NCBI GenBank assembly: GCA_020832235.1
Contig: JAFIEZ010000003.1
Coordinates: 1 to 64,000, forward strand
Direction of reading: 5' to 3'
DNA length: 64,000 bases
Source: Bacteroidota bacterium
Lineage (GTDB): Bacteria > Bacteroidota > Rhodothermia > Balneolales > HLUCCA01
Shown: positions 1 through 64,000 of the stretch, in pieces
Layout: each line of letters opens with the position of its first letter
How positions within the stretch are numbered: the stretch's first letter is position 1
Position numbers and translations under genes: made by a program
Notes under the pieces: generated by a model
Seen by the model: the letters and a program-made list of their open reading frames with translations, nothing else
Told to the model about the DNA's origin: nothing
The model's database searches: none

Positions 1-1
1 G

Positions 2-343
2 CCTGAAGAGCTCTTTGACCACTTTGATGTGGAAAAAGTGGCTGAATATCCGATACCGGGTACTAAACGTTTTGAACTTCATATTCACCTGACCGAAAAG
101 AACATTCTGCCCGAAGGCTACCAGGCCAGTGATTGGGAGTCCAAGGGCTTTACCGAGTCCAAAAAGATTCAGGACTTCCCGCTGCGAGGCAAAATGGTCT
201 ACCTTTTTTTAAAGTGCCGTCGATGGCGACACAAGGAAGAGCCTGGTCGTATCATCCGCAACGATTTTAGTTTCCTGGCCGATGGAGCCAAAAAGACCGC
301 CGATCTATCGGCTTTTTTAAAAGATACTGGTCGAGGAACGTGA
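2..343 (+). CDS. ISAon1-type transposase N-region protein (5' end cut by window)
   Basis: The frame is open from base 2 and reads into the window edge, so the true start is upstream; a GTG at 29 is only an internal valine codon. The protein resembles the short N-region of ISAon1-group elements, with the typical run around 'SKGFTESKKIQDFPLRGK', a basic RRWRHK patch likely to contact DNA, and a C-terminal 'LSAFLKD'. It ends at a TGA at 341. The downstream transposase frame is open from 321, one base ahead, and a T6A4 run at 313-322 lies at the junction. A slippage fusion of the two frames is therefore possible, but decay by a one-base change is equally possible. Confidence 0.7.
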   Translation, partial: PEELFDHFDVEKVAEYPIPGTKRFELHIHLTEKNILPEGYQASDWESKGFTESKKIQDFPLRGKMVYLFLKCRRWRHKEEPGRIIRNDFSFLADGAKKTADLSAFLKDTGRGT

Positions 344-1332
344 GGAAACGTTCAAGACTATTGCAGAACTCAACATGGTAAAACCGGCTACCTTAATCCG
401 TCAGTATAAGCAGCATTCCAGCGATTATGCCAGCTGGGATCAGAAATGGCATGCCAAGCATTGGTTGGTTTTTCCGGAAAACATGGGCGCCAATCTGGCC
501 ATTGACGAGGTGAGTTTATCCAATGGTGAACTCTGGACGTTCCTGACCAACAAGGCAGGAAAGGGTCGCAAAGGCACGCTGGTAGCAGCCATTCGGGGTA
601 CACGCACGGCTGACATCGAGCAGATATTGCTCAAAATCCCACCGGAGTTACGATTGAATGTCAAGGAAGTCTCTATGGACATGGCCAAGAATATAGAATC
701 TGCTATTAGATCGGTGTTTAGCCAGGCAAAGATTGTAACCGACCGCTTTCGCTTCGCGTACTTCGTATCACGTAGTCCAATTAATTCAACGTAGTCTTCA
801 AGATGTGCGCATCAGTCTGTGGCGTCGTGAGTTAGACCGAGAGTCAAAGCTCATCGAACAGGCAAGAGCTTCAGGGCTAACCTACCGTCCGGAAGAACTG
901 GTAAACGGGGACACCCCGAAGCAATTACTGGCGCGATGCCGTTTTGCCCTGATGAAGTACGAATCCCAGCTTACTGATAAGAACCAGTGGCTTCGCTTGC
1001 GAGTCGCCTTCCATCGATATCCGGAATTAGAGCGGGCGTTTATCCACGCCCAGCGTTTACGATCCATATTTAATCATAAAAGCAGAGATTTAGCAGAGCA
1101 AGAACTCGACGATTGGATTCACCAAACCAGAAGTTACGGGCACGAAACCTTCGCAAGTGCAGCCAACAGTATTCGCTGGCACAAAGAAACCATTCTGAAC
1201 TTCTTTGACAACCGCGCTACAAATGCATCTGCAGAGTCGTTCAACGCTCGAATAAAACTCTTTAGAGCCAACCAGAAAGGCGTTAGAGATACCACATTCT
1301 TCCTGTTCAGACTTTCTAAACTCTATGCCTAG
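321..1332 (+). pseudogene. ISL3-like DDE transposase, frameshifted
   Basis: The catalytic triad of ISL3-type transposases can be followed across two frames: the first Asp in 'LAIDEVSLSNGELW', the second in 'IVTDRF', and the Glu in 'ASAESFNARIKLF'. The frame that starts near 321 (first ATG at 375) stops at 794. The rest continues in another frame as 'HVVQLIQRSLQDVRIS' and on to 1332. A 19-base stretch at 750-768 (cgcttcgcgtacttcgtat) separates 'DRF' from 'HVVQ'. Removing it restores the family's usual 'DRFHV' motif and one frame, so it looks like a small disabling insertion. The product is presumably non-functional unless complemented. Confidence 0.75.
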
Positions 1333-1761
1333 TCCCCAGAATATTCACTTGATCCATTTTCCCCAACTCAACAACATTGTTTTTAATCTATTATCCAACA
1401 CATACGATGTGTACATATTTTTCATGCGATGTGTACGTATGATGAATATAAAATATCCGGCAAAAATTGGCGATATAAAAAAAGACCGGAAGGCGATCAA
1501 ACCCACCGGCCTTTGCCGTTAACCAGAGACAATTCTGTTAGCATCTATGCTGTATCGTTATCAACGATACGGTCATGAAATGCGGAAATGTCTCCGGTTG
1601 AAAAAAAGGACTACTGCAAGTTTGCGGAAAGACAAAACATCAAGTCGTCACGATTTGCAGAAGTGTCTGATGGTAATGTCTGTTAAATATTGCAAACATC
1701 AAATGCTTCGACATTAGATGTTGTATTCCTATCAATTATTGTTGACGAATTCGGTGATGAG
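1333..1761. other. Gene-poor interval with repeats and hairpins
   Basis: No convincing gene lies in this 429-base stretch. It holds two near-identical 17-mers (catacgatgtgtacata at 1401-1417 and catgcgatgtgtacgta at 1423-1439), a minus-strand terminator at about 1474-1514, a perfect 8-bp inverted repeat (1552-1559 with 1563-1570), and a near-perfect 11-bp hairpin (1695-1705 with 1712-1722) just beyond the stop of the minus-strand gene at 1762. On the minus strand it is probably the 3' untranslated region of the peptidoglycan-recycling block; the left part may include the transposon end. Confidence 0.5.
1474..1514 (-). terminator. Rho-independent terminator, end of the peptidoglycan-recycling block
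   Basis: The arms 1481-1489 (aaagaccgg) and 1506-1514 (ccggccttt) pair with one mismatch. On the minus strand a run of seven T follows. It lies about 250 bases beyond the last minus-strand gene. Its sequence resembles the sucD terminator near 53300. Confidence 0.6.
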
Positions 1762-2538
1762 CTAAAAATTTACGCCAACTCCAAATGATAAGGTTCTGAA
1801 ATGTATACCCAGAATGTCAAGCCATCGGTGTGTCAGTGCAAAGTGTAACTGCCCTCGATGTATGCCAGCACCAAACTCATGATTTCTTATAAACCCATAT
1901 CGCTGTGCCATTGAAGAATAGGTGTAGTTGAGCGAAAATGGCTCTTTGAAGTACCAGCTGAAATTCGTGAGCAGCTCTGGGCCAAGGTAGTTGCTGCTCC
2001 CAATCCCCAAAGATCGCACACCCAGGTAAAGGCCTGCATCTCCATTCTCTAGAAAGCGGAATTTGCGACCTACAACCGCATTAAACTGACGGATAGGGTA
2101 TGGGGCTGCCGCTTCCCGCAATTGTTCATATCGGCTGTTAATGGCCCAGTAGCCGATGTGCCACGTTGCTTCCATTGCAAATTGTTCCATTGCCAAACTA
2201 CCTTGTGGCATGGATGTGTTTAAACGCAATTGCAATAGCTGTGATTTACCATCGTCTGCATAACCACTGAAATTACGGATGCCCGCACCGTTTCCGTTTG
2301 GGTTTCGGAAAGGGGCCGGGTTATATCGCATGCGTGGTTCATCTGGGTGCAGGGCCCGAAAGTAAAAAAACTCAGGCATGAACTCTGCAGTAAGCTCAAT
2401 TACGGCAAATAGAGTGGAAATTCCTGTAGAGGAATGTTCTCCATCCAATCTTTTTCGTGCTTCTTCCGTACGCGATTGTGCAAAAGCGACATCCGTCAGT
2501 AGCAAACAAACGAGAATAAGTAGTGAGCGTTTAGCCAT
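1762..2538 (-). CDS. Exported outer-membrane beta-barrel-like protein of unknown function
   Basis: 258 residues from the ATG at 2538; an upstream in-frame TTG at 2562 would add 8 residues ahead of an otherwise perfect signal peptide, so the ATG is preferred. Residues 1-20 (MAKRSLLILVCLLLTDVAFA) form a signal peptide cut before Q. The rest is rich in alternating aromatic and polar strands, such as 'SLNYTYSSMAQRYGFI', and ends in 'SFGVGVNF', a terminal Phe typical of outer-membrane barrels. No family is recognised. It is the last gene of the minus-strand block behind nagZ (94-base gap), so an envelope role near peptidoglycan turnover is possible but unproven. Confidence 0.6.
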   Translation of the reverse strand: MAKRSLLILVCLLLTDVAFAQSRTEEARKRLDGEHSSTGISTLFAVIELTAEFMPEFFYFRALHPDEPRMRYNPAPFRNPNGNGAGIRNFSGYADDGKSQLLQLRLNTSMPQGSLAMEQFAMEATWHIGYWAINSRYEQLREAAAPYPIRQFNAVVGRKFRFLENGDAGLYLGVRSLGIGSSNYLGPELLTNFSWYFKEPFSLNYTYSSMAQRYGFIRNHEFGAGIHRGQLHFALTHRWLDILGIHFRTLSFGVGVNF

Positions 2539-2632
2539 AGTCGTACGATTAGATGTCAACAAAATTGCAGATTAATTGCAAAAAAGCACCTGCATTTTGA
2601 TGTTATACGACTCGTTCAGCTAAAGGATGTAC

Positions 2633-3706
2633 CTAGGCCAGGTATTTTTTCTTCAGCTTTAGAATTCGCTTGACAGAGGCGTTTATCCGAAGTTCATCAA
2701 TAACCCCTTTGTCAAGGAGGTTTTTCATGGTATGAATTGATCTTGATACCACATCGGGCTCATAGGCCAGGTTATTACCAAAAGCCAAAATATCAACACC
2801 CGCCTGTAAAGCCAATTCAATTACGTTGTCCAGTCCAAAATAGTCGGTAATGGCCTGCATTTGTAAATCATCACTAATAATTACACCATCGTATTTCATT
2901 GATTCGCGTAAAATACCCTGCATAATACTGGCCGATAGGGTTGCCGGTACGTTGGGGTCGAGCTGACCGTTAAAAATGTGGGTTGTCATTACCATGTCGC
3001 AAAGCCCCTCTGCAATAAGCCTTTCGTAGGGTATCATCTCTTCAGGTGACCAGGTTTCCGTTACATCTGCCATACCAAGATGGGTATCGGCGAGTGAGCT
3101 GCCATGTCCCGGAAAATGTTTCAGAGCCGTCATTACACCAATTTCCTGGTGACCTTCAATGTAGGCTCGTGCGTGATTGGTTACACGATCTGGCTGATCT
3201 GAAAATGTTCTATCACGACCGTATATAGCTTTGTTCTCTTTATTTATACCCAGGTCTACACAGGGAGCAAAGTTAAGGTTTAAACCATATGCTTTAAGCA
3301 GTCCGGCTATGTGTTTGCCTTGTTCTCGTGTGGCGTCTAAGTTGTCAAGTTGGCCCAGAGATTTGTGGGACAGTGTTTCCGGGAAACCATTTTCGGGCTT
3401 CAGACGGTTTACTGTACCGCCTTCCTGATCGATAGATAAAAAAGTTGGTACCCTAAGTATCTGGTAAAACTGCTGCATGAGTGAACGCAGCTGCCCGGGC
3501 GAAGCGATGTTTCTATCGTGACTTTTTTTCAAGACATCATAGTCGAAAAGAATAATCCCTCCAACCTCGTGTTTTACGATGTCATGGTAGATAGGGTTGT
3601 CGCTATCGAGCTCCATTCCGCGAAAACCCACCAACAGCATTTGCGCCAGTTTTTGATCAATACTCAAATCACTGAGTTCGGGGAGTTCTAGCGTTGGAAT
3701 GTTCAT
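2633..3706 (-). CDS. nagZ: Beta-N-acetylhexosaminidase, GH3 family (NagZ-like)
   Basis: 357 residues, the length of a single-domain GH3 enzyme. Such enzymes remove terminal beta-GlcNAc from muropeptides during cell-wall recycling. The diagnostic NagZ signature is intact: KHFPGHG at residues 196-202 followed by D207 and H209 (general acid/base dyad), and 'IISDDLQM' near 276-283 carrying the nucleophile Asp. 'SIDQEGG' (91-97) is the substrate-binding motif. No signal peptide is evident, so it probably acts in the cytoplasm on imported fragments. It follows the DUF4922 gene by 24 bases, and the block also encodes an AmpG-like permease and a NamZ-like muramidase. Confidence 0.9.
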   Translation of the reverse strand: MNIPTLELPELSDLSIDQKLAQMLLVGFRGMELDSDNPIYHDIVKHEVGGIILFDYDVLKKSHDRNIASPGQLRSLMQQFYQILRVPTFLSIDQEGGTVNRLKPENGFPETLSHKSLGQLDNLDATREQGKHIAGLLKAYGLNLNFAPCVDLGINKENKAIYGRDRTFSDQPDRVTNHARAYIEGHQEIGVMTALKHFPGHGSSLADTHLGMADVTETWSPEEMIPYERLIAEGLCDMVMTTHIFNGQLDPNVPATLSASIMQGILRESMKYDGVIISDDLQMQAITDYFGLDNVIELALQAGVDILAFGNNLAYEPDVVSRSIHTMKNLLDKGVIDELRINASVKRILKLKKKYLA

Positions 3707-3730
3707 GAAATAGGGTTTTTAAGTCGTTGG

Positions 3731-4720
3731 CTACGATTGTAAGGAGTCTGAAACCGCCATCAAAACAGCTTTATCAGCACTTAGTTGCGTAAACATATCG
3801 GTGAGTAGATCTGCATTTAATCTGTCGAAGTCACGTTCAAGCGGAGTTATACATACGCCGCCGAAATCTACAGAAGCCGGGGAGAATAAAATCTGGGCAT
3901 CCCCATCGAGGAAGAATTGATTCGGTCGATGTTTCTTTCTGAGGAATACAATGGTTGTCCACCGGTTCTGTCTGTAGGATGTTAATACGTTTACCATTGG
4001 CTCTTCCTCCGGATCTTCGTTAAATGCAGAGAAAGAGTTAAACAACGTATTGAATGCTTGTACAGACTCGGTGTGGGAGCTGCTGTTGATTACTATGAAA
4101 CGGCGAAGCCCGTCATCAACGCTGGCAATGCGAGTTAGTACGTTTTCTGATAACCATATTCCGTGGTTTTTTACCAGGTCAGGCCATGTGTTGTCGATGC
4201 CCATAAATCCGAAATCACCTGCTTGAAAGTGAAGATGATCCGGAGCGGAGGCGCCACATTTGGGTCCATTATAAAACAGTGAATAACGGCTGCCCATTTC
4301 TTTGGTTAACTGAAGCATATCGGGAAAAGCCCCAGAAATACGCTGATCGATATGCCTTTTATGGGGTATTGTAAAATGTTCAGGAAATATGGGGAAAGGG
4401 TTACATAATACGGTATAATCGCCAGTTTCAACGCCTTTTTGCTCAGGAGGAAGGTTTTCAAGACATAGAAAGCACTTTCGTTCAGCAATCGACTTTTTAT
4501 CAACCTTAGCTGCGCTGGAGACAATCCGACCGGGATTGAATTGTATGCTCATACGGAAGCCGTCGAAGGTAATTTCCTTTGAAACTACGGTTTTCAGTGT
4601 ATCAGCTCCTTTTTGCAGCATTGGCCAGTTTGCGTATTGCTGCTGCAATAACGCCCGGGACATGTCGGCGAGACTACTCCCGGGGTTATTTAAATCGTTT
4701 GCACTAAGAAATCTGCTCAT
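3731..4720 (-). CDS. DUF4922 protein, HIT/GalT-like nucleotidyl-transfer fold
   Basis: 329 residues, cytoplasmic. The first half carries a CxxC pair at C83/C86 ('CFLCLENLPP'), several His (H115, H120, H123), and 'ASAPDHLHFQAG' around 157-168. This is an HxHxQ motif like the active site of GalT, Ap4A phosphorylase and GDP-hexose phosphorylases of the HIT superfamily. From family knowledge a nucleotide-sugar phosphorylase or sugar-1-phosphate nucleotidylyltransferase activity is plausible; the substrate is unknown. The start overlaps the stop of the upstream glycosyltransferase by 4 bases (ATGA), which implies translational coupling and a shared pathway. The setting between an AmpG-like permease and nagZ suggests amino-sugar use. 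Confidence 0.7.
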   Translation of the reverse strand: MSRFLSANDLNNPGSSLADMSRALLQQQYANWPMLQKGADTLKTVVSKEITFDGFRMSIQFNPGRIVSSAAKVDKKSIAERKCFLCLENLPPEQKGVETGDYTVLCNPFPIFPEHFTIPHKRHIDQRISGAFPDMLQLTKEMGSRYSLFYNGPKCGASAPDHLHFQAGDFGFMGIDNTWPDLVKNHGIWLSENVLTRIASVDDGLRRFIVINSSSHTESVQAFNTLFNSFSAFNEDPEEEPMVNVLTSYRQNRWTTIVFLRKKHRPNQFFLDGDAQILFSPASVDFGGVCITPLERDFDRLNADLLTDMFTQLSADKAVLMAVSDSLQS

Positions 4721-6186
4721 TTTTCTGCGGCAACTTTTTGTTGACGTGCCTTTAGTTCGAACGTACGGATTTTATCTTTGTACGCGTTATGAGCGTTCAT
4801 TTTGTTGATATCCAACGAAGCGTCGGTGTTGTCGTCCCACCGGCGTACACAGTAAATGGCTTCATAAACGCGACCAATCTGATAGTTTCGTGAAATGGCC
4901 AGTCCGAGTGCATAGTCTTCACCATAACTGACATTTGGTACATTTAATGCCCGCAATACAGGGGTATAGAAGGCTCTGGGGGCACCGAGTCCGTTAATAC
5001 GAATGGCATTATTCCGGCCGTTCTCTGGTGTCCACTCGCGGTGGTCAATTAGACCCGGAGGGATGGGTTGCAGGTTCACATCCGTCATTTCGTAGCTGCC
5101 TACAACCATAGCACATTTATCCTGTCGGAAAACGTCAACTATACGCTGAAGTGTTGTATCGTCTTTGTATACATCATCGCTGTCGAGCTGAATGGCATAC
5201 TTACCGCAAAATTCACTATGAACAGCTACATTCCAGCATCCACCTATGCCCAGATCTTTACGTTCGGGAACGAGTACTTTGAGGCGAGCATCTGTTGCTG
5301 CAATTTCCTTCAACGCTTCGTATGTACCATCTGTTGAGAAGTTGTCTACTACAATAAGGTTGAAATCGAAGTCTGCTTTCTGGGTTAATACGGAATTAAC
5401 TGCATCACGAATAGTGCGAATTCGGTTGCGCACTGGAATGACTACAGCGGCTTCAACAGGGAAGTTTTCACCAGTTTCCTGAACGTCTTTAAATTCTGGC
5501 TTGAGGTACGCGCCAATAGCCTTCAGGTGTTCCGTGAAGGCTTTTTCCATTTCAATTTGTACTTCGCGGTTTTTTGGATCTACATAATCAAACATTTTTT
5601 CGCCAGACTTACGCAGATCGGTTTCAACCGTGCTGTATAAGAATTCGCTCACACGTACCAGATCATTATTTTGAGAAATTCTCAAGCGTAGATCGTAGAG
5701 GCCGGCGTGTTTGTAATTCGATTCGAAGGCGGCTACAGCTTCTTTCAGTGCGGCAGTTTTGAATATCAAAAGTGGTCCAAAATCGAAATCGTCTCGGACG
5801 CTGCCAAACTGGTAATCGTTAACAGGATGGTTTGAACGGCTATCACCTTTGATTTCAATAAAGTCGGAGTAGGTTAACCCGGCTGCGGTATCTGCCGCAA
5901 CTTGTAAATAGCGCTCTAGTGCAAACTGACCTAGATCTATGAGGGTGTCTTTTGTTAAAAAGGCAGTGTATTCTGTCTTAGTAATTTCTGCAATTTTTTG
6001 AAATGTTTCTGTTCCCAGTGGTGTGCTGACTACCAAGTCATTTGTTTGAGGTTTGTTGACATTACTAGGCTCATTACTCATTAGGTAAACGGCTTCAACC
6101 TGACCGGTAGCCAAAAAAGCATCAATTGTCTGGAGGGTGAAGTCGTTATTATGGTAGGGGAGAAATACGGTAATTTTTTTTGACAT
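4717..6186 (-). CDS. Two-domain glycosyltransferase (GT2 family), cytoplasmic
   Basis: 489 residues with two GT-A-like halves. The C-terminal half (about 245-470) is a normal GT2 domain: 'AAVVIPVRNRIRTI', 'LIVVDNFSTDGT', the nucleotide/metal motif 'IQLDSDDVY', and a later 'GEDYALGLAI' acceptor/catalytic region. The N-terminal half (1-230) begins with a similar 'ITVFLPYHNN' and a 'GLTYSDF' segment but lacks a clear DxD, so it looks degenerate, perhaps a regulatory or acceptor-binding copy. No membrane segment is seen. It overlaps the DUF4922 gene by 4 bases and follows the AmpG-like gene by 156 bases. Its sugar donor and acceptor are unknown. Confidence 0.8.
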   Translation of the reverse strand: MSKKITVFLPYHNNDFTLQTIDAFLATGQVEAVYLMSNEPSNVNKPQTNDLVVSTPLGTETFQKIAEITKTEYTAFLTKDTLIDLGQFALERYLQVAADTAAGLTYSDFIEIKGDSRSNHPVNDYQFGSVRDDFDFGPLLIFKTAALKEAVAAFESNYKHAGLYDLRLRISQNNDLVRVSEFLYSTVETDLRKSGEKMFDYVDPKNREVQIEMEKAFTEHLKAIGAYLKPEFKDVQETGENFPVEAAVVIPVRNRIRTIRDAVNSVLTQKADFDFNLIVVDNFSTDGTYEALKEIAATDARLKVLVPERKDLGIGGCWNVAVHSEFCGKYAIQLDSDDVYKDDTTLQRIVDVFRQDKCAMVVGSYEMTDVNLQPIPPGLIDHREWTPENGRNNAIRINGLGAPRAFYTPVLRALNVPNVSYGEDYALGLAISRNYQIGRVYEAIYCVRRWDDNTDASLDINKMNAHNAYKDKIRTFELKARQQKVAAEK

Positions 6187-6342
6187 GGGTGCAAATATTA
6201 TGATGATAAATAAGGGTATTGTCGCTGTGCGATTGCGCTGTTTGATTGGTTCTGGCGCAGCAGATGATGTTCTTTGTTTACTAGAGAATATATTGAAATA
6301 CAGTGTGTTTTCCCGACAGAAAACACACTGTATGTACGTCTG

Positions 6343-8256
6343 TTATTCAGTTTCTTCCGGAATTTGCTCTTCTTCTTTCTTTTTGCCGAACTCGGGATCG
6401 ATGTCAACGAAAGCGGCAATTATAAAGGCTGGTATTGTTGCTATTAGAACCCATACAAAGAAGTGTTGATAGCCAATAATTTCCTGAATCCAACCGCTGA
6501 ACATTCCCGGAATCATCATGCCAAGCGCCATGAATCCGGTAGTTATGGCAAAGTGTGCCGTTTTATGTTCGCCTTCCGAAACATAAATCATGTAGAGCAT
6601 ATAAGCTGTAAAGCCGAAGCCGTAGCCGAATTGCTCAACCAGAACAGCGAGGTTAATAATCACGAAGCTGTCGGGTAAGGCGTAGGCGAGGTAAATATAT
6701 ACCGCATTGGGAACATTGATGGCAATAACCATAGGCCATAGCCAGTAGCGCAGACCGTGACGGGACGCAAGAATACCTCCAATAATTCCACCTGCTGTTA
6801 GGGCCAGAATACCAACAGTACCATATACGAAGCCAACCTCCCCGGTAGTAAGTGCAAGTCCCCCGGCTTCCTGTGCATCCAGCAGGAAAGGGGACGCCAG
6901 TTTAACAAGCTGGGCCTCACCAAACCGGTAGAACAGCAGGAATAATAATACGATACCAATCTGTTTCTTTTTAAAGAACAAAGCAAATGTGCGGAAAAAT
7001 TCTGAAAATATGCTTTGATCGGGTTGCCGGACTGCAGGTTTGTCGGAGTCTGCACGAGGAAGGATTACTCGGTGATACAGGAAGAAGAAAATAAACATAC
7101 CTGTTAGCAGCATGAACGTTATAGACCACGCGAGTGGAATATTTCCTGCTCTTCCGCGGAAAGTTGCTTCCGTAGCAAAATCCAGTTTACTGTCGAGCTG
7201 AATGACGGCCATGGCCGGTACATTCCAGTTCTCAGCGGTGAACACGAAGCGGTCACCTTCTACCAGCGAGATACTGTTGTCTCCGGCTTCCCTGCCAAAA
7301 TTCAATACGATCTCTTCACCTGGAGCGGGTGAACCTGAAAGGTACACATATACTACTCCCACGTTGCCTGTCATTCCGTCGTCACGCAGTGGCTCGGTTT
7401 CCGGCGCAAAGTTCTGCAGGAAGCTTTCTAATGGCGCGACTACGAGCCGGCTCCACCAGCCTTGTCGGGCGGCTTCGGTAACTTCCTGAAGAGCATCAGG
7501 CGAGGAATCGTTAGCCTCCATCCCGTCAATTACATAAAAGTTACTCCTCACATTCCAGTTTCTCGCCACATCCCTTATAGAGTCGGCAGCAGCAACGGGA
7601 ATTCTGTTAACGCTTATTTCCAGGTTTTCAGGGTATGTGAGGAATCGAAGCGGACCATCTTGTTCAGCTACCTGAATTTCAGAAGGGTGACGTTGCTGAA
7701 CAATTTCGGTTTGAGACGCCTTAACCTGCATTTCAATGGTATCCAGACCAGTAGTAGACTCTATGTAGCCAGCGAATATGATGAGCAAACCCTGACCGGT
7801 GATCATGGCAATCCGATAGAACGTGCTCCTTACTCCTACAAACCAGGCCTGTTTGTGTTTCGAGAGTGCTAGCATGTAAAGTCCGTCAGCAGCAATATCA
7901 TGGGTTGCTGAACTAAATGCAAGCAGCCACATAAAAGCCAATGTCCACTGAAAGAAATTAGGTGCCGGTATGGTAAAAGCTATGCCCGCAAGACCAGCCC
8001 CAACCAGCAATTGCATGGTAACTACCCACCATCGTTTAGTTTTTACCAGATCAACCAGCGGACTCCATAGAGGCTTGATTACCCAGGGCAAATATAACCA
8101 GCTTGTGTAAAGGGCTATTTCGGCATTTGAAATACCCAACCTCTTGTACATAATGACAGAAACGAGCATTACGACAACGTAGGGGATTCCCTGGGCGAAG
8201 TATAGAGTTGGAATCCATGCCCATGGATTTGTAGTCTTTTTGTTCTGTTCAGACAT
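6343..8256 (-). CDS. AmpG-like MFS permease with large extracytoplasmic insert
   Basis: 637 residues, against roughly 420-490 for ordinary AmpG-type carriers. Helices 1-5 lie in residues 12-165, with AmpG/MurT-like features such as 'YFAQGIPY' and 'SATHDIAADGLY'. The remaining helices start near 376 and run to about 620. Residues 166-375 form a soluble beta-rich insert ('VVYVYLSGSPAPGEEIVLNF') that should sit outside the membrane. AmpG carriers import GlcNAc-anhydroMurNAc peptides, and related MurT carriers import MurNAc. The gene lies between a NamZ-like muramidase and nagZ, which supports that substrate class. A terminator separates it from the upstream DUF1343 gene, so it may have its own promoter. 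Confidence 0.8.
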   Translation of the reverse strand: MSEQNKKTTNPWAWIPTLYFAQGIPYVVVMLVSVIMYKRLGISNAEIALYTSWLYLPWVIKPLWSPLVDLVKTKRWWVVTMQLLVGAGLAGIAFTIPAPNFFQWTLAFMWLLAFSSATHDIAADGLYMLALSKHKQAWFVGVRSTFYRIAMITGQGLLIIFAGYIESTTGLDTIEMQVKASQTEIVQQRHPSEIQVAEQDGPLRFLTYPENLEISVNRIPVAAADSIRDVARNWNVRSNFYVIDGMEANDSSPDALQEVTEAARQGWWSRLVVAPLESFLQNFAPETEPLRDDGMTGNVGVVYVYLSGSPAPGEEIVLNFGREAGDNSISLVEGDRFVFTAENWNVPAMAVIQLDSKLDFATEATFRGRAGNIPLAWSITFMLLTGMFIFFFLYHRVILPRADSDKPAVRQPDQSIFSEFFRTFALFFKKKQIGIVLLFLLFYRFGEAQLVKLASPFLLDAQEAGGLALTTGEVGFVYGTVGILALTAGGIIGGILASRHGLRYWLWPMVIAINVPNAVYIYLAYALPDSFVIINLAVLVEQFGYGFGFTAYMLYMIYVSEGEHKTAHFAITTGFMALGMMIPGMFSGWIQEIIGYQHFFVWVLIATIPAFIIAAFVDIDPEFGKKKEEEQIPEETE

Positions 8257-8333
8257 AGTGGATTAGTTTTTGATCGCCAAGTTTGGCAAGGCGCTTAGGT
8301 TACATACAGATCATGCTTAGCATCAAGTAAACA

Positions 8334-8375
8334 AAAAGCCTGACGAAGAGTCAATGGAATCTTCATCAGGCTTTT
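8334..8375 (-). terminator. Strong rho-independent terminator after the DUF1343 gene
   Basis: The 16-base arms 8334-8349 and 8360-8375 match at 15 of 16 positions around a 10-base loop. On the minus strand the stem is followed by TTTTTGTTT. It begins right at the DUF1343 stop and would uncouple that gene from the AmpG-like gene, at least partly. Confidence 0.8.
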
Positions 8376-8379
8376 GATG

Positions 8380-9627
8380 TCAAGGATATAAAAGGTACGG
8401 TTTGGATAGCTCCCGGAATGCCTCTATATCTTTGTTGAGAAATTCTTCGATATCAGCGTATCTGAAATTCTGTGAAAACAGCTCACGAACGGTGCTGGAC
8501 CCCATCACGCGATCGAACATGCGTATGCGGGCTGGTGTGGTATCAAATGGGTTCTTGTCGGGATGTAGAATGTGATGTTCCTGCATGAACAAAAACTGAA
8601 TACTCATAATGTTCAGATTGAAAAAATCGTCAATATAAAGTTGAACTCCATGCAGTACTTCTCCCTGGTGGCGTCCATAGTAGGGTCTCCAGGTTTTCGG
8701 TCGGAATCGAATTCCTTCTAACCCAAGGTTATTCATTCGATCGGCCATAACCTGGGCATCTATCCAGGGTGCACCCAGAAGTTCAAAAGGCATAGTGTAA
8801 CCAACACCTTCGCTTAAGGTGTGCAATTCACCGATGATGCCGGTAGCTGTGTAGAATATAGCGCTGTGACGATGTGGAATATGAGGGGAAGTAGGAACCC
8901 AGGGTAAACCGGTATCTTCAAAGGTCATGTTGCGGTTCCAACCTTGGATAGGAATTACAGTGAGATCAACTTGTACTCCGTTTGTTAACATGCGCTCGCC
9001 ATTTAGCATTTTTGCAAGCTCTCCGGATGTGAGGCCGTATACATAGGGAATTGCGAATTGACTTACAAACGATATGTAGTCGGGCTCAGTGATATTTCCC
9101 TCAATCTTTCCACCTAGCGGATTGGGTCGGTCGAGCACCATAAAGGCAATTCCTTTTTCTGCGGCAGCCTCCATAGCAAGTCCCATGGTAGATATAAATG
9201 TGTAAGAACGTGATCCTACATCCTGAATATCATATATCAGGATATCGATTCCCTCCAGCATCTCCTGGGTTGGTTTGCGAGTTGATCCATATACAGAGAA
9301 AACAGTAATTCCGGTTCTTTCGTCAACATAGGTTTCAACATAGTCGCCTGCATTAATGTCGCCGCGAACACCATGTTCGGGACCAAAAAGGGCAACCAGG
9401 TCTACATTTTCGGCTTCATGCAGCAGGTCGATATTGGAGATAAGATGCTTATTTACTCCGGTTGCATTGGTAATTAAACCGACACGCAAACCTTCAAGCT
9501 GTGCGAAGTTGTTTTGTTCTAATACATCCAGGCCGTTCAGCACAGATGGTGGGTTTTGACTAGTACTGTTTTGTGTGCATGCCCCCATAAAAATGGTCAT
9601 CATGGCAATAAGATATAGTAATTTCAT
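8380..9627 (-). CDS. namZ: DUF1343 lipoprotein, NamZ-like exo-beta-N-acetylmuramidase (GH171)
   Basis: 415 residues from the ATG at 9627; the longer open frame upstream to 9714 would bury the signal sequence. The start 'MKLLYLIAMMTIFMGACTQ' is a lipoprotein signal with a lipobox ending at C17. Typical DUF1343 stretches follow: 'VGLITNATGVNK', 'LFGPEHGVRGDINAGDYV', 'LIYDIQDVGSRSYTFI' and 'VLDRPNPLGG'. The founding member of this family, B. subtilis NamZ, releases MurNAc from the non-reducing end of wall fragments. The protein is probably anchored in the periplasm or outer membrane, feeding the AmpG-like carrier encoded next. The assignment rests on family membership. Confidence 0.82.
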   Translation of the reverse strand: MKLLYLIAMMTIFMGACTQNSTSQNPPSVLNGLDVLEQNNFAQLEGLRVGLITNATGVNKHLISNIDLLHEAENVDLVALFGPEHGVRGDINAGDYVETYVDERTGITVFSVYGSTRKPTQEMLEGIDILIYDIQDVGSRSYTFISTMGLAMEAAAEKGIAFMVLDRPNPLGGKIEGNITEPDYISFVSQFAIPYVYGLTSGELAKMLNGERMLTNGVQVDLTVIPIQGWNRNMTFEDTGLPWVPTSPHIPHRHSAIFYTATGIIGELHTLSEGVGYTMPFELLGAPWIDAQVMADRMNNLGLEGIRFRPKTWRPYYGRHQGEVLHGVQLYIDDFFNLNIMSIQFLFMQEHHILHPDKNPFDTTPARIRMFDRVMGSSTVRELFSQNFRYADIEEFLNKDIEAFRELSKPYLLYP

Positions 9628-9702
9628 AGAGGTGATTTCCGTAGATGATAATTGTCGATAAATGATTGCTTTAAAATAGGTGGCTCCGTAACTGAAAACA
9701 AA

Positions 9703-9737
9703 CAAAAAAGGCATCCCGCTTTTTTTGCAGGATGCCT
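9703..9737 (-). terminator. Rho-independent terminator of the 436-residue T9SS gene
   Basis: The arms 9709-9719 and 9727-9737 pair at 10 of 11 positions around a T6 loop. On the minus strand the stem is followed by a T run. It lies just beyond the stop at 9760 and upstream of the DUF1343 gene. Confidence 0.75.
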
Positions 9738-9759
9738 GATAAACGAGAGTAAAAAAAAA

Positions 9760-11070
9760 TTATTTTAGTAGGGTCATTCGCATACTGCTGGTAAAATTTC
9801 CGGCTTGCATGCGGTAAATATACACGCCGGATGAAAGGTTTGATCCGTTGAATTGTACAGTATGTGAACCTGCGGGGCGTGCCTCGTCAATGAGGGTATA
9901 TACCTGTTGGCCGAGCATGTTATGTACGGTGATTCGCACATGTTCTGAATGAGGTAAGGTGAAATGTATACGGGTTGCCGGGTTAAACGGGTTCGGGAAA
10001 TTTTGCTCTAGCGTGAATGCTCGCGGTTGATCGATATCTTCAACACTAACTGCAATTTGCATTGAACTAGTTAAATCAAATGCAGCCAAGCCTATATTTG
10101 TAGCCAGCACATAAGCAACCTTATTTTCGCGGTCTATTGTCACGCCTCCGACTCTGAATAAGTTCTCCCCCAGCCCAATGTTTCCTGATTCTGCGAGAAT
10201 TTGAGGATTACTCACGTCAGTTATGTCAATGAGGTAGAAGGTATTCTCTTCAATACCCGGAACGCCGGTAACTAAATATTCGCGACCATCAGCTGCAATG
10301 TAGTCCATATCTCCAACGGACGTGGAAATAATTTGGTCATTTACTGAAGCAATGCGTGCTCCTGTTTCAAGATTAATTTTTCGGATAAATTCATCGCGTC
10401 CGTTAATCCATCCGTAGGGAGTACCCGCTATGGGAACAATATTCGCATTGGCAGCGTTTTGAGGGATCTCAATTACTCGAGGAGTTGAATTCAAAACCGT
10501 TCCATCAAAGCTGAAAACCGCAATATTTGAGTTGAATGTACCGGATACAAATAGCTCGATATCGTCACCAACACCGCGAACTCCAATACCGTCGCCATAA
10601 CGATCGTTAGGGGTAGGTTTTCCTTCATAAAGTGGCTGAGGGGTAGCGTCTTCATCCTCCCAATACCATATAATAAAATCAATACCACTTTCTAGAATCA
10701 GATTAATGGCGAAAATTTGGCCGTCTTCCGTTACAGCTATTCTATTTATAGGCAGTAATCCCCCCGCGATTCCTGTGGTATTCATAGTTCCTATAGATTC
10801 ACCTGTGGATGTATTTATCCGCTCGATTCTGATACCGTCTGCCCTCGATGGAACTAGTAAGTTGCCGGTTGCTGGGTTGAATGCAACTCCACGTACCTGG
10901 TTTCCCGCATTCGAAAGCCATGGTACGCTGCCAGCAGGTACAGACCACATTGGTTCCCCAAATGTTGGTAAATCCTGAGCTTGAATTTTTGAAGTCAAGC
11001 TCATAGTTACAATGATGGCGACTATTGTAGCCGAGAAGTATTTTGTTAGATGTTGTATGAGTTTGCTCAT
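9760..11070 (-). CDS. Secreted propeller-like protein with T9SS sorting domain (paralogue 1)
   Basis: 436 residues. Residues 1-31 are a long signal peptide ending 'SKIQAQ'. The body (about 35-345) contains repeated short strands, 'RGVAFNPATGNLLVPSR', 'RIAVTEDGQIFAINL' and 'GGVTIDRENKVAYVLATN', which look like beta-propeller blades. Residues about 355-436 form the T9SS C-terminal domain with 'NFPNPFNP' and a final 'MTLLK'. It should cross the outer membrane through the type IX machinery, whose genes are not in this window. The body is clearly related to the N-terminal parts of the proteins at 27644 and 30017. The ligand or role is unknown. Confidence 0.8.
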   Translation of the reverse strand: MSKLIQHLTKYFSATIVAIIVTMSLTSKIQAQDLPTFGEPMWSVPAGSVPWLSNAGNQVRGVAFNPATGNLLVPSRADGIRIERINTSTGESIGTMNTTGIAGGLLPINRIAVTEDGQIFAINLILESGIDFIIWYWEDEDATPQPLYEGKPTPNDRYGDGIGVRGVGDDIELFVSGTFNSNIAVFSFDGTVLNSTPRVIEIPQNAANANIVPIAGTPYGWINGRDEFIRKINLETGARIASVNDQIISTSVGDMDYIAADGREYLVTGVPGIEENTFYLIDITDVSNPQILAESGNIGLGENLFRVGGVTIDRENKVAYVLATNIGLAAFDLTSSMQIAVSVEDIDQPRAFTLEQNFPNPFNPATRIHFTLPHSEHVRITVHNMLGQQVYTLIDEARPAGSHTVQFNGSNLSSGVYIYRMQAGNFTSSMRMTLLK

Positions 11071-11172
11071 AGGATTTTAGATAAGGTATGTTCTTGTAGA
11101 TGTTGTGCAGGTTTGCTTCCTCACGATGTGACAACATACTTAACCCAACTTGTTCCTGCAAACAAAAAAAGA

Positions 11173-13029
11173 TTACTTTATCAACATCATCCGTGTGCTA
11201 GCTGTTAAGCCTTCTGCCTGAATGTGTGCCACATAAATCCCAGATGAAAGCCCCATCGCGTTAAAATTAACCTCGTGCCTACCAGCGTTGAGCTGTCCCT
11301 CAACCAGTGTAGCTACCTTCTGACCTAAAACATTATGAACTGTAAGCCGCGTATATAAATCTTCAGGCAGATAAAATCGTATTAGGGTATTTGGGTTAAA
11401 CGGGTTCGGGAAATTTTGCTCTAGCATAAATTTTTGGATTTGCTCGTCCGGTTCAAATGCTGAAACATCCGTCAAGTCTGAAATATTGATATTGTCTAGG
11501 CGTAACATATCTCTGGCGCCACTGTCTTCGCTGAGTCGTTCACCAGTAAAGTAGTATCTGAACATCAGTTGAACATACTCCTCACCAAGCATTTCAGAGG
11601 GTAGATCCAGACGAATAAAGTTTGTGTAATGACCATCCTCTCGTCTCAAATACTCAATTGGTTCTCCCATTGGGAGTGTTATATCGCTCCAATCTCCAAA
11701 ACTGGATTCGTTCCCTTCTCCAGCTACTTGAACCACCCTGTATTGAGCTCGAATAGCATAGACTCGCGAATTTGCGATTTCCGTACCGGCAGTAAAGCTG
11801 AAAGATGCTCTGTTTATGTTTCTTGTATCCAACGCAACTACAGCGCCACCAAGATCTCTTCCTCTGCCTGTATTTATGAAGCTGAATCCTCGTTCGCCAA
11901 GACCGTTTATTCGTGTTCTTGAATTGTTTCTGTATGGAAATCCTACATTAATCAGGTCTGCATCAGCATAATCACCAACTGGGATGTTATATGCGAACAG
12001 GAGGGCGTCATCAAGGCCGGGGTCATTCATGTCAGACTGCAGGAAAATCATATTAGCCGGATAACTCAATGCCGGTGAATCCTGGCTCCAGCTGGTAAAG
12101 TTGAACTCGCCGGAACTGAGGCTGTGCGGGTCAGGATAAACCAAAACCCGGATAGCAGCGCTCACTTCCTGACCGGTAATATCTCTTGCGCTCAAGGTAA
12201 GAAGTGCCTCGCCGCTTCTGGTGCCTGTAAGCGTAAGGAACGGATCATTCTCACCGGAGGCCTCCGATATGCTGAAATGTATCTCAGATGTTGATGATGC
12301 AGAAAATATCAGTTCATCATTTTCAGGGTCTTCAAAAATTTGCGTGCCGAGTGTGATCAAATTTAGCTCTTCACCAACGATGACTTCCAGCAAATCTCTT
12401 GGGTTTGCAACAAAAGGAGGGAGGTTGGTTTCGTCTAGGGCAAGGCCTTCTACTACAACATTATCAAATCTATTATTTCCTGCAAGATTTGGTGGGTTGT
12501 TTGAATCATTGAATTCAACGCGGACGGCAAAATCGGGGTTGTCTGAAACGGCATCAATTTCAGAAAAATCCAACAAAATTACGGCTGGCGTTGTTGTTAC
12601 TTCCAATACTTTGAGGGGGAAATAGGTAGATCCATCAACAGTGTACGTGATATACTGTGTGTCGGCTCCGCTGTTGGAACGACGGGTCTCGTAGGAAAAT
12701 AAAATATTCTCGAAGCCGGTTGTAGGTACGCGGAATGTAAGACTCGAACCCACGGGGTTATTGAATCGCAAATGTGCACCTGCCTCTTCGCCGTTGCGCG
12801 CATTTTCAGCAGAAAAATCTTGTCCAGTCCCCGTCAAAAGCTCCGTTGTGCCCACAATATCAGCGATCAACTCACCGCCAGCTAAGCTAATATCTGGAGT
12901 TGTAAACGCAGCTTCATTGTTGAACGACCAGTAGTGCATGAGAAATAAATCCTGCTGCGTATCATTCGCATAGATGATTGAAGAAAGTGTTGACAATAAA
13001 AAAGTAAGAACAAGAATTCTGGCCTTCAT
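11173..13029 (-). CDS. Secreted multidomain protein with T9SS sorting domain
   Basis: 618 residues with a signal peptide at 1-21 (MKARILVLTFLLSTLSSIIYA). Residues about 30-195 resemble a lectin-like jelly-roll of exported proteins ('HYWSFNNEAAF', 'RFDNVVVEGLAL'). Residues about 205-300 resemble an Ig/cadherin-like module ('FVANPRDLLEVIVGEELNL' to 'AIRVLVY'). A second jelly-roll-like part follows (about 305-520). The last 85 residues are the T9SS sorting domain ('NFPNPFNPNTLIRFYL', ending 'MMLIK'). No catalytic motif was found; it may be a surface adhesin or glycan binder. It lies 102 bases upstream of the T9SS gene at 9760 on the same strand. Confidence 0.78.
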   Translation of the reverse strand: MKARILVLTFLLSTLSSIIYANDTQQDLFLMHYWSFNNEAAFTTPDISLAGGELIADIVGTTELLTGTGQDFSAENARNGEEAGAHLRFNNPVGSSLTFRVPTTGFENILFSYETRRSNSGADTQYITYTVDGSTYFPLKVLEVTTTPAVILLDFSEIDAVSDNPDFAVRVEFNDSNNPPNLAGNNRFDNVVVEGLALDETNLPPFVANPRDLLEVIVGEELNLITLGTQIFEDPENDELIFSASSTSEIHFSISEASGENDPFLTLTGTRSGEALLTLSARDITGQEVSAAIRVLVYPDPHSLSSGEFNFTSWSQDSPALSYPANMIFLQSDMNDPGLDDALLFAYNIPVGDYADADLINVGFPYRNNSRTRINGLGERGFSFINTGRGRDLGGAVVALDTRNINRASFSFTAGTEIANSRVYAIRAQYRVVQVAGEGNESSFGDWSDITLPMGEPIEYLRREDGHYTNFIRLDLPSEMLGEEYVQLMFRYYFTGERLSEDSGARDMLRLDNINISDLTDVSAFEPDEQIQKFMLEQNFPNPFNPNTLIRFYLPEDLYTRLTVHNVLGQKVATLVEGQLNAGRHEVNFNAMGLSSGIYVAHIQAEGLTASTRMMLIK

Positions 13030-13196
13030 GGCGATGGTTGTTGCTTTAGGTGTTTTCGTGTTTTACAAAATAAACGTTTTACAGCTGCTTTGCGTTGATT
13101 GTGAAATCATATAGACAAAAACTTGTAAAACCTTATCAATATAATGGTTGGCTTACTACCTCTAATCTAGGATTGGTTCAAAATTTGTATTTTGCT

Positions 13197-14912
13197 ATGA
13201 AGTTTAATAAGAGGAATTTATCCAACCGTTCTAAGCGTATGAAGAAGTTTTTGACAATTCGGTGGATTATGATGGCAATGGCGCTGGTTGCTATTCTCAG
13301 TCTTACCGGAATGAATGTGTATTCACTATATGCTTTACATGAGTCTACCATATCATCTGCATCCGACAGACAGAAGACCCAGTTATCAGATTTTGCTTAC
13401 ACAACACGTAATCGTTTCAGAGCGCCTGTGGAGGGTATATGGAAACTGAATATGGAACAGCTCCACGATGAAGTAGAAGCAGGTGATTTATCGAATCCGC
13501 TGCTGGCAGAGATACTGGCAGCAGCATTGGCCGACCCTCTTTTTGATGCCATATATTTTGCCCGCCCAGACTTTTCGGATTGTTCAGATGGGATTTCTGT
13601 TTATACATTCAGCCCGGCAAATTTCACCTTTACCAACACCATGTCGGCACCGTTACTGGCCTGTGATGGAATTAGTCTTACGAGGACAAGGATGAAGGTG
13701 TTGCTCAACGATTATCGCTGGAACACAAAAGTAGTATTTGATACGCACCGAACGATGAATGTTGCTATGATAAATCCACGTGGCGCCGAAATTGTGGGGT
13801 ATCTGGCATTTTCTATAAATAAAGATTATCTGATTAACGATTTCTTCGCCGTGCAGCTCAATGAAGCTTTCGGGCCGCGTGATCAGAGTGGTATGACTAT
13901 CTGGCTGCACGATTGGTTGCTTAACGAGGTGTTGGCAACCAACGACACGGAATTGGCATACAGTCGTCGTGACGTTGAATACATTCAACGCTTTCCCGAT
14001 TTGCTGGATAACTGGAATTTGAAGGTGAGGTTTGATGATAACCCTGCCGTCTTGGCATCTTTGGGCAATTTGCAGCGTAATATGTTTGTAATGGGCGGCG
14101 TTCTGGTATTGTTGCTCGGTAGTCTTGGCATTATGTTTATTATTGCTCAAAAAGAGCGTAGCCTCATGGAAAGGCAGGCTGGCTTTCTTGCTAACGTTAC
14201 TCATGAGTTGAAGACGCCCCTTGCTGTTATGCAGGCTGCCGGTGAGAATCTTGCTGACGGCAGAGTTACCAATCCTGACAGACTTAAAACCTATGGTGAG
14301 CATATTCACACCGAGTCTCTACGCTTACGGCGTATGATAGAGAAGTTGCTGGATGTTGCCAAAAACGACGCTGGACAACTTATTGTGAAGCCTCAGCCAT
14401 ATAACCTGGGTTCTTTAGTTCGGTCCTATATTGCAGAGCACATGGCATTGTTCACGCAATCTGGATTTGACCCCCATCTCGAAATTCCGGATAGTCTGCC
14501 AAGTGTTTTGGTTGACAAGGATAGTTTTGAAACCATTCTCGGTAACCTGGTTGAGAATGCCATGAAATACAGCGGAGACTCCAAGTATGTTGCTATACGC
14601 TTGAAACATGATCAACAACGTGTCATTCTTCAGGTTGAGGATAAAGGACTTGGTATACCCGGTGCAGCTCGAAAGCATATTTTTGATAAGTTTTACAGGG
14701 TTGAAGACACGCTAACTGCCCGTACAAAAGGGCATGGTTTAGGTTTGTCTATTGTGAAAAATCTTGTAGAACTAAATAATGCTACTGTTAGCGTAGAATC
14801 TACCTATCGGAAAGGTTCTGTTTTTTCAGTAACATTCCCTATACATGTTGCGCCGGCGATCGCGCAAACAGAAACGTTAAACCCTAAGGCCAAGATAGAG
14901 TATGCCAGCTAA
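13197..14912 (+). CDS. Membrane-bound sensor histidine kinase
   Basis: 571 residues from the ATG at 13197; a GTG at 13095 and an ATG at 13239 are in frame, and the first transmembrane helix begins soon after 13239, so the exact start is uncertain. One helix lies at about residues 20-43, a periplasmic domain of about 250 residues follows, and a second helix lies at 295-316. The H-box 'VTHELKTPL' carries the phospho-accepting His (H336). The N-box is 'NLVENAMKYS', and the G-boxes are 'DKGLGIPG' and 'GHGLGLSIV'. The sensor domain has two Cys and no recognised fold. The gene overlaps the response regulator by 11 bases, so the pair is one unit. The signal is unknown. Confidence 0.85.
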   Translation: MKFNKRNLSNRSKRMKKFLTIRWIMMAMALVAILSLTGMNVYSLYALHESTISSASDRQKTQLSDFAYTTRNRFRAPVEGIWKLNMEQLHDEVEAGDLSNPLLAEILAAALADPLFDAIYFARPDFSDCSDGISVYTFSPANFTFTNTMSAPLLACDGISLTRTRMKVLLNDYRWNTKVVFDTHRTMNVAMINPRGAEIVGYLAFSINKDYLINDFFAVQLNEAFGPRDQSGMTIWLHDWLLNEVLATNDTELAYSRRDVEYIQRFPDLLDNWNLKVRFDDNPAVLASLGNLQRNMFVMGGVLVLLLGSLGIMFIIAQKERSLMERQAGFLANVTHELKTPLAVMQAAGENLADGRVTNPDRLKTYGEHIHTESLRLRRMIEKLLDVAKNDAGQLIVKPQPYNLGSLVRSYIAEHMALFTQSGFDPHLEIPDSLPSVLVDKDSFETILGNLVENAMKYSGDSKYVAIRLKHDQQRVILQVEDKGLGIPGAARKHIFDKFYRVEDTLTARTKGHGLGLSIVKNLVELNNATVSVESTYRKGSVFSVTFPIHVAPAIAQTETLNPKAKIEYAS

Positions 14913-15603
14913 GACAAAAAAAATTCTTGTAGTGGAAGATGAACCAAGTCTGGTTTTTACACTGCAAGATACCCTGGAAAACGAGGGCTACGAAGTTCAT
15001 ATTTCTGAAACAGGCAGCGACGCTGTACAGCTGGTCCATGACATCAAACCGGATTTGATGATACTGGATGTCATGCTTCCGGGAACCAGTGGTTTCGAAA
15101 TATGTAAGCGCGTTCGTGAAGATAAGTTTACTTTCCCTATTATCATGCTTACCGCACGCGACCAGGAAATTGATAAGGTTACCGGTTTAAATATCGGTGC
15201 CGATGATTATATGACAAAGCCATTTGGTGTTAAGGAACTTTTGGCACGTATACAGGCCCGGTTGAGAAGAGCTAACTCGTACTCGAAAACAGGTCCTATG
15301 GATGTTATAACTCTTGGGCCTGCCAGAATAGAGTTAAACGAATCACTTGTAGTTCGCCCCGACGGGGAGTTTGAATTGACAACCAGAGAAGTAGAGTTAA
15401 TCCGTTTTTTGGTGGCACAAGCTAATGAACCCGTCTCACGCGACACCTTACTTGAGCATGTATGGAGATACGAATACTCAACGAACACCCGAACGGTAGA
15501 TGTTCATATTTCTAAGTTACGCTCGAAAATTGAAATGCAACCTGATGATCCCCGCTACCTGGTAACACTGCATGGTGTTGGGTATATGCTAAAATTAAAC
15601 TAA
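14902..15603 (+). CDS. OmpR/PhoB-family response regulator
   Basis: 233 residues. The receiver domain (about 6-122) has the acidic pocket in 'VVEDEPS', the phosphorylated Asp in 'DLMILDVMLPG', the Thr in 'IIMLTARD' and the Lys in 'DDYMTKPFGV'. The winged-helix DNA-binding domain (about 135-230) shows 'ELTTREVELIRFLV', 'VSRDTLLEHVWRYEY' and 'TRTVDVHISKLRSKIE'. It is the cognate regulator of the histidine kinase, whose last 11 bases it overlaps. Target promoters cannot be read from the sequence. A strong terminator follows directly. Confidence 0.92.
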   Translation: MPAKTKKILVVEDEPSLVFTLQDTLENEGYEVHISETGSDAVQLVHDIKPDLMILDVMLPGTSGFEICKRVREDKFTFPIIMLTARDQEIDKVTGLNIGADDYMTKPFGVKELLARIQARLRRANSYSKTGPMDVITLGPARIELNESLVVRPDGEFELTTREVELIRFLVAQANEPVSRDTLLEHVWRYEYSTNTRTVDVHISKLRSKIEMQPDDPRYLVTLHGVGYMLKLN

Positions 15604-15604
15604 C

Positions 15605-15634
15605 AAAAAGGCAGCTGTTGAGGCTGCCTTTTTT
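15605..15634 (+). terminator. Rho-independent terminator of the two-component operon
   Basis: The perfect 11-bp arms aaaaaggcagc (15605-15615) and gctgccttttt (15623-15633) surround a short loop and are followed by T. It starts 2 bases after the response-regulator stop. Confidence 0.85.
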
Positions 15635-15693
15635 GTTTATACCTGTCTTTAGTGGTTAGCCGGCTATCTCAGGCTTTCCTTGAGCGCGCTCTT

Positions 15694-16566
15694 CTAGTGA
15701 TGGTCATGCTCCACAACACGATCAACAAGTAACATGTGAGGCATTGTAAGCAGGCTGATACCAATGAGTACGTACATGACAGTACCCGGCTCGGCCAGTG
15801 ACTGCCTGAACAGCACAATGATGCCTGCAATCCCTACCAAAGCCATAATCGTAAAGGGCATGGCATTTAAAATGAGACTTTTCCAATCAGGTAGTTTTAA
15901 ATACGAATTCAGCAGCTTTAGGTGATCCCAGCTGTGCCATAATGCGAAATAAAGACCAAAACTCAACAAGGGTGGCAGAAATGTAAACATCAATCCTGTG
16001 ACGAATGTGTCGACAACATCAGAGAATGTTATTTTGGTAGTACCGATGAGTAATATGATAATATGCTGGGCAACGAGTATCGCAATCAGATAGAAATACC
16101 AGTCGCCTGCGAACTGTAAGTAGCGTCCGACATCTGTGATAGGCTGAAGAATTGTCGCTACTTTTTCGTATTGACCAACGATCATAAGCCCAAGGAGAAA
16201 AACTCCGCGACTTAGGTATAAGACCTTATTCCAGGGCGCCCGTGCAATATCATGCATGTCCAGTTGCCCGAAATGATAACACGACATTAAAATAAACACA
16301 CTAAGCCCTAAAAGTGGCGAAATAAGCCAAACTAAACCATATGCTGCTATAATCCCCATATATCCGGCCAGGAATAAAAACCACTTGCGCTTAGTGTCTT
16401 CCATATTAAAGTGCCGAAAGGCGGTAATATGGTCCAGGCCGCCGTGGAGCATGCCGATGCTAATAATCGATAATACAAATAAGGGCAGCGCCAAGGCATC
16501 AACCAGGGCAGGAAATAACACCCATATAAACAACAGAAGACCTACTATTTGAATACGTATCGCCAT
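15694..16566 (-). CDS. blh: Brp/Blh-family beta-carotene 15,15'-dioxygenase
   Basis: 290 residues, a polytopic membrane protein with about seven or eight helices. Blh enzymes split beta-carotene into two retinal molecules using Fe(II) bound by His residues. The conserved His sites are visible: 'MLHGGLDH' (H41, H46), 'CYHFGQLDMHD', 'ALWHSWDHL' and 'MPHMLLVDRVVEHDHH' at the C-terminus. The start overlaps the end of crtY by 22 bases, so beta-carotene formation and cleavage are coupled. Retinal is normally the chromophore of a microbial rhodopsin, but no rhodopsin gene is in this window. Confidence 0.87.
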   Translation of the reverse strand: MAIRIQIVGLLLFIWVLFPALVDALALPLFVLSIISIGMLHGGLDHITAFRHFNMEDTKRKWFLFLAGYMGIIAAYGLVWLISPLLGLSVFILMSCYHFGQLDMHDIARAPWNKVLYLSRGVFLLGLMIVGQYEKVATILQPITDVGRYLQFAGDWYFYLIAILVAQHIIILLIGTTKITFSDVVDTFVTGLMFTFLPPLLSFGLYFALWHSWDHLKLLNSYLKLPDWKSLILNAMPFTIMALVGIAGIIVLFRQSLAEPGTVMYVLIGISLLTMPHMLLVDRVVEHDHH

Positions 16567-17693
16567 AATGCTTTTAGAAACGGTGATTTTGGTAGTTTCA
16601 TAAATATGCCTGCCTCCGCTTGTAAGCTCGTATTTTCTCTCAAAAATTCAAATACGGTGTCTGGATGAACCCGATTGAACAATTGATGAAATATTGGTAT
16701 AGCAATGTGTGGATCGTTTTTCAGGATGTCTAAAAGCAGATCGTCATAAAACTTAAACCTAGGGTGTGTTTCCGGATATGCTGCAAGGCTACCACCCGAC
16801 AGAATTTGCGAAAGATAAAACTCGGCCTGTTTATGCATTTTGAAAAAAGCATATCCGGTACTAGGCTTTACCATGCCTGAAACAGTACCGAGCGTAAACG
16901 TTTTTGGATTTAATTGGCGTTTGTATGGCCGTGTATCCATGGGTATAAGCCCTTCTTCCGTGTCATATATCGTATACGATGTGTTGTGATTTTTAGCTAA
17001 CCTGTTGAGATAGTCAAGGAACATCGTGTTATAATGCTCAGAAGAATATAGCGTTGGTGTAAAAGCAGTAATTTCAATTAATGCATCGCTACTGCTGTTG
17101 GGTAAGGTATAAGCGAAATGTACGGCAGATTCGACTTGAGGAACGTCGAAGTCCATCAGCATGATTTCATTGGAATCAAAAATAGGTTTATCAAATCTTA
17201 CCCATCCACCAGCAAATTGCTGATAAAAATCTGGCTTCCACGTGTCAGACCTGTCAATCTTTGCACTACTAAAACAGTAATCTGCTATAATTATGCCATG
17301 ATTAGTTGTGCTTATGTTAACTTTATCTGCAGTGGTATCGTAATTGATATCAGCCGCTGTGTCTTGGATACAGTTCACGTTTGGATGTCCGCTCATTTCA
17401 GCCCAAACCTGCTCTTGAAAACTTCGTCCCTTAACGCAGCGATAATTCAAGTTCTTCAAAGGTCTGTTTAATAAAACGTCGTTGTGCTGAACATTTATAG
17501 TGTCCCACAGCATATCGTGCTTAACAGTTGAGAGCTCGTCGGGTTTTCCCCAGAAGCACCACGTTTTACTAAAGGCAGACTCCGGATTTGGATCAATAAT
17601 GGTTATAGTCCACTTTTTTAGCGGACTGTTCAGAAGCTGGTGCATGAAGGCTAATCCAGCGCCACCTAACCCTATAAGAGCAATTGATACCAT
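16545..17693 (-). CDS. crtY: Lycopene beta-cyclase
   Basis: 382 residues, the normal size of a bacterial CrtY-type cyclase. It closes both ends of lycopene to give beta-carotene, using FAD/NAD(P)H as a non-consumed cofactor. The N-terminus is a dinucleotide-binding fold ('IALIGLGGAGLAFMHQLL'). 'SKTWCFWGKP' is the CrtY-typical aromatic motif, and 'GMVKPSTGYAFFKM' is the conserved C-terminal cyclase motif. It precedes blh (22-base overlap) and follows a flavin reductase gene by 56 bases. Upstream carotenoid genes (crtB, crtI) are not in the window. Confidence 0.87.
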   Translation of the reverse strand: MVSIALIGLGGAGLAFMHQLLNSPLKKWTITIIDPNPESAFSKTWCFWGKPDELSTVKHDMLWDTINVQHNDVLLNRPLKNLNYRCVKGRSFQEQVWAEMSGHPNVNCIQDTAADINYDTTADKVNISTTNHGIIIADYCFSSAKIDRSDTWKPDFYQQFAGGWVRFDKPIFDSNEIMLMDFDVPQVESAVHFAYTLPNSSSDALIEITAFTPTLYSSEHYNTMFLDYLNRLAKNHNTSYTIYDTEEGLIPMDTRPYKRQLNPKTFTLGTVSGMVKPSTGYAFFKMHKQAEFYLSQILSGGSLAAYPETHPRFKFYDDLLLDILKNDPHIAIPIFHQLFNRVHPDTVFEFLRENTSLQAEAGIFMKLPKSPFLKALWRYVFK

Positions 17694-17749
17694 AAAGAAG
17701 TAAACTGAAAGGCATAACCGTTACGGCTAATCTGAATAGAATATACAGT

Positions 17750-18310
17750 TTAATCCAGATTTTGCTTAGGGAAGGTGTTGCCAACAAAGCTTATGAAATT
17801 TCGAACCTGTGATCGCAAAAGTTTTTCCTGCAATTCAGCATGCAGTCCTTTATCGTCAGAGAATTGCTTGTGAAACTGTGCAATAAATACTCTTTCAGGG
17901 AATACATATGCATTGCGATAGCCTGCTACGTGCTGTGCTTGTTCCACGGCTCTTAAGGCTCCGAAACTTCCATTTGCCAAACCTACAAATGCAACAGGCA
18001 TGCCGGAAAACGACTCTGGAAAAGGAAGGTAGTCAATGAAAAGCTTAAAAATACCGGGAAAAGATCCGTTGTACTCGGGAATAACAAAGACAATGCCATC
18101 GTTATTCAAAATTGAATCGTTAAAAGCTTTAACCTCAGGAATATCTTTACCGTACTTCCCACCAATTACCTTTTCTATAGGGAAGTCCTGCAGACTGATA
18201 ACATCGGCCTTCGCGCCGTTTGATTCATATAGTGGTTTAAGATAGTTGGCAAATCGAAGGGTGTTGGAACCAGGTCGGTCTGTAGTGGCAACAATAGCAA
18301 TGCGTTTCAT
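17750..18310 (-). CDS. NADPH-dependent FMN reductase family flavoprotein
   Basis: 186 residues with a flavodoxin-like fold. The N-terminus 'IAIVATTDRPGSNTLRFANYL' is the FMN phosphate loop region. 'FVIPEYNGSFPGIFKLFIDYL' is the signature of the NADPH-dependent FMN reductase/ChrR-like family, followed by 'VGLANGSFGALRA'. Such enzymes reduce FMN, quinones or metals in the cytoplasm. The gene is first in a probable unit with crtY and blh. A link to carotenoid redox chemistry is possible but is inferred only from position. Confidence 0.82.
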   Translation of the reverse strand: MKRIAIVATTDRPGSNTLRFANYLKPLYESNGAKADVISLQDFPIEKVIGGKYGKDIPEVKAFNDSILNNDGIVFVIPEYNGSFPGIFKLFIDYLPFPESFSGMPVAFVGLANGSFGALRAVEQAQHVAGYRNAYVFPERVFIAQFHKQFSDDKGLHAELQEKLLRSQVRNFISFVGNTFPKQNLD

Positions 18311-18581
18311 TAAAATGGGTTTTGGAATAGTGCGGGTTTCATGTTACGCAAATGCCAACAGCTATGCATGGCATAAGGTTCCGTGAATAACTCCACAGAC
18401 TAGTCCAAATAGTCCTCATGTACTTTTTGTTAGTTAAAAAAAATTACCTAAATAAAAAGCGCTTTTCTGCCATAAACACATAAAATTATTAGGTTTATAT
18501 TTGTATATGATTAAAAAATAGTTGACAAATGATTTAAATAAGCTCAAATTTGTCGTGTTCACTTAAACTCAAAGGTCAATT
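18311..18581 (+). other. Divergent intergenic region, AT-rich upstream of the ammonium transporter
   Basis: 271 bases without a gene between the flavin reductase and the ammonium transporter. The half nearest the transporter is strongly AT-rich. It contains two Bacteroidota-like -7 boxes, TATATTTG at 18496-18503 and CAAATTTG at 18545-18552. No clear sigma-54 site was found. Confidence 0.5.
18522..18552 (+). promoter_or_regulatory. Predicted Bacteroidota-type promoter of the ammonium transporter gene
   Basis: A TTGACA-like -33 element at 18522-18527 lies 20 bases (counted from TTG) before CAAATTTG at 18545-18552. That box matches the -7 consensus TAnnTTTG at all but the first base. Start of transcription would fall about 20-25 bases ahead of the ATG at 18582. 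Confidence 0.4.
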
Positions 18582-20006
18582 ATGATAAAATACTTAAAAA
18601 CGTTAGTCGCCTTCGTGCTGCTTGTCTTTGCAGCACAGTATGTAACTGGTCAGGAAACTGAATTGGTTTCCGGAGAAATTCAGGTAATTGAAGTTTCTGT
18701 AATGGATGCAGCTCTGGAAGATGGAGCCGAACCAGCAGGCTATGCCACACTCGAAGAGTTTCAGGCATCGCCAGATTATGCTAAGTTCATGATTGATAAT
18801 CTCTGGATATTAATGGCTGCAGCATTGGTATTCATCATGCACCTGGGTTTTGCCACCGTGGAGAGCGGATTTACCCAGGCCAAAAACTCGGTGAATGTGA
18901 TTTACAAGAATGTGTTCATTCTCGCCACAGGAATCATTACCTATGCCATTGTTGGATTTCAGATCATGTATCCCGGTGATTTTAACGGGTTCTTCGGATT
19001 TGGTGGCTTTGGTATAGGCTACGACCCAACAGATCCTGTGGGAATGTTAACACCCGCTTACGGAGAAGAAATGACCATATGGAGTGATTTCATTTTTCAG
19101 GCCATGTTTGCCGCCACCGCTGCTACCATTGTATCAGGATGTGTAACAGGGCGAATTAAACTTCCTGCATTTATGATATTCGGAGCCTTGCTCGTTGCTA
19201 TTTCTTACCCAATTACGGGCAGCTGGCTATGGGGCGGAGGATGGTTAGATTCACTCGGGTTTTATGACTTTGCCGGATCTACCCTCGTTCATGCTGTAGG
19301 CGGATTTGCCGGACTGGCGTGCGTATTGCTCTTGGGTGCACGTGCAGGTAAATACGAAGATGGTAAAGTAAATACCATTCCCGGTCATAACATCCCACTG
19401 GCAACGGTTGGTATCTTCCTGCTATGGTTCGGATGGTTTGGGTTCAATGGTGGCTCCGTTCTCAGCGCTGATCCTGCCGGGGTATCGTTTGTATTCGTAA
19501 ACACAGCACTGGCTGCTGCTGCTGGTGCACTTGCTGCCATGGTAGCTACTTATGTAACCATGCACAAACTTGATGCACCCATGGCTTTGAACGGTATTCT
19601 TGCCGGACTCGTCGGTATTACAGCGGGCGCAGATGTTGTCTCACCTAATGCGGCGATGATGATTGGTTTGCTTGCCGGTGTGTTGGTCGTATTATCTATC
19701 ACGATGTTCGACAAACTTCGTATCGATGATCCGGTTGGCGCCATTTCCGTCCACGGTATTTGCGGGGTCTGGGGTACACTTGCGGTAGGAATTTTTGCCA
19801 CTGAGTTCAGTTTTGTTACGCAACTCATCGGTACGCTGTCCGTGGTAGGTTTTACATTCCTATTCTCGTTCATCGTATTTGCCATCCTCAAATTTACAAT
19901 GGGTGTACGTGTGAGTCCTGAAGTGGAACTTGGCGGTCTTGACCTTGAGGAGCATGGAAATAATGCATATCCAAGTTTTGCCGGTGTCGAACTATTGTCT
20001 AAGTAA
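18582..20006 (+). CDS. amt: Ammonium transporter (Amt/MEP/Rh family)
   Basis: 474 residues with an N-terminal signal peptide (1-23, ending 'QYVTG'), an acidic periplasmic lead (24-65) and eleven transmembrane segments. The twin-His pore is visible: 'STLVHAVGGFAGL' and 'GAISVHGICGVWGTL'. 'WFGWFGFNGGS' and 'DAPMALNGILAGLVGITAGAD' are standard Amt motifs. It conducts ammonium across the inner membrane and is often controlled by PII proteins; no glnB/glnK lies next to it here. The TorF-like porin gene follows 80 bases later, and the two probably share a transcript ending at the terminator at 20814. Confidence 0.93.
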   Translation: MIKYLKTLVAFVLLVFAAQYVTGQETELVSGEIQVIEVSVMDAALEDGAEPAGYATLEEFQASPDYAKFMIDNLWILMAAALVFIMHLGFATVESGFTQAKNSVNVIYKNVFILATGIITYAIVGFQIMYPGDFNGFFGFGGFGIGYDPTDPVGMLTPAYGEEMTIWSDFIFQAMFAATAATIVSGCVTGRIKLPAFMIFGALLVAISYPITGSWLWGGGWLDSLGFYDFAGSTLVHAVGGFAGLACVLLLGARAGKYEDGKVNTIPGHNIPLATVGIFLLWFGWFGFNGGSVLSADPAGVSFVFVNTALAAAAGALAAMVATYVTMHKLDAPMALNGILAGLVGITAGADVVSPNAAMMIGLLAGVLVVLSITMFDKLRIDDPVGAISVHGICGVWGTLAVGIFATEFSFVTQLIGTLSVVGFTFLFSFIVFAILKFTMGVRVSPEVELGGLDLEEHGNNAYPSFAGVELLSK

Positions 20007-20086
20007 AAGTAATTCGGGAGAGAGGTTGCCGTTGCCTCTCTCCACTTTTTAGGGGTCTGGTCGGTAAACAATTAAATAACAAGGTT

Positions 20087-20758
20087 ATGAAAACAAAACA
20101 ACGATTTGGTTTGGGACTGCTTGCGTTACTTACATTTGTAGCGTTGCCTGTTTATGCACAGGTTGATTTAGGGGTAGATATTAACAGCAGGTATGTGTGG
20201 AGGGGAACGGACTTTGGCTCATCACCATCCATTCAGCCTGAAATTAGTTATACCGTTGGGAATTTGACCATTGGTACATGGGCCGCATTCGCAACAAATG
20301 GAAACCCTGCCGGTAGTGAAATCGATTTCTTCGCATCCTACGAAATTGAAACAAAGGCTGGGAGCTTTGAGCTTATTGTTACGGATTACACCTTTCCAGA
20401 AGATCCATCCGGACAATACTTTTCAGTATCATCGCATTTCGTAGAGCTGGGTGTAGGATACTCCGGTACAGAAAGCCTGCCGCTTACCCTGTTTACTGGT
20501 GTGTTCGTAACCAACGACGATGATTACTCGATATACACCGAGCTTGGCTACAGTTTTTCGAATGTTGATTTATCGCTCGGTTTCACTCCTGGGGCCTCAG
20601 CCATGTATGGCACAAACAAAGCAGGAATTGTTTCAGCCGGGCTTGGAACTTCACGAGAGGTACAGCTCTCTGATTCTTTCAGTATCACACTAAGCGGACA
20701 GTTACTATTTAATCCCTATCAGGAGGACGCCTACTTCCTGTTTGGTTTCAGTTTCTGA
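20087..20758 (+). CDS. TorF-family putative porin
   Basis: 223 residues with a signal peptide (1-24, ending 'LPVYA') and a beta-barrel body that starts 'VDLGVDINSRYVWRGTDFG' and ends 'YFLFGFSF'. Both are hallmarks of the TorF/Gcw_chp family of outer-membrane proteins. Members are commonly encoded beside ammonium transporters, as here. The probable role is passage of a small nitrogen-containing solute across the outer membrane. That role is inferred from the neighbour. The start follows an AAGG ribosome-binding sequence. Confidence 0.78.
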   Translation: MKTKQRFGLGLLALLTFVALPVYAQVDLGVDINSRYVWRGTDFGSSPSIQPEISYTVGNLTIGTWAAFATNGNPAGSEIDFFASYEIETKAGSFELIVTDYTFPEDPSGQYFSVSSHFVELGVGYSGTESLPLTLFTGVFVTNDDDYSIYTELGYSFSNVDLSLGFTPGASAMYGTNKAGIVSAGLGTSREVQLSDSFSITLSGQLLFNPYQEDAYFLFGFSF

Positions 20759-20813
20759 TAAAGCGCACTTTTTTACTCTGGCGAAGACAGAGGCTGGTCG
20801 CAAGCCTCAACAT

Positions 20814-20849
20814 AAAGCCCCCTTGTTTGATCACTTGGGGGCTTTTTTT
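20814..20849 (+). terminator. Bidirectional terminator between the porin gene and rarA
   Basis: The perfect 9-bp arms aaagccccc (20814-20822) and gggggcttt (20837-20845) are followed by a T run on the plus strand. It lies between the converging porin gene and rarA. Confidence 0.8.
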
Positions 20850-22206
20850 ATTTGCCAAAAGCTTCTTTGATTTTCATGAGACGATCCCATAAAGCCTTTT
20901 CTCTGCCCTGATCTCCCGGGTTAAACCACCTCTTCTGTTCAATGTCATCAGGAAGGTATTGTTGTTTGACCCAGTGATAAGGATGATCATGCGGGTATTT
21001 GTATGCTTTTGATGGGTTTTCTTGTCCGGTATAGCGCGATTGTTTCCCGCTGGCTGTTCTATCTCGCAGATGAGGCGGCACCGATGCTGTACCTCTCGAC
21101 TTAACCTGCGAAACAACCTCGAATATGGCTTTTGTACTGTTACTTTTGGGCGCCATAGCCAGATAAATACAAGCATGGGCCAGAAAGTATAATCCCTCCG
21201 GCATGCCCGTTCTTTCAAAGGCATCCTGAGCCGATACCGTGAAACTAAGCGCAAACGAATCGGCCATGCCGACATCTTCGGAAGCAAAAATGAGCATACG
21301 ACGAAATATGAACATCGGGTCTTCGCCACCCTCCAGCATGGAAGCCATCCAATACAGGGCCGCATCCACATCAGAACCGCGTAATGATTTAATAAAGGCT
21401 GAGGCATAATGGTAGTGTTCATCGCCGGTTCCGTCGTACCGCACTACCCGTTTTTGTATGGATTCCTGTGCAATTTCGATGGTAATATGGCGGTCGCCGT
21501 CTGGTGTTGGTCCCAGCGTTCTGGTAGCCATATCCAGGGCATTTAAGGCATTGCGGATGTCGCCGGAGGCGTAAGAAGCGAAGTGTTCCAGAGCATCTTC
21601 ATCAATACGGACGTTGAAATGCCCCAGTCCCCGATCTTTGTCGTTGAGGGCACGTTGAAGCAACAGTTTGATGTCGTCTGTGGTGAAAGGCTCGAGTTCG
21701 AAAATCTGACAGCGAGACAGCAACGGTCCTACCAGCGAATAATATGGATTCTCGGTTGTAGCTCCTATGAGAGTGAGCAAGCCAGACTCTATATGGGGTA
21801 GAAGGGCATCTTGCTGGGCTTTATTCCAGCGATGGATTTCATCTACGAATAATATTGTCGGTCGATGGTGTAGCTTTTGGTGATGCTCGGCCTGAGCAAC
21901 AGCCGTTCGGAGCTCCTTAACGCCATCTAGCACGGCATTGAGCGTCATGAAACGGGCATCCATCTCTCGTGAAATAACCAGCGCAAGGGTTGTTTTGCCG
22001 CTGCTCGGAGGACCATGAAAAATCATGGATCCAATCATTTTACTTTCAACAGCCCGCCGAAGCAGCTTGCCGGGACCAAGCAAATGCTGCTGACCAACAT
22101 ACTCTTCCACATTTTGCGGACGCATGCGGGTTGCAAGAGGCTCAAAGGCGCCGCTTTGTCCTGTTCCGGATTCTGGAGTGGGGGATGGGTCGTCGAACAA
22201 ACTCAC
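20848..22206 (-). CDS. rarA: Replication-associated recombination protein A (AAA+ ATPase)
   Basis: 452 residues, the family's usual size. RarA/MgsA is a clamp-loader-like ATPase that acts at stalled replication forks. The N-terminus has '[23 protein letters not shown]'. Walker A is GPPSSGKT (65-72), where most members have GPPGTGKT. Walker B is '[10 protein letters not shown]' (118-127), and sensor 1 is '[11 protein letters not shown]'. The C-terminal part has '[14 protein letters not shown]' and '[18 protein letters not shown]', typical of RarA. The start is GTG and shares one base with the stop of the upstream carboxylase gene (TAGTG), so the genes are co-transcribed. Confidence 0.92.
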
Positions 22207-23756
22207 TACAGTGGTAGGTTATCGTGTTTTTTACGTGGTACGGTATCTACCTTATGTTGAATCACCTCCATAACCCGAATCAATTTCTTTCGTGTCTCAT
22301 GAGGATAGATCACTTCATCAACGTATCCATGTGCCGCAGCGCGGTAGGGATTTGCAAAGGCTTCTTCGTAGCTGGCTTCCAGTTCGGCTTGTTTAGCGGC
22401 AGGGTCATCTGCCTGGGCAATCTCCTTACGGAAAATGATTTCGACGGCACCTTTGGTTCCCATCACCGCAATTTCAGCGGTAGGCCAGGCTACGTTATAG
22501 TCGGCGCGGATGTGCTTAGAATTCATTACGTCATACGCTCCTCCGTAGGCTTTACGCGTGATAATGGTAACCTTTGGCACCGTAGCCTCACAGAATGCGT
22601 ATAGTAGCTTGGCGCCGTGTTTAATGATGCCTCCCCATTCCTGGTCGGTGCCGGGTAGAAATCCGGGAACATCTTCAAAAACAACCAAAGGAATGTTAAA
22701 TGCATCGCAAAATCGCACAAACCGAGCTCCTTTGATGGATGCGTTAATATCGAGACAGCCTGCCAAAGATAGGGGCTGGTTGGCCACAATGCCTACAGAG
22801 CGACCATCCAACCGGGCGAATCCAACGACAATATTTTCGGCATACTGCTCGTGTACTTCCATGAACGAATTGGCATCAACAATACCCTCAATTACATCTT
22901 TGATATCATACGGTTTATTGGCGTTATCGGGTACCAGCGAGTCGAGCGCTTCTGCTTTGGATGTCTCGGGTTCCGCCGGGCTGGCGGAAGGAGGTTTTTC
23001 CTCACAGTTCAATGGTAAATACGAGTACAGCCGTCTCAATTGCATCAGACATTCAGCATCATTATCACTCGTGAAATGGCACACTCCCGACTTGGTACTG
23101 TGTGCAGAGGCTCCTCCAAGGTCTTCGCTGCTGACTTCCTCATGGGTTACTGTTTTTACTACATTGGGACCGGTTACAAACATGAAACTGGTGTCCTGCA
23201 CCATAAAGATGAAATCCGTAATAGCAGGGGAGTACACCGCACCACCGGCGCAAGGACCCATTACCGCGCTGAGTTGTGGAATTACTCCAGAGGCCATGCT
23301 ATTTCGCCAGAATACCTCGGCATAACCCCCGAGCGAGACCACACCTTCCTGAATCCGCGCACCACCGGAGTCGTTTAGCCCAATCACAGGAATTCCGTTT
23401 TTTACAGCCAAATCCATAATCTTACATATTTTTTCGGCGTGGGTTTCCGACAGGGACCCTCCAAGGACGGTGAAATCCTGACTGTAAACATAAACCGGTC
23501 TTCCGTCGATTTTTCCAAAACCTGTCACTACGCCATCGCCGGGGAATTGCTGTTTATCCAACCCGAAATCTTTACTCCGATGCTGCACAAATGCTCCGAT
23601 TTCCTCAAAAGATCCCTTATCCAACAGGATGTTTATTCTCTCACGGGCGGTAAGTTTGCCACTATCATGTTGTTTTTTAACGCGCTCAGGACCGCCGCCC
23701 GCTTGCGATTTCATTCGCATTTCTTCGAGCGCATTGAATTTCTCTTGTAATGACAT
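22206..23756 (-). CDS. pccB: Propionyl-CoA-type acyl-CoA carboxylase, carboxyltransferase (beta) subunit
   Basis: 516 residues. It transfers carboxyl from carboxybiotin to an acyl-CoA, most likely propionyl-CoA, giving methylmalonyl-CoA. The two carboxyltransferase halves are complete: '[20 protein letters not shown]', the oxyanion/CoA motifs '[11 protein letters not shown]' and '[12 protein letters not shown]', and in the second half '[12 protein letters not shown]' and '[10 protein letters not shown]'. The biotin carboxylase and biotin carrier genes are not adjacent. A methylmalonyl-CoA decarboxylase alpha chain is an alternative, since the subunits are very similar. The gene sits between an unknown acidic protein and rarA. 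Confidence 0.85.
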
Positions 23757-23767
23757 AGGGATGTAAT

Positions 23768-25537
23768 TTATGCGTTTTTTTCTTCGAAATACTGCTGGAG
23801 GAGGTCTACAAACAATACAGCTTCACCTGAATACATATCAATTTCCAAGGGTATAAAAACCTCTCTGGTCAGGTATTGACCCGCCTGCCTCCAGTTCTCA
23901 TGCGTCGCAATGGTATTCAATGTTTGGTAAAAGTGTTTTGTATCTGCCTTGAAAAGCACATCCAATATGATATCTGCATGTGCATCCAGCCGGTTTACAA
24001 GTACTCTTGCTTCGGTGGTTAACACAGGGAAATCTGAAGATGGGGCACCAGGTCCCGTGTGATCAACTGAATCTCCTTCGGGCTCATACACAGTATCATC
24101 TGACTGATCTGCATTCAAAAATCGTTGCCAAATTGGCACAGAGTCGTTGTATTCTTCAGGATCCGTTTCTTCAGAAGCATCATCCTGGGATGTATCTGCA
24201 GTGCCGGTGGGGAAATCGTCGTCGGTTATTTCAGTTTGATGTGCGTAAGCTGCAAGGGGATCATTAGAAGTATCCTCGATATCATCATCATCATCCGGTA
24301 AATCGAAAGGGTTCTTATAATCCGACTGACTGCTCGGCTCGTCCTCTGGCTGAGCATAAGTGTTTAATATACTCTCCGTATTTTCACGATCAATCTGCTC
24401 AGAAGCAGAATCATCTAATGGTAAATTGAAAGGATTATCATATTCATCTTCAACGGAGTCTTCCTTTAACACTGGATCTGTTTGCGGGTCGTCTTCGCTG
24501 GCAAGGGAAGCAAAAAAGTCTTCGCCGGTACGTCTGTCGTTTGGGAGTAACTCATCTTCTGACTCACTATTGTTGTCAGTTGGATTTTCTTGGGACTGAA
24601 CAGAGGCAGCTTCCTCGTCGTGCGTAATGTCTGAAATGGCAGACGAGTGTTTCTGTTCTTCTGACACAGGTTCAACTTGCTCGACATGCTGATCAAATAT
24701 GGAAGTCTCTACACTCTCGCTATTGGGCTGGTCATATGCTGCGGCAGTAGTTTCCGGATTTTCTTTAATCGTATTTTTATCGCCTGTACTGAATGTGTCG
24801 GGCTCTTCGTCATCCCAGTTGAGGTCGGGCATGGATAAGTATTCAATGAGCCTGCTGCGGCTGAGTTCCTCGTCGGCATTATCTATACGATTGGCAATAT
24901 CAGCCAGTCCTTTGTCTGCAAAATAGCGTGAAATCAGCGCTGACGGAACTAAAGGTCCCATTAGAATGTAGCAAACGTCCAGGGCTTGAGCCCACTTTAG
25001 CGGGGAATATCCGGCTGCCAGATGCTGGTCAATTTGACGGATGATGTTGGCCGCCTTTAAGCGTTTTATACCCTGCATATTTCTGCGTTGCATATAACGG
25101 ATGATAGCATCAGCCAGGTGACCGTTAAGAACAATCCAGGGGCGGCGGGCATGCAGCTCCAGAATGGAAACCTCGTCTTCATTTCGAAACAGGGTATCGA
25201 GCACGTAGCGCTCGGGCTCTGCCAGAAGTTCAAGAATATCTTCTACCGCATTTTCAACCACCGATTGAAGATAGCTGTCGGGAATACGTGTTTCGGCATG
25301 GATAGCTTCCAGAAAATTATCCCATGCATCTTGAACCGGATCGGCCTGCATATCGGCCCAGTCGCTGTCTGGAAGGGTTACCGATTCGGCTAGATTTCGT
25401 TGGAGTTCTAGTTCGATACGTTTAACAACAAAATCAGGGAAGCCGGCATCCAGCAATTCTTGTGGGGTGTAGTGTAACTGCTGATCGGTTAAGCGTGTGA
25501 GCAGGCTGTGGGTAACGGAACGAATATATTGTTGCAT
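23768..25537 (-). CDS. Unknown cytoplasmic protein with long acidic linker
   Basis: 589 residues, no signal peptide or membrane helix, and no family recognised. Residues 1-240 are predicted helical ('[20 protein letters not shown]', '[11 protein letters not shown]'). Residues about 240-500 are low-complexity and rich in Asp, Glu, Ser and Thr. Inside lie two copies of a short motif, [11 protein letters not shown] (366-376) and [11 protein letters not shown] (407-417). Residues 500-589 form a second compact helical region. The layout suggests two folded ends joined by a flexible acidic tether, as in scaffold or partner-binding proteins. It is the first gene of a unit with pccB (11-base gap) and rarA. 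Confidence 0.6.
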
Positions 25538-25609
25538 AGTGTGATTTATTTTAGCTGAAATATAGGTTTAGCACACCCGCCAATCAAACGTAAAGGTGGC
25601 TAAAAAGAT

Positions 25610-25639
25610 TTTGCATTGCCCAACGATTCCGTACTTTTG
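25610..25639 (+). promoter_or_regulatory. Predicted promoter giving a leaderless transcript for the ABC ATPase
   Basis: TTTG at 25610-25613, an 18-base spacer and TACTTTTG at 25632-25639 match the Bacteroidota primary-sigma consensus (TTTG-N19-TAnnTTTG). The ATG at 25643 is only 3 bases beyond, so the transcript would start at or next to the start codon. Confidence 0.45.
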
Positions 25640-25642
25640 GTT

Positions 25643-26260
25643 ATGATTAAATTAACGGTTGCCGAACTTGGCAAACACTTCGGATTTCGATGGATCTTCC
25701 GCGACGTTTCCATCGCACAGGAGGGAGGAGTACTGGGTATTGCCGGACTCAATGGATCGGGGAAATCTACTCTCATGAGGTGTCTTGCATCGCTCAATGC
25801 CCCCGATCGTGGCAGGGTTACCTGGTATGATGATGCCATCGAGCTGAAACGTTCAATGCTTCGAGACGTTTCGGGCTATGCCGCGCCCTATGTGCAGCTG
25901 TATGGTGAACTGACATGCGCTGAGAATCTGGATTTTATTTTAACCTCGAGGGGTTTGGAAAATAATAGCGAGCGCATAACGTCTTTTATGCAGCGCGCCG
26001 GTATTTCAGCTAAACAGCACGCCTTGTATAAGTCACTATCCAGCGGACAACAGCAGCGATGTAAGCTGATTGCCTCTATGATTCACAAGCCACGCATCTT
26101 ATTTCTGGACGAACCTGGAACGAACCTGGATACACCAGGTATTCAATTTATCCGTGAGCTGGTGGATGAACGCCGCACGGCGGACTTTACCGTTATTGCG
26201 AGTAACGATTCCCGCGAACTGGATCTATGTGATTCTGTATTTACGATTTTAACAAATTAA
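25643..26260 (+). CDS. ABC transporter ATP-binding protein (CcmA-size, orphan)
   Basis: 205 residues from the ATG at 25643; an upstream in-frame TTG at 25616 lies inside the predicted promoter and is rejected. Walker A is GLNGSGKST (35-43), the ABC signature is 'LSSGQQQRCK', and Walker B is 'ILFLDEPGTNLD'. The short single-domain form resembles CcmA (haem export) or gliding/lipid-export ATPases. No membrane partner is adjacent, so the transported substrate is unknown. The next gene, an aminopeptidase, starts 2 bases after the stop, suggesting one transcript. Confidence 0.82.
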   Translation: MIKLTVAELGKHFGFRWIFRDVSIAQEGGVLGIAGLNGSGKSTLMRCLASLNAPDRGRVTWYDDAIELKRSMLRDVSGYAAPYVQLYGELTCAENLDFILTSRGLENNSERITSFMQRAGISAKQHALYKSLSSGQQQRCKLIASMIHKPRILFLDEPGTNLDTPGIQFIRELVDERRTADFTVIASNDSRELDLCDSVFTILTN

Positions 26261-26262
26261 AC

Positions 26263-27381
26263 ATGTACGCTGCTATGTATTCAACCAACGAAAAAAATCT
26301 GGCCAAAAAAATTCTGAATTACAGTGTGGAACTCAAAGCCGGTGAAAATGTGATGCTGCAGCTTGTAGGGTTAAATGGTGTAGGCCTGCTACGAGCAATG
26401 GTAGAGGAAGCCCGGCGATTGCAGGCACATCCTTTTGTTGATATTACAGATACGGAAATACAGCGTATGCTGGTAAGCAGCGGAGATATGGCTTTTTGGG
26501 AGCGACAGGCAACGGTTGATCAATTACCACTGATGAAGCAGATGGACGCCTATGTTGGTATTCGTGCTACCCAAAATATTTACGAAAGCTCTCAGGTGAG
26601 TGCCGATGCCAATAAGGCTTATGCAAAAGGCTTACTGGAACCTGTTCACTTCGAAGAGCGGGTGAATAATACACGCTGGTGCATTATGCGTTATCCGTCG
26701 GAAGCATTCGCTATGAACGCGAAAATGCCAACCCACGCATTTGAATCATTTTTCTATCAGGCCTGTCTGCTAGACTATGCCCGTCTTGCAGAGGCAATGA
26801 AACCACTGGAGGAGCGACTGCGGCAAACGCGGGAAGTGCACCTACAGGGCAACGGTACAGATATTCGTTTCTCGGTTGAGGGTCAGAACTGGATACCTTG
26901 CACCGGTAAGCGGAATATTCCTGATGGTGAGTTATTCTCTTCTCCCATTCTGGAAAGCGTAAACGGACATATTCGGTATGCACCCTCGGTGTATCAGGGG
27001 AAACCCTTTGAGTTTGTAGAGCTTCATGTAGAGCATGGTGTTGTGGTCAATTTTGATTCTTCGAACAACAAAGCTCTTGAGGAAATACTATCTACCGATA
27101 AGGGGGCGAGCCGGTTCGGGGAATTCAGTTTTGGCACCAATCCCATCATTGAACGCCCGATGTACGATATTCTCTTTGATGAGAAAATATATGGTTCTAA
27201 TCACCTTACCCTTGGAAAGGATTATGAAATCGCCGCAAATGGGAATGACAGCTCCATTCACTGGGACCTTGTGTGTATCGGTCCTGATGTTTACCTGGAC
27301 GGTCAGCTGGTAAGGAAGGGAAGACTATTCGTAACGGAAGATCTCGCGGTTTTGAATCCGGAGAATTTGCTAAAATCGTAG
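26263..27381 (+). CDS. M29-family metallo-aminopeptidase
   Basis: 372 residues (an ATG at 26275 could be the start instead). It shows the M29 thermophilic aminopeptidase pattern. The metal-ligand and active-site stretches are 'GKRNIPDGELFSSPI' (Glu ligand region), 'ELHVEHGVVV', 'FGEFSFGTNPII' and 'DEKIYGSNHLTLGKDY' with 'NDSSIHWDLV' (His and Asp ligands). The enzymes release N-terminal residues from peptides in the cytoplasm using a two-metal centre. It follows the orphan ABC ATPase with a 2-base gap. A functional tie between them is not evident. Confidence 0.88.
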   Translation: MYAAMYSTNEKNLAKKILNYSVELKAGENVMLQLVGLNGVGLLRAMVEEARRLQAHPFVDITDTEIQRMLVSSGDMAFWERQATVDQLPLMKQMDAYVGIRATQNIYESSQVSADANKAYAKGLLEPVHFEERVNNTRWCIMRYPSEAFAMNAKMPTHAFESFFYQACLLDYARLAEAMKPLEERLRQTREVHLQGNGTDIRFSVEGQNWIPCTGKRNIPDGELFSSPILESVNGHIRYAPSVYQGKPFEFVELHVEHGVVVNFDSSNNKALEEILSTDKGASRFGEFSFGTNPIIERPMYDILFDEKIYGSNHLTLGKDYEIAANGNDSSIHWDLVCIGPDVYLDGQLVRKGRLFVTEDLAVLNPENLLKS

Positions 27382-27424
27382 TGGTAATTGTGATTTACCG
27401 TTTATTATATTAGATTCTTACGAT

Positions 27425-27620
27425 GAGACAATAAGGTCTCCAATTTCATCCAAAATAGATAGGTAACGCGCCTAGGAGTCACACCCGCAAATGGCGCAGC
27501 AAGAGTGCACAGTGATGTGCAGTACAAAAATGTCAGGTTATTAAACTGACACGGCCGCGTTGTATAAAACCGTGGGTTTTCTATAACGTGCTGAAACCAT
27601 TGTTTTCGTAAGAAAACGGG
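27425..27620 (+). ncRNA. Candidate structured 5' leader RNA (unknown class)
   Basis: The 262-base gap before the T9SS gene at 27644 holds six consecutive stems: 27425-27429 with 27436-27440; 27468-27472 with 27493-27497; 27506-27510 with 27517-27521; 27531-27536 with 27546-27551; a long imperfect hairpin at 27558-27588 whose core is 27566-27571 with 27575-27580; and gttttc-GTAA-gaaaac at 27602-27617, which closes with a GNRA-type tetraloop. The last stem ends 17 bases before an AGAGGA ribosome-binding site. No known riboswitch consensus was recognised. A regulatory leader is inferred from the density of pairing. Confidence 0.4.
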
Positions 27621-27643
27621 AAAAACACAATTAAAGAGGAAAT

Positions 27644-29776
27644 ATGATTAAGTCGTTACAGTCTTTTCAAAAGAAAGTGCTTGCAGGTATTCTGTTTGCA
27701 GGCTATATGAGTTTATCGCTTTTGTCAGGTACGCTCAGCGCTCAGGATGTTTTAAGTACAACTGTATGGAGCATACAGGCAGATCAAAACACCTGGTTCG
27801 CTAATGATGATAACACCAGGGGAGTTGCTTATAACAGGGCTACCGGTAATCTCATAGTCTTTAGCCGATCCGGAGGATTAAAACCTGTGGTGTTGAATGC
27901 AGCTACAGGCGATTCAATTGGTGTGCTTAGTGTTGCTGGTATATCCGGTGGAACATTCCCTGCTTCGCTCATAGATGTGTCGCCGGATGGTCGCATTTTT
28001 GCATCTAATTTAACGTTGAATGCAACAACTGGCGATTTTAAAATTTACAGCTGGGCCAATGAGTCGGCAGAACCCAAGTTAATTTACTCCGGTGATGTTA
28101 ATGGAACTGCATTCCGTTTCGGAGATAGTTTCAGAGCCGACTTCACTGACGGGGCCAGTACACTTTTGGCTGGTGGGTCGGGGAATCCCAACCTGGCCCT
28201 CTTCACCTATGATGCCGCTCAGGATACCATATCAGCTGTAAATGTTCTGGCATTCGATCCGTCGGTAATGCGGGCTGTTCGTGGAATGGCTCCCATTGCC
28301 GGAGAGGACAGTCTCTGGGTGAACGAGTTTGAGTTTAACCTACGAAAAGTGAGCCTTAGTACAGGTCAATTTGGCACCGTGGTACCTGAAAGCGTATTCC
28401 CCACGAAAGAGTCACTCTGGGTTGATTATGCTGATGCCAATGGACGTAAACTGGCAGCAGTTTTTCCTTCCAGCCTAGGAGCAGCTGGTCAGAGCGCATC
28501 GATAATTGATTTGGCTACCGGAACGGAGATAGCCTACACGGATGTAGCATCGGGTGGGAATGCTAATGGTAACGGGTCTGGTGGTCCGATTCTTGATATT
28601 GCCAACGGCATGATGTATGTGCTTGCGACCAACAATCATATATCTGCTTACGACATTAGTGAATACATTCCGGCGCCTGTTACTATACGAGAATTCAATC
28701 TTTTGGGACCGGCTAACGGAGCCGCAGTTGACCTCGGTGCTGACCCTGCAACGGAAGTGGAAATTACCTGGGAACAAGCCGTTTCGACCGTAGCCTGGTC
28801 ACGTTCTGCGTTCAACTACGAGTTTGACAGCTTTGCTCATGGGGGTGAAGGAGCCAACGGAACCGGCGGGTATATCGGCAGCAGGTTAGGATCTGCAGCT
28901 ACAGTGACATTACCCGTATTGGATTCGCCGGCGACAATTAGTATGTGGGCAGCAACATACAGCAATGCAACTGTATTGTCGGTTGACATCCAAACATCTT
29001 CTGATAACACGAACTGGACTACCGTTGAAACGTTGGAAGCAGTGGCAGGAGGGACCGGTGATATCAATGTTACCTGGAAGCAGGTTTCTGCCAACTTGAA
29101 TGCAACCGGAGAGACATTCGTGCGTTTCCGCATTTACGGTGACAATATTGCCGGCGCTGCGTATTTCGATGACGTTCGCGTTACCAATGCAACCGGAGTT
29201 GTAATTCTGGATGAAGACTTCGATGAATGGGAATCATTCCAGGAAGTAAGCTACACCTGGCATTTAGATGCGGTAAGCGGATCATTTGATCCACCAGCTC
29301 TGAGTATCCCTGCAGGTAATACTCCCGAGCTTACATTGACAATCGGTGCAATTTTAGCCGAAGCAGCCAGGCTGGAATTACCAGACGGGTTGTTCAACGG
29401 AGCATGGACGGTTACAGCTGAATTTGGTGATGAAGTTAAATTTGCTAACCAGATATGGACGGTAGATCTGGATGTTCCTGTGGGTACTTCTGTGGAAGAT
29501 ATAGAAAACCCATTCACTTTTGAGTTGGCTCAGAACTATCCGAATCCATTTAATCCCTCCACGCAGATTGCCTATAGTATTGCTGAAGTAGGTCATGTGG
29601 AGATTTCGGTTTACACGGTTACCGGTCAGCGAGTAGCAACGCTCGTTAACGAGACTATGCCGGCCGGCCGTCATGTTGTGAGCTTTGATGCGGCGCATCT
29701 TTCATCAGGTGTGTATATCTACAGGCTTACGAGTGGTGGTTTTACCAGCTCGCAAAAAATGCTGCTTGTGAAGTAA
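27644..29776 (+). CDS. Large secreted protein with propeller-like domain and T9SS sorting domain (paralogue 2)
   Basis: 710 residues with a signal peptide at 1-34 ('SGTLSAQ'). Residues about 38-345 match the propeller-like body of the protein at 9760 ('DNTRGVAYNRATGNLIVFSR', 'LIDVSPDGRIFASNL', 'NGMMYVLATNN'). Residues about 350-460 look like a Fn3/SusE-like domain followed by a jelly-roll ('ISMWAATYSNATVLSVDIQ', 'AGAAYFDDVRVTNATG'), then a further beta domain. Residues about 625-710 are the T9SS sorting domain ('NYPNPFNPSTQIAY', ending 'MLLVK'). AGAGGA at 27635-27640 sets the start. Function is unknown; a surface glycan- or matrix-binding role is plausible. Confidence 0.8.
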   Translation: MIKSLQSFQKKVLAGILFAGYMSLSLLSGTLSAQDVLSTTVWSIQADQNTWFANDDNTRGVAYNRATGNLIVFSRSGGLKPVVLNAATGDSIGVLSVAGISGGTFPASLIDVSPDGRIFASNLTLNATTGDFKIYSWANESAEPKLIYSGDVNGTAFRFGDSFRADFTDGASTLLAGGSGNPNLALFTYDAAQDTISAVNVLAFDPSVMRAVRGMAPIAGEDSLWVNEFEFNLRKVSLSTGQFGTVVPESVFPTKESLWVDYADANGRKLAAVFPSSLGAAGQSASIIDLATGTEIAYTDVASGGNANGNGSGGPILDIANGMMYVLATNNHISAYDISEYIPAPVTIREFNLLGPANGAAVDLGADPATEVEITWEQAVSTVAWSRSAFNYEFDSFAHGGEGANGTGGYIGSRLGSAATVTLPVLDSPATISMWAATYSNATVLSVDIQTSSDNTNWTTVETLEAVAGGTGDINVTWKQVSANLNATGETFVRFRIYGDNIAGAAYFDDVRVTNATGVVILDEDFDEWESFQEVSYTWHLDAVSGSFDPPALSIPAGNTPELTLTIGAILAEAARLELPDGLFNGAWTVTAEFGDEVKFANQIWTVDLDVPVGTSVEDIENPFTFELAQNYPNPFNPSTQIAYSIAEVGHVEISVYTVTGQRVATLVNETMPAGRHVVSFDAAHLSSGVYIYRLTSGGFTSSQKMLLVK

Positions 29777-29802
29777 AAATCAGTTAAGTAGTTGCTACGT
29801 AT

Positions 29803-29836
29803 AAGGCGTACTCTCTTTATCGGGGGTGCGCCTTTT
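29803..29836 (+). terminator. Rho-independent terminator after the 710-residue T9SS gene
   Basis: aaggcgtac (29803-29811) pairs with gtgcgcctt (29826-29834), allowing one G-U, and is followed by a T6 run. It ends the transcript before the next T9SS gene. Confidence 0.7.
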
Positions 29837-29870
29837 TTGTTAATGATATGTTCATTAAAAAAAGTGGAAC

Positions 29871-29983
29871 ATGTAGCATCTTTATGCTACATTGCAGTTG
29901 GATTTGTAGCGTTTCCGGTTTGGACTACGTCGCGTATCTACAAAAAAGATAACCCCGCATCGCACCCATTTGCTTGGGTTATC
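29871..29983 (+). promoter_or_regulatory. Structured leader of the 1565-residue T9SS gene
   Basis: A perfect 9-bp hairpin, atgtagcat-CTTT-atgctacat (29871-29892), is followed by another tgtagc at 29905-29910 that could pair with the same gctaca. An 8-bp stem then joins gataaccc (29948-29955) with gggttatc (29976-29983), 23 bases before the ribosome-binding site. The alternative pairings suggest a switch or attenuator, but no ligand or class is recognised. Confidence 0.35.
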
Positions 29984-30006
29984 GCATAACAAATCAACAA
30001 ATATAT

Positions 30007-30010
30007 GGAG
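30007..30010 (+). promoter_or_regulatory. Ribosome-binding site that fixes the start at 30017
   Basis: GGAG lies 6 bases before the ATG at 30017. An in-frame ATG at 30005 overlaps this site and so is unlikely to be used. Confidence 0.6.
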
Positions 30011-30016
30011 TCGAAT

Positions 30017-33000
30017 ATGAGATTTGACCTACGATATTCCTTTTTAGGGATAACGATGATGGCGTTGCTATTGGGTTTTACATCCCTTGCATCTGCCCAA
30101 TTTACAACAGATTGGCAGCGGTCGGTTGCCGGAGATAACCTGCCATCTTGGTTTGGAGGAAATACAGAAAGAGGATTAGCGTACTTCCACTCTGGTGATG
30201 ATACCTACCTACTTATAGCTTCCTCTGCTGCTTTTGCAACAACTGGAAGCGTTCGTGTTGTCAATGCCGCTACTGGCGAAGATGTAGGTAGCTTAGACCT
30301 ATCTGGCTACACAGGTACTGGTACTTTTGTAGTAAGTGACGTTGCCGTAACAGACGATGGAAAAATCTTTGTATCCAATTTTGGGCAAAACAACTTTCAT
30401 CCATTCCGAATTAACATGTTTGACGGAATTAATGATGACAGTCCGGTAGAGGTTCTTAATGACGGTATTAATGCAGGGGATACCTGGGAAGTTTCCCGCG
30501 CAATTTCTGTAACAGGAAGCTACACAGCCGGAACAGCCACAATCTATGCTATAAGTACTGGGGGTAACAACTCAGTTGCTATTTACAGTCAAACAGGTCC
30601 TGGCGAGCCTTTTTCTGATACCCCAAGAGTAGTAGCATTACAGACAGTAGGTGGAACACCTCATGCTGCGGCAACAGGACCTGGTGAGTCAACTTTTTAT
30701 GCTACAGGATCAGGACAGCCAGTTACCAAGTATGCTGCTGATGGTACTGTTATCGGGTCTATTCCTACCGAAGTAGTTGGTACAGGTGCCGGCAAAATTA
30801 AATTTCTAGGTTCTAGTATTTCTGGAGATGAGTTTTTAGCTATTTTCGACTTTCCTACTAGTACTGCGCGGCTCGTTAATGTAGTTGGTGGTAATCCTGC
30901 AGATGCAGTGGCACTAGCTACATCTTCCCCTTTAGGCACGGCTGCTAATGCCAACGGGACTGGCGATATTACAGCCAGAAAAAATGCTGACGGCTCCGTT
31001 GATATTTATCTGCTTGCTACAAATAATGGTATCGCTCATTTCTCTAATGAAGCTACCATACTTGCCCCACCACCATCTATTGTGTCCTGGTCTTTCGACG
31101 GCACACCTAGCTCTGTCCTTGAGGGGCCGGTGACTGCCACGGATTCCAATCAGTTCCTCACTGGTACTGTTGATCGTGGACCTGGTTTAACGGGTACTTC
31201 GCTGCTTAATGGTTTTGCATCCAATGGATTTGATGCCGCTGATTTTGACGCTGCAGTTTCAGGTAATAAATACTATGACATTGTAGTAACAGCAGAAGGT
31301 GGTTATCAGTTTGGCATTGAAGCTATTGAATATAATTTCAGAAGAAGTGGTTCTGGTCCTAACGCTTTTCAATGGGCGTTCAGCACAGACGGCACTAATT
31401 TTGTCAATCTCGGTGATGTTATTTCTTATACGGAAAGTCCAACGAGTGGAACTGCATTCGGACCGTTTAGTACCTCTGCTATTGAGCAATTACAGGGTAT
31501 AACAGAAGTTACCCTTAGAATGTATGCATGGGGCGCTTCAACTTCAGGCGGTACCGGTGCATTTGGTAGAATCTCAGGTGACGATATTGTCATTCGTGGA
31601 TCTGTAATGGAAGATGAGAATTTTGTGCCACCAACAGCACCGTCTGAATTCGTTGCACAGCTCAGTGGCCTTACTGAAGTGCCAGCTAACCTGAGTGCAG
31701 GTACTGGTACCGTGAATGCAGTGCTTTCAGGTGATGAACTTGTTGTTACCGGTTCGTTTTCCGGTCTGGAAGGTGCCTACACCATGTCTCACATCCATAC
31801 CGGTGTTGCCGGAACGAATGGCGATGTAGTGTTTACGTTGAATGCAGATGTTGACTCGCAGGGTAATGCCGCATATGTGGCTTCAAGTAACACCTTCACA
31901 CTTACTGCTGAGCAGGTTACAGCCCTTGCTTCCGGTCAGTATTACATCAATGTACATTCAGATAAGTTCCCTGCAGGTGAAATTCGCGGTCAGCTTCTTG
32001 TTGATCCGAATACGGCTCCTACAGCCTCAGCTATAACTGCACCAGCAGATGCTGCTGAAATTACGGTAGGAGGGTTTTCATCTACTCCGTTCGTTCCAAC
32101 GTGGACGGCTGCTACTGATGCCGATGATGATCGCGTTGTCTATGTATGGCAACTTGCAGCTGATGCTGATTTCGAGACCGTTCTACTTACGGTTAGCACA
32201 AATACCGCAACATCAGCAGAGCTCACTATGGGTGCTGTTGACGCACTTCTTGCAGAAAACGAAATCGAAGTTGATGCTGTAAATACATTCTATCATAGAG
32301 TTGTAAGTACAGATGGCAGTGCGCTGACCTTTGGTGACGGCGCTTCCGTAGTCATTACCCGTGGTGTTGTATTTGATACATTCGACATCGCAGATGTATA
32401 TGACCTTGAAAACGGTACCTTAGTAACAGTTCAGGGTATTGTTACAAGAGCGGTCGGTAATGAAACAAGGCTGCAAGACGAAACAGCAGGGATTTCAACA
32501 TTTGGTCCTTCCAGCTCACTGATTTCAGGACTGGTTGCTTCCGGAGAATTGGCTAAGGGTGATTCCGTTCGTATAACGGGTGAAAAGAGTTCCTTTGCCG
32601 GACTGACTCAAATAAATCAAATAGCAGAGGTGACGGTTTTATCTCGAGAAAATCCACTGCCTGCGCCATCTTTGGTAACGTTGGCAGAAATTCGAGACAA
32701 TGGAGCCGATTACTTAAGTCAATTAGTTCGAGTTGAAGGACTTACCATAAACAGTACCGGTACATTCAGTGTCAATACAACATATGAAATTACCGATGCT
32801 ACGGAGCCTACACCAGGTGTTGTAGAATTCCGAACACCAAACAATCCAAATACGACGATTGGTAACACAACAATTCCTGATCGGGCATTTAATTATGAGG
32901 GCGTAATTGCCGTTCGTAATGGTGTATTCAGACTGTATCCGCAAGAAGCAACTGATATTCAATTACCCGCTTTGCCACTGGCTGGAGAGTATTTCATACC

Positions 33001-34714
33001 ACAGGGCAGTAATAGCCGAGGCTTTGAAACACTCGGTGAAGCATTTGCGGTACTAAATGAAGCAGGAGTTTCGGGCGCTGTAACGTTGTATATCGCTGAA
33101 GACTTAGACGAGACGGAATCCGTACTCGCTCTTGTTAATGTTGCAACAAGCGAAAGTAACAGCATTACAATCATGCCTGCACCAGAAATGACACCAACAA
33201 TTACGGTAACTGGCAGCAATGTTGCCGCTACTGAGAGTGCGGGTGCTGGTATAGCTATATACAATACCCCTTGGGTAACTTTTGACGGATCCAATGACGG
33301 TTCTGGTGATATCAACATGTCTATCGTATATGATGGTACCGCTGGTGCGAATGGCGTATTCAGTATTATTGGCTCGTCAAGTAATGTGAGTGTTAAAAAC
33401 ATGAGCATTACCTACGAAAACGCGTCGGCTTCAGCTACTGGAATACGTGTACGTCGGGATAATGCTGCTACAACAGTACCCGTTGATTTACTATTCTACA
33501 ATAATATAATCGGTTCATTTGAGAATCCGTTTAAAGATGGTGTTGCCTTGTTTGGAACGGGTAGCCCATTGTTAAGAGTGGAAGCCCATGTGATTGATAA
33601 TGATATCTACGCTACACATCGTGGTATAACTACCTTCTTTGTAGACGAGAACATCTATCATGACAACCTGATTATACTTACCGGTGAATTTGAAAATCCT
33701 GCCTGGTATGGTGGAATTTATATCGCTGGCGCTGGTGGACTCACAGAGGTCACAGCTAACCGTATCTATACTGTTGGAGCGAACTTCACTACTAATGGAA
33801 GGTATGTCGCAGGTATAGTAGTTAATCTTAATGCCGATGAGGTATTAATTGCTAATAACTACATCTCCACTTCTGAAGATTTTGAGAATCTGGGTAGCGC
33901 TACTGAATACGCTGTATTCGGTATAGCTTTCCAAAGAGGAGATGGTGTAGAAGATTACTACATCGTTCATAACTCTATTCTTACAACGGAAGAGGCAGCA
34001 GCAGATAACCGCAAAACCGCAAACATAGGTTATGTTGGTGCCGGTGGCTTTGGTGCCTTCCAGTATCTTCGTAATAACATCTTTGTTAATGAAGCCGGTG
34101 GCAATCTCTACTGGCCTGTAACAAACGTACCAACACTTAATTCAAACTACAACAACTTCCTTTCAACAGGTAATTTGGCTGTAATTGGTGAAGATACGTT
34201 TGCTAATCTTGCTGCATGGCAAGCGCTAGGCCTGGATGCAAAATCTGTCAGCCATCCGGTTGAATTTGTATCTGATGTGGACCTGGCCCTTACAGGTAGT
34301 TCACTTGGTGATGATATGTTACGTGGTAACTTTGTTGAATTCGTTCCTGAGGATATCAATGGAACGATGCGAAATCCTGGTGCACCCTACATGGGCGCAT
34401 TTGAATCGGAAGTTACACTGACTGATATCGAACATTCAGAGGAAATGCCGGTGGCCTTTGCGCTTAACCAAAACTTCCCCAACCCGTTCAACCCGACCAC
34501 TACCATCAGCTATCAACTGCCGGTAGAAACGCAGGTTCAATTGAATGTATACACCGTAACAGGTCAGCTCGTTGCCACTTTGGTAAACGATGTACGTTCT
34601 GCTGGAACTCATCAGGTTAACTTCGATGCATCTCGTCTCGCCTCTGGCGTGTACGTGTACCGCATCGTTGCCGGTGATTTCATTCAGACACAGAAAATGA
34701 CACTGATTAAGTAA
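30017..34714 (+). CDS. Giant mosaic secreted protein: propeller, CHRD, OB-like, beta-helix and T9SS domains (paralogue 3)
   Basis: 1565 residues. Signal peptide at about 1-28 ('TSLASAQ'). Residues 30-350 are the same propeller-like body as in the proteins at 9760 and 27644. About 355-535 is an Ig-like/jelly-roll part. About 545-660 is a CHRD domain ('MSHIHTGVAGTNGDVVF', 'YYINVHSDKFPAGEIRGQL'). About 665-780 is Fn3-like. About 790-985 has two OB-fold-like halves ('GTLVTVQGIVTRAVG', 'LSQLVRVEGLTINSTG'). About 990-1450 is a right-handed beta-helix with Asn-rich turns. About 1480-1565 is the T9SS sorting domain. Polysaccharide binding or cleavage by the beta-helix is possible, but no catalytic triad could be assigned. 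Confidence 0.8.
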   Translation: MRFDLRYSFLGITMMALLLGFTSLASAQFTTDWQRSVAGDNLPSWFGGNTERGLAYFHSGDDTYLLIASSAAFATTGSVRVVNAATGEDVGSLDLSGYTGTGTFVVSDVAVTDDGKIFVSNFGQNNFHPFRINMFDGINDDSPVEVLNDGINAGDTWEVSRAISVTGSYTAGTATIYAISTGGNNSVAIYSQTGPGEPFSDTPRVVALQTVGGTPHAAATGPGESTFYATGSGQPVTKYAADGTVIGSIPTEVVGTGAGKIKFLGSSISGDEFLAIFDFPTSTARLVNVVGGNPADAVALATSSPLGTAANANGTGDITARKNADGSVDIYLLATNNGIAHFSNEATILAPPPSIVSWSFDGTPSSVLEGPVTATDSNQFLTGTVDRGPGLTGTSLLNGFASNGFDAADFDAAVSGNKYYDIVVTAEGGYQFGIEAIEYNFRRSGSGPNAFQWAFSTDGTNFVNLGDVISYTESPTSGTAFGPFSTSAIEQLQGITEVTLRMYAWGASTSGGTGAFGRISGDDIVIRGSVMEDENFVPPTAPSEFVAQLSGLTEVPANLSAGTGTVNAVLSGDELVVTGSFSGLEGAYTMSHIHTGVAGTNGDVVFTLNADVDSQGNAAYVASSNTFTLTAEQVTALASGQYYINVHSDKFPAGEIRGQLLVDPNTAPTASAITAPADAAEITVGGFSSTPFVPTWTAATDADDDRVVYVWQLAADADFETVLLTVSTNTATSAELTMGAVDALLAENEIEVDAVNTFYHRVVSTDGSALTFGDGASVVITRGVVFDTFDIADVYDLENGTLVTVQGIVTRAVGNETRLQDETAGISTFGPSSSLISGLVASGELAKGDSVRITGEKSSFAGLTQINQIAEVTVLSRENPLPAPSLVTLAEIRDNGADYLSQLVRVEGLTINSTGTFSVNTTYEITDATEPTPGVVEFRTPNNPNTTIGNTTIPDRAFNYEGVIAVRNGVFRLYPQEATDIQLPALPLAGEYFIPQGSNSRGFETLGEAFAVLNEAGVSGAVTLYIAEDLDETESVLALVNVATSESNSITIMPAPEMTPTITVTGSNVAATESAGAGIAIYNTPWVTFDGSNDGSGDINMSIVYDGTAGANGVFSIIGSSSNVSVKNMSITYENASASATGIRVRRDNAATTVPVDLLFYNNIIGSFENPFKDGVALFGTGSPLLRVEAHVIDNDIYATHRGITTFFVDENIYHDNLIILTGEFENPAWYGGIYIAGAGGLTEVTANRIYTVGANFTTNGRYVAGIVVNLNADEVLIANNYISTSEDFENLGSATEYAVFGIAFQRGDGVEDYYIVHNSILTTEEAAADNRKTANIGYVGAGGFGAFQYLRNNIFVNEAGGNLYWPVTNVPTLNSNYNNFLSTGNLAVIGEDTFANLAAWQALGLDAKSVSHPVEFVSDVDLALTGSSLGDDMLRGNFVEFVPEDINGTMRNPGAPYMGAFESEVTLTDIEHSEEMPVAFALNQNFPNPFNPTTTISYQLPVETQVQLNVYTVTGQLVATLVNDVRSAGTHQVNFDASRLASGVYVYRIVAGDFIQTQKMTLIK

Positions 34715-34737
34715 TTTTCTTGCTGAAATGTCATTTC

Positions 34738-34772
34738 AAAGGGCACTATCCGAAAGGGTAGTGCCCTTTTTT
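34738..34772 (+). terminator. Rho-independent terminator after the giant T9SS gene
   Basis: The perfect 11-bp arms aaagggcacta (34738-34748) and tagtgcccttt (34759-34769) enclose a further C-G stack and a GAAA loop, and are followed by T. Confidence 0.88.
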
Positions 34773-34908
34773 AATTTCAAGGATAAATTCGTGCAACTTA
34801 CTGCGAAAATGGCGTTCTTATAGCGTATAAGATGTTGGGAATTTCACAGATATCCGTATTGTTTAATCTCATATAAGATTAGTTTATTTACCAGACTCAG
34901 GGCGGCAC

Positions 34909-37149
34909 GTGGCAGATACCTTATCCATAAACTTCGATGAGCTCAAAAGCTATACTTTTGAACCCAAACAGCAACTCGAGCTTGACGAACTACTGCGTCA
35001 GTGCCACACGTATTTCGAAAAAACCGACGACGACCTCATTTACCGTGCATTTGCACTCAGCTATCTGTCGCATAAAAATGGAACTCGCGCATCCGGTGAA
35101 CCCTACTATCTCCATCCCCTCGAGGTAGCACATATCGTTATTAAGGAAATGTCACTGGATGATGTCTCCGTTGCTGCCGCTTTACTCCACGATACCGTAG
35201 AAGACACCTCCATCAGCCTGGATGAGATCCGACAGGAATTCGGTGATGTTGTAGCACACCTCATCGACGGAATGACCAAAATTTCCGGTGTGCTCAAGAG
35301 TCGAGAGTCAAAGCAGGCCGAAACGTTCATGAAATTACTCATGAGCATGGCAGAAGACCTGCGTGTAGTGCTGATTAAATTCTCCGACAGGCTGCATAAC
35401 ATGCGAACCCTAAAGCATCTGCCGAAGGCCAAACAAATAAAAATTGCCACAGAAACATCGGAGCTTTATGCGCCACTGGCACATCGATTTGGGTTGTTTC
35501 GACTTAAAAGTGAGCTTGAAGACTTGTCTTTCCGAGCAATCGACTCTCAAGGGTACCGATTTATCTCCAGGAAATTACGCGAGAAAAAAGATGCCCGCGA
35601 GAAGTTTATCGAAGAATTCATGCAGCCTATCCGCGATCAGCTTTATAAATCAGGATTCAATTTCGAAATAAAGGGAAGACCCAAGTCCATCTATTCCATA
35701 TACCGAAAGATGGTCACGCAACAGAAGCCATTCGAAGACATCTATGACCTGTTCGCCATTCGTATCATCCTGGATGAACCGCATGCCCGCGAAGACTGCT
35801 GGAGAGTATATTCTTACATTACCGATACCTATACCCCAATCCCCGAACGATTTCGCGATTTCTTGTCAGTACCTAAGGCAAATGGCTACCAATCGCTGCA
35901 CACTACGGTGTTCTCCCGGACAGGCGTGAAAGTAGAAATTCAGATACGTACCCGCCAGATGGATGAAATCGCAGAAAAAGGTCTCGCTGCCCACTGGAAG
36001 TACAAAGAAGGCTCAGATGGAAATAAATCCATCGATAGGTTTGTGCATTGGGTGCGGGATGTACTCGACAATCCGCGTCCTGATGCTGCATCTGAATTCG
36101 TGCAGGACTTTACGCTCAATTTATTTCAGGATGAGATTTATATTTTCACTCCTAAAGGTCAGCTGATGACCCTCCCAAAAGGAGCAACGCCTATCGATTT
36201 CGCTTTTGAGGTACACAGCGAAGTAGGGGAACGTGCGCTCGCCGCCAAAGTGAATGGGAAAATGGTGCCCCTTCGACAAAAACTGCAAAGTGGCGATCAG
36301 GTTGAGATTATTACCGGAAAGAATTCGAATCTGAATCCCGACTGGATCAACGATGTGGTTACACATAAGGCTAAATCCCGCATCCGCCAGTTCATCAACA
36401 TGAAGGAACGTAAGGGGATTGAAGAAGGGCGCGAAATATGGCAAAAGAAAGCCGGTAAACTCAATCTCGAAATATCAGACCAGGACTTGGTGAAGGTGGC
36501 GAACAAGCTCAAATATCATAGTATGAACAAACTCTACTACGATATCTCACTTGGTGCTTTCGATGTTAACAATCTTACAAAAGGAGTTAAAGACTTCCTG
36601 AGTAAAGGTAGAATAGAGGAGGAGAAGTCACGTCTAGAACGCATCAGTGACGAAGAAATGCATGATCAGTACTACGACAGTGCGCGTACGGCAGGATCTA
36701 TGCGAGGTCTATTGGTGAATGGTGACCTTACGGATGTAAAATATTCGTACTCGAAATGCTGCAATCCCATACCCGGAGATGATGTTATTGGTTTTTTAAG
36801 CCGGAACGGAGATGTCAAAATTCATCGAACCAATTGCAATAATATTGGTTACCTGATTAAAAATGATAGTGAGCGTGTTGTGGAAATCGGCTGGCCAAAA
36901 GCTATAACAGCACAGTTTATTGGCGCTGTAAGAATTATTGGTGAAGATCGGGTAGGTCTTGTAAACGATATTACCAACCTCATCTCACAATCGCTTAAAA
37001 CCAATATGAAAGGTATTAATGTGAATAGTGAAGAGGGGATGTTCGAAGGCACACTCATTATTTATGTAGAAGATATTGCTCACCTTGAGCGGGTTATCAA
37101 AAGGATACTCAAAGTACCGGGTGTTAAACAGGCATATCGATTTGAATAA
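34909..37149 (+). CDS. rel: Bifunctional (p)ppGpp synthetase/hydrolase (RelA/SpoT family)
   Basis: 746 residues from a GTG start. The HD hydrolase domain keeps its metal residues ('YYLHPLEVAHIV', H93-D94 and E98-D99 in 'LLHDTVEDT'). The synthetase domain keeps 'RPKSIYSIYRKM', 'DIYDLFAIRII', 'YQSLHTTVF' and 'VEIQIRTRQMDEIAEKG'. A TGS domain follows (about 400-460, 'EIYIFTPKGQLMTLPKGATP'), then a zinc-finger-like region ('KCCNPIPGDDVIGF') and a C-terminal ACT domain (about 670-746). Both catalytic centres look intact, so one enzyme can make and break the stringent alarmone. It is transcribed alone, behind a terminator. Confidence 0.94.
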   Translation: MADTLSINFDELKSYTFEPKQQLELDELLRQCHTYFEKTDDDLIYRAFALSYLSHKNGTRASGEPYYLHPLEVAHIVIKEMSLDDVSVAAALLHDTVEDTSISLDEIRQEFGDVVAHLIDGMTKISGVLKSRESKQAETFMKLLMSMAEDLRVVLIKFSDRLHNMRTLKHLPKAKQIKIATETSELYAPLAHRFGLFRLKSELEDLSFRAIDSQGYRFISRKLREKKDAREKFIEEFMQPIRDQLYKSGFNFEIKGRPKSIYSIYRKMVTQQKPFEDIYDLFAIRIILDEPHAREDCWRVYSYITDTYTPIPERFRDFLSVPKANGYQSLHTTVFSRTGVKVEIQIRTRQMDEIAEKGLAAHWKYKEGSDGNKSIDRFVHWVRDVLDNPRPDAASEFVQDFTLNLFQDEIYIFTPKGQLMTLPKGATPIDFAFEVHSEVGERALAAKVNGKMVPLRQKLQSGDQVEIITGKNSNLNPDWINDVVTHKAKSRIRQFINMKERKGIEEGREIWQKKAGKLNLEISDQDLVKVANKLKYHSMNKLYYDISLGAFDVNNLTKGVKDFLSKGRIEEEKSRLERISDEEMHDQYYDSARTAGSMRGLLVNGDLTDVKYSYSKCCNPIPGDDVIGFLSRNGDVKIHRTNCNNIGYLIKNDSERVVEIGWPKAITAQFIGAVRIIGEDRVGLVNDITNLISQSLKTNMKGINVNSEEGMFEGTLIIYVEDIAHLERVIKRILKVPGVKQAYRFE

Positions 37150-37339
37150 CAATTACAGTTTTTGACTTTAGGTTAATTGAAACTTTGCCTAATTTTGAAA
37201 GCTAATAAAAACAGGCTATTACTTATTGAATAAAAGCTGGGCAGGGCACACGCAATTATGAGCTGATTCTTGTACTAAAAATCAGATCGTCTGCGTTTAT
37301 ACTATTATTGCCCAATCAAAGTTTACTTAAAGGAAAATT

Positions 37340-37660
37340 ATGACTTACACGAAACGCGATATTGTTCGCCGTATCTCCGAGCAGATGGAAGTACCTATGG
37401 TACAGGTAGAACCTTGGGTTGATGCTGTTATTACAAATCTAAGAGATACCATGATGGAAGCTAACCCTACTTGCCGCATTGAAATACGGGATTTCGGGGT
37501 ATTTGAAGTGAAATTGACTAAAGCTAAGCCTAAGGCTCGCAATCCTAAAACGAATGAAATTATTTATGTTCCTGAACACAGGAAGACACATTTCAAGCCA
37601 AGTAAATTGCTGAAAGAGTTTTTGCGCCAACCAATTGGTGAAAATGTTTCGCAGGAATGA
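37340..37660 (+). CDS. HU/IHF-family DNA-binding protein
   Basis: 106 residues, slightly longer than typical HU (90). The N-terminus 'YTKRDIVRRISEQMEV' and the 'IEIRDFGVFEVKLTKAKPKARNPKTNE' region match the dimerisation helices and DNA-embracing beta arm of HU proteins. A ten-residue polar tail follows. It bends and compacts DNA in the nucleoid. AAAGGA lies ahead of the ATG. The gene leads a tight unit: ruvX starts 3 bases after its stop, then def and fmt. Confidence 0.9.
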   Translation: MTYTKRDIVRRISEQMEVPMVQVEPWVDAVITNLRDTMMEANPTCRIEIRDFGVFEVKLTKAKPKARNPKTNEIIYVPEHRKTHFKPSKLLKEFLRQPIGENVSQE

Positions 37661-37663
37661 CTT

Positions 37664-38083
37664 TTGATTTACACTAAACGTATCATAGGTGTTGATGTAG
37701 GAGTGAAACGGATCGGACTGGCACAGTCCGATCCAACCCGAACCATTGCCTCACCTGTGGGTACTTTTTCAGAAGCGGATGTTTTAGTTCGTCTTAAAGA
37801 ACAGAAACAGCAAATTGAACGTATTGTTGTAGGTTGGCCCATTTCAATGTTGGGACATGAGGGGAGCGCCACGCAGATGGTCGAAAAATTTCTTGTCAAA
37901 CTAAAGAAATTAATTCCAGATATTCCTACAGAGCTGCTGGATGAACGATTTACATCCACACTGGCGAATCAATCCATCCGTGCCGCAGTTACGTCTAAAA
38001 AAAAACGTCAGAATAAAGGTCTTACCGATACCGTCGCTGCCGCCATTTTATTACAATCTTATTTAGATAAATCCAATCGTTAG
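37664..38083 (+). CDS. ruvX: Putative pre-16S rRNA nuclease / Holliday junction resolvase RuvX (YqgF)
   Basis: 139 residues from a TTG start. The RNase-H-like fold is marked by 'RIIGVDVGVKRIGLAQSD' (first catalytic Asp), 'IVVGWPISMLGHEGSAT', 'ELLDERFTSTLA' (Glu/Asp) and 'GLTDTVAAAILLQSYLD' (last Asp). YqgF matures the 5' end of 16S rRNA in E. coli and has been proposed as a resolvase. Gaps of only 3 bases on both sides place it firmly in the HU-def-fmt operon. Confidence 0.9.
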   Translation: MIYTKRIIGVDVGVKRIGLAQSDPTRTIASPVGTFSEADVLVRLKEQKQQIERIVVGWPISMLGHEGSATQMVEKFLVKLKKLIPDIPTELLDERFTSTLANQSIRAAVTSKKKRQNKGLTDTVAAAILLQSYLDKSNR

Positions 38084-38086
38084 TCT

Positions 38087-38641
38087 ATGTCTGTGCTACC
38101 TATAGTTCTGTATAACGACCCGGTATTACGCGAAAAGGCAACACCGGTTAAATCAGACTCAAAAGAAATTCAAACACTCATCGACGATATGTTTGATACC
38201 ATGTATGAGGCCAGTGGCGTTGGTTTGGCTGCTCCACAAATAGGCAAATCGCTGCGTTTATTCGTAGTTGATGCTGATATCATGGTTGAAGATACTGATG
38301 AGGACCCCTTTGGTCCTATGGTTTTTATTAATCCGGAAATCTTGGCAAGCGACGATAATAAAGTCGTTATTGAGGAAGGGTGTTTGAGCCTGCCCGAATT
38401 ACGCGAAACGGTAGCACGTCCCGACGAAATAACCATCCGATTTTTGGATCGAGAATTTAAAGAACACCAAAAAACATTTACAGGATGGATGTCTCGTGTT
38501 ATTCAACATGAATACGATCATCTGGAGGGTATATTGTTTTTCGATTACCTTGGATCATTCAAAAAACGTCTAATTGCCCGTCGTCTCCAGCTCATTGATG
38601 AGGGTCAGGTTGAAACGGAATATCCGATACGAGAACGATAA
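38087..38641 (+). CDS. def: Peptide deformylase
   Basis: 184 residues. It removes the N-formyl group from new proteins using a bound Fe(II) or Zn. All three signature motifs are present: 'GVGLAAPQIG', 'EEGCLSLPE' (Cys ligand) and 'QHEYDHLEG' (two His ligands and the catalytic Glu). An acidic insert ('VEDTDEDPFG') occurs between the first two motifs. It is followed 12 bases later by fmt, the formylating partner. Confidence 0.96.
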   Translation: MSVLPIVLYNDPVLREKATPVKSDSKEIQTLIDDMFDTMYEASGVGLAAPQIGKSLRLFVVDADIMVEDTDEDPFGPMVFINPEILASDDNKVVIEEGCLSLPELRETVARPDEITIRFLDREFKEHQKTFTGWMSRVIQHEYDHLEGILFFDYLGSFKKRLIARRLQLIDEGQVETEYPIRER

Positions 38642-38653
38642 CCAAGGGACTGA

Positions 38654-39580
38654 ATGAGAATTGTTTTCATGGGAAGTCCGGATTTTGCCGTAAGCTCACT
38701 AGAGCTTCTGATGAAGTCTGGTCACGATATCGTTGCGGTGGTTACAGGACCTGATAAAAAAAGAGGGCGAGGCTCTTCGCTTTCTCCCACTCCTGTAAAG
38801 GCCTTCGCCCAGAAACACGATACTCATGTGATAGAAACAGACGACCTTCGCTCAGTTGATTTCATAAAGGAGTTGAAGGATTTAAAGGCTGATCTTTTTG
38901 TCGTGGTTGCCTTCCGGGTTTTACCCGCAATTGTGCTCAAAATTCCGACGATTGGTTCGATTAATCTGCATGCCTCATTGTTGCCAGCGTATCGCGGAGC
39001 AGCTCCTATTCATCGGGCTGTCATGAACGGAGAGTGCGAAACCGGATTAACGGTGTTCTTTCTGGATGAACGTGTGGATACCGGGAGGTATCTGATGCAA
39101 AAACGTATCCAAATCGGATCTGATGAAACTACCGGTGAACTCTACGAACGTATGATGGTTGCCGGAGCTGAAGTATTGGAAGAGTCAATACGTATAATAG
39201 CTACAGGAAACTACGCAACAATTCCTCAAGACGATAGCAAAGCGACGACAGCTCCCAAATTATTCCCGGAAGATTGTCGTATTGATTTCAGCAAACCTGC
39301 CGTTGATGTACACAATCAGATACGTGGTTTATCTCCATTTCCGTGTGCATTCACATTTGTAGACAAAAAACGATTAAAGGTCTACCGTTCTGCACCCGGA
39401 CCTTCCCTTGAATTACCCGACAATCAGCTGGTGCCCTATGAAGGAAAACTCCTTGTTTCTTGTAGAGATAAGACGACAGTGGAGTTGTTGGAAGTGCAAA
39501 TGGAGGGGAAAAAGCCGGCTTCTGGTTATGCTTTCTGGAACGGATATCAGGGTCAGGGAAGAATATCTCAGGATTCTTAA
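38654..39580 (+). CDS. fmt: Methionyl-tRNA formyltransferase
   Basis: 308 residues. It formylates Met-tRNA(fMet) using 10-formyl-tetrahydrofolate. The N-terminal hydrolase/transferase domain shows 'RIVFMGSPDFAVSSLELL', the catalytic 'INLHASLLPAYRGAAPIHRAV' and 'GLTVFFLDERVDTG'. The C-terminal OB-like domain (about 205-308) contains 'DVHNQIRGLSPFPCAF' and binds the tRNA acceptor. It ends the HU-ruvX-def-fmt unit. Confidence 0.95.
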   Translation: MRIVFMGSPDFAVSSLELLMKSGHDIVAVVTGPDKKRGRGSSLSPTPVKAFAQKHDTHVIETDDLRSVDFIKELKDLKADLFVVVAFRVLPAIVLKIPTIGSINLHASLLPAYRGAAPIHRAVMNGECETGLTVFFLDERVDTGRYLMQKRIQIGSDETTGELYERMMVAGAEVLEESIRIIATGNYATIPQDDSKATTAPKLFPEDCRIDFSKPAVDVHNQIRGLSPFPCAFTFVDKKRLKVYRSAPGPSLELPDNQLVPYEGKLLVSCRDKTTVELLEVQMEGKKPASGYAFWNGYQGQGRISQDS

Positions 39581-39610
39581 AAATGGTTATTATGACCATT
39601 CGAAATTCTC

Positions 39611-39618
39611 TATATTTG
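39611..39618 (+). promoter_or_regulatory. Predicted -7 box ahead of the ankyrin gene
   Basis: TATATTTG matches the Bacteroidota -7 consensus TAnnTTTG exactly and lies about 90 bases before the ATG at 39707. No good -33 element is visible, so this is tentative. Confidence 0.3.
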
Positions 39619-39706
39619 TGCTCAATCTGATAAACTGAAAATGTGTCTGAACGGACGTTCAAGGTTTGTCTATGTAATCTGAACTGCGCATTCAACTCAT
39701 TCTGAA

Positions 39707-40417
39707 ATGGAACTATCTGACTTTATACAAGCAGCATTTGACGGAAATCTTGAAGAGGTAAAGAGACTTCTGTCTGCTGGTGCAGATATCAACGAAACGG
39801 CCAAAAATGGTTCTACTGCACTGATTTTTGCTTCCCAAAACGATCATACAGAGGTTGTGAAATACCTGGTGAATAATGGTGCGGATGTAAATCTGAAAAA
39901 CAAAGTAGGCGGAACAGCACTCAATCGCGCAGCGGATAACGGCAATGTTGCACTGATGAAGTTTCTGTTGGAAAATGGATGTGAAATTGGTCCTTTAGTG
40001 CTCAATATCGCTGCAAGAGGTGGGGTATTGGCTGTTGTTAAGCTGCTCGTAGAGCATGGAGCTGATGTCAATACCGCATCTAACTGGGGACATACTCCGC
40101 TAATGTTGGCGGCAAAAGAAGGGCATGCAGATATTGTACGATTTCTAATACACAAAGGGGCCGATGTTCGCGCGCGAGACAAAAATGGCGACACCGCACT
40201 GAACCTTGCCAATGAGAATGATCAGCTTGAGGTTGCTATGCTGCTCAAAAGAGCGGGCGCTACCGAAGAAAAGGCAAAAAAGAAAGTTGTGGCTCCACCT
40301 CCGCCTGACGATGACGACGATGATGTTGATGATGATGTTGATGATGATGTTGATGATTCACAAGACACCAGTGACAATATATCACCAGATGATCTTTCAG
40401 AAGAGGATATTAACTAA
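39707..40417 (+). CDS. Ankyrin-repeat protein with acidic tail
   Basis: 236 residues. Residues 4-185 hold about five to six ankyrin repeats ('AGADINETAKNGSTALIFAS', 'NGADVNLKNKVGGTALNRA', 'HGADVNTASNWGHTPLMLAA', 'KGADVRARDKNGDTALNLA'), one of which is degenerate near residue 95. A Lys-rich bridge (188-194) and a PPPP turn lead to a strongly acidic tail (201-236) with VDDD repeats. No signal peptide, so a cytoplasmic protein-binding role is likely. The partner is unknown. It follows fmt by 126 bases and ends at a terminator. Confidence 0.82.
   Translation: MELSDFIQAAFDGNLEEVKRLLSAGADINETAKNGSTALIFASQNDHTEVVKYLVNNGADVNLKNKVGGTALNRAADNGNVALMKFLLENGCEIGPLVLNIAARGGVLAVVKLLVEHGADVNTASNWGHTPLMLAAKEGHADIVRFLIHKGADVRARDKNGDTALNLANENDQLEVAMLLKRAGATEEKAKKKVVAPPPPDDDDDDVDDDVDDDVDDSQDTSDNISPDDLSEEDIN
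40318..40358 (+). repeat. In-frame 12-base tandem repeat encoding VDDD
   Basis: About three copies of gatgttgatgat encode the Val-Asp-Asp-Asp units of the ankyrin protein's tail. Copy-number change would lengthen or shorten the tail by four residues without shifting the frame. Confidence 0.65.
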
Positions 40418-40420
40418 GGA

Positions 40421-40450
40421 AAAAGGAGGGGCAAAACCCCTCCTTTTTTT
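40421..40450 (+). terminator. Bidirectional terminator between the ankyrin gene and P5C dehydrogenase
   Basis: The perfect arms aaaaggagggg (40421-40431) and cccctcctttt (40437-40447) enclose a caaaa loop and are followed by T. It separates two convergent genes. Confidence 0.85.
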
Positions 40451-40452
40451 AT

Positions 40453-42054
40453 CTAGTTACTTTTACTGTAGCTGAAACCCAGTACCTGTGTATCTCCATA
40501 CAACGGTCTCTCGGTAAGTGATTTAGCTTGTAAAAAGCACAGCAGATAGTCGCGTCCACCCGCTTTTGAATCTGTACCGCTCAAATTGAATCCACCGAAT
40601 GGTTGTGCTCCAACCAATGCACCGGTGTTTTTTCTGTTTATATACAGATTGCCAACATGAAACTCCCGCAAAGCCCGATCAATATGGGATTTATTTTTTG
40701 AAAAAAATCCACCAGTAAGCCCGAATTGGGTAGAATTTGCGATATCGAATGCATCGTCGAGGTCTTTCGCTTTTATGAAAGCTGTGACGGGTCCGAAAAT
40801 TTCCTCCTGAGCAATTCGAGCGTCGCGGGGAACATCAGCAAATATAGTTGGCTCAATATAATAACCATGTACTCCCGTTTCAGCGCGTTTACCACCCAGA
40901 ACCAATCTGCCCTCTGATTTTCCAATCTCGATGTAGCCCATAATTTTATCAACCGCTTTCTGGTTAATAACAGGACCAATGGGGGCATTGGTTTTCACAT
41001 CACCTACCTGGAGTGCAGACGCTAATTTCAAGGTTTTCTCAAGCAGCTCGTCATATACGGCTTCATGTACAATTACACGGGAGGCTGCGGAGCATTTTTG
41101 CCCTTGAAAACCGAAGGCTCCTTTAACGATTTCGTTGGCTGCCTCATCAACGTTGGCGTCCTCATCCACAACAATTGCATTTTTCCCACCTAATTCAGTG
41201 AACACTCGTTTAATGAACCTGTTACCGGGGTCACGTTTAGCTGCAATTTCGGTTATATGTTGACCTACTCCCAATGATCCAGTGAAATTAATGAAACGTG
41301 TGTCTTTGGAGGCTGTCAAGGTTTCTCCGACTTCTAGATTATCGCCGGTTACAAAATTGAATACACCGGGTGGGAGTCCAGCTTCCTCAAATATTTCCGC
41401 AATAATCCAGCCCATCATCGGTGTGTCGGGCGCAGGTTTTGCAACAACAGTATTCCCGGCCACGATCGGAGCTGCCGCCATACCCAAACAAATTGCGAAC
41501 GGGAAATTCCAGGGAGAAATTGAAACACCAGCACCTAATGGAACATAAATGGTTCGGTTAACATCGCCTCCTGTATTTTCAACAACATCCATTCCTTTGT
41601 CGTATCGCAGGGCTTCATGGGCGTAGTATTCAAGGAAGTCAATACCTTCGGCTGTATCCGCATCTGCCTCAGCAAAGTTCTTGCCTGCCTCAGATATCAT
41701 CCATGCATTAATTTCAAGTCGTCTGCGACGCGCTATATCGGCTGCCTTAAACAGATATGCAGCTCGTTTCTCTGCCGATACATATTGCCATGACTCAAAT
41801 GCCTGCCAGGCAGCATCCAAGGCTTCGAGAGCCTGAGCCTTACTGGCCGATTCAAAAATGCCTACTACTTCATCTGTATTAGAAGGATTGATACTTGGAA
41901 ACGATTCTTTTTCACCTTGAGTGCGTTTGCCGTTTATATATAATGGATACGAATTGCCGAATGCTTTTCTAACCGTATCTAAAGCGGCTTTTTGTGCTGT
42001 TTCGTACGTTGGATTGTTGAAGTCCAGATAACTTTCAATGGTATATGGTTTCAT
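40453..42054 (-). CDS. pruA: L-glutamate gamma-semialdehyde (P5C) dehydrogenase
   Basis: 533 residues. It oxidises glutamate semialdehyde, from proline or arginine breakdown, to glutamate with NAD+. The aldehyde-dehydrogenase sites are intact: 'GVSISPWNFPFAICLGM', the general-base Glu in 'FTELGGKNAIVVDEDA', and the catalytic Cys in 'GFQGQKCSAASRVIV'. The C-terminal 'KAGGRDYLLCFLQAKSLTERP' is typical of the stand-alone P5C dehydrogenase group (RocA/PruA). No proline dehydrogenase is adjacent. It is transcribed alone. Confidence 0.92.
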   Translation of the reverse strand: MKPYTIESYLDFNNPTYETAQKAALDTVRKAFGNSYPLYINGKRTQGEKESFPSINPSNTDEVVGIFESASKAQALEALDAAWQAFESWQYVSAEKRAAYLFKAADIARRRRLEINAWMISEAGKNFAEADADTAEGIDFLEYYAHEALRYDKGMDVVENTGGDVNRTIYVPLGAGVSISPWNFPFAICLGMAAAPIVAGNTVVAKPAPDTPMMGWIIAEIFEEAGLPPGVFNFVTGDNLEVGETLTASKDTRFINFTGSLGVGQHITEIAAKRDPGNRFIKRVFTELGGKNAIVVDEDANVDEAANEIVKGAFGFQGQKCSAASRVIVHEAVYDELLEKTLKLASALQVGDVKTNAPIGPVINQKAVDKIMGYIEIGKSEGRLVLGGKRAETGVHGYYIEPTIFADVPRDARIAQEEIFGPVTAFIKAKDLDDAFDIANSTQFGLTGGFFSKNKSHIDRALREFHVGNLYINRKNTGALVGAQPFGGFNLSGTDSKAGGRDYLLCFLQAKSLTERPLYGDTQVLGFSYSKSN

Positions 42055-42214
42055 AATAAATCATTTGTTAATAACTCACGCAAGAAGATACAAAAGGGAG
42101 GGCTTCCACACAGTTTAAACCTTGTAAGTCATCTAGTTTTTCTTGAAGATGGCCCGTATAAAGAGTAAATTATACAGTTACAAAAAAGGGTTATTCAAAC
42201 CCGCTAACAGATAA

Positions 42215-43318
<1,104 letters not shown>

Positions 43319-43345
43319 TAAACCTCGTATTCAGCAGATATAGCA

Positions 43346-43387
43346 AAAAGGCAGCAGGAAATGAGTTCCTGGCTGCCTTTTGCTTTT
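43346..43387 (+). terminator. Rho-independent terminator of gap
   Basis: aaaaggcagc then aggaa (within 43346-43360) pairs with ttcct then gctgcctttt (43366-43382) around atgag, with one bulged G. It is followed by a T-rich stretch. Confidence 0.8.
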
Positions 43388-43496
43388 AAAATAAGGTATA
43401 TTTGTGCCGATGGTTACTTGCGCAAGTATGAACCGAATGTAAGTGAAGGCTGCCGATTTCCCAATAGCAGACCTTTTTTCATTCAATAAAATCCGT

Positions 43497-43880
43497 ATGA
43501 AAAAGCCTATATTTTTATTAGTAGAGGATATTTTAGTGAATAGATTGCTTTTGAAAAAGCTCATCACTATGGAATATCCTGAAGCTGAAGTTCTTGAGGC
43601 CGAAAATGGTCAGCAGGCATTGGGTATGCTCGATTCTACTTTGCCGGATATGATATTCATGGATATTCAGATGCCAGTAATGGGTGGAGTTGAAGCAACT
43701 ATTGAAATCAGAAAACGCACTAAGGCAGAAAAAGCACCTATAATCGCACTCACAGCTGGTATACTTGCTGATGAGAGAAAAACAAGTTTAAACGCGGGTA
43801 TGAATGACTACCTTGTCAAACCCGTATCGCAGCAAGATCTCAAAACTGTTTTTAAAAAGTATCTGAGCACAAATGATTAA
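43497..43880 (+). CDS. Stand-alone response-regulator receiver domain
   Basis: 127 residues from the ATG at 43497; an in-frame GTG at 43443 would add a poorly conserved lead. It is a receiver domain only: acidic pocket in 'FLLVEDILVNRLLLKKL', phospho-acceptor Asp in 'DMIFMDIQMPVMGG', Thr in 'IIALTAG', Lys in 'DYLVKPVSQQDL'. The 'VEDILVNR' type is common in receivers that work with hybrid histidine kinases or phosphorelays. There is no output domain and no kinase beside it. It overlaps hisI by 8 bases, so it rides on the histidine transcript. Confidence 0.87.
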   Translation: MKKPIFLLVEDILVNRLLLKKLITMEYPEAEVLEAENGQQALGMLDSTLPDMIFMDIQMPVMGGVEATIEIRKRTKAEKAPIIALTAGILADERKTSLNAGMNDYLVKPVSQQDLKTVFKKYLSTND

Positions 43881-44220
43881 TTTTCAAAAATCGGACGGTC
43901 TTGTTCCAGTAATTGTTCAAGATGCTCAAAGTTTACAGGTTTTGATGTTAGGTTATGCTAACCGGGAAGCGTGGAATAAAACATTGGAAACCAGGCATGT
44001 TACTTTCTGGAGCCGGTCGCGCAAGGCATTATGGACAAAAGGTGAAACCTCCGGCAATTATCTTCATATGGTCGATTACTTTATTGACTGTGATAATGAT
44101 ACGGTGCTGATTCTGGCGAATCCTATAGGGCCAACCTGCCACCGTGGTACCCGTACTTGTTTTGATGTAATTGGTGAGGAAGGTACCATTCTAAAAACAC
44201 CACCGCACCAATCAGAATAG
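43873..44220 (+). CDS. hisI: Phosphoribosyl-AMP cyclohydrolase
   Basis: 115 residues. It opens the adenine ring of phosphoribosyl-AMP, the third step of histidine synthesis. Conserved parts are 'VLMLGYANREAWNKTLETRHVTFWSRSR', 'LWTKGETSGNYLHMV', the Asp/Cys zinc and magnesium ligands in 'DCDNDTVLILANPIGPTCHRGTRTC'. The bifunctional HisIE of many bacteria is here two separate genes, with hisE following 24 bases later. The other his genes are elsewhere except hisF at 49465. Confidence 0.94.
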   Translation: MINFQKSDGLVPVIVQDAQSLQVLMLGYANREAWNKTLETRHVTFWSRSRKALWTKGETSGNYLHMVDYFIDCDNDTVLILANPIGPTCHRGTRTCFDVIGEEGTILKTPPHQSE

Positions 44221-44244
44221 ATTAATTAAATTTTCCCATACAAC

Positions 44245-44535
44245 ATGAATACAGAAAGAATTGGATTTCTCAGTGAGCTTCAAGACGTACTCAATCAGCG
44301 TAAAGCCGATCGTCCTGAGGGTTCATATACCACTCGGTTATTTGATAAAGGAACCGATAAGATTGCTCAAAAGGTTGGAGAGGAGGCCGTTGAAACTGTA
44401 ATCGCCGCCAAAAACAACAATGAAGAGCTCCGTTATGAGGCCTCTGACCTTCTCTTCCACCTGATGGTACTACTCACCGATAAAGGAATGCGTATAGAGG
44501 ATTTGGTTGAAGAGCTTAAATCCAGGCATAAATAA
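44245..44535 (+). CDS. hisE: Phosphoribosyl-ATP pyrophosphatase
   Basis: 96 residues. It hydrolyses phosphoribosyl-ATP to the AMP form, the second step of histidine synthesis. The all-alpha MazG-like fold is shown by 'GSYTTRLFDKGTDKIAQKVGEEAVETVIAA' and 'YEASDLLFHLMVLLTDKGM', with the metal-binding Glu/Asp residues in place. It forms a unit with the receiver gene and hisI and ends at a strong terminator. Confidence 0.94.
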   Translation: MNTERIGFLSELQDVLNQRKADRPEGSYTTRLFDKGTDKIAQKVGEEAVETVIAAKNNNEELRYEASDLLFHLMVLLTDKGMRIEDLVEELKSRHK

Positions 44536-44538
44536 CAC

Positions 44539-44579
44539 AAAAATAGCCCTGTACCTCTAAGGTGCAGGGCTATTTTTTT
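44539..44579 (+). terminator. Bidirectional terminator between hisE and gltB
   Basis: aaaaatagccctg (44539-44551) pairs with cagggctattttt, with an inner acct/aggt stack, followed by a T run. It lies between converging genes. Confidence 0.85.
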
Positions 44580-44599
44580 GCAACCGTATGATGATTTAA

Positions 44600-47500
44600 T
44601 TAAGCGGCCTGCGGATCTTCCTCAGAAGATACCTTATCTGCGAGCTTATGAATTTCTTTTAGTGGCAGGTATTTTCTGAATCCTGTCTTTAGATCGTTCC
44701 AGCCATTCAGTATAGAATTGGCCCTGTTGCTGTTTGTTTTCTTCAGATAGTCTTCCAGGAGATCTTTAAGCTCGCGTTCATCTTCATCGTTAAGGGGTAC
44801 TTGGTCAATGTAATTCTTATTTATATTCGCATCCTGATCGCCATAGATATATAATTTACCCCCGGTCATGCCCGCACCAATATTGCTGGACGTATTACCA
44901 AGAATCATAACCAGGCCGTTGGTCATATATTCACAAGCATGTAAACCTGTTCCCTCAACTATAGCAGTAGCACCGGAGTTTCTAACGGCGAACCGGTCAC
45001 CGGCCAAACCGTTTACGTAGAGTTTACCACCAGTAGCACCATACATGGTACAGTTACCAATTATGGCATTTTCTTCCGGTTTAAAAGTAGCGGCCTTGTT
45101 CGGACGTATAACCGCGAGTCCTCCCGACATGGCTTTACAAACCGAATCGTTTGCCTCTCCGTAGAGGGTAGTGCTAATACCTTCTACCATGAACACGCCA
45201 AAGCCTTGCCCTGCACTTCCGGTAAATTCGATATCAATCTTGCCGTCAAATCGGACATGCTCATGCGACGGGTCACCAGCTTTGATTTTATCCAGCCGTT
45301 CTGTGTGGATTTTTCGTGCTATTTCTCCGGAGAGTGTTGCCAGTGCAGCGCGATCTGTGGTAAATATTCTATGTTTAAGAGCAACCGAGCCTTGAGATAT
45401 TATTGCGTCTTTACACTCATCAACCAGCGTTTTATTCAACTCATTTACACCTTCGAAATACAGGTTGGTACGCTCAGAGTTGTCTTGTGTACTTTCCCCA
45501 AGGAAGAAACTCAGGTCAAGATGGCGTGTCGATACCAGATCGCCGTGCTTATCATGAACTTTAAGCAGGTCTGTTCTGCCTCTGAGTTTATCCAGACTTT
45601 CAACACCAACTTTGGAAAGGTAACGCCGAACATCTTCGGCGATGTATTTCAAAGTGGTTACCACATGGTCTTTATGTCCTTTGTATTTTGCCTTAAACTT
45701 TGGATCGTGAGTTGCTATACCCGTAGGACATGTATTCTTTTCACAGATACGGGCCATAACGCAGCCTTCTGCTACAAGTAGCAATTTCCCAAACTCAAAC
45801 TCTTCCGCTCCAAGTATCGCCGCCACAACAATATCTTTACCCGTATGTAGACCGCCGTCTGTACGTAATTTTACATTCTTGCGCAGGTTATTTGCTATTA
45901 GAGCTTTATGCACTTCCACAAGACCGAACTCGAAAGGAAGACCAGCATGCTTCATTGAAGTGAGCGTAGCCGCTCCGGTACCTCCATCTCCGCCGGAAAC
46001 ATGTATTACATCAGCACCGGCTTTAGCAACACCTACAGCAATAGTACCAATATTGGCACCGGCAACAAGCTTTACATTCACCTTAGCGTCAGGTTTCAGC
46101 TGTTTTAGCTCATAGATGAGTTCTTTGAGATCTTCAATTGAGTATATATCGTGCAGTGGAGGAGGGGATATGAGATCAACCCCGACATTGGCGTAACGTG
46201 CTTTGGCGATATCTTCATTTACCTTCACGCCCATAAGTTGCCCACCTTCTCCTGGCTTGGCGCCTTGAGCGATCTTTATCTGAAACTCATCACCGGAGAC
46301 CAGGTACTCGGCTGTAACTCCGAATCGAGCCGAAGCCACTTGCTTGGCAGAAGCCGTAATACCCTCTGTAAAGTAATATGGATTTTCACCACCTTCACCA
46401 CTGTTAGATCTCCCGCCAATTTCTTTCATTGCCAGGAAGATATCACGCTGCGACTCAGCACTGATAGCTCCAAACGACATGGCGCCGCTTCCAAAGGTTT
46501 TCAGGATGTCGGCCTGACTTTGAACCGTCTCCAGTTCCAATGACTCAGTTGCCGGTTTCAAATCAAATAAATGTCGGATGTTAACCGGTGCATCATCCTC
46601 GCCTACCTTAAGATATTCATTGAACAGCTCCATCGATTTGAGGCTGAATCCTGTTTCTCTTACGAGTTCATGAATAATCTTGGATCGTGTGTTGGTCATA
46701 GCGTGCTTTTCGCCCTCCTTACCACGATTATGTTCTTTCCAGAAATAGGTTTTGATGACTTTGTCATCGGCGGCGGCAACTTTAGCAAGCTCCAGCTTTT
46801 TCACGATATCGTCTACAATATGCTCGAGCTCAATACCGCCAATTGGAGAATAAAGCCCAGGGAAAAAATCTGCGGTAATCTTCTTGCCAATGCCCACTGC
46901 TGTGAACAGTTTTGAACTTTGATAGCTTCTGACAACCGAAATACCCATCTTAGCCATAACTTTCAGCAAACCTGACTCGAAAGCTTTTATAAGATTCTTC
47001 TCTTTGTCGTCAGGATTCATATCACGAAGATTCCGGTCGTCTTCAAAGCGTGCGAGCTCAAGTGCTATATAAGGGCACACTGCTGATGCCCCAAATCCAA
47101 TAAGCGCTGCCACGTGATGGGTTGATTTAATCTCACCGGAATGCACTAATATAGAGGCATTCAGACGCTGCCCTGTTTCATTGAGACTGTTAACCAACGC
47201 GCGAAGCGCAAGTAGGCTTGGAATTGGAGCGCGATCAAAATCTGCACGCTCATCGCTCAACGCCAAAATAGTATAACCATTATTCACAGCTTCGCTTGCC
47301 TCCTCGGATAGTTTTTGTAATCTGGATTTCAGACCAACTACACCGTGAGTAACATCGAAGGTCATGTCAAGGACCTTGGTTTTAATCCGCAGATGTTTAT
47401 CTACTTCCCCGTCTAATGATCGTATGTAGTCCATTTCACCAAGACTGATAATCGGGCTCTTCAGCTCATAGGCTACAGCAGGGGGGATCAGCTCCTTTTT

Positions 47501-49033
47501 TTCGAAAATGTTAGGTTTTTTACCTAAATGCACACTCAGGTCGGTAACCATTTCTTCACGTATGTAATCGAGTGGTGGATTCGTAACCTGCGCAAAGTTC
47601 TGGTAGAAAAAATCGAAGAAAGAACGCGGTTCATCAGAGAGAATTGCTGGTCGAGCTGTATCTCCCATAGAACCAATGGGCTCTTTACCGTCTTGAATGA
47701 TGGGAACGAGCATTCGTTTAACATCTTCATCGGAATAGCTGAAAATGTGTTTCTTGTGTAATAATTGTGGCTCAATCGGAATGCTGTTCGCTCTGATTGG
47801 TGCAAGTCTTGGATCAAAGTTTGCATCATGGTTATCGCGGGATTTGCTGGGATCGCGAAAATGAACTTCGCCTTTGTCGATGTCTACCTTTACACCAGTG
47901 CCCGCATGAAGCGTGCCTTTTTTAAGGATGGTTGATTCATCAATGTCAAATGAACCCGCTTCTGAAGACAAGAAAAAATGATCGTTTGTAAGAGCCCAGC
48001 GGCAGGGGCGGAACCCATTTCGGTCGAGGCGCGCACCGATAGAGCGTCCATCTGAGTAGGTTACAAATGCAGGGCCGTCCCAAGGCTCCATTGCCCTGCT
48101 CCAGAATTTGTAGAAGGGGTTATTACCGTCGGCCGGGGGCATCATCAATGCCAGAATGTCCTCAACATTTGGTATGGAACTACGATACATGAGCGCTTCA
48201 ACCATCTCGTTAAACGAGCCTGAATCGCTGATACCTTCATGAGTGAGCAGTTCATCTTCACGAAGACCCAGATAGCGCTCTCGGGAGTAAGCCCATGAGC
48301 GGTTACCTGCTATGGTATTGATTTCACCATTATGACCGATAAGCCGGAAAGGCTGAACCTTGTCCCATGAAGTTTTAGTGTTTGTTGAAAATCTGCGATG
48401 GTACAGTACAAAGCGGGTTTTGAAAGATGGATTCTGCAGATCAAGATAGAACCGGTCCAGGTCTTTTGAACGGGTTAGCGCTTTGTAATTTATGCTATTG
48501 GCCGAAAGTGAGGTAAAGAAAAATTCCTTGATAATACCATTTTCTCGTTCCTTTGTGCGTGTGAGCTGCTTGGCTGCATGCAAGAGCTTATCAAAGGAAG
48601 AGTTGGTTCGACAGTGCTCCGGTCGCTGTATGATGGCGTGTAGTATGCCTGGCATAGCCTCCAGCGCTTCGGGACCAAGAACGCTGCTGTCTATTGGGAC
48701 TTCGCGATACTCAATAACTTTCAGACCGAGAAATGAGAACGTTTCTTCGAATACTCGTAAGGCAATTCTGCGGCGTTCGGGGTGCGTAGGCGTGAATAAA
48801 GAAGCTACGGCCACGGAGTCTTTTTCGTAACCAAACAACTCAAACGGGATATCGGTCATGATGCCGGCACCGTCGCCGGTAATCTGATCGGCAGCGCACG
48901 CTCCGCGGTGCTCCATGCAACGTAATGCGTGAAGTCCTTTCTGCAGATGACTGTGAGTGTGTTCATTTTTTAAACTCGCAATAAAACCCACGCCACATGC
49001 GGACTTCTCGGTACTTGAGAATTCGTAGCTCAT
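44600..49033 (-). CDS. gltB: Glutamate synthase large subunit
   Basis: 1477 residues from the ATG at 49033, which has AGGAGT four bases ahead; an in-frame start at 49048 lacks this site. It makes glutamate from glutamine and 2-oxoglutarate. After a 12-residue propeptide the N-terminal nucleophile C13 begins 'CGVGFIASLKNEHTH' (glutaminase). The central and FMN domains follow ('EGGENPYYF', 'VHVSGGDGGTGAATLTSMKH'). The 3Fe-4S cluster Cys are in 'CVMARICEKNTCPTG'. The C-terminal beta-helix is 'GLAVIRPNKAATFKPEEN'. No gltD small-subunit gene lies beside it, so the reductant, NAD(P)H via a distant GltD or ferredoxin, cannot be read here. Confidence 0.95.
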   Translation of the reverse strand: MSYEFSSTEKSACGVGFIASLKNEHTHSHLQKGLHALRCMEHRGACAADQITGDGAGIMTDIPFELFGYEKDSVAVASLFTPTHPERRRIALRVFEETFSFLGLKVIEYREVPIDSSVLGPEALEAMPGILHAIIQRPEHCRTNSSFDKLLHAAKQLTRTKERENGIIKEFFFTSLSANSINYKALTRSKDLDRFYLDLQNPSFKTRFVLYHRRFSTNTKTSWDKVQPFRLIGHNGEINTIAGNRSWAYSRERYLGLREDELLTHEGISDSGSFNEMVEALMYRSSIPNVEDILALMMPPADGNNPFYKFWSRAMEPWDGPAFVTYSDGRSIGARLDRNGFRPCRWALTNDHFFLSSEAGSFDIDESTILKKGTLHAGTGVKVDIDKGEVHFRDPSKSRDNHDANFDPRLAPIRANSIPIEPQLLHKKHIFSYSDEDVKRMLVPIIQDGKEPIGSMGDTARPAILSDEPRSFFDFFYQNFAQVTNPPLDYIREEMVTDLSVHLGKKPNIFEKKELIPPAVAYELKSPIISLGEMDYIRSLDGEVDKHLRIKTKVLDMTFDVTHGVVGLKSRLQKLSEEASEAVNNGYTILALSDERADFDRAPIPSLLALRALVNSLNETGQRLNASILVHSGEIKSTHHVAALIGFGASAVCPYIALELARFEDDRNLRDMNPDDKEKNLIKAFESGLLKVMAKMGISVVRSYQSSKLFTAVGIGKKITADFFPGLYSPIGGIELEHIVDDIVKKLELAKVAAADDKVIKTYFWKEHNRGKEGEKHAMTNTRSKIIHELVRETGFSLKSMELFNEYLKVGEDDAPVNIRHLFDLKPATESLELETVQSQADILKTFGSGAMSFGAISAESQRDIFLAMKEIGGRSNSGEGGENPYYFTEGITASAKQVASARFGVTAEYLVSGDEFQIKIAQGAKPGEGGQLMGVKVNEDIAKARYANVGVDLISPPPLHDIYSIEDLKELIYELKQLKPDAKVNVKLVAGANIGTIAVGVAKAGADVIHVSGGDGGTGAATLTSMKHAGLPFEFGLVEVHKALIANNLRKNVKLRTDGGLHTGKDIVVAAILGAEEFEFGKLLLVAEGCVMARICEKNTCPTGIATHDPKFKAKYKGHKDHVVTTLKYIAEDVRRYLSKVGVESLDKLRGRTDLLKVHDKHGDLVSTRHLDLSFFLGESTQDNSERTNLYFEGVNELNKTLVDECKDAIISQGSVALKHRIFTTDRAALATLSGEIARKIHTERLDKIKAGDPSHEHVRFDGKIDIEFTGSAGQGFGVFMVEGISTTLYGEANDSVCKAMSGGLAVIRPNKAATFKPEENAIIGNCTMYGATGGKLYVNGLAGDRFAVRNSGATAIVEGTGLHACEYMTNGLVMILGNTSSNIGAGMTGGKLYIYGDQDANINKNYIDQVPLNDEDERELKDLLEDYLKKTNSNRANSILNGWNDLKTGFRKYLPLKEIHKLADKVSSEEDPQAA

Positions 49034-49464
49034 GATTACTCCTAACATTTAATAAAAACTGGCTGTTTAGACGAAGACGGTCTGAAAATAATAACGAAGA
49101 GATACTGTTGTAGAATTCCAGATAAACTTTTCCGTCTTTTAATAACCCAAAAAATAATGGTCTTGTCAAGGAGGCTATCTGATCGAAAGTGTGGTTTAAA
49201 TGAAATAAATAATCATTTTTATTATGTGTATAGCTGTCTGGAAGGTGGATTAGCCAGGTGAAATTACGGCAATCATTGGAGGTTGGAAAGAAGAAAAGCG
49301 CTTACATGAAAGTCGATGAAAGAAGACGGAAATCAGTCAGAAAATTGTTCATGCAATGTTTCTAACCGTTTTTCGAATAGTTGTAAAATATTGTAATAAG
49401 TCGGTGAGTGCTCAAGAGCAACTGCTGTCTGCACGTGATCCTCAGGATGAGTATTGGTTTTTCG
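49034..49464 (-). other. Gene-free leader region between hisF and gltB
   Basis: 431 bases with no convincing gene. On the minus strand it provides the gltB leader. AGGAGT at 49043-49038 is the ribosome-binding site, and a TTGACA (49169-49164) about 130 bases ahead of the start could be a -35-like element, with no matching downstream box. No clear terminator for hisF is visible, so read-through into gltB is possible. AT content is high. Confidence 0.45.
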
Positions 49465-50223
49465 TTAATGCAAGCGGACAGGAATTCCAGCATGGTCCAT
49501 TTCTCGCTTCAGGTCTGTTATTTCAATTTCTTTGAAATGGAAAATGGAAGCGGCTAAAACGGCATCTGCTTTACCGTTGGTTATGGCTTCAATACAATGT
49601 TGAATGGTACCGGCCCCTCCACTGGCCACCAGGGGGATTGGAACGGCGCTGGAAACCTGAGCTAATAAATCATTGTCGAAACCTGATTTGGTGCCGTCTT
49701 TATCCATGCTTGTGAGCAGAATTTCGCCGGCACCCCTTGTGTAGACTTCCCGTGCCCATTCCAGACAGTCAATTCCCGTATCTTCTGTACCGGCCTTCAC
49801 GAAAATATTCCAGCTTCCATTCGTACGTTTAGCGTCAAGTGCTGCAACTATGCACTGCGAACCAAAGCGGTTAGCCGCCCTTGAAATTAGATCGGGATCG
49901 CGAACAATACTGCTGTTCAGAGATACCTTATCAGCACCGGCATGCAACAAGTCAGCGATTTCATCCACCGATTTTATCCCTCCGCCAACTGTGAACGGGA
50001 TGCTGATTTCTCTGGAGATTTCACGAACCAGATCAATCAGTGTTTTTCTTCGTTCATTTGTTGCCGTTATGTCTAAAAAAACCAGTTCATCGGCTCCTTC
50101 CAGTGAATACCTTCTGGCCAGCTCAACGGGGTCGCCTGCATCCCTTAATCCTTCGAAATTAACGCCTTTTACAGTTCGGCCATTTTTGATGTCAAGACAG
50201 GGAATAATTCGGGTTGATAGCAT
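49465..50223 (-). CDS. hisF: Imidazole glycerol phosphate synthase, cyclase subunit
   Basis: 252 residues, a complete TIM barrel. With HisH it makes imidazole glycerol phosphate and AICAR in histidine synthesis. The catalytic Asp residues lie in '[16 protein letters not shown]' and '[18 protein letters not shown]'. Phosphate-binding loops are '[12 protein letters not shown]' and '[12 protein letters not shown]'. hisH is not adjacent. The gene diverges from a DtxR-type regulator, and a palindrome lies between the two. Confidence 0.95.
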
Positions 50224-50233
50224 GTAAGAAAGG

Positions 50234-50289
50234 GTGCAAAAGTAAGAATTAAGGTCATATTACCTTTTAGTGATGTGCAAAAGTACGAA
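50234..50289. promoter_or_regulatory. Divergent control region with palindrome and paired repeats
   Basis: Between hisF and the DtxR-type gene, AAGGTcATATtACCTT (50251-50266) is a palindrome matching at 14 of 16 positions. It is flanked by two direct repeats, gtgcaaaagta-gaa, at 50234-50247 and 50275-50288. On the minus strand each repeat contains TACTTTTG, an exact -7 box (50244-50237 and 50285-50278). The palindrome could be the operator of the metal-dependent regulator, which would then control itself and perhaps hisF. Confidence 0.45.
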
Positions 50290-50326
50290 AATTCCGCCTG
50301 CATATCCTTTTTTTGTATCTTATTCT

Positions 50327-50998
50327 ATGAGTGAGATACATCGAAATAAACTGTCTGAGTCACAAGAAGATTACCTGAAGAAAATATACGTCTTAGGTGA
50401 AGTTGAACCGCAGGTTAGTACGCAGGCTCTTGCAGACCATCTGAAGGTTAAACCAGCTTCTGTTACCGGAATGCTCAAAAAGCTGTCGGAGCTCGGACTG
50501 GTATCTTATGAGCGTTATAAAGGTGTTCAACTAACTCCGGCAGGTGAGCGTATCGCCGTTGAAATCCTGCGACATCATCGTCTTATTGAGATGTATCTTT
50601 CTCAGGTGCTGGGTTATTCATGGGATGAAATTCATGATGAGGCCGAACGGTTGGAACATCATATCAGTGAGAAATTCGAGGCAAAAATTGCCGAAAAGCT
50701 TGGGCATCCGACTCATGACCCTCATGGCGACCCTATTCCTCTCGCAGACCTTACATTTCCCGATCAGCCTGCATTGCAGGTGTTAATGGACATTCCTGCA
50801 AATACTAAGGTCGTTATAAAAAGGGTCAGAACTCAGGATAGTGATATACTCACCTTGATGAGTAAGTTAGGTCTGACACTTGAAAAAGAGCTCACCGTAC
50901 TTTCGCGGGATGCGGATGGAGTACGTATACAATTAGGTAATGATAGGATGCTTGTGCCTGCAGATATTGCGCAGAAGATAAACGTAGGTGTTTACTAG
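50327..50998 (+). CDS. DtxR/MntR-family metal-dependent transcriptional regulator
   Basis: 223 residues from the ATG at 50327; an ATG at 50270 in the same frame runs through the upstream promoter region and is rejected. The winged helix is 'KLSESQEDYLKKIYVLGE' with 'VSTQALADHLKVKPASVTGMLKKLSELGLV'. The metal-binding and dimer domain is 'ILRHHRLIEMYLSQVLGYSWDEIHDEAERLEHHIS' and 'LGHPTHDPHGDPIP'. Residues about 150-223 form an SH3/FeoA-like domain. It should sense Mn(II) or Fe(II). No metal transporter is adjacent. Its stop lies 10 bases from the end of the convergent PII gene. Confidence 0.9.
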   Translation: MSEIHRNKLSESQEDYLKKIYVLGEVEPQVSTQALADHLKVKPASVTGMLKKLSELGLVSYERYKGVQLTPAGERIAVEILRHHRLIEMYLSQVLGYSWDEIHDEAERLEHHISEKFEAKIAEKLGHPTHDPHGDPIPLADLTFPDQPALQVLMDIPANTKVVIKRVRTQDSDILTLMSKLGLTLEKELTVLSRDADGVRIQLGNDRMLVPADIAQKINVGVY

Positions 50999-51008
50999 TA
51001 TTCTTGAG

Positions 51009-51713
51009 CTACTTTGTTCGGTGTGCAATACCAGCGGCTTGTTCAACCTCGAGCATAAAAGCAATTCCTTTACCAGGCTCATTTAGTTGCGCACGTTCAA
51101 CAATTGATTTAAGCACTTTTTCACTGATATCTCTTTCAACAAGCGTTAATATGATATCCTTCTCTGGTTCTATTGCCATCGAAAACAGGGAGCTGGTTTC
51201 GTGTATCCCAGAGCCCCTGCCGTGAATAATCGTGCCACCTTCTGCGCCGGCCTCACGCGACGCCTGCATGACCTCGTCACTGTGGCCGCTATTTACAATC
51301 GTTACGATTAAATCGTACAAAACTTCGTTTTCCATGGAATGATTCGTTACAGATTTTCTTGGGTTTTTTTGAATTTTGCGCCCTATATGCACGCATCCGG
51401 CCAATTGCAGTATATCAACAACCAGTGATATACCAGTGTCTGGTTTGTGCAGTTTCATAATGCGGCGGATGGCTGTGAATACACTTTCTACAACACTGCC
51501 ACGTGCCATAATTAACACAATTTCCTTCTCAAGGCTCTGACCTAATCCCCATAACGAGAATGTGCCAGGTGGTGCAGTACCATGCCCTAGAAGGGTGGTT
51601 GCACCTTCTGCCCCTGCTTTTTTTGCCGCAGAGATGACTTTAAGCGCAGCACCCTTCTTTACCACGGTAAAAATCAGCTTATGTCGCAAATCTGTTGTCG
51701 TCTCAGTACTCAT
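51009..51713 (-). CDS. Tandem PII-domain protein
   Basis: 234 residues with two PII-like halves. Repeat 1 (about 10-115) is 'LIFTVVKKGAALKVISAAKKAGAEGATTLLGHG' to 'SLVVDILQLAGC'; repeat 2 (about 130-230) is 'DLIVTIVNSGHSDEVMQASREAGAEGGTIIHGRG' to 'AFMLEVEQAAG'. Each keeps the 'AGAEG' turn and the 'GHG/GRG' loop that bind nucleotides in PII proteins, but the T-loop is short and differs between halves. PII proteins sense ATP/ADP and 2-oxoglutarate and control membrane transporters. The start overlaps the DUF1538 gene by 4 bases, so it probably regulates that membrane pair. Confidence 0.82.
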   Translation of the reverse strand: MSTETTTDLRHKLIFTVVKKGAALKVISAAKKAGAEGATTLLGHGTAPPGTFSLWGLGQSLEKEIVLIMARGSVVESVFTAIRRIMKLHKPDTGISLVVDILQLAGCVHIGRKIQKNPRKSVTNHSMENEVLYDLIVTIVNSGHSDEVMQASREAGAEGGTIIHGRGSGIHETSSLFSMAIEPEKDIILTLVERDISEKVLKSIVERAQLNEPGKGIAFMLEVEQAAGIAHRTK

Positions 51714-52444
51714 TGTGAAGATTTATTTTCTTTGAATTTATAGAGTACGCCTAAAGTAAGAACCGAAAGAATTGGCGCAAGTGCAACCAATGCAATCATT
51801 CCAAAACCATCGATGGCGCTTCGCCCGGAGTCTTCTGCACCGGCAATACCCAGAGACAGGGCTGTAATGAATGTTACTGTCATAGGACCGGTGGCAACAC
51901 CTCCGGAGTCGAAGGCTATGGCCGTAAATGTTTCACTGGTAAACCATGCCATTACGATAACTATGCCATATCCACCGATGACAAAATACATCAACGGTAA
52001 GTCATATATAACACGTGCCATACTCAGGGCAATTGAAAATCCCACTCCGATAGATAATGTAATAAGCATAAGACGCTGAGGAATGTAACCGGCGGTTACT
52101 TTATCCACTTCATAATTCAATATACGAACGGCCGGCTCTGCGAAAGTCGCTACAAATCCCAGTACAAAGCCTACCGGAATGATAATCCATTTGTAAGGCA
52201 GAGCCGCAAATTTTTCACCCATAGCTTCACCAAAGGGAAGAAATCCCACATGAACTCCGTGCAGAAAAAGAATAAGCCCGAAAAATGTCAGAATCACCCC
52301 TTTAATGATGTCAATAATTTTTTGACGGGGGAGTTTGAGGAAAAAAATCTGAAAGAAGATGAAGAATAGCAGGAGGGGAGCTAGTGCAAAGCTTACTTCC
52401 ATAACCACGTGATCCAGACCTTTAAGTAAATCAATTTCACTCAT
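51710..52444 (-). CDS. DUF1538 membrane protein (second half of a split pair)
   Basis: 244 residues with about seven transmembrane segments. Typical DUF1538 motifs are 'FLHGVHVGFLPFGEAMG', 'FVATFAEPAVRIL', 'FDSGGVATGPMTVTF' and 'DGFGMIALVALAPILSV'. The family is of unknown function; the conserved DSGG(V)xTGPM segment in the middle of the membrane looks like a substrate or ion site. Many family members seem to hold two such halves in one chain, while here each half is a gene. It overlaps the first DUF1538 gene and the PII gene by 4 bases each. A transporter gated by the PII protein is inferred. Confidence 0.8.
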   Translation of the reverse strand: MSEIDLLKGLDHVVMEVSFALAPLLLFFIFFQIFFLKLPRQKIIDIIKGVILTFFGLILFLHGVHVGFLPFGEAMGEKFAALPYKWIIIPVGFVLGFVATFAEPAVRILNYEVDKVTAGYIPQRLMLITLSIGVGFSIALSMARVIYDLPLMYFVIGGYGIVIVMAWFTSETFTAIAFDSGGVATGPMTVTFITALSLGIAGAEDSGRSAIDGFGMIALVALAPILSVLTLGVLYKFKENKSSQ

Positions 52445-53133
52445 GAGAAGAACATCCCCAATATTAAAACGGCGATGATGGGTCCAATGGAAGCGAGGGC
52501 AACCAGCCCGAATCCGTCACCCGATCCTGATTTACCTTTGAGTACAGAGGCTACACCTACACCTAGTGCAAGTATAAAAGGCACCGCCATAGGACCAGTG
52601 GTTACACCGCCAGAGTCGAAGGATATGGGCAGGAAGGTGGGCTCTGAAAACCAGGCCAGAATAAAAACAACCGCATAGCCGACTGTTAGAATATAGATGA
52701 TGGGAATACTGAAGATGATTTTCAGCATTGATACGGCAACAAAAAACGCGAGTCCCAGCGCGACGGCATATACCAGTATGTTTCGGTCTACAGCCCCTTC
52801 AGAGGCGGTATCCACATAAGATGCAAGTACACGCACATCGGGCTCCGCAACCGTTACAACAAATCCGAGTATGAAGCTGAACAAGAGTATAAACCAGAGC
52901 TTACCGGTTCTGGGCAGTGCCGAACCAATGCGTTCACCAATAGGAAGGAGACCGACATGAACACCGAGAAGGAAGAGTATCAGGCCCGTAACCACCATCA
53001 GCGTACCGGCAACAAACTGAATGAAAATTGGCCATTCAACCCATATGATGGTGAACTGAAGCAAGAATACAACTACCGTGATAGGCAGTACACCCATCAC
53101 AACTTCGTGAACAGTTTCAGATAGATTTGCCAT
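52441..53133 (-). CDS. DUF1538 membrane protein (first half of a split pair)
   Basis: 230 residues with about seven membrane segments, clearly paralogous to the protein encoded next. Shared motifs include 'FLLGVHVGLLPIGERIG', 'FVVTVAEPDVRVLASYV', 'FDSGGVTTGPMAVPFILALG' and 'DGFGLVALASIGPIIAVLILG'. The extra charged tail of its neighbour is missing. It is the first gene of the three-gene unit ending with the tandem PII protein, so the two halves probably assemble as a heterodimer. Substrate unknown. Confidence 0.8.
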   Translation of the reverse strand: MANLSETVHEVVMGVLPITVVVFLLQFTIIWVEWPIFIQFVAGTLMVVTGLILFLLGVHVGLLPIGERIGSALPRTGKLWFILLFSFILGFVVTVAEPDVRVLASYVDTASEGAVDRNILVYAVALGLAFFVAVSMLKIIFSIPIIYILTVGYAVVFILAWFSEPTFLPISFDSGGVTTGPMAVPFILALGVGVASVLKGKSGSGDGFGLVALASIGPIIAVLILGMFFS

Positions 53134-53302
53134 AAACTCCGGTTTGGATAATTAGGTATGCCAATATCTCACTTTATTAGCTAAGTTCCACACTTTTAAT
53201 GGGGGGAGGGCTGGCTATGTTACAATTTAGCTGGGGTGATTTATATGAAACTCGTCTTAATCATCCACTCTTCCGTGAAATCTCTTAAATGGGGGATATA
53301 AA

Positions 53303-53341
53303 AAAACCGGCAAGCGCCAAGGCACTCCACCGGTTCTTTTA
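53303..53341 (-). terminator. Rho-independent terminator of sucD
   Basis: aaccgg (53304-53310 region) pairs with ccggtt (53330-53335) around an inner gcc/ggc stack, and on the minus strand is followed by seven T. It lies just beyond the sucD stop and looks like the terminator at 1474-1514. Confidence 0.75.
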
Positions 53342-53354
53342 AATGTGTTGGAAT

Positions 53355-54227
53355 TTATTTTCCAAGCAATGTCTTCATAGTCTCACCCATTACGGCAGGA
53401 TTTTCACAAACCGTGATACCCGCAGCAGCAAGTGCTTTCATCTTATCGTCGGCAGTACCTTTACCACCAGATACAATAGCACCTGCATGACCCATACGTC
53501 GGCCCGGAGGCGCCGTTCTGCCCGCGATGAAGGCTACAACGGGTTTCTTTACGTGCTCTTTGATGTAAGCTGCCGCTTCTTCCTCCGCTGTACCACCGAT
53601 TTCACCGATAAGCATAATCGCTTCGGTGTCCGGATCTTCATTCAAGAGTTTTACAGCATCGGTGTGCGTAGTACCAATAACCGGGTCGCCACCAATACCA
53701 ATAGCTGTGGTTTGCCCCAGACCAACTTTGCTGAGCTGGTCAACCGCCTCGTAGGTTAATGTACCTGATCGGGAGATAAGTCCGATAGGACCGGGAGTAA
53801 AGATGTTACCCGGCATAATACCCACTTTAGCTTCACCGGGGGTGATAACACCAGGACAGTTCGGGCCTATGAGTGTCGCACCCATACGCGTTACTACGTC
53901 TTTGGCCACAATCATATCTTTTACAGGAATGCCTTCAGTAATACAAATAATCACTTTAACTCCGGCTAGTGCCGATTCAATAATGGCATCTGAGGCAAAT
54001 GCTGGAGGAACAAAAATTACAGATGTGTTTGCACCTTCTTCGCTTACTGCGTCAGCAACGGTATTGAAAACCGGACGATCGAGGTGTTTGGTTCCTCCTT
54101 TTCCGGGTGTTACCCCGCCAATAACATTGGTTCCATAATCTATCATCTGCCCGGCATGGAAACTTCCTTCTTTACCGGTAAATCCCTGCACTACTAAGCG
54201 GGTGTCTTTTCCAACTAAAACGCTCAT
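53355..54227 (-). CDS. sucD: Succinyl-CoA ligase (ADP/GDP-forming), alpha subunit
   Basis: 290 residues. It forms succinate and ATP/GTP from succinyl-CoA in the TCA cycle. The CoA-binding Rossmann domain starts '[19 protein letters not shown]'. '[11 protein letters not shown]' and '[13 protein letters not shown]' are signature motifs. The phosphohistidine lies in '[18 protein letters not shown]'. AAAGGA precedes the ATG by 7 bases. The beta subunit gene sucC is not adjacent. The gene diverges from dnaG. Confidence 0.95.
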
Positions 54228-54357
54228 GCGTTGATCCTTTTGAGTTAATAATGGGTGGTTTACATATTAAAAAAATAATAGCTCGAATATACCCACCACT
54301 ATCGACTAATGAAAGTGAATCCATGTAATACTTCTGTAAGGTCTTCACCAAATCTGC

Positions 54358-54365
54358 TATCTTTG
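54358..54365 (+). promoter_or_regulatory. Predicted -7 box just ahead of dnaG (leaderless start)
   Basis: TATCTTTG fits TAnnTTTG exactly and ends 5 bases before the ATG at 54371. A start about 7 bases downstream of the box would put the transcript end at the start codon. The -33 region is only weakly matched. Confidence 0.4.
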
Positions 54366-54370
54366 GTTTT

Positions 54371-56527
54371 ATGATACCCGATCACATCAAAGAAGAAGTT
54401 AAGGCGGCGGCGGACATCGTAGAAGTGGTGTCTGATTATGTTAAGTTGCGCAGAACAGGAAGTAACTTTCAGGGACTGTGCCCTTTTCATAATGAAAAGT
54501 CGCCCTCGTTTAATGTCTCCCCGTCATTAGGTATTTATAAGTGTTTCGGGTGTGGAGAGTCTGGCGATGTTTTCAGTTTTGTTATGAAACAGGATGGAAT
54601 CAGTTTTACGGAGGCCATTCGTACCATAGGAGCTCGGTTCGGCGTTGACGTTCCGGAGGAATCCAGACCCGAAAACGATGAACGGTTTCGTGAGAAGGAG
54701 GGGGTGTATCACGCCCTTGCCTTTGCGGGAAAGTTCTTTTATCGTCAGTTGGTCGATCTTCCGGAAGCACTAGAAGCACGGAAATATCTTGACAAACGGG
54801 GGTTTACAGGAGCAACCATCCGTAAGTACGGTGTTGGTTATGCTCCGTTGGCTTATGACGGCCTGATAAAAGCTTCTCAGAAAGCAGCGGTAAATGAACG
54901 GTATCTCGAGCAGGCCGGACTTATTAAATATGGCAGAAATGGTGAGTCGGCCTATGATGTATTTCGTGGCCGGATTATGTTCCCCATTTTCAATGCTTCA
55001 GGCAAGGTAATTGCCTTTGGCGGGCGTGTTCTGGATGGCGCTGCTCAATCAGACGGTCGGAAAGCACCTAAATACATCAACTCTCCTCAAACGCTGGTGT
55101 ATAACAAAAGCGAAGTGCTTTATGGGATTCATGTTGCCAAAAATGAAATCCGTAAAAACAGTGAAGTCATTCTGGTTGAGGGCTATACCGACGTACTGTC
55201 TATGCACCAATCTGGTATTTTAAACGCGGTTGCTACCAGTGGTACTGCCATTACAGCCGAACAGCTGGCCATTATGCATCGTTACGGTGAAACATTGCTG
55301 ATGATTTACGATAGTGATCTTGCCGGTCAGAATGCGATGAGCAGAGCTATTGATCTGGCGCTCAGAGAAGGGTTGGATGTACGCCTGCTTCAGCTGCCAG
55401 ACGGAGAAGATCCCGACTCATTTGTCCGAAAATTCGGTAAAGATTCGTTCGTAAAATACAAAGAAGAGCATGCCAGTGATTTCGTAGCTTTTTTAATTGA
55501 GAAAACACGTCTGGCAGGTAAATGGGACGATCCGTTTCATCGAACGGCTACTATTACTACCATTTTACGATCTGTGGCTGAAATTCCCGATGAAATTGCC
55601 CAGCAGGCGTATGTGCAACGCCTCTCATCGCTAACAGGTATGGGCGACCGGGCTTTGTTTGAACAACTTGGCGTTCAACGCGCCGAAATCGCAAGATCCC
55701 GCGAAAAAACTCGTCAACGTGAACGTCGTATTGGACAGCCCAATGTGAACAGGCCCGTACCTGCGCAGACTGCTGATCACAATCGCAAGGTGTCTTCCAA
55801 CCATACGCCAGCAGGATCTCTTGATCCCGATTTACAAGATCGTTTCGGACCTCCTCCAACGGAAGATCCGCGGTTTGATAATCGGCCTCACAACGAGGCT
55901 CCGCCAGAGTGGATAACCGGAATGCCGGAATCAGCAGGCGATCAACGCACTTTCGATGCTCAGCCTTGGCCAGGTGAAAGAACATCTGATCCTTCAGTCA
56001 CCAATCCAGCCGAAACACGTAGCTCCCAGCGTAAACCCGGATATGAGCGTGAATTGTTGAGACTAATGCTTCAACACGGACACCCCATGGTGGAGTACAT
56101 CGGATCGCAATGCAATGAAGATCATTTCGAAGACGATGAGTATCGTATGCTATTTTCCGATATCATACAACGCTATGAAAATGGGAAGCCGATTTCTGTG
56201 AGTGTATATACAGCAATGGCCGACCCTTTTCCGAGCCTGGTTGGAGAAGTCGTTATAGACCGGTACACACCCAGTGCCCGTACCCAGGAAAAACTGGCGC
56301 TAAGTCGTAAGAAAGATGTGTATAAAATTGCCAAAGGGGAGCTTCGCTCTCTGAAACTGCACTATCTCGACCGACTCAAACAAGCATTTCAGCAAGAATA
56401 CACCAATGCCAACGAGCTCGAAGAAAAAAGAAATTTTCAACAACTTTTGATGGAGGTTTCCCGCGAACGCGTGCGTTACGAACAAGGGATGCTCGACCAG
56501 TTGTTCCCAAACCCCGAAGATATTTAA
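54371..56527 (+). CDS. dnaG: DNA primase
   Basis: 718 residues, longer than E. coli DnaG (581). It makes RNA primers at the replication fork. The zinc-binding domain has C37, H40, C58 and C61 ('LCPFHNEKSPSF', 'YKCFGCGESGD'). The TOPRIM core has 'VILVEGYTDVLSMHQSG', 'ATSGTAITAEQL' and 'LLMIYDSDLAGQNAM'. A proline-rich, charged linker of about 110 residues (roughly 435-545) accounts for the extra length. The C-terminal DnaB-interacting domain (about 560-718) starts 'ERELLRLMLQHGHPMVEYI'. The gene leads a plus-strand run with suhB, a GH84 gene and a nagX-like gene. Confidence 0.95.
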   Translation: MIPDHIKEEVKAAADIVEVVSDYVKLRRTGSNFQGLCPFHNEKSPSFNVSPSLGIYKCFGCGESGDVFSFVMKQDGISFTEAIRTIGARFGVDVPEESRPENDERFREKEGVYHALAFAGKFFYRQLVDLPEALEARKYLDKRGFTGATIRKYGVGYAPLAYDGLIKASQKAAVNERYLEQAGLIKYGRNGESAYDVFRGRIMFPIFNASGKVIAFGGRVLDGAAQSDGRKAPKYINSPQTLVYNKSEVLYGIHVAKNEIRKNSEVILVEGYTDVLSMHQSGILNAVATSGTAITAEQLAIMHRYGETLLMIYDSDLAGQNAMSRAIDLALREGLDVRLLQLPDGEDPDSFVRKFGKDSFVKYKEEHASDFVAFLIEKTRLAGKWDDPFHRTATITTILRSVAEIPDEIAQQAYVQRLSSLTGMGDRALFEQLGVQRAEIARSREKTRQRERRIGQPNVNRPVPAQTADHNRKVSSNHTPAGSLDPDLQDRFGPPPTEDPRFDNRPHNEAPPEWITGMPESAGDQRTFDAQPWPGERTSDPSVTNPAETRSSQRKPGYERELLRLMLQHGHPMVEYIGSQCNEDHFEDDEYRMLFSDIIQRYENGKPISVSVYTAMADPFPSLVGEVVIDRYTPSARTQEKLALSRKKDVYKIAKGELRSLKLHYLDRLKQAFQQEYTNANELEEKRNFQQLLMEVSRERVRYEQGMLDQLFPNPEDI

Positions 56528-56548
56528 ACCCCAAAACCGTAAAGTATT

Positions 56549-57367
56549 ATGCCTAGTCAGGAATTGCAGACAGCCGTTGAAGCGGCCCGGGCCGGCGCTG
56601 CCATCATCGAAACCTATACCGAACGAAGTCGTGCTCAACGCTTCGAACTAAAGGGGCGGCACGACCTGGTTACAGAGGCCGATGTTGCCAGCGAAAAGGC
56701 GATAAAGTCTGTCATCAGAAGAATGTTCCCGGAAGATATGATGCTGGCCGAGGAGTCGCACGAGGGCGCTGAGCTAACCGACGCCCGTACATGGATTATC
56801 GATCCCATCGACGGTACTACTAACTTCGCTCACGGGGTGCCGTTTTATGCCGTTTCCATCGCGTTGTGGATTAAGAAACAGCCGGAGGTTGCCCTCGTTT
56901 TAGGGGTGGCGCAGAATGAGCTCTTTACCGCAGAAAAGGGCATGGGCACCCAGCTAAATGCCCGACCGGTACATGTGAGCGCCACGAAGGAGGCCTCCGG
57001 AGCACTCATTGGTACCGGATTTCCGTATCGTGACCTGAGCGTCTTAGAAGACTACATGAAAGTTTTTGATGTATTGATGCGTGAGACCCATGGTGTTCGT
57101 CGCCCCGGCTCGGCAGCATATGATATGGCTTATGTCGCTTGTGGACGTTACGATGGATTCTACGAGTATGCCCTGGCCCCTTGGGATGTTGCTGCGGGTG
57201 CGTTACTCATTCGTGAAGCAGGTGGTGTTGTAACCGACTGGCATGGCAGGGAAAACTGGCTTACCGGTAAGAGAATTACAGCAGGAAATCCATCCATTCA
57301 CACATATTTACAGGAAGTGATACAACGCGAAGTCCGCCCGGAATTGCTCTCCACTACTGAATCATAA
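56549..57367 (+). CDS. suhB: Inositol monophosphatase family protein
   Basis: 272 residues. It removes phosphate from inositol-1-phosphate or similar sugar phosphates with Mg(II). The metal-binding motifs are 'DLVTEADVASEKAI', 'LAEESHEGA', 'WIIDPIDGTTNFAHGVPFYAVS' and 'YALAPWDVAAGALLIREAGG'. The exact substrate within the IMPase family (inositol, histidinol or fructose bisphosphate) cannot be fixed. It follows dnaG by 21 bases. Confidence 0.87.
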   Translation: MPSQELQTAVEAARAGAAIIETYTERSRAQRFELKGRHDLVTEADVASEKAIKSVIRRMFPEDMMLAEESHEGAELTDARTWIIDPIDGTTNFAHGVPFYAVSIALWIKKQPEVALVLGVAQNELFTAEKGMGTQLNARPVHVSATKEASGALIGTGFPYRDLSVLEDYMKVFDVLMRETHGVRRPGSAAYDMAYVACGRYDGFYEYALAPWDVAAGALLIREAGGVVTDWHGRENWLTGKRITAGNPSIHTYLQEVIQREVRPELLSTTES

Positions 57368-57381
57368 CATCGTTTACATCT

Positions 57382-59331
57382 ATGGATCGTTCAAATTTCA
57401 GCAGATACGTCATTGCCGCAGTAACAGCTGTTTTTCTGCTGGCTGTATTTGCCTACCGCGTGTATGAAAAGTCTCAACGTTTCGAAATGACGGGTGTGGT
57501 TGAGGGGTTTTACGGCAATCCCTGGTCGCATGATGCTCGTGTTGATATGATACGTTTTATGGGGGATGTTGGCCTTCAGCATTATTTTTACGCTCCCAAA
57601 GATGATCCTTTTCACCGTCAGCAATGGAGGGAACCCTATACGGGTGAACACCTCGATCGCTTTAAGACATACATCCGGGAAGCGGAGGATGCCGGTGTAA
57701 CCTTATGGTATGCCATCAGTCCAGGGTTATCGATCGTGTATTCCAGTGAGGAAGACTACCAAGACTTGCTGCGCAAACTCAACGACATGATTAACCTTGG
57801 GGTTGGGCATGTGGCACTTTTTCTGGATGATGTTCCCGAGCGTCTGCAACACGAAGGTGACAAGGCGCGTTTTGCAAATCTAGCCGAAGCCCATGTATAT
57901 CTTATCAACAAGCTGCATGCTGACCTGAAATCAAGAGGCATTGAATTGGTCGTGTGTCCTACCACCTACACCGCAGCCTGGGGCAATCGTGATTATGTTC
58001 GAATCTTGGGTGAGGGTATTGCACGTGAAATACCACTCTTCTGGACTGGCAATGATATTGCACCCGCCAGAATCACCCGTGAAGACGCCCGATACTGGGC
58101 GCAACTGCTAAATAGAAAGCCCCTTTTATGGGATAATTTCCCGGTTAATGATTTCGAAACCTGGAGACCCATCGTAGGTCCTTTAGATGGTCGGGATCCT
58201 GCCTTATCGCAAAACACCAGGGGCATCATTGCCAACCCTATGGACGCCCCCTATTTGTCGATGATTCCACTTTATACCGTAGCAGAATATGCCCGAAGGC
58301 CGTTTTCATACGATCAGTCAGCAGCTTGGAGGAGAGCAATTGAGCATTTAGCCGGAAATGAAGGCTATCAGGTACTACGACCGTTATTACTGATGTACGC
58401 CGATTACGGGTGGACCGACAACGTATTTACGCCCTTGTTTACTCCCGGAAGGTCACTGAATATACAGACCATCAGCGAAGCGCTGGACCTCTTTGATGAT
58501 ACGCTCGATGAGTTGCGTTCACCACGATTTAACGACAATGAATACATACAGAACATCATACCCGAACTGGAACCTTTTGCGCTGGCATCTCGTGCTCGAT
58601 TTGATTTCATGATGGCTGATGGAATGTATAGAGTAGATCCGGAGGGATTCCTCGTTTTTCAACGGTCGATGGAAGAAATTGAAGCGGGTCACCAACCCGT
58701 GAATGTAGATGGAAGTCTAAATGAGTGGAGAGCAGAGGAGTTTCGTAAGCTCACACCTTCGATTGTACTGGAACCCGAGCGCGTGCAGGCTGCTTTCCGC
58801 TTCTATGACGACACCCTTTATGTAGCCATATCTGTGGAAACCAACGTGTTTATGCCGGAATACCCAGCCGGCTGGTCAGGAGGCGACCAGATTTTACTTA
58901 TCCTCGATCAGACTCCGCGAAGGCCTGCAACCTGGGTAGAACCAACGGATTTCATGATGTTGATTCGCCCCCCAGTTGGCTCTGAACCCGAATACCTCAC
59001 CGGAAGTATGTATCTCACACCGTTCTCGCAACGAGGCATATCCGATATCACAATGCGTACAATTTCCGGTTTTTTTGAGCATTTTATGGGGGATATTCAT
59101 CCAAACATAGCGCCTCTTAATCAAGGACTCCGTGTTGCTCAGGCACGTTCACAAACTGGCTACACCACTGAAATCGCCATACCACTGGCAGGTCAGCAGG
59201 AGATTGCCGTTGGGCTTTCCGTTAACAGTGCATTCAGGCAGGATGATACCACGCGCAATGTGAATTTCATGTTGCAGCATCGGCCTTACATCGGGAATGC
59301 ACATACCTGGGTACCGTTGGTTTTACGTTGA
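57382..59331 (+). CDS. GH84-family beta-N-acetylglucosaminidase, membrane-anchored or secreted
   Basis: 649 residues with an uncleaved-looking N-terminal helix (9-25). Residues 36-330 are a GH84 barrel: 'TGVVEGFYGNPWSHDARVDMI' contains the EGFYG motif (41-45), 'HYFYAPKDDPFHRQQWRE' shapes the pocket, and D149-D150 in 'ALFLDDVP' are the substrate-assisted catalytic pair. 'FWTGNDIAP' and 'LWDNFPVND' line the sugar site. Residues about 435-649 look like a CBM9-type carbohydrate-binding domain ('VDGSLNEWRAEEF', 'LYVAISVETNVF'). It would release GlcNAc from host, algal or wall glycans outside the cytoplasm. The next gene is a nagX-like acetyltransferase. Confidence 0.85.
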   Translation: MDRSNFSRYVIAAVTAVFLLAVFAYRVYEKSQRFEMTGVVEGFYGNPWSHDARVDMIRFMGDVGLQHYFYAPKDDPFHRQQWREPYTGEHLDRFKTYIREAEDAGVTLWYAISPGLSIVYSSEEDYQDLLRKLNDMINLGVGHVALFLDDVPERLQHEGDKARFANLAEAHVYLINKLHADLKSRGIELVVCPTTYTAAWGNRDYVRILGEGIAREIPLFWTGNDIAPARITREDARYWAQLLNRKPLLWDNFPVNDFETWRPIVGPLDGRDPALSQNTRGIIANPMDAPYLSMIPLYTVAEYARRPFSYDQSAAWRRAIEHLAGNEGYQVLRPLLLMYADYGWTDNVFTPLFTPGRSLNIQTISEALDLFDDTLDELRSPRFNDNEYIQNIIPELEPFALASRARFDFMMADGMYRVDPEGFLVFQRSMEEIEAGHQPVNVDGSLNEWRAEEFRKLTPSIVLEPERVQAAFRFYDDTLYVAISVETNVFMPEYPAGWSGGDQILLILDQTPRRPATWVEPTDFMMLIRPPVGSEPEYLTGSMYLTPFSQRGISDITMRTISGFFEHFMGDIHPNIAPLNQGLRVAQARSQTGYTTEIAIPLAGQQEIAVGLSVNSAFRQDDTTRNVNFMLQHRPYIGNAHTWVPLVLR

Positions 59332-59435
59332 TTTCAATGTTGTCTTTACGTACTATGCATGAGTTATCATCTATACTTGACTGTCCGGTTTAAAGCAATG
59401 CCGGGCATCGAGGTACCTACTAATTTATAATCGTC

Positions 59436-60605
59436 ATGACACCTAACCAACCGCTGGCTTCCAAGCGATTGTTATCGCTCGATACTTTCAGAGGAATCAC
59501 CATTATGGGTATGATTCTGGTTAATAATCCCGGTACCTGGGGCGCAATGTATGGTCCATTACGACACGCCGATTGGCATGGATGGACCGTCACGGATCTG
59601 ATATTCCCATTTTTTCTGTTCATTGTAGGGGTGGCCATTGTGTTTGCATTCTCCGGTAAGCTTGAAAAAGGAGAGGCTAAGGGTCCGTTAACGCTTAAAG
59701 CCTTAAAACGCGCGGGTGTACTTTTTTTGTTAGGACTCATCATGGCCGGCTATCCGTTTTTTCAATTGGAGCCTAGTTTCGGATTGCGAGATAACATTGA
59801 ATTGATTCGCATTATGGGTGTTCTGCAGCGAATCGCCATCTGTTACTTTGTAGCGTCGGTCATCTTTCTGTATTTCAAACCAAAGGCTCAGCTATATTGG
59901 GCGGCGGGTTTTGTGCTTTTTTATTGGGCTGCTATGTTTTTAATACCCGTGCCAGGGCATGGTGCAGGTCTGATTGATGATAAAATCAATAACCTGGCGG
60001 CATTCATCGACCGGGCGATTCTTGGTCAAAACCTTTGGGTTGGAACCGGGCGGCAGTGGGACCCTGAGGGTCTTCTCAGCACAATCCCTGCCATTTCAAC
60101 AACTTTAATTGGTGTTTGGGCCGGACACATTCTTCGCAATAAAGAAACCGATGAAACCCGTAAAACAGCCGAATTGATGGTTGTCGGAAGTATTCTTGTT
60201 ATTGTGGGATATGTTTGGGCATGGCATTTTCCGATCAATAAGCCTATCTGGAGCAGCTCCTATGCCGTGATGACGGGCGGTCAAGCGATGGTTGGCCTGG
60301 CCCTTTGCTATTGGTTCATCGATGTGAAAGGATACAAAGGCTGGACAGAACCATTTGTGGTTTACGGTGTAAATGCAATTACCGTTTTCTTTATGAGTGG
60401 TATCATCGCACGTACGCTTGGACTATTCACGGTTACGATGGCGACTGGGGCAGAGGTGACGGTTCAGCAGTGGATATTCCGCACGTTTTTTGATTCCTGG
60501 ATGACTACCATAAACGCATCCCTGGCGTATAGTATTATGTGGGTGTTTTTATGGTATCTAATTTTACTGTTTATGTACCGCAAGAAAATCGTCATCAAAG
60601 TGTAG
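59436..60605 (+). CDS. NagX/HGSNAT-like membrane acyltransferase (DUF5009-type)
   Basis: 389 residues with about ten membrane helices. 'SKRLLSLDTFRGITIMGMILVNNPG', 'HADWHGWTVTDLIFPFFLFIVGV' and 'RIMGVLQRIAICYFVASV' are the core motifs shared with heparan-alpha-glucosaminide N-acetyltransferase and NagX. These proteins pass acetyl groups across the membrane to glucosamine ends. In bacteria nagX is usually found in GlcNAc/chitin utilisation loci, which fits the GH84 gene 104 bases upstream. The real acceptor here is not known. Confidence 0.82.
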   Translation: MTPNQPLASKRLLSLDTFRGITIMGMILVNNPGTWGAMYGPLRHADWHGWTVTDLIFPFFLFIVGVAIVFAFSGKLEKGEAKGPLTLKALKRAGVLFLLGLIMAGYPFFQLEPSFGLRDNIELIRIMGVLQRIAICYFVASVIFLYFKPKAQLYWAAGFVLFYWAAMFLIPVPGHGAGLIDDKINNLAAFIDRAILGQNLWVGTGRQWDPEGLLSTIPAISTTLIGVWAGHILRNKETDETRKTAELMVVGSILVIVGYVWAWHFPINKPIWSSSYAVMTGGQAMVGLALCYWFIDVKGYKGWTEPFVVYGVNAITVFFMSGIIARTLGLFTVTMATGAEVTVQQWIFRTFFDSWMTTINASLAYSIMWVFLWYLILLFMYRKKIVIKV

Positions 60606-60692
60606 CGAGCAAATACTGCAGTGAAAGAACGTTATCACACTGTCTGAAACAGTGATGGCTTTTAATGTAGATCCCATCAGCAATTAAAAATA

Positions 60693-60720
60693 TTGTACCG
60701 AGGCAATCACCTCGGTACAA
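60693..60720 (-). terminator. Terminator hairpin after bshB1
   Basis: The perfect 11-bp arms ttgtaccgagg (60693-60703) and cctcggtacaa (60710-60720) are followed on the minus strand by TATTTTTAATT. It lies 50 bases past the bshB1 stop. A weaker cactgt/acagtg hairpin (60638-60654) follows the plus-strand nagX-like gene. Confidence 0.7.
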
Positions 60721-60769
60721 CTGAACAATGTATAGCCTATGAATCCTGGCTTAGAGGTGAAACGGTCGG

Positions 60770-61513
60770 TTAGCGTACTTGTTTGTGGTTGAGCAGGAAG
60801 TCCAGAGCTGTTGCTGGAATCGGTCCTCCATGGTATAAAAACGGCTCCCCGTATTTGACCCCGATCATGTGTCCAAAATGAGCCGATCGGGCACGCAAAT
60901 TTTCAAAAAAACGATTTGAGCTGATGTAGGTTTCGGGTTCTTCACCGGGATTATCCACATTAAACTGGGAGGAAAAAGCGAGGATGGCTTTTTCTTTTAG
61001 TTCAATTGTATCGCTAATGTCGAATACTATATTTGGCGTGAACGTACGATCTTGCATGTAATGTAGAATATGGCTGGGCCTCCATGTTTCTTGTGGCTTG
61101 CCATGCTCATCGGTCGTTTCAATCTTTTGCAGCCCACTGTAGAATAACGCATCGAGCGTTAGCCTGGCTGCATTTCCATGGTCGGGGTGCCTGTCGTCTG
61201 GACTGTTAATAAAGCACAGATCAGGCTGATAAGTTCTAACTGCCTGAACAATGGCTCTGCGATGCTCATCAGTGTTGGTAAGACCAGCATCGGGCAGACT
61301 CAGATTATGGCGCACTGCTAGCCCCAGAATTTCCGCGGCATCAGCCGCTTCTTGCAGTCGAGTCTCCGGGGTGCCACGAGTTCCCATTTCTCCGCGGGTT
61401 AGATCTAAAACACCAACGCGTTTTCCTTGTTTTACTAAAGCAGCCAGAGTTCCTGCACAGCTCAGTTCGGTATCGTCGGGGTGGGCTGCAATAGCCAGTA
61501 CGTCTAATTTCAT
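60770..61513 (-). CDS. bshB1: Bacillithiol biosynthesis deacetylase BshB1-type
   Basis: 247 residues of the PIG-L/LmbE zinc deacetylase family. It removes acetyl from GlcNAc-malate in bacillithiol synthesis. The zinc and catalytic motifs are 'IAAHPDDTELSCAGT' and 'NSPDDRHPDHGNAA'. 'RGEMGTRGTPETRLQEA' and the C-terminal 'IGVKYGEPF' are typical of the BshB1 group. It follows the LOG gene by 4 bases in a three-gene unit led by a cysteine desulfurase, which fits a thiol/sulfur context. bshA and bshC are not in the window. Confidence 0.88.
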   Translation of the reverse strand: MKLDVLAIAAHPDDTELSCAGTLAALVKQGKRVGVLDLTRGEMGTRGTPETRLQEAADAAEILGLAVRHNLSLPDAGLTNTDEHRRAIVQAVRTYQPDLCFINSPDDRHPDHGNAARLTLDALFYSGLQKIETTDEHGKPQETWRPSHILHYMQDRTFTPNIVFDISDTIELKEKAILAFSSQFNVDNPGEEPETYISSNRFFENLRARSAHFGHMIGVKYGEPFLYHGGPIPATALDFLLNHKQVR

Positions 61514-61517
61514 AAAG

Positions 61518-62111
61518 TTATGGTCTTACTTCTTGAGGGGTTTGTACTCCAGCTGTTCCACTCGTTAGCAGATGCATAAGTTCTTCAGGTGTTTTGGTTA
61601 CAGAGATAAGTTGTTGCTGACCATCCTTAATGAACCCGCTTTTAACTGTGTGTTCGATAAATGATAACAGAGGGGTGTAAAAACCCATCGTATTTAACAT
61701 GTAAATTGGTTTGTTATGAATGCCGATTTGATTCCAGGTTACCATCTCAAATAACTCTTCGAGGGTTCCGAATCCGCCGGGCAGGGTTATGAGGGCATCT
61801 GCCATCTGAGCCATCAAAGCTTTGCGCTCGTGCATAGAGTCGACCACCAGCAAAGATGTAATACCCTGGTGTGCAACTTCCCGTTTGAAGAGTCCGTGCG
61901 GGATAATGCCTGTAACCCTGCCTCCATGTTTCATAACGGCGTTGGCCAAAGCTCCCATTACGCCAATGGAAGCACCGCCATATACCAGCTGGATGTTATG
62001 CTCGGCAAGAAGTTTTCCGAGTTTTGTTGCTTCAGCTGAGAAAATAGGGTCATTGCCGGGCGATGATCCACAGTATACGCAAACACTATTTATTGGAGAT
62101 GATGTAGTCAT
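61518..62111 (-). CDS. LOG-family nucleoside 5'-monophosphate phosphoribohydrolase
   Basis: 197 residues. It splits the base from nucleoside monophosphates; plant homologues activate cytokinins. The signature is 'ITLPGGFGTLEELFEMVTWNQIG' (PGGxGTxxE), preceded by 'VCVYCGSSPGNDP', 'YGGASIGVMGALANAV' and 'MHERKALMAQMADA'. The bacterial substrate is likely AMP or a modified nucleotide. The start overlaps the cysteine desulfurase stop by 4 bases. Read from the minus strand, bshB1 comes next. Confidence 0.88.
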   Translation of the reverse strand: MTTSSPINSVCVYCGSSPGNDPIFSAEATKLGKLLAEHNIQLVYGGASIGVMGALANAVMKHGGRVTGIIPHGLFKREVAHQGITSLLVVDSMHERKALMAQMADALITLPGGFGTLEELFEMVTWNQIGIHNKPIYMLNTMGFYTPLLSFIEHTVKSGFIKDGQQQLISVTKTPEELMHLLTSGTAGVQTPQEVRP

Positions 62112-63274
62112 GTTCTGGTTGTCATCCGGCGCAAAATGGCCTCAGTTTTATCGATTATGTAGGTGATGTCATCCACCGTGTTGTATTTACTCAGGCTGAA
62201 ACGGATGCTTGATTTGGCAACCGCATAAGGAATATCCATCGCAAGCAACACATGAGAGGCCTCAATTGCTCCGGATGTACACGCGGACCCGTTTGAACAG
62301 TAAATTCCCTCAATATCCAGGTTTAACAGGAGCATTTCACCATCAATTGCGGGATGATCTGGATAAATAAATGAGCAGTTCAGGATATTGTAAAGCCCTT
62401 CCTGCTGGTCTCCATTAAATTGAACGTGCTCCCCGAGCCGGTCTTTGAGACCTTGCATGAGACGCGCTTTCAGCGCCGAAATATGCGCTTGATTCTGTTG
62501 CATTTCTTCGGTGGCGAGTTGCAGGGCTTTGGCCATACCCACTATTCCGGCAACATTAAGAGTCCCGCCTCGGCGTTTTCGCTCCTGAGAACCACCTTCC
62601 ATCCACGGCTTCCAGGATGCTCCACTACGCGCATACAGAGCACCAACCCCTTTGGGTCCATAAAGCTTGTGAGCGCTTATACTCAGAAAATCGACACCCA
62701 GATCGTCCACATCTACCGGGATTTTTCCAACGGTCTGTACGGTATCACTATGAAACAAAATGTTTTTATTTCTGCAGATTTCCCCGATTTCCTTGAGTGG
62801 ATTTAATGTGGCAACCTCGTTATTTCCATGCATTAATGATACCAGTACGGTTTCGTTAGTTATTGCATCCGCTACCTGATCTGTAGTCACCCTACCTTGT
62901 GTATTTACGGGTAAAATTGTGTGTACTGCACCCCAATTTGCTGCGCTTTTTACAGGGTGGAGTACCGCGTGATGTTCGGCGTTGGACGTTATGAGATGCC
63001 GTTTTTCACGAGCACTCAATACTCCATTAATGACGCTGTTATTGCTCTCGGTACCCCCGCTGGTAAAAATAATTTCAGCAGGCTCAGCGCCAATAACGCT
63101 GGCTACAAGTTCACGAGCCTCTTCCACGGCAACATGCGTTTTTCGTCCCGGTCGGTGAGGGGAATTCGCATTTGCGTAATCTTCCCGGAGATATGGAATC
63201 ATACTCTCCAGAACACGCTCGTCTAAACGTGTTGTAGCTGCATTATCAATGTAAACGTGTCTTGTTGTTGACAA
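62108..63274 (-). CDS. Cysteine desulfurase (NifS/IscS type)
   Basis: 388 residues from a TTG start; no in-frame ATG fits upstream of the conserved 'YIDNAATTRLDERVLESM'. The PLP lysine lies in 'LSISAHKLYGPKGVGALY', the PLP-contacting His in 'SNAEHHAVLHP', and the catalytic Cys in 'SNGSACTSGAIEASHVL'. It takes sulfur from cysteine for Fe-S clusters or thiolated tRNA. No iscU/sufU scaffold is adjacent. It heads the unit with LOG and bshB1 and diverges from pgk. Confidence 0.92.
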   Translation of the reverse strand: MSTTRHVYIDNAATTRLDERVLESMIPYLREDYANANSPHRPGRKTHVAVEEARELVASVIGAEPAEIIFTSGGTESNNSVINGVLSAREKRHLITSNAEHHAVLHPVKSAANWGAVHTILPVNTQGRVTTDQVADAITNETVLVSLMHGNNEVATLNPLKEIGEICRNKNILFHSDTVQTVGKIPVDVDDLGVDFLSISAHKLYGPKGVGALYARSGASWKPWMEGGSQERKRRGGTLNVAGIVGMAKALQLATEEMQQNQAHISALKARLMQGLKDRLGEHVQFNGDQQEGLYNILNCSFIYPDHPAIDGEMLLLNLDIEGIYCSNGSACTSGAIEASHVLLAMDIPYAVAKSSIRFSLSKYNTVDDITYIIDKTEAILRRMTTRT

Positions 63275-63463
63275 AATGTATTATGACTTGATTCGTTTCT
63301 TATTCAAACAAGCAAATATACGCATTAAATTCCCCCCGCTGGCCAAAATTGACCTCCGCCATTGTCTACCATGTTTGAGGGCAAAACTACGATAATGAAC
63401 CCGTTTATTGCGTATATTTCGTCTTGCCCGATTTAATAATTAAGTATTTAAAAGAGTAAAACT

Positions 63464-64000
63464 ATGGCAAAACTGACAATCGAAGATCTGGATGTTAAGG
63501 GTAAAAATGTAGTCATGCGGGTAGACTTTAATGTACCTGTACAAGACGGGGTTATTACAGACGATAACCGTATTGTTGCGGCCTTGCAAAGTATTAATTA
63601 TGTGACTGGCAGGGGAGGAAAGGTTATCCTGTTATCGCACTTCGGCAGACCCAAAAGCGCCGACGACAAAGAGTTTAGCTTGAAAATTGTAGCCGATTAT
63701 CTGGCTACAAAAGTGGATGTTCCTGTACATTTTGCAGAAGACTGTATTGGCGATGTGGCCACTTCCGTTATTGAAGCTGCCGGTTTCGGTGAAATTGTGT
63801 TGCTTGAAAATGTGCGGTTTCACAAAGGAGAAACAAAAAACGATACAGCATTCTCTAAAGCTCTCGCCGCGCACGGGGATGTGTTTGTGAACGATGCTTT
63901 TGGCAGTTCTCACCGCGCTCATAGCTCAGTTGCGGGTATCACAGAATTTCTTCAACCAGCTGCTGCCGGATATCTCCTTGAAAAGGAAATCCGCTACTTA
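63464..64000 (+). CDS. pgk: Phosphoglycerate kinase (3' end beyond the window)
   Basis: The first 179 residues of the enzyme are present, starting at the ATG at 63464 and running open to the window edge. It makes ATP from 1,3-bisphosphoglycerate. The N-terminal domain is recognised by 'KNVVMRVDFNVPVQDG' (substrate-binding Asp/Asn), 'VILLSHFGRPKS', 'VLLENVRFHKGE' and 'VFVNDAFGSSHRAHSS'. TATATTTC at 63413-63420 is close to a -7 box. Confidence 0.95.
   Translation, partial: MAKLTIEDLDVKGKNVVMRVDFNVPVQDGVITDDNRIVAALQSINYVTGRGGKVILLSHFGRPKSADDKEFSLKIVADYLATKVDVPVHFAEDCIGDVATSVIEAAGFGEIVLLENVRFHKGETKNDTAFSKALAAHGDVFVNDAFGSSHRAHSSVAGITEFLQPAAAGYLLEKEIRYL

Follow-up and report, generated by a model that had tools for sequence, protein, structure and literature searches.

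We asked what a two-domain glycosyltransferase and a DUF4922 protein do in the middle of a block of peptidoglycan-recycling genes from a Bacteroidota bacterium; the window denotes the whole 64,000-nucleotide stretch of DNA that was analysed. The block holds six genes on the minus strand, all reading in one direction from position 9627 to 1762, in the order NamZ, AmpG-like permease, GT2, DUF4922, NagZ-like GH3 and putative outer-membrane protein. Since a congener (genome G223, locus L031) retains the identical six-gene order, this arrangement is more than chance. A sequence scan placed a terminator-like hairpin upstream of NamZ (9709-9737, minus strand; 11-pair stem plus T-run), called by consensus match alone, which parts the operon from the upstream gene at 9760-11070. 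Our tentative answer, to which we give slightly less than an even chance, is a peptidoglycan-recycling operon of the Balneolia type, carrying a conserved cytosolic GT2 and DUF4922 module that works with AmpG-imported sugars.

The first gene (8380-9627, minus strand) encodes a NamZ-type exo-beta-N-acetylmuramidase (DUF1343) with both Pfam domains (NamZ_N 5e-83, 278 bits; NamZ_C 6e-37, 128 bits) and a lipobox-like leader, FMGAC. It is followed by the AmpG-like MFS permease (6343-8256, minus strand), which shows many hydrophobic peaks and matches TIGR00901 in two stretches parted by an extra segment of ~200 residues, with a score of 171 bits that does not reach the 350-bit cut-off. The NagZ-like GH3 beta-N-acetylglucosaminidase (2633-3706, minus strand; Pfam Glyco_hydro_3 1.5e-64, 219 bits) carries the motif KHFPGHG...DTH, corresponding to KH(F)PGHG...DxH, and is predicted to be cytosolic, having neither leader nor transmembrane segment; it lies slightly under the NagZ equivalog cut-off (183 vs 207 bits). 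The last gene (1762-2562, minus strand) encodes a putative outer-membrane barrel protein with a signal peptide, whose homologue also follows NagZ in the congener and which has no family match in Pfam or NCBIfam. The initial annotation had described the block as a complete route from wall fragments to free amino sugars. This holds as far as free GlcNAc and MurNAc; beyond that point it does not, since MurQ, AnmK and a BadF-type kinase are encoded elsewhere in the genome, outside the cluster.

The GT2 and DUF4922 proteins

The GT2 (4717-6186, minus strand; Pfam Glycos_transf_2 3.5e-21, 76 bits) has two domains, no transmembrane segment and a predicted cytosolic location. In the alignment its C-terminal GT-A domain is strongly conserved and its N-terminal domain more variable. 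The metal/donor motif DSDD of the C-terminal domain (residues 335-338; 5173-5184, minus strand) is invariant in 29 sequences, as is a GED motif, so that the DxD and the catalytic Asp/Glu of a GT-A enzyme are both in place. The best fold match was K4CP chondroitin polymerase (E 3e-22). As the initial annotation had it, the gene overlaps that of DUF4922 by the four bases ATGA (4717-4720, minus strand), a spacing of -4 also found in 18 of 84 homologous pairs.

The DUF4922 protein (3731-4720, minus strand; PF16269 2e-58, 197 bits against a cut-off of 23.6) is likewise predicted to be cytosolic, with no transmembrane segment. Its HLHFQ motif (residues 162-166; 4223-4237, minus strand) is the HxHxQ active site of the GalT/Apa branch of the HIT superfamily. 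Across an alignment of 37 sequences H162, H164 and F165 are invariant and Q166 is conserved in at least 90%, two members having HLHFH; judged from this motif, H164 would carry the nucleotidyl group. A CxxC (C83, C86; 4463-4474, minus strand) is also conserved in the 37 sequences, C83 invariantly and C86 in at least 90%, and these presumably match the zinc cysteines of E. coli GalT. We take the fold class to differ from that of the MurU nucleotidyltransferases. Scanning the genome contigs with the single window sequence gave no matches, and an alignment-based search found at least 575 relatives. A literature search on DUF4922 returned plant GGP papers alone.

Assignment to a named family gave a mixed picture. 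No member of the 37 matched GalP_UDP_transf, the family of the Leloir uridylyltransferase GalT, at E 1, and the window protein scored 12.4 bits for Ap4A_phos_N, under the 23.1 cut-off for an Ap4A phosphorylase. Similarity to Ap4A_phos_N was seen in 25 of the 37, rising above the cut-off (25.8 bits) in a protein from genome G230 in which GT2 and DUF4922 form a single fused ORF (locus L047), and yeast Apa2 matched the DUF4922 profile at E 3e-5. The structure model (pLDDT 95.8) gave DUF4931 (4qvu, E 4e-5) as top fold match and then GalT, whose best chains had a probability of 0.93-0.97, though the matches are partial (TM about 0.37-0.4). In sequence its nearest relatives are Ap4A phosphorylases, and DUF4922 might essentially be an Ap4A or nucleotide-clearing enzyme that removes an inhibitory nucleotide product for GT2 and supplies no sugar nucleotide. 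We consider this quite unlikely, since the window protein falls under the Ap4A family cut-off, DUF4931 and GalT lead the fold search, and a housekeeping enzyme would hardly be expected to be tied so strictly to a single GT2 and a single SpoIID protein (see below). HxHxQ enzymes of the GalT/Apa branch carry out reversible phosphorolysis of NDP-sugars (PMC10069634). The Apa2 profile match, the partial GalT fold match and the Ap4A_phos_N kinship make it plausible that DUF4922 is a GalT/Apa-type enzyme with a sugar nucleotide as its substrate.

Co-occurrence across genomes and a leaderless SpoIID partner

We examined 296 Bacteroidota genomes (in the GTDB sense), excluding weak DUF4922 matches in G027, G136 and G160 as probably other HIT proteins. 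Strong DUF4922 was present in 41, hereafter the pair genomes; 40 of them also carry GT2, which is absent from the remaining 255 genomes (Fisher 7e-49 over the 296 genomes, kinship ignored). The association holds even where the two genes are unlinked. An AmpG-like permease was found in all 41, counting over pair genomes alone; in every one of them the permease stays below the TIGR00901 cut-off, which is therefore too strict for AmpG homologues in this group generally. NamZ is missing in two pair genomes and MurQ in eight, which indicates a module independent of MurNAc-6-P catabolism. Neither gene served as a predictor of the pair, since NamZ is nearly universal (286 of 296 genomes) and MurQ has the eight gaps just given.

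Linkage supported the view of the initial annotation that the pair belongs with wall recycling: a recycling gene (AmpG, NamZ, MurK/T/Q, NagZ or SpoIID) lay within 10 kb at 42 of 48 named flanked loci. The converse possibility, that such pairs sit mostly outside recycling loci, does not apply to Bacteroidales; in an Ignavibacteria-rich phylum sample 19 of 38 loci were linked. Many of the unlinked loci in this sample adjoin an HK/NtrC/STAS/SpoIIE regulatory block. This other half of the sample would fit a pair with a role of its own, for example in envelope stress, that stands beside recycling genes by chance or co-regulation. We hold that improbable, because several families have independently arrived at layouts that join the pair to AmpG/NamZ/Mur genes or SpoIID, and because co-occurrence with SpoIID persists even where the genes are unlinked.

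The SpoIID association concerns one particular type. Exactly 39 of the 296 genomes, every one a pair genome, encode a SpoIID/LytB-like protein that lacks a signal peptide, and this protein accompanies the pair even when unlinked; the only DUF4922 genomes without it are the two of the window's genus. Counting any SpoIID (80 genomes) predicted the pair poorly until the leaderless type was set apart. The leader was absent at all 53 named loci, whereas almost every secreted paralogue that was checked carries one. Because it lacks a signal peptide, this SpoIID is predicted to be cytosolic, and a SpoIID-type wall cutter in the cytosol is unexpected in itself. The partner was invisible from the window alone, whose lineage is without it. 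In the window NagZ directly follows DUF4922, at the site usually occupied by the leaderless SpoIID, and two relatives likewise have NagZ within the operon of the pair. A strict replacement of SpoIID by NagZ was rejected, as G070, G200 and G216 hold both a cytosolic-size NagZ and SpoIID.

The Tannerella forsythia operon and a proposed role for the pair

In Bacteroidales the gene order is GT2-DUF4922-SpoIID-AmpG-NamZ-(D-lactate-dehydrogenase-like)-MurT-MurK-MurQ, which corresponds gene for gene to the ampG operon of T. forsythia, an operon transcribed as one transcript whose AmpG transports mainly peptide-free disaccharides (PMC5388701, PMC7670621). Two "gtf" genes were reported in this ampG-murTKQ operon, with no function given (PMC5388701), and by their place in the gene order they are very probably GT2 and DUF4922. 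The statement that the two genes have no described place therefore needs correcting, since the setting is partly known already.

The pair might turn salvaged sugar-1-phosphate into a nucleotide sugar that GT2 spends on a glycan at the surface or outside the cell. In favour of this, GT2 is similar to polysaccharide polymerases of two domains such as K4CP and heparosan synthase, and GppX, the regulator of the T. forsythia operon, has been reported to influence a 'glycosylation related operon' (PMC5388701). We regard this as unlikely. Among the compared loci the pair had no recurrent neighbour for a lipid carrier, flippase, polymerase or export function, and its near-constant third partner is the cytosolic SpoIID, not a glycan-export protein. 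That recovered amino sugar is spent on a glycan, as first suggested, is possible but found no positive support: every protein of the module appears to be cytosolic, and the module comes without a flippase, polymerase or undecaprenyl-phosphate transferase.

A cytosolic glycan is conceivable instead. GT2 might assemble an oligosaccharide containing MurNAc or GlcNAc from recovered wall sugars, the leaderless SpoIID might cut it within the cell, and DUF4922 might tie this cycle to sugar-1-phosphate and nucleotide-sugar pools; if true, an intracellular glycan would serve to store or buffer wall sugar, an idea to which we give little credence. GT2 could also run in reverse, transferring one sugar of an imported disaccharide onto NDP, with DUF4922 then phosphorolysing the NDP-sugar to release sugar-1-phosphate and NDP, the two together acting as an energy-saving disaccharide phosphorylase. 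Such a scheme accounts for the obligate pairing, the fusion and the phosphorylase kinship of DUF4922, and NDP-sugar phosphorylases exist in the GalT/Apa branch. We nevertheless find it very unlikely, since the backward GT2 reaction is unfavourable for most linkages and NagZ, which would achieve the same cleavage by hydrolysis, is encoded in the operon both in the window and in two relatives.

We prefer, without reaching even confidence, the reading that DUF4922 makes or breaks a sugar nucleotide for its obligate partner GT2 within a wall-recycling operon. As a histidine nucleotidyltransferase of the GalT/Apa branch, DUF4922 would accept NMP on the second HxHxQ histidine and hand it between phosphate or sugar-1-phosphate acceptors, and would in this way make, exchange or phosphorolyse an NDP-sugar. 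GT2 would use, or regenerate, this NDP-sugar on a wall-derived acceptor, the pair acting in the cytosol on wall-derived sugar brought in by AmpG. What each enzyme does in this scheme, which way DUF4922 runs, and which sugar, nucleotide and acceptor take part are all inferred. In most lineages the leaderless SpoIID would be the third cytosolic member, with the linkage between MurNAc and GlcNAc as its target; the window lineage has no such SpoIID, and there the NagZ gene directly follows that of DUF4922. About half of the Ignavibacteria loci lie away from recycling genes, some pair genomes have no NamZ or MurQ, and the GalT fold matches are partial, all of which counts against this reading. Gene order, obligate co-occurrence, one fusion, the absence of leaders and conserved catalytic motifs are its observed basis.

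The pair and its usual leaderless SpoIID point to an as yet undescribed intracellular step in the handling of wall sugars. Peptidoglycan is recycled and scavenged by Bacteroidota of the gut and mouth, T. forsythia being dependent on it, and a set of three proteins that is passed on together with the importer, but has no place in the recycling schemes we found, marks a gap in the pathway.

Comparison with known systems

With the T. forsythia ampG-ybbC-murTKQ operon (Tanf_08345-08385), where lytB and ampG come immediately after the two gtf genes, the window shares AmpG and NamZ (ybbC). It retains only NamZ, AmpG, GT2 and DUF4922 of that operon, puts NamZ and AmpG first, and has NagZ and an outer-membrane protein instead of SpoIID/LytB, MurT, MurK and MurQ. 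The NamZ/NagZ/MurK-MurQ recycling of Bacillus subtilis and Tannerella has the enzymes that cleave wall fragments in common with the window, and the described pathways are without GT2, DUF4922 and a cytosolic SpoIID.

DUF4922 shares with the GalT, GDP-L-galactose phosphorylase and Ap4A phosphorylase branch the HxHxQ motif, the preceding Asn, the fold and Ap4A_phos_N similarity, and its CxxC plus two His are as in GalT; it differs in lying under the cut-offs of the named families, in forming its own Pfam family and in its obligate GT2 partner. GT2 has the duplicated GT-A, the DSDD motif and its best fold and profile match in common with K4 chondroitin polymerase and heparosan synthase 2, but is shorter, has a weakly conserved and possibly inactive N-terminal domain and is not known to make a polymer. 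The leaderless SpoIID carries the SpoIID domain, the invariant Glu in SSEM and the HCQxYxG motif of the SpoIID/LytB lytic transglycosylase-muramidases of B. subtilis and Waddlia (PMC6635528). Unlike those enzymes, it has no signal peptide or membrane anchor and is strictly tied to GT2 and DUF4922, with the window as a lineage in which the pair stands without it.

Operon organization in the window and its closest relatives

Consecutive genes on the window's minus strand, running from 9627 to 1762, encode NamZ (8380-9627), an AmpG-like permease (6343-8256), a two-domain GT2 (4717-6186), DUF4922 (3731-4720), a NagZ-like GH3 (2633-3706) and a putative outer-membrane protein (1762-2562). The GT2 and DUF4922 genes overlap by 4 bases. 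The six-gene recycling block described in the initial annotation is confirmed. NamZ, which bears a lipobox-like leader, is preceded by a strong terminator-like hairpin. Lacking any hydrophobic segment or leader, GT2, DUF4922 and NagZ are predicted to be cytosolic. The permease carries an extra ~200-residue segment separating two AmpG-matching halves; similar AmpGs of 600 residues are encoded by many Ignavibacteria and by some Bacteroidales. ORFs just past the operon end (375-1332) resemble, by eye, a split transposase. Elsewhere in this genome, which has three NamZ genes, a ~1000-residue GH3 protein adjoins a BadF-type kinase, forming a second recycling cluster (G000:C13:315295-317489).

All six operon genes are present in identical order in the window's congener (L031/L076), and neither GT2 nor DUF4922 was found in the remaining sampled genomes of the order. 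The GT2 tree groups the window and the congener with an Ignavibacteriales genome whose contig (L079) likewise encodes AmpG, NamZ, GT2, DUF4922 and NagZ. This grouping, together with the matching gene set, suggests lateral transfer.

Co-occurrence of GT2, DUF4922 and a leaderless SpoIID protein

In one fixed set of 296 Bacteroidota genomes, DUF4922 gave strong matches in 41. A profile of this GT2 (E 1e-60 or better) matched 40 genomes: every DUF4922 genome except one draft, and no genome among the 255 others. The agreement extends to several genomes where the two genes lie far apart or on separate contigs. Fisher values for this co-occurrence ignore kinship; 34 genera in several families are represented. 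DUF4922 lies directly downstream of GT2 in 84 loci (a few genomes are counted twice), 18 of them with the 4-base overlap seen in the window, and the pairwise identities of the two proteins correlate (r = 0.86), as expected for co-inheritance. In one genome (G230) both domains are fused in a single 826-residue ORF (L047:8283-10763). The pair is obligate. The fusion sits outside the recycling operon of G230, where a second GT2 adjoins SpoIID with no DUF4922 in between. A second copy of the pair in another genome (L052, G047:C140) is broken, with an internal stop in GT2 and DUF4922 split by ~1.9 kb of inserted ORFs.

The most surprising result of the analysis is that this co-occurrence is three-way, extending to a SpoIID-like protein that is predicted to be cytosolic. 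The profile of this SpoIID/LytB-domain protein without signal peptide (loci L031-L155, e.g. L095:10909-12225 and L034:5721-7070) identified exactly 39 of the 296 genomes, comprising all of the 41 DUF4922 genomes outside the window's genus, giving strict co-occurrence with GT2 and DUF4922. It adjoins DUF4922 in most Bacteroidales loci; the window lineage lacks it, and NagZ follows DUF4922 there. In most of the 53 named loci the longest possible ORF begins a few residues ahead of the conserved domain, and inspection of these longest ORFs showed a leader in none of the 53; nearly all of the secreted SpoIID paralogues examined for comparison show a clear hydrophobic leader (ambiguous in L165). The older annotation 'amidase enhancer precursor', which implies export, is probably wrong. 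The leaderless protein keeps the invariant Glu of the SSEM motif, which, aligned by motif, is likely the equivalent of E88, essential in B. subtilis SpoIID (PMC6635528). No report of a leaderless SpoIID was found in the open-licence papers searched.

Relationships of the DUF4922 and GT2 proteins

The structure model of DUF4922 is confident (pLDDT 95.8), and a fold search ranked a DUF4931 protein first and GalT next. Yeast Apa2 is the only convincing PDB relative of the DUF4922 profile (E 3e-5), and some similarity to the Ap4A phosphorylase N-domain family is seen in 25 of 37 members. We take C83, C86, H123 and H162 to correspond to the zinc ligands of E. coli GalT, and N151, H164 and Q166 to its N153, nucleophile H166 and Q168; all are invariant or near-invariant in the alignment. 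HxHxQ enzymes of the GalT/Apa branch form a nucleotidyl-histidine, and reversible phosphorolysis of NDP-hexoses is possible (PMC10069634). The earlier proposal of a sugar-nucleotide enzyme appears right. Two loci (L038:2730-3746 and L075:9682-10698) carry HLHFH where the others have HLHFQ, a difference that may alter hydrolase/transferase behaviour.

Like chondroitin polymerase K4CP, GT2 is built of two GT-A domains. Conservation is strong in the C-terminal domain, which contains DSDD and GED and has 62 invariant positions; the N-terminal domain has 17.

Wall recycling and the Tannerella forsythia operon

The assignment of the pair to wall recycling held: a recycling gene or SpoIID lies within 10 kb in 42 of the 48 named loci with sufficient flanks and in 19 of 38 loci of the Ignavibacteria-rich phylum sample, and an AmpG-like gene is present in 41/41 pair genomes. 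The pair is independent of MurQ and of NamZ. The named Bacteroidales order is GT2-DUF4922-SpoIID-AmpG-NamZ-FAD/FeS oxidase-MurT-MurK-MurQ. The oxidase, missing in some genera, is similar to D-lactate dehydrogenases, an activity that would suit the by-product of MurQ. In many Ignavibacteria (L085, L090, L106, L107, L153) the pair faces a constant gene block (SpoIIE-type response regulator, STAS, NtrC-type regulator, histidine kinase), and in some cases an RlpA-like protein flanks the opposite side; L084, L088, L108 and related loci show the variant order SpoIID-GT4-(GT2)-DUF4922, adjoining an arginase gene.

The initial annotation had salvaged sugar spent on a glycan. Such a branch is possible but not favoured, because no export or lipid-carrier gene recurs with the pair in the loci compared. 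The genetic associations are observed; for the chemistry, we infer a pathway in which NamZ and other hydrolases would free wall fragments and AmpG would bring in mainly peptide-free disaccharides, the import preference demonstrated for T. forsythia AmpG (PMC7670621). NagZ would split these disaccharides, DUF4922 would make, exchange or break an NDP-sugar, and GT2 would use or regenerate that NDP-sugar on a wall-derived acceptor. In lineages that have SpoIID, this enzyme would cleave within the cytosol.

The open-licence literature searched yielded no assigned function for GT2 or DUF4922. The claim that the pair has no described place in recycling, however, overlooked the published single-transcript operon of T. 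forsythia: xanthan lyase, gtf, gtf, lytB, ampG, ybbC, murT, murK, murQ (PMC5388701, PMC7670621). Its order is that of the Bacteroidales loci found here, and the pair's neighbourhood is therefore already known in one organism. Because the orders match, the DUF4922 protein is very probably what is listed as the second 'gtf' of T. forsythia; despite that label, it is not a glycosyltransferase.
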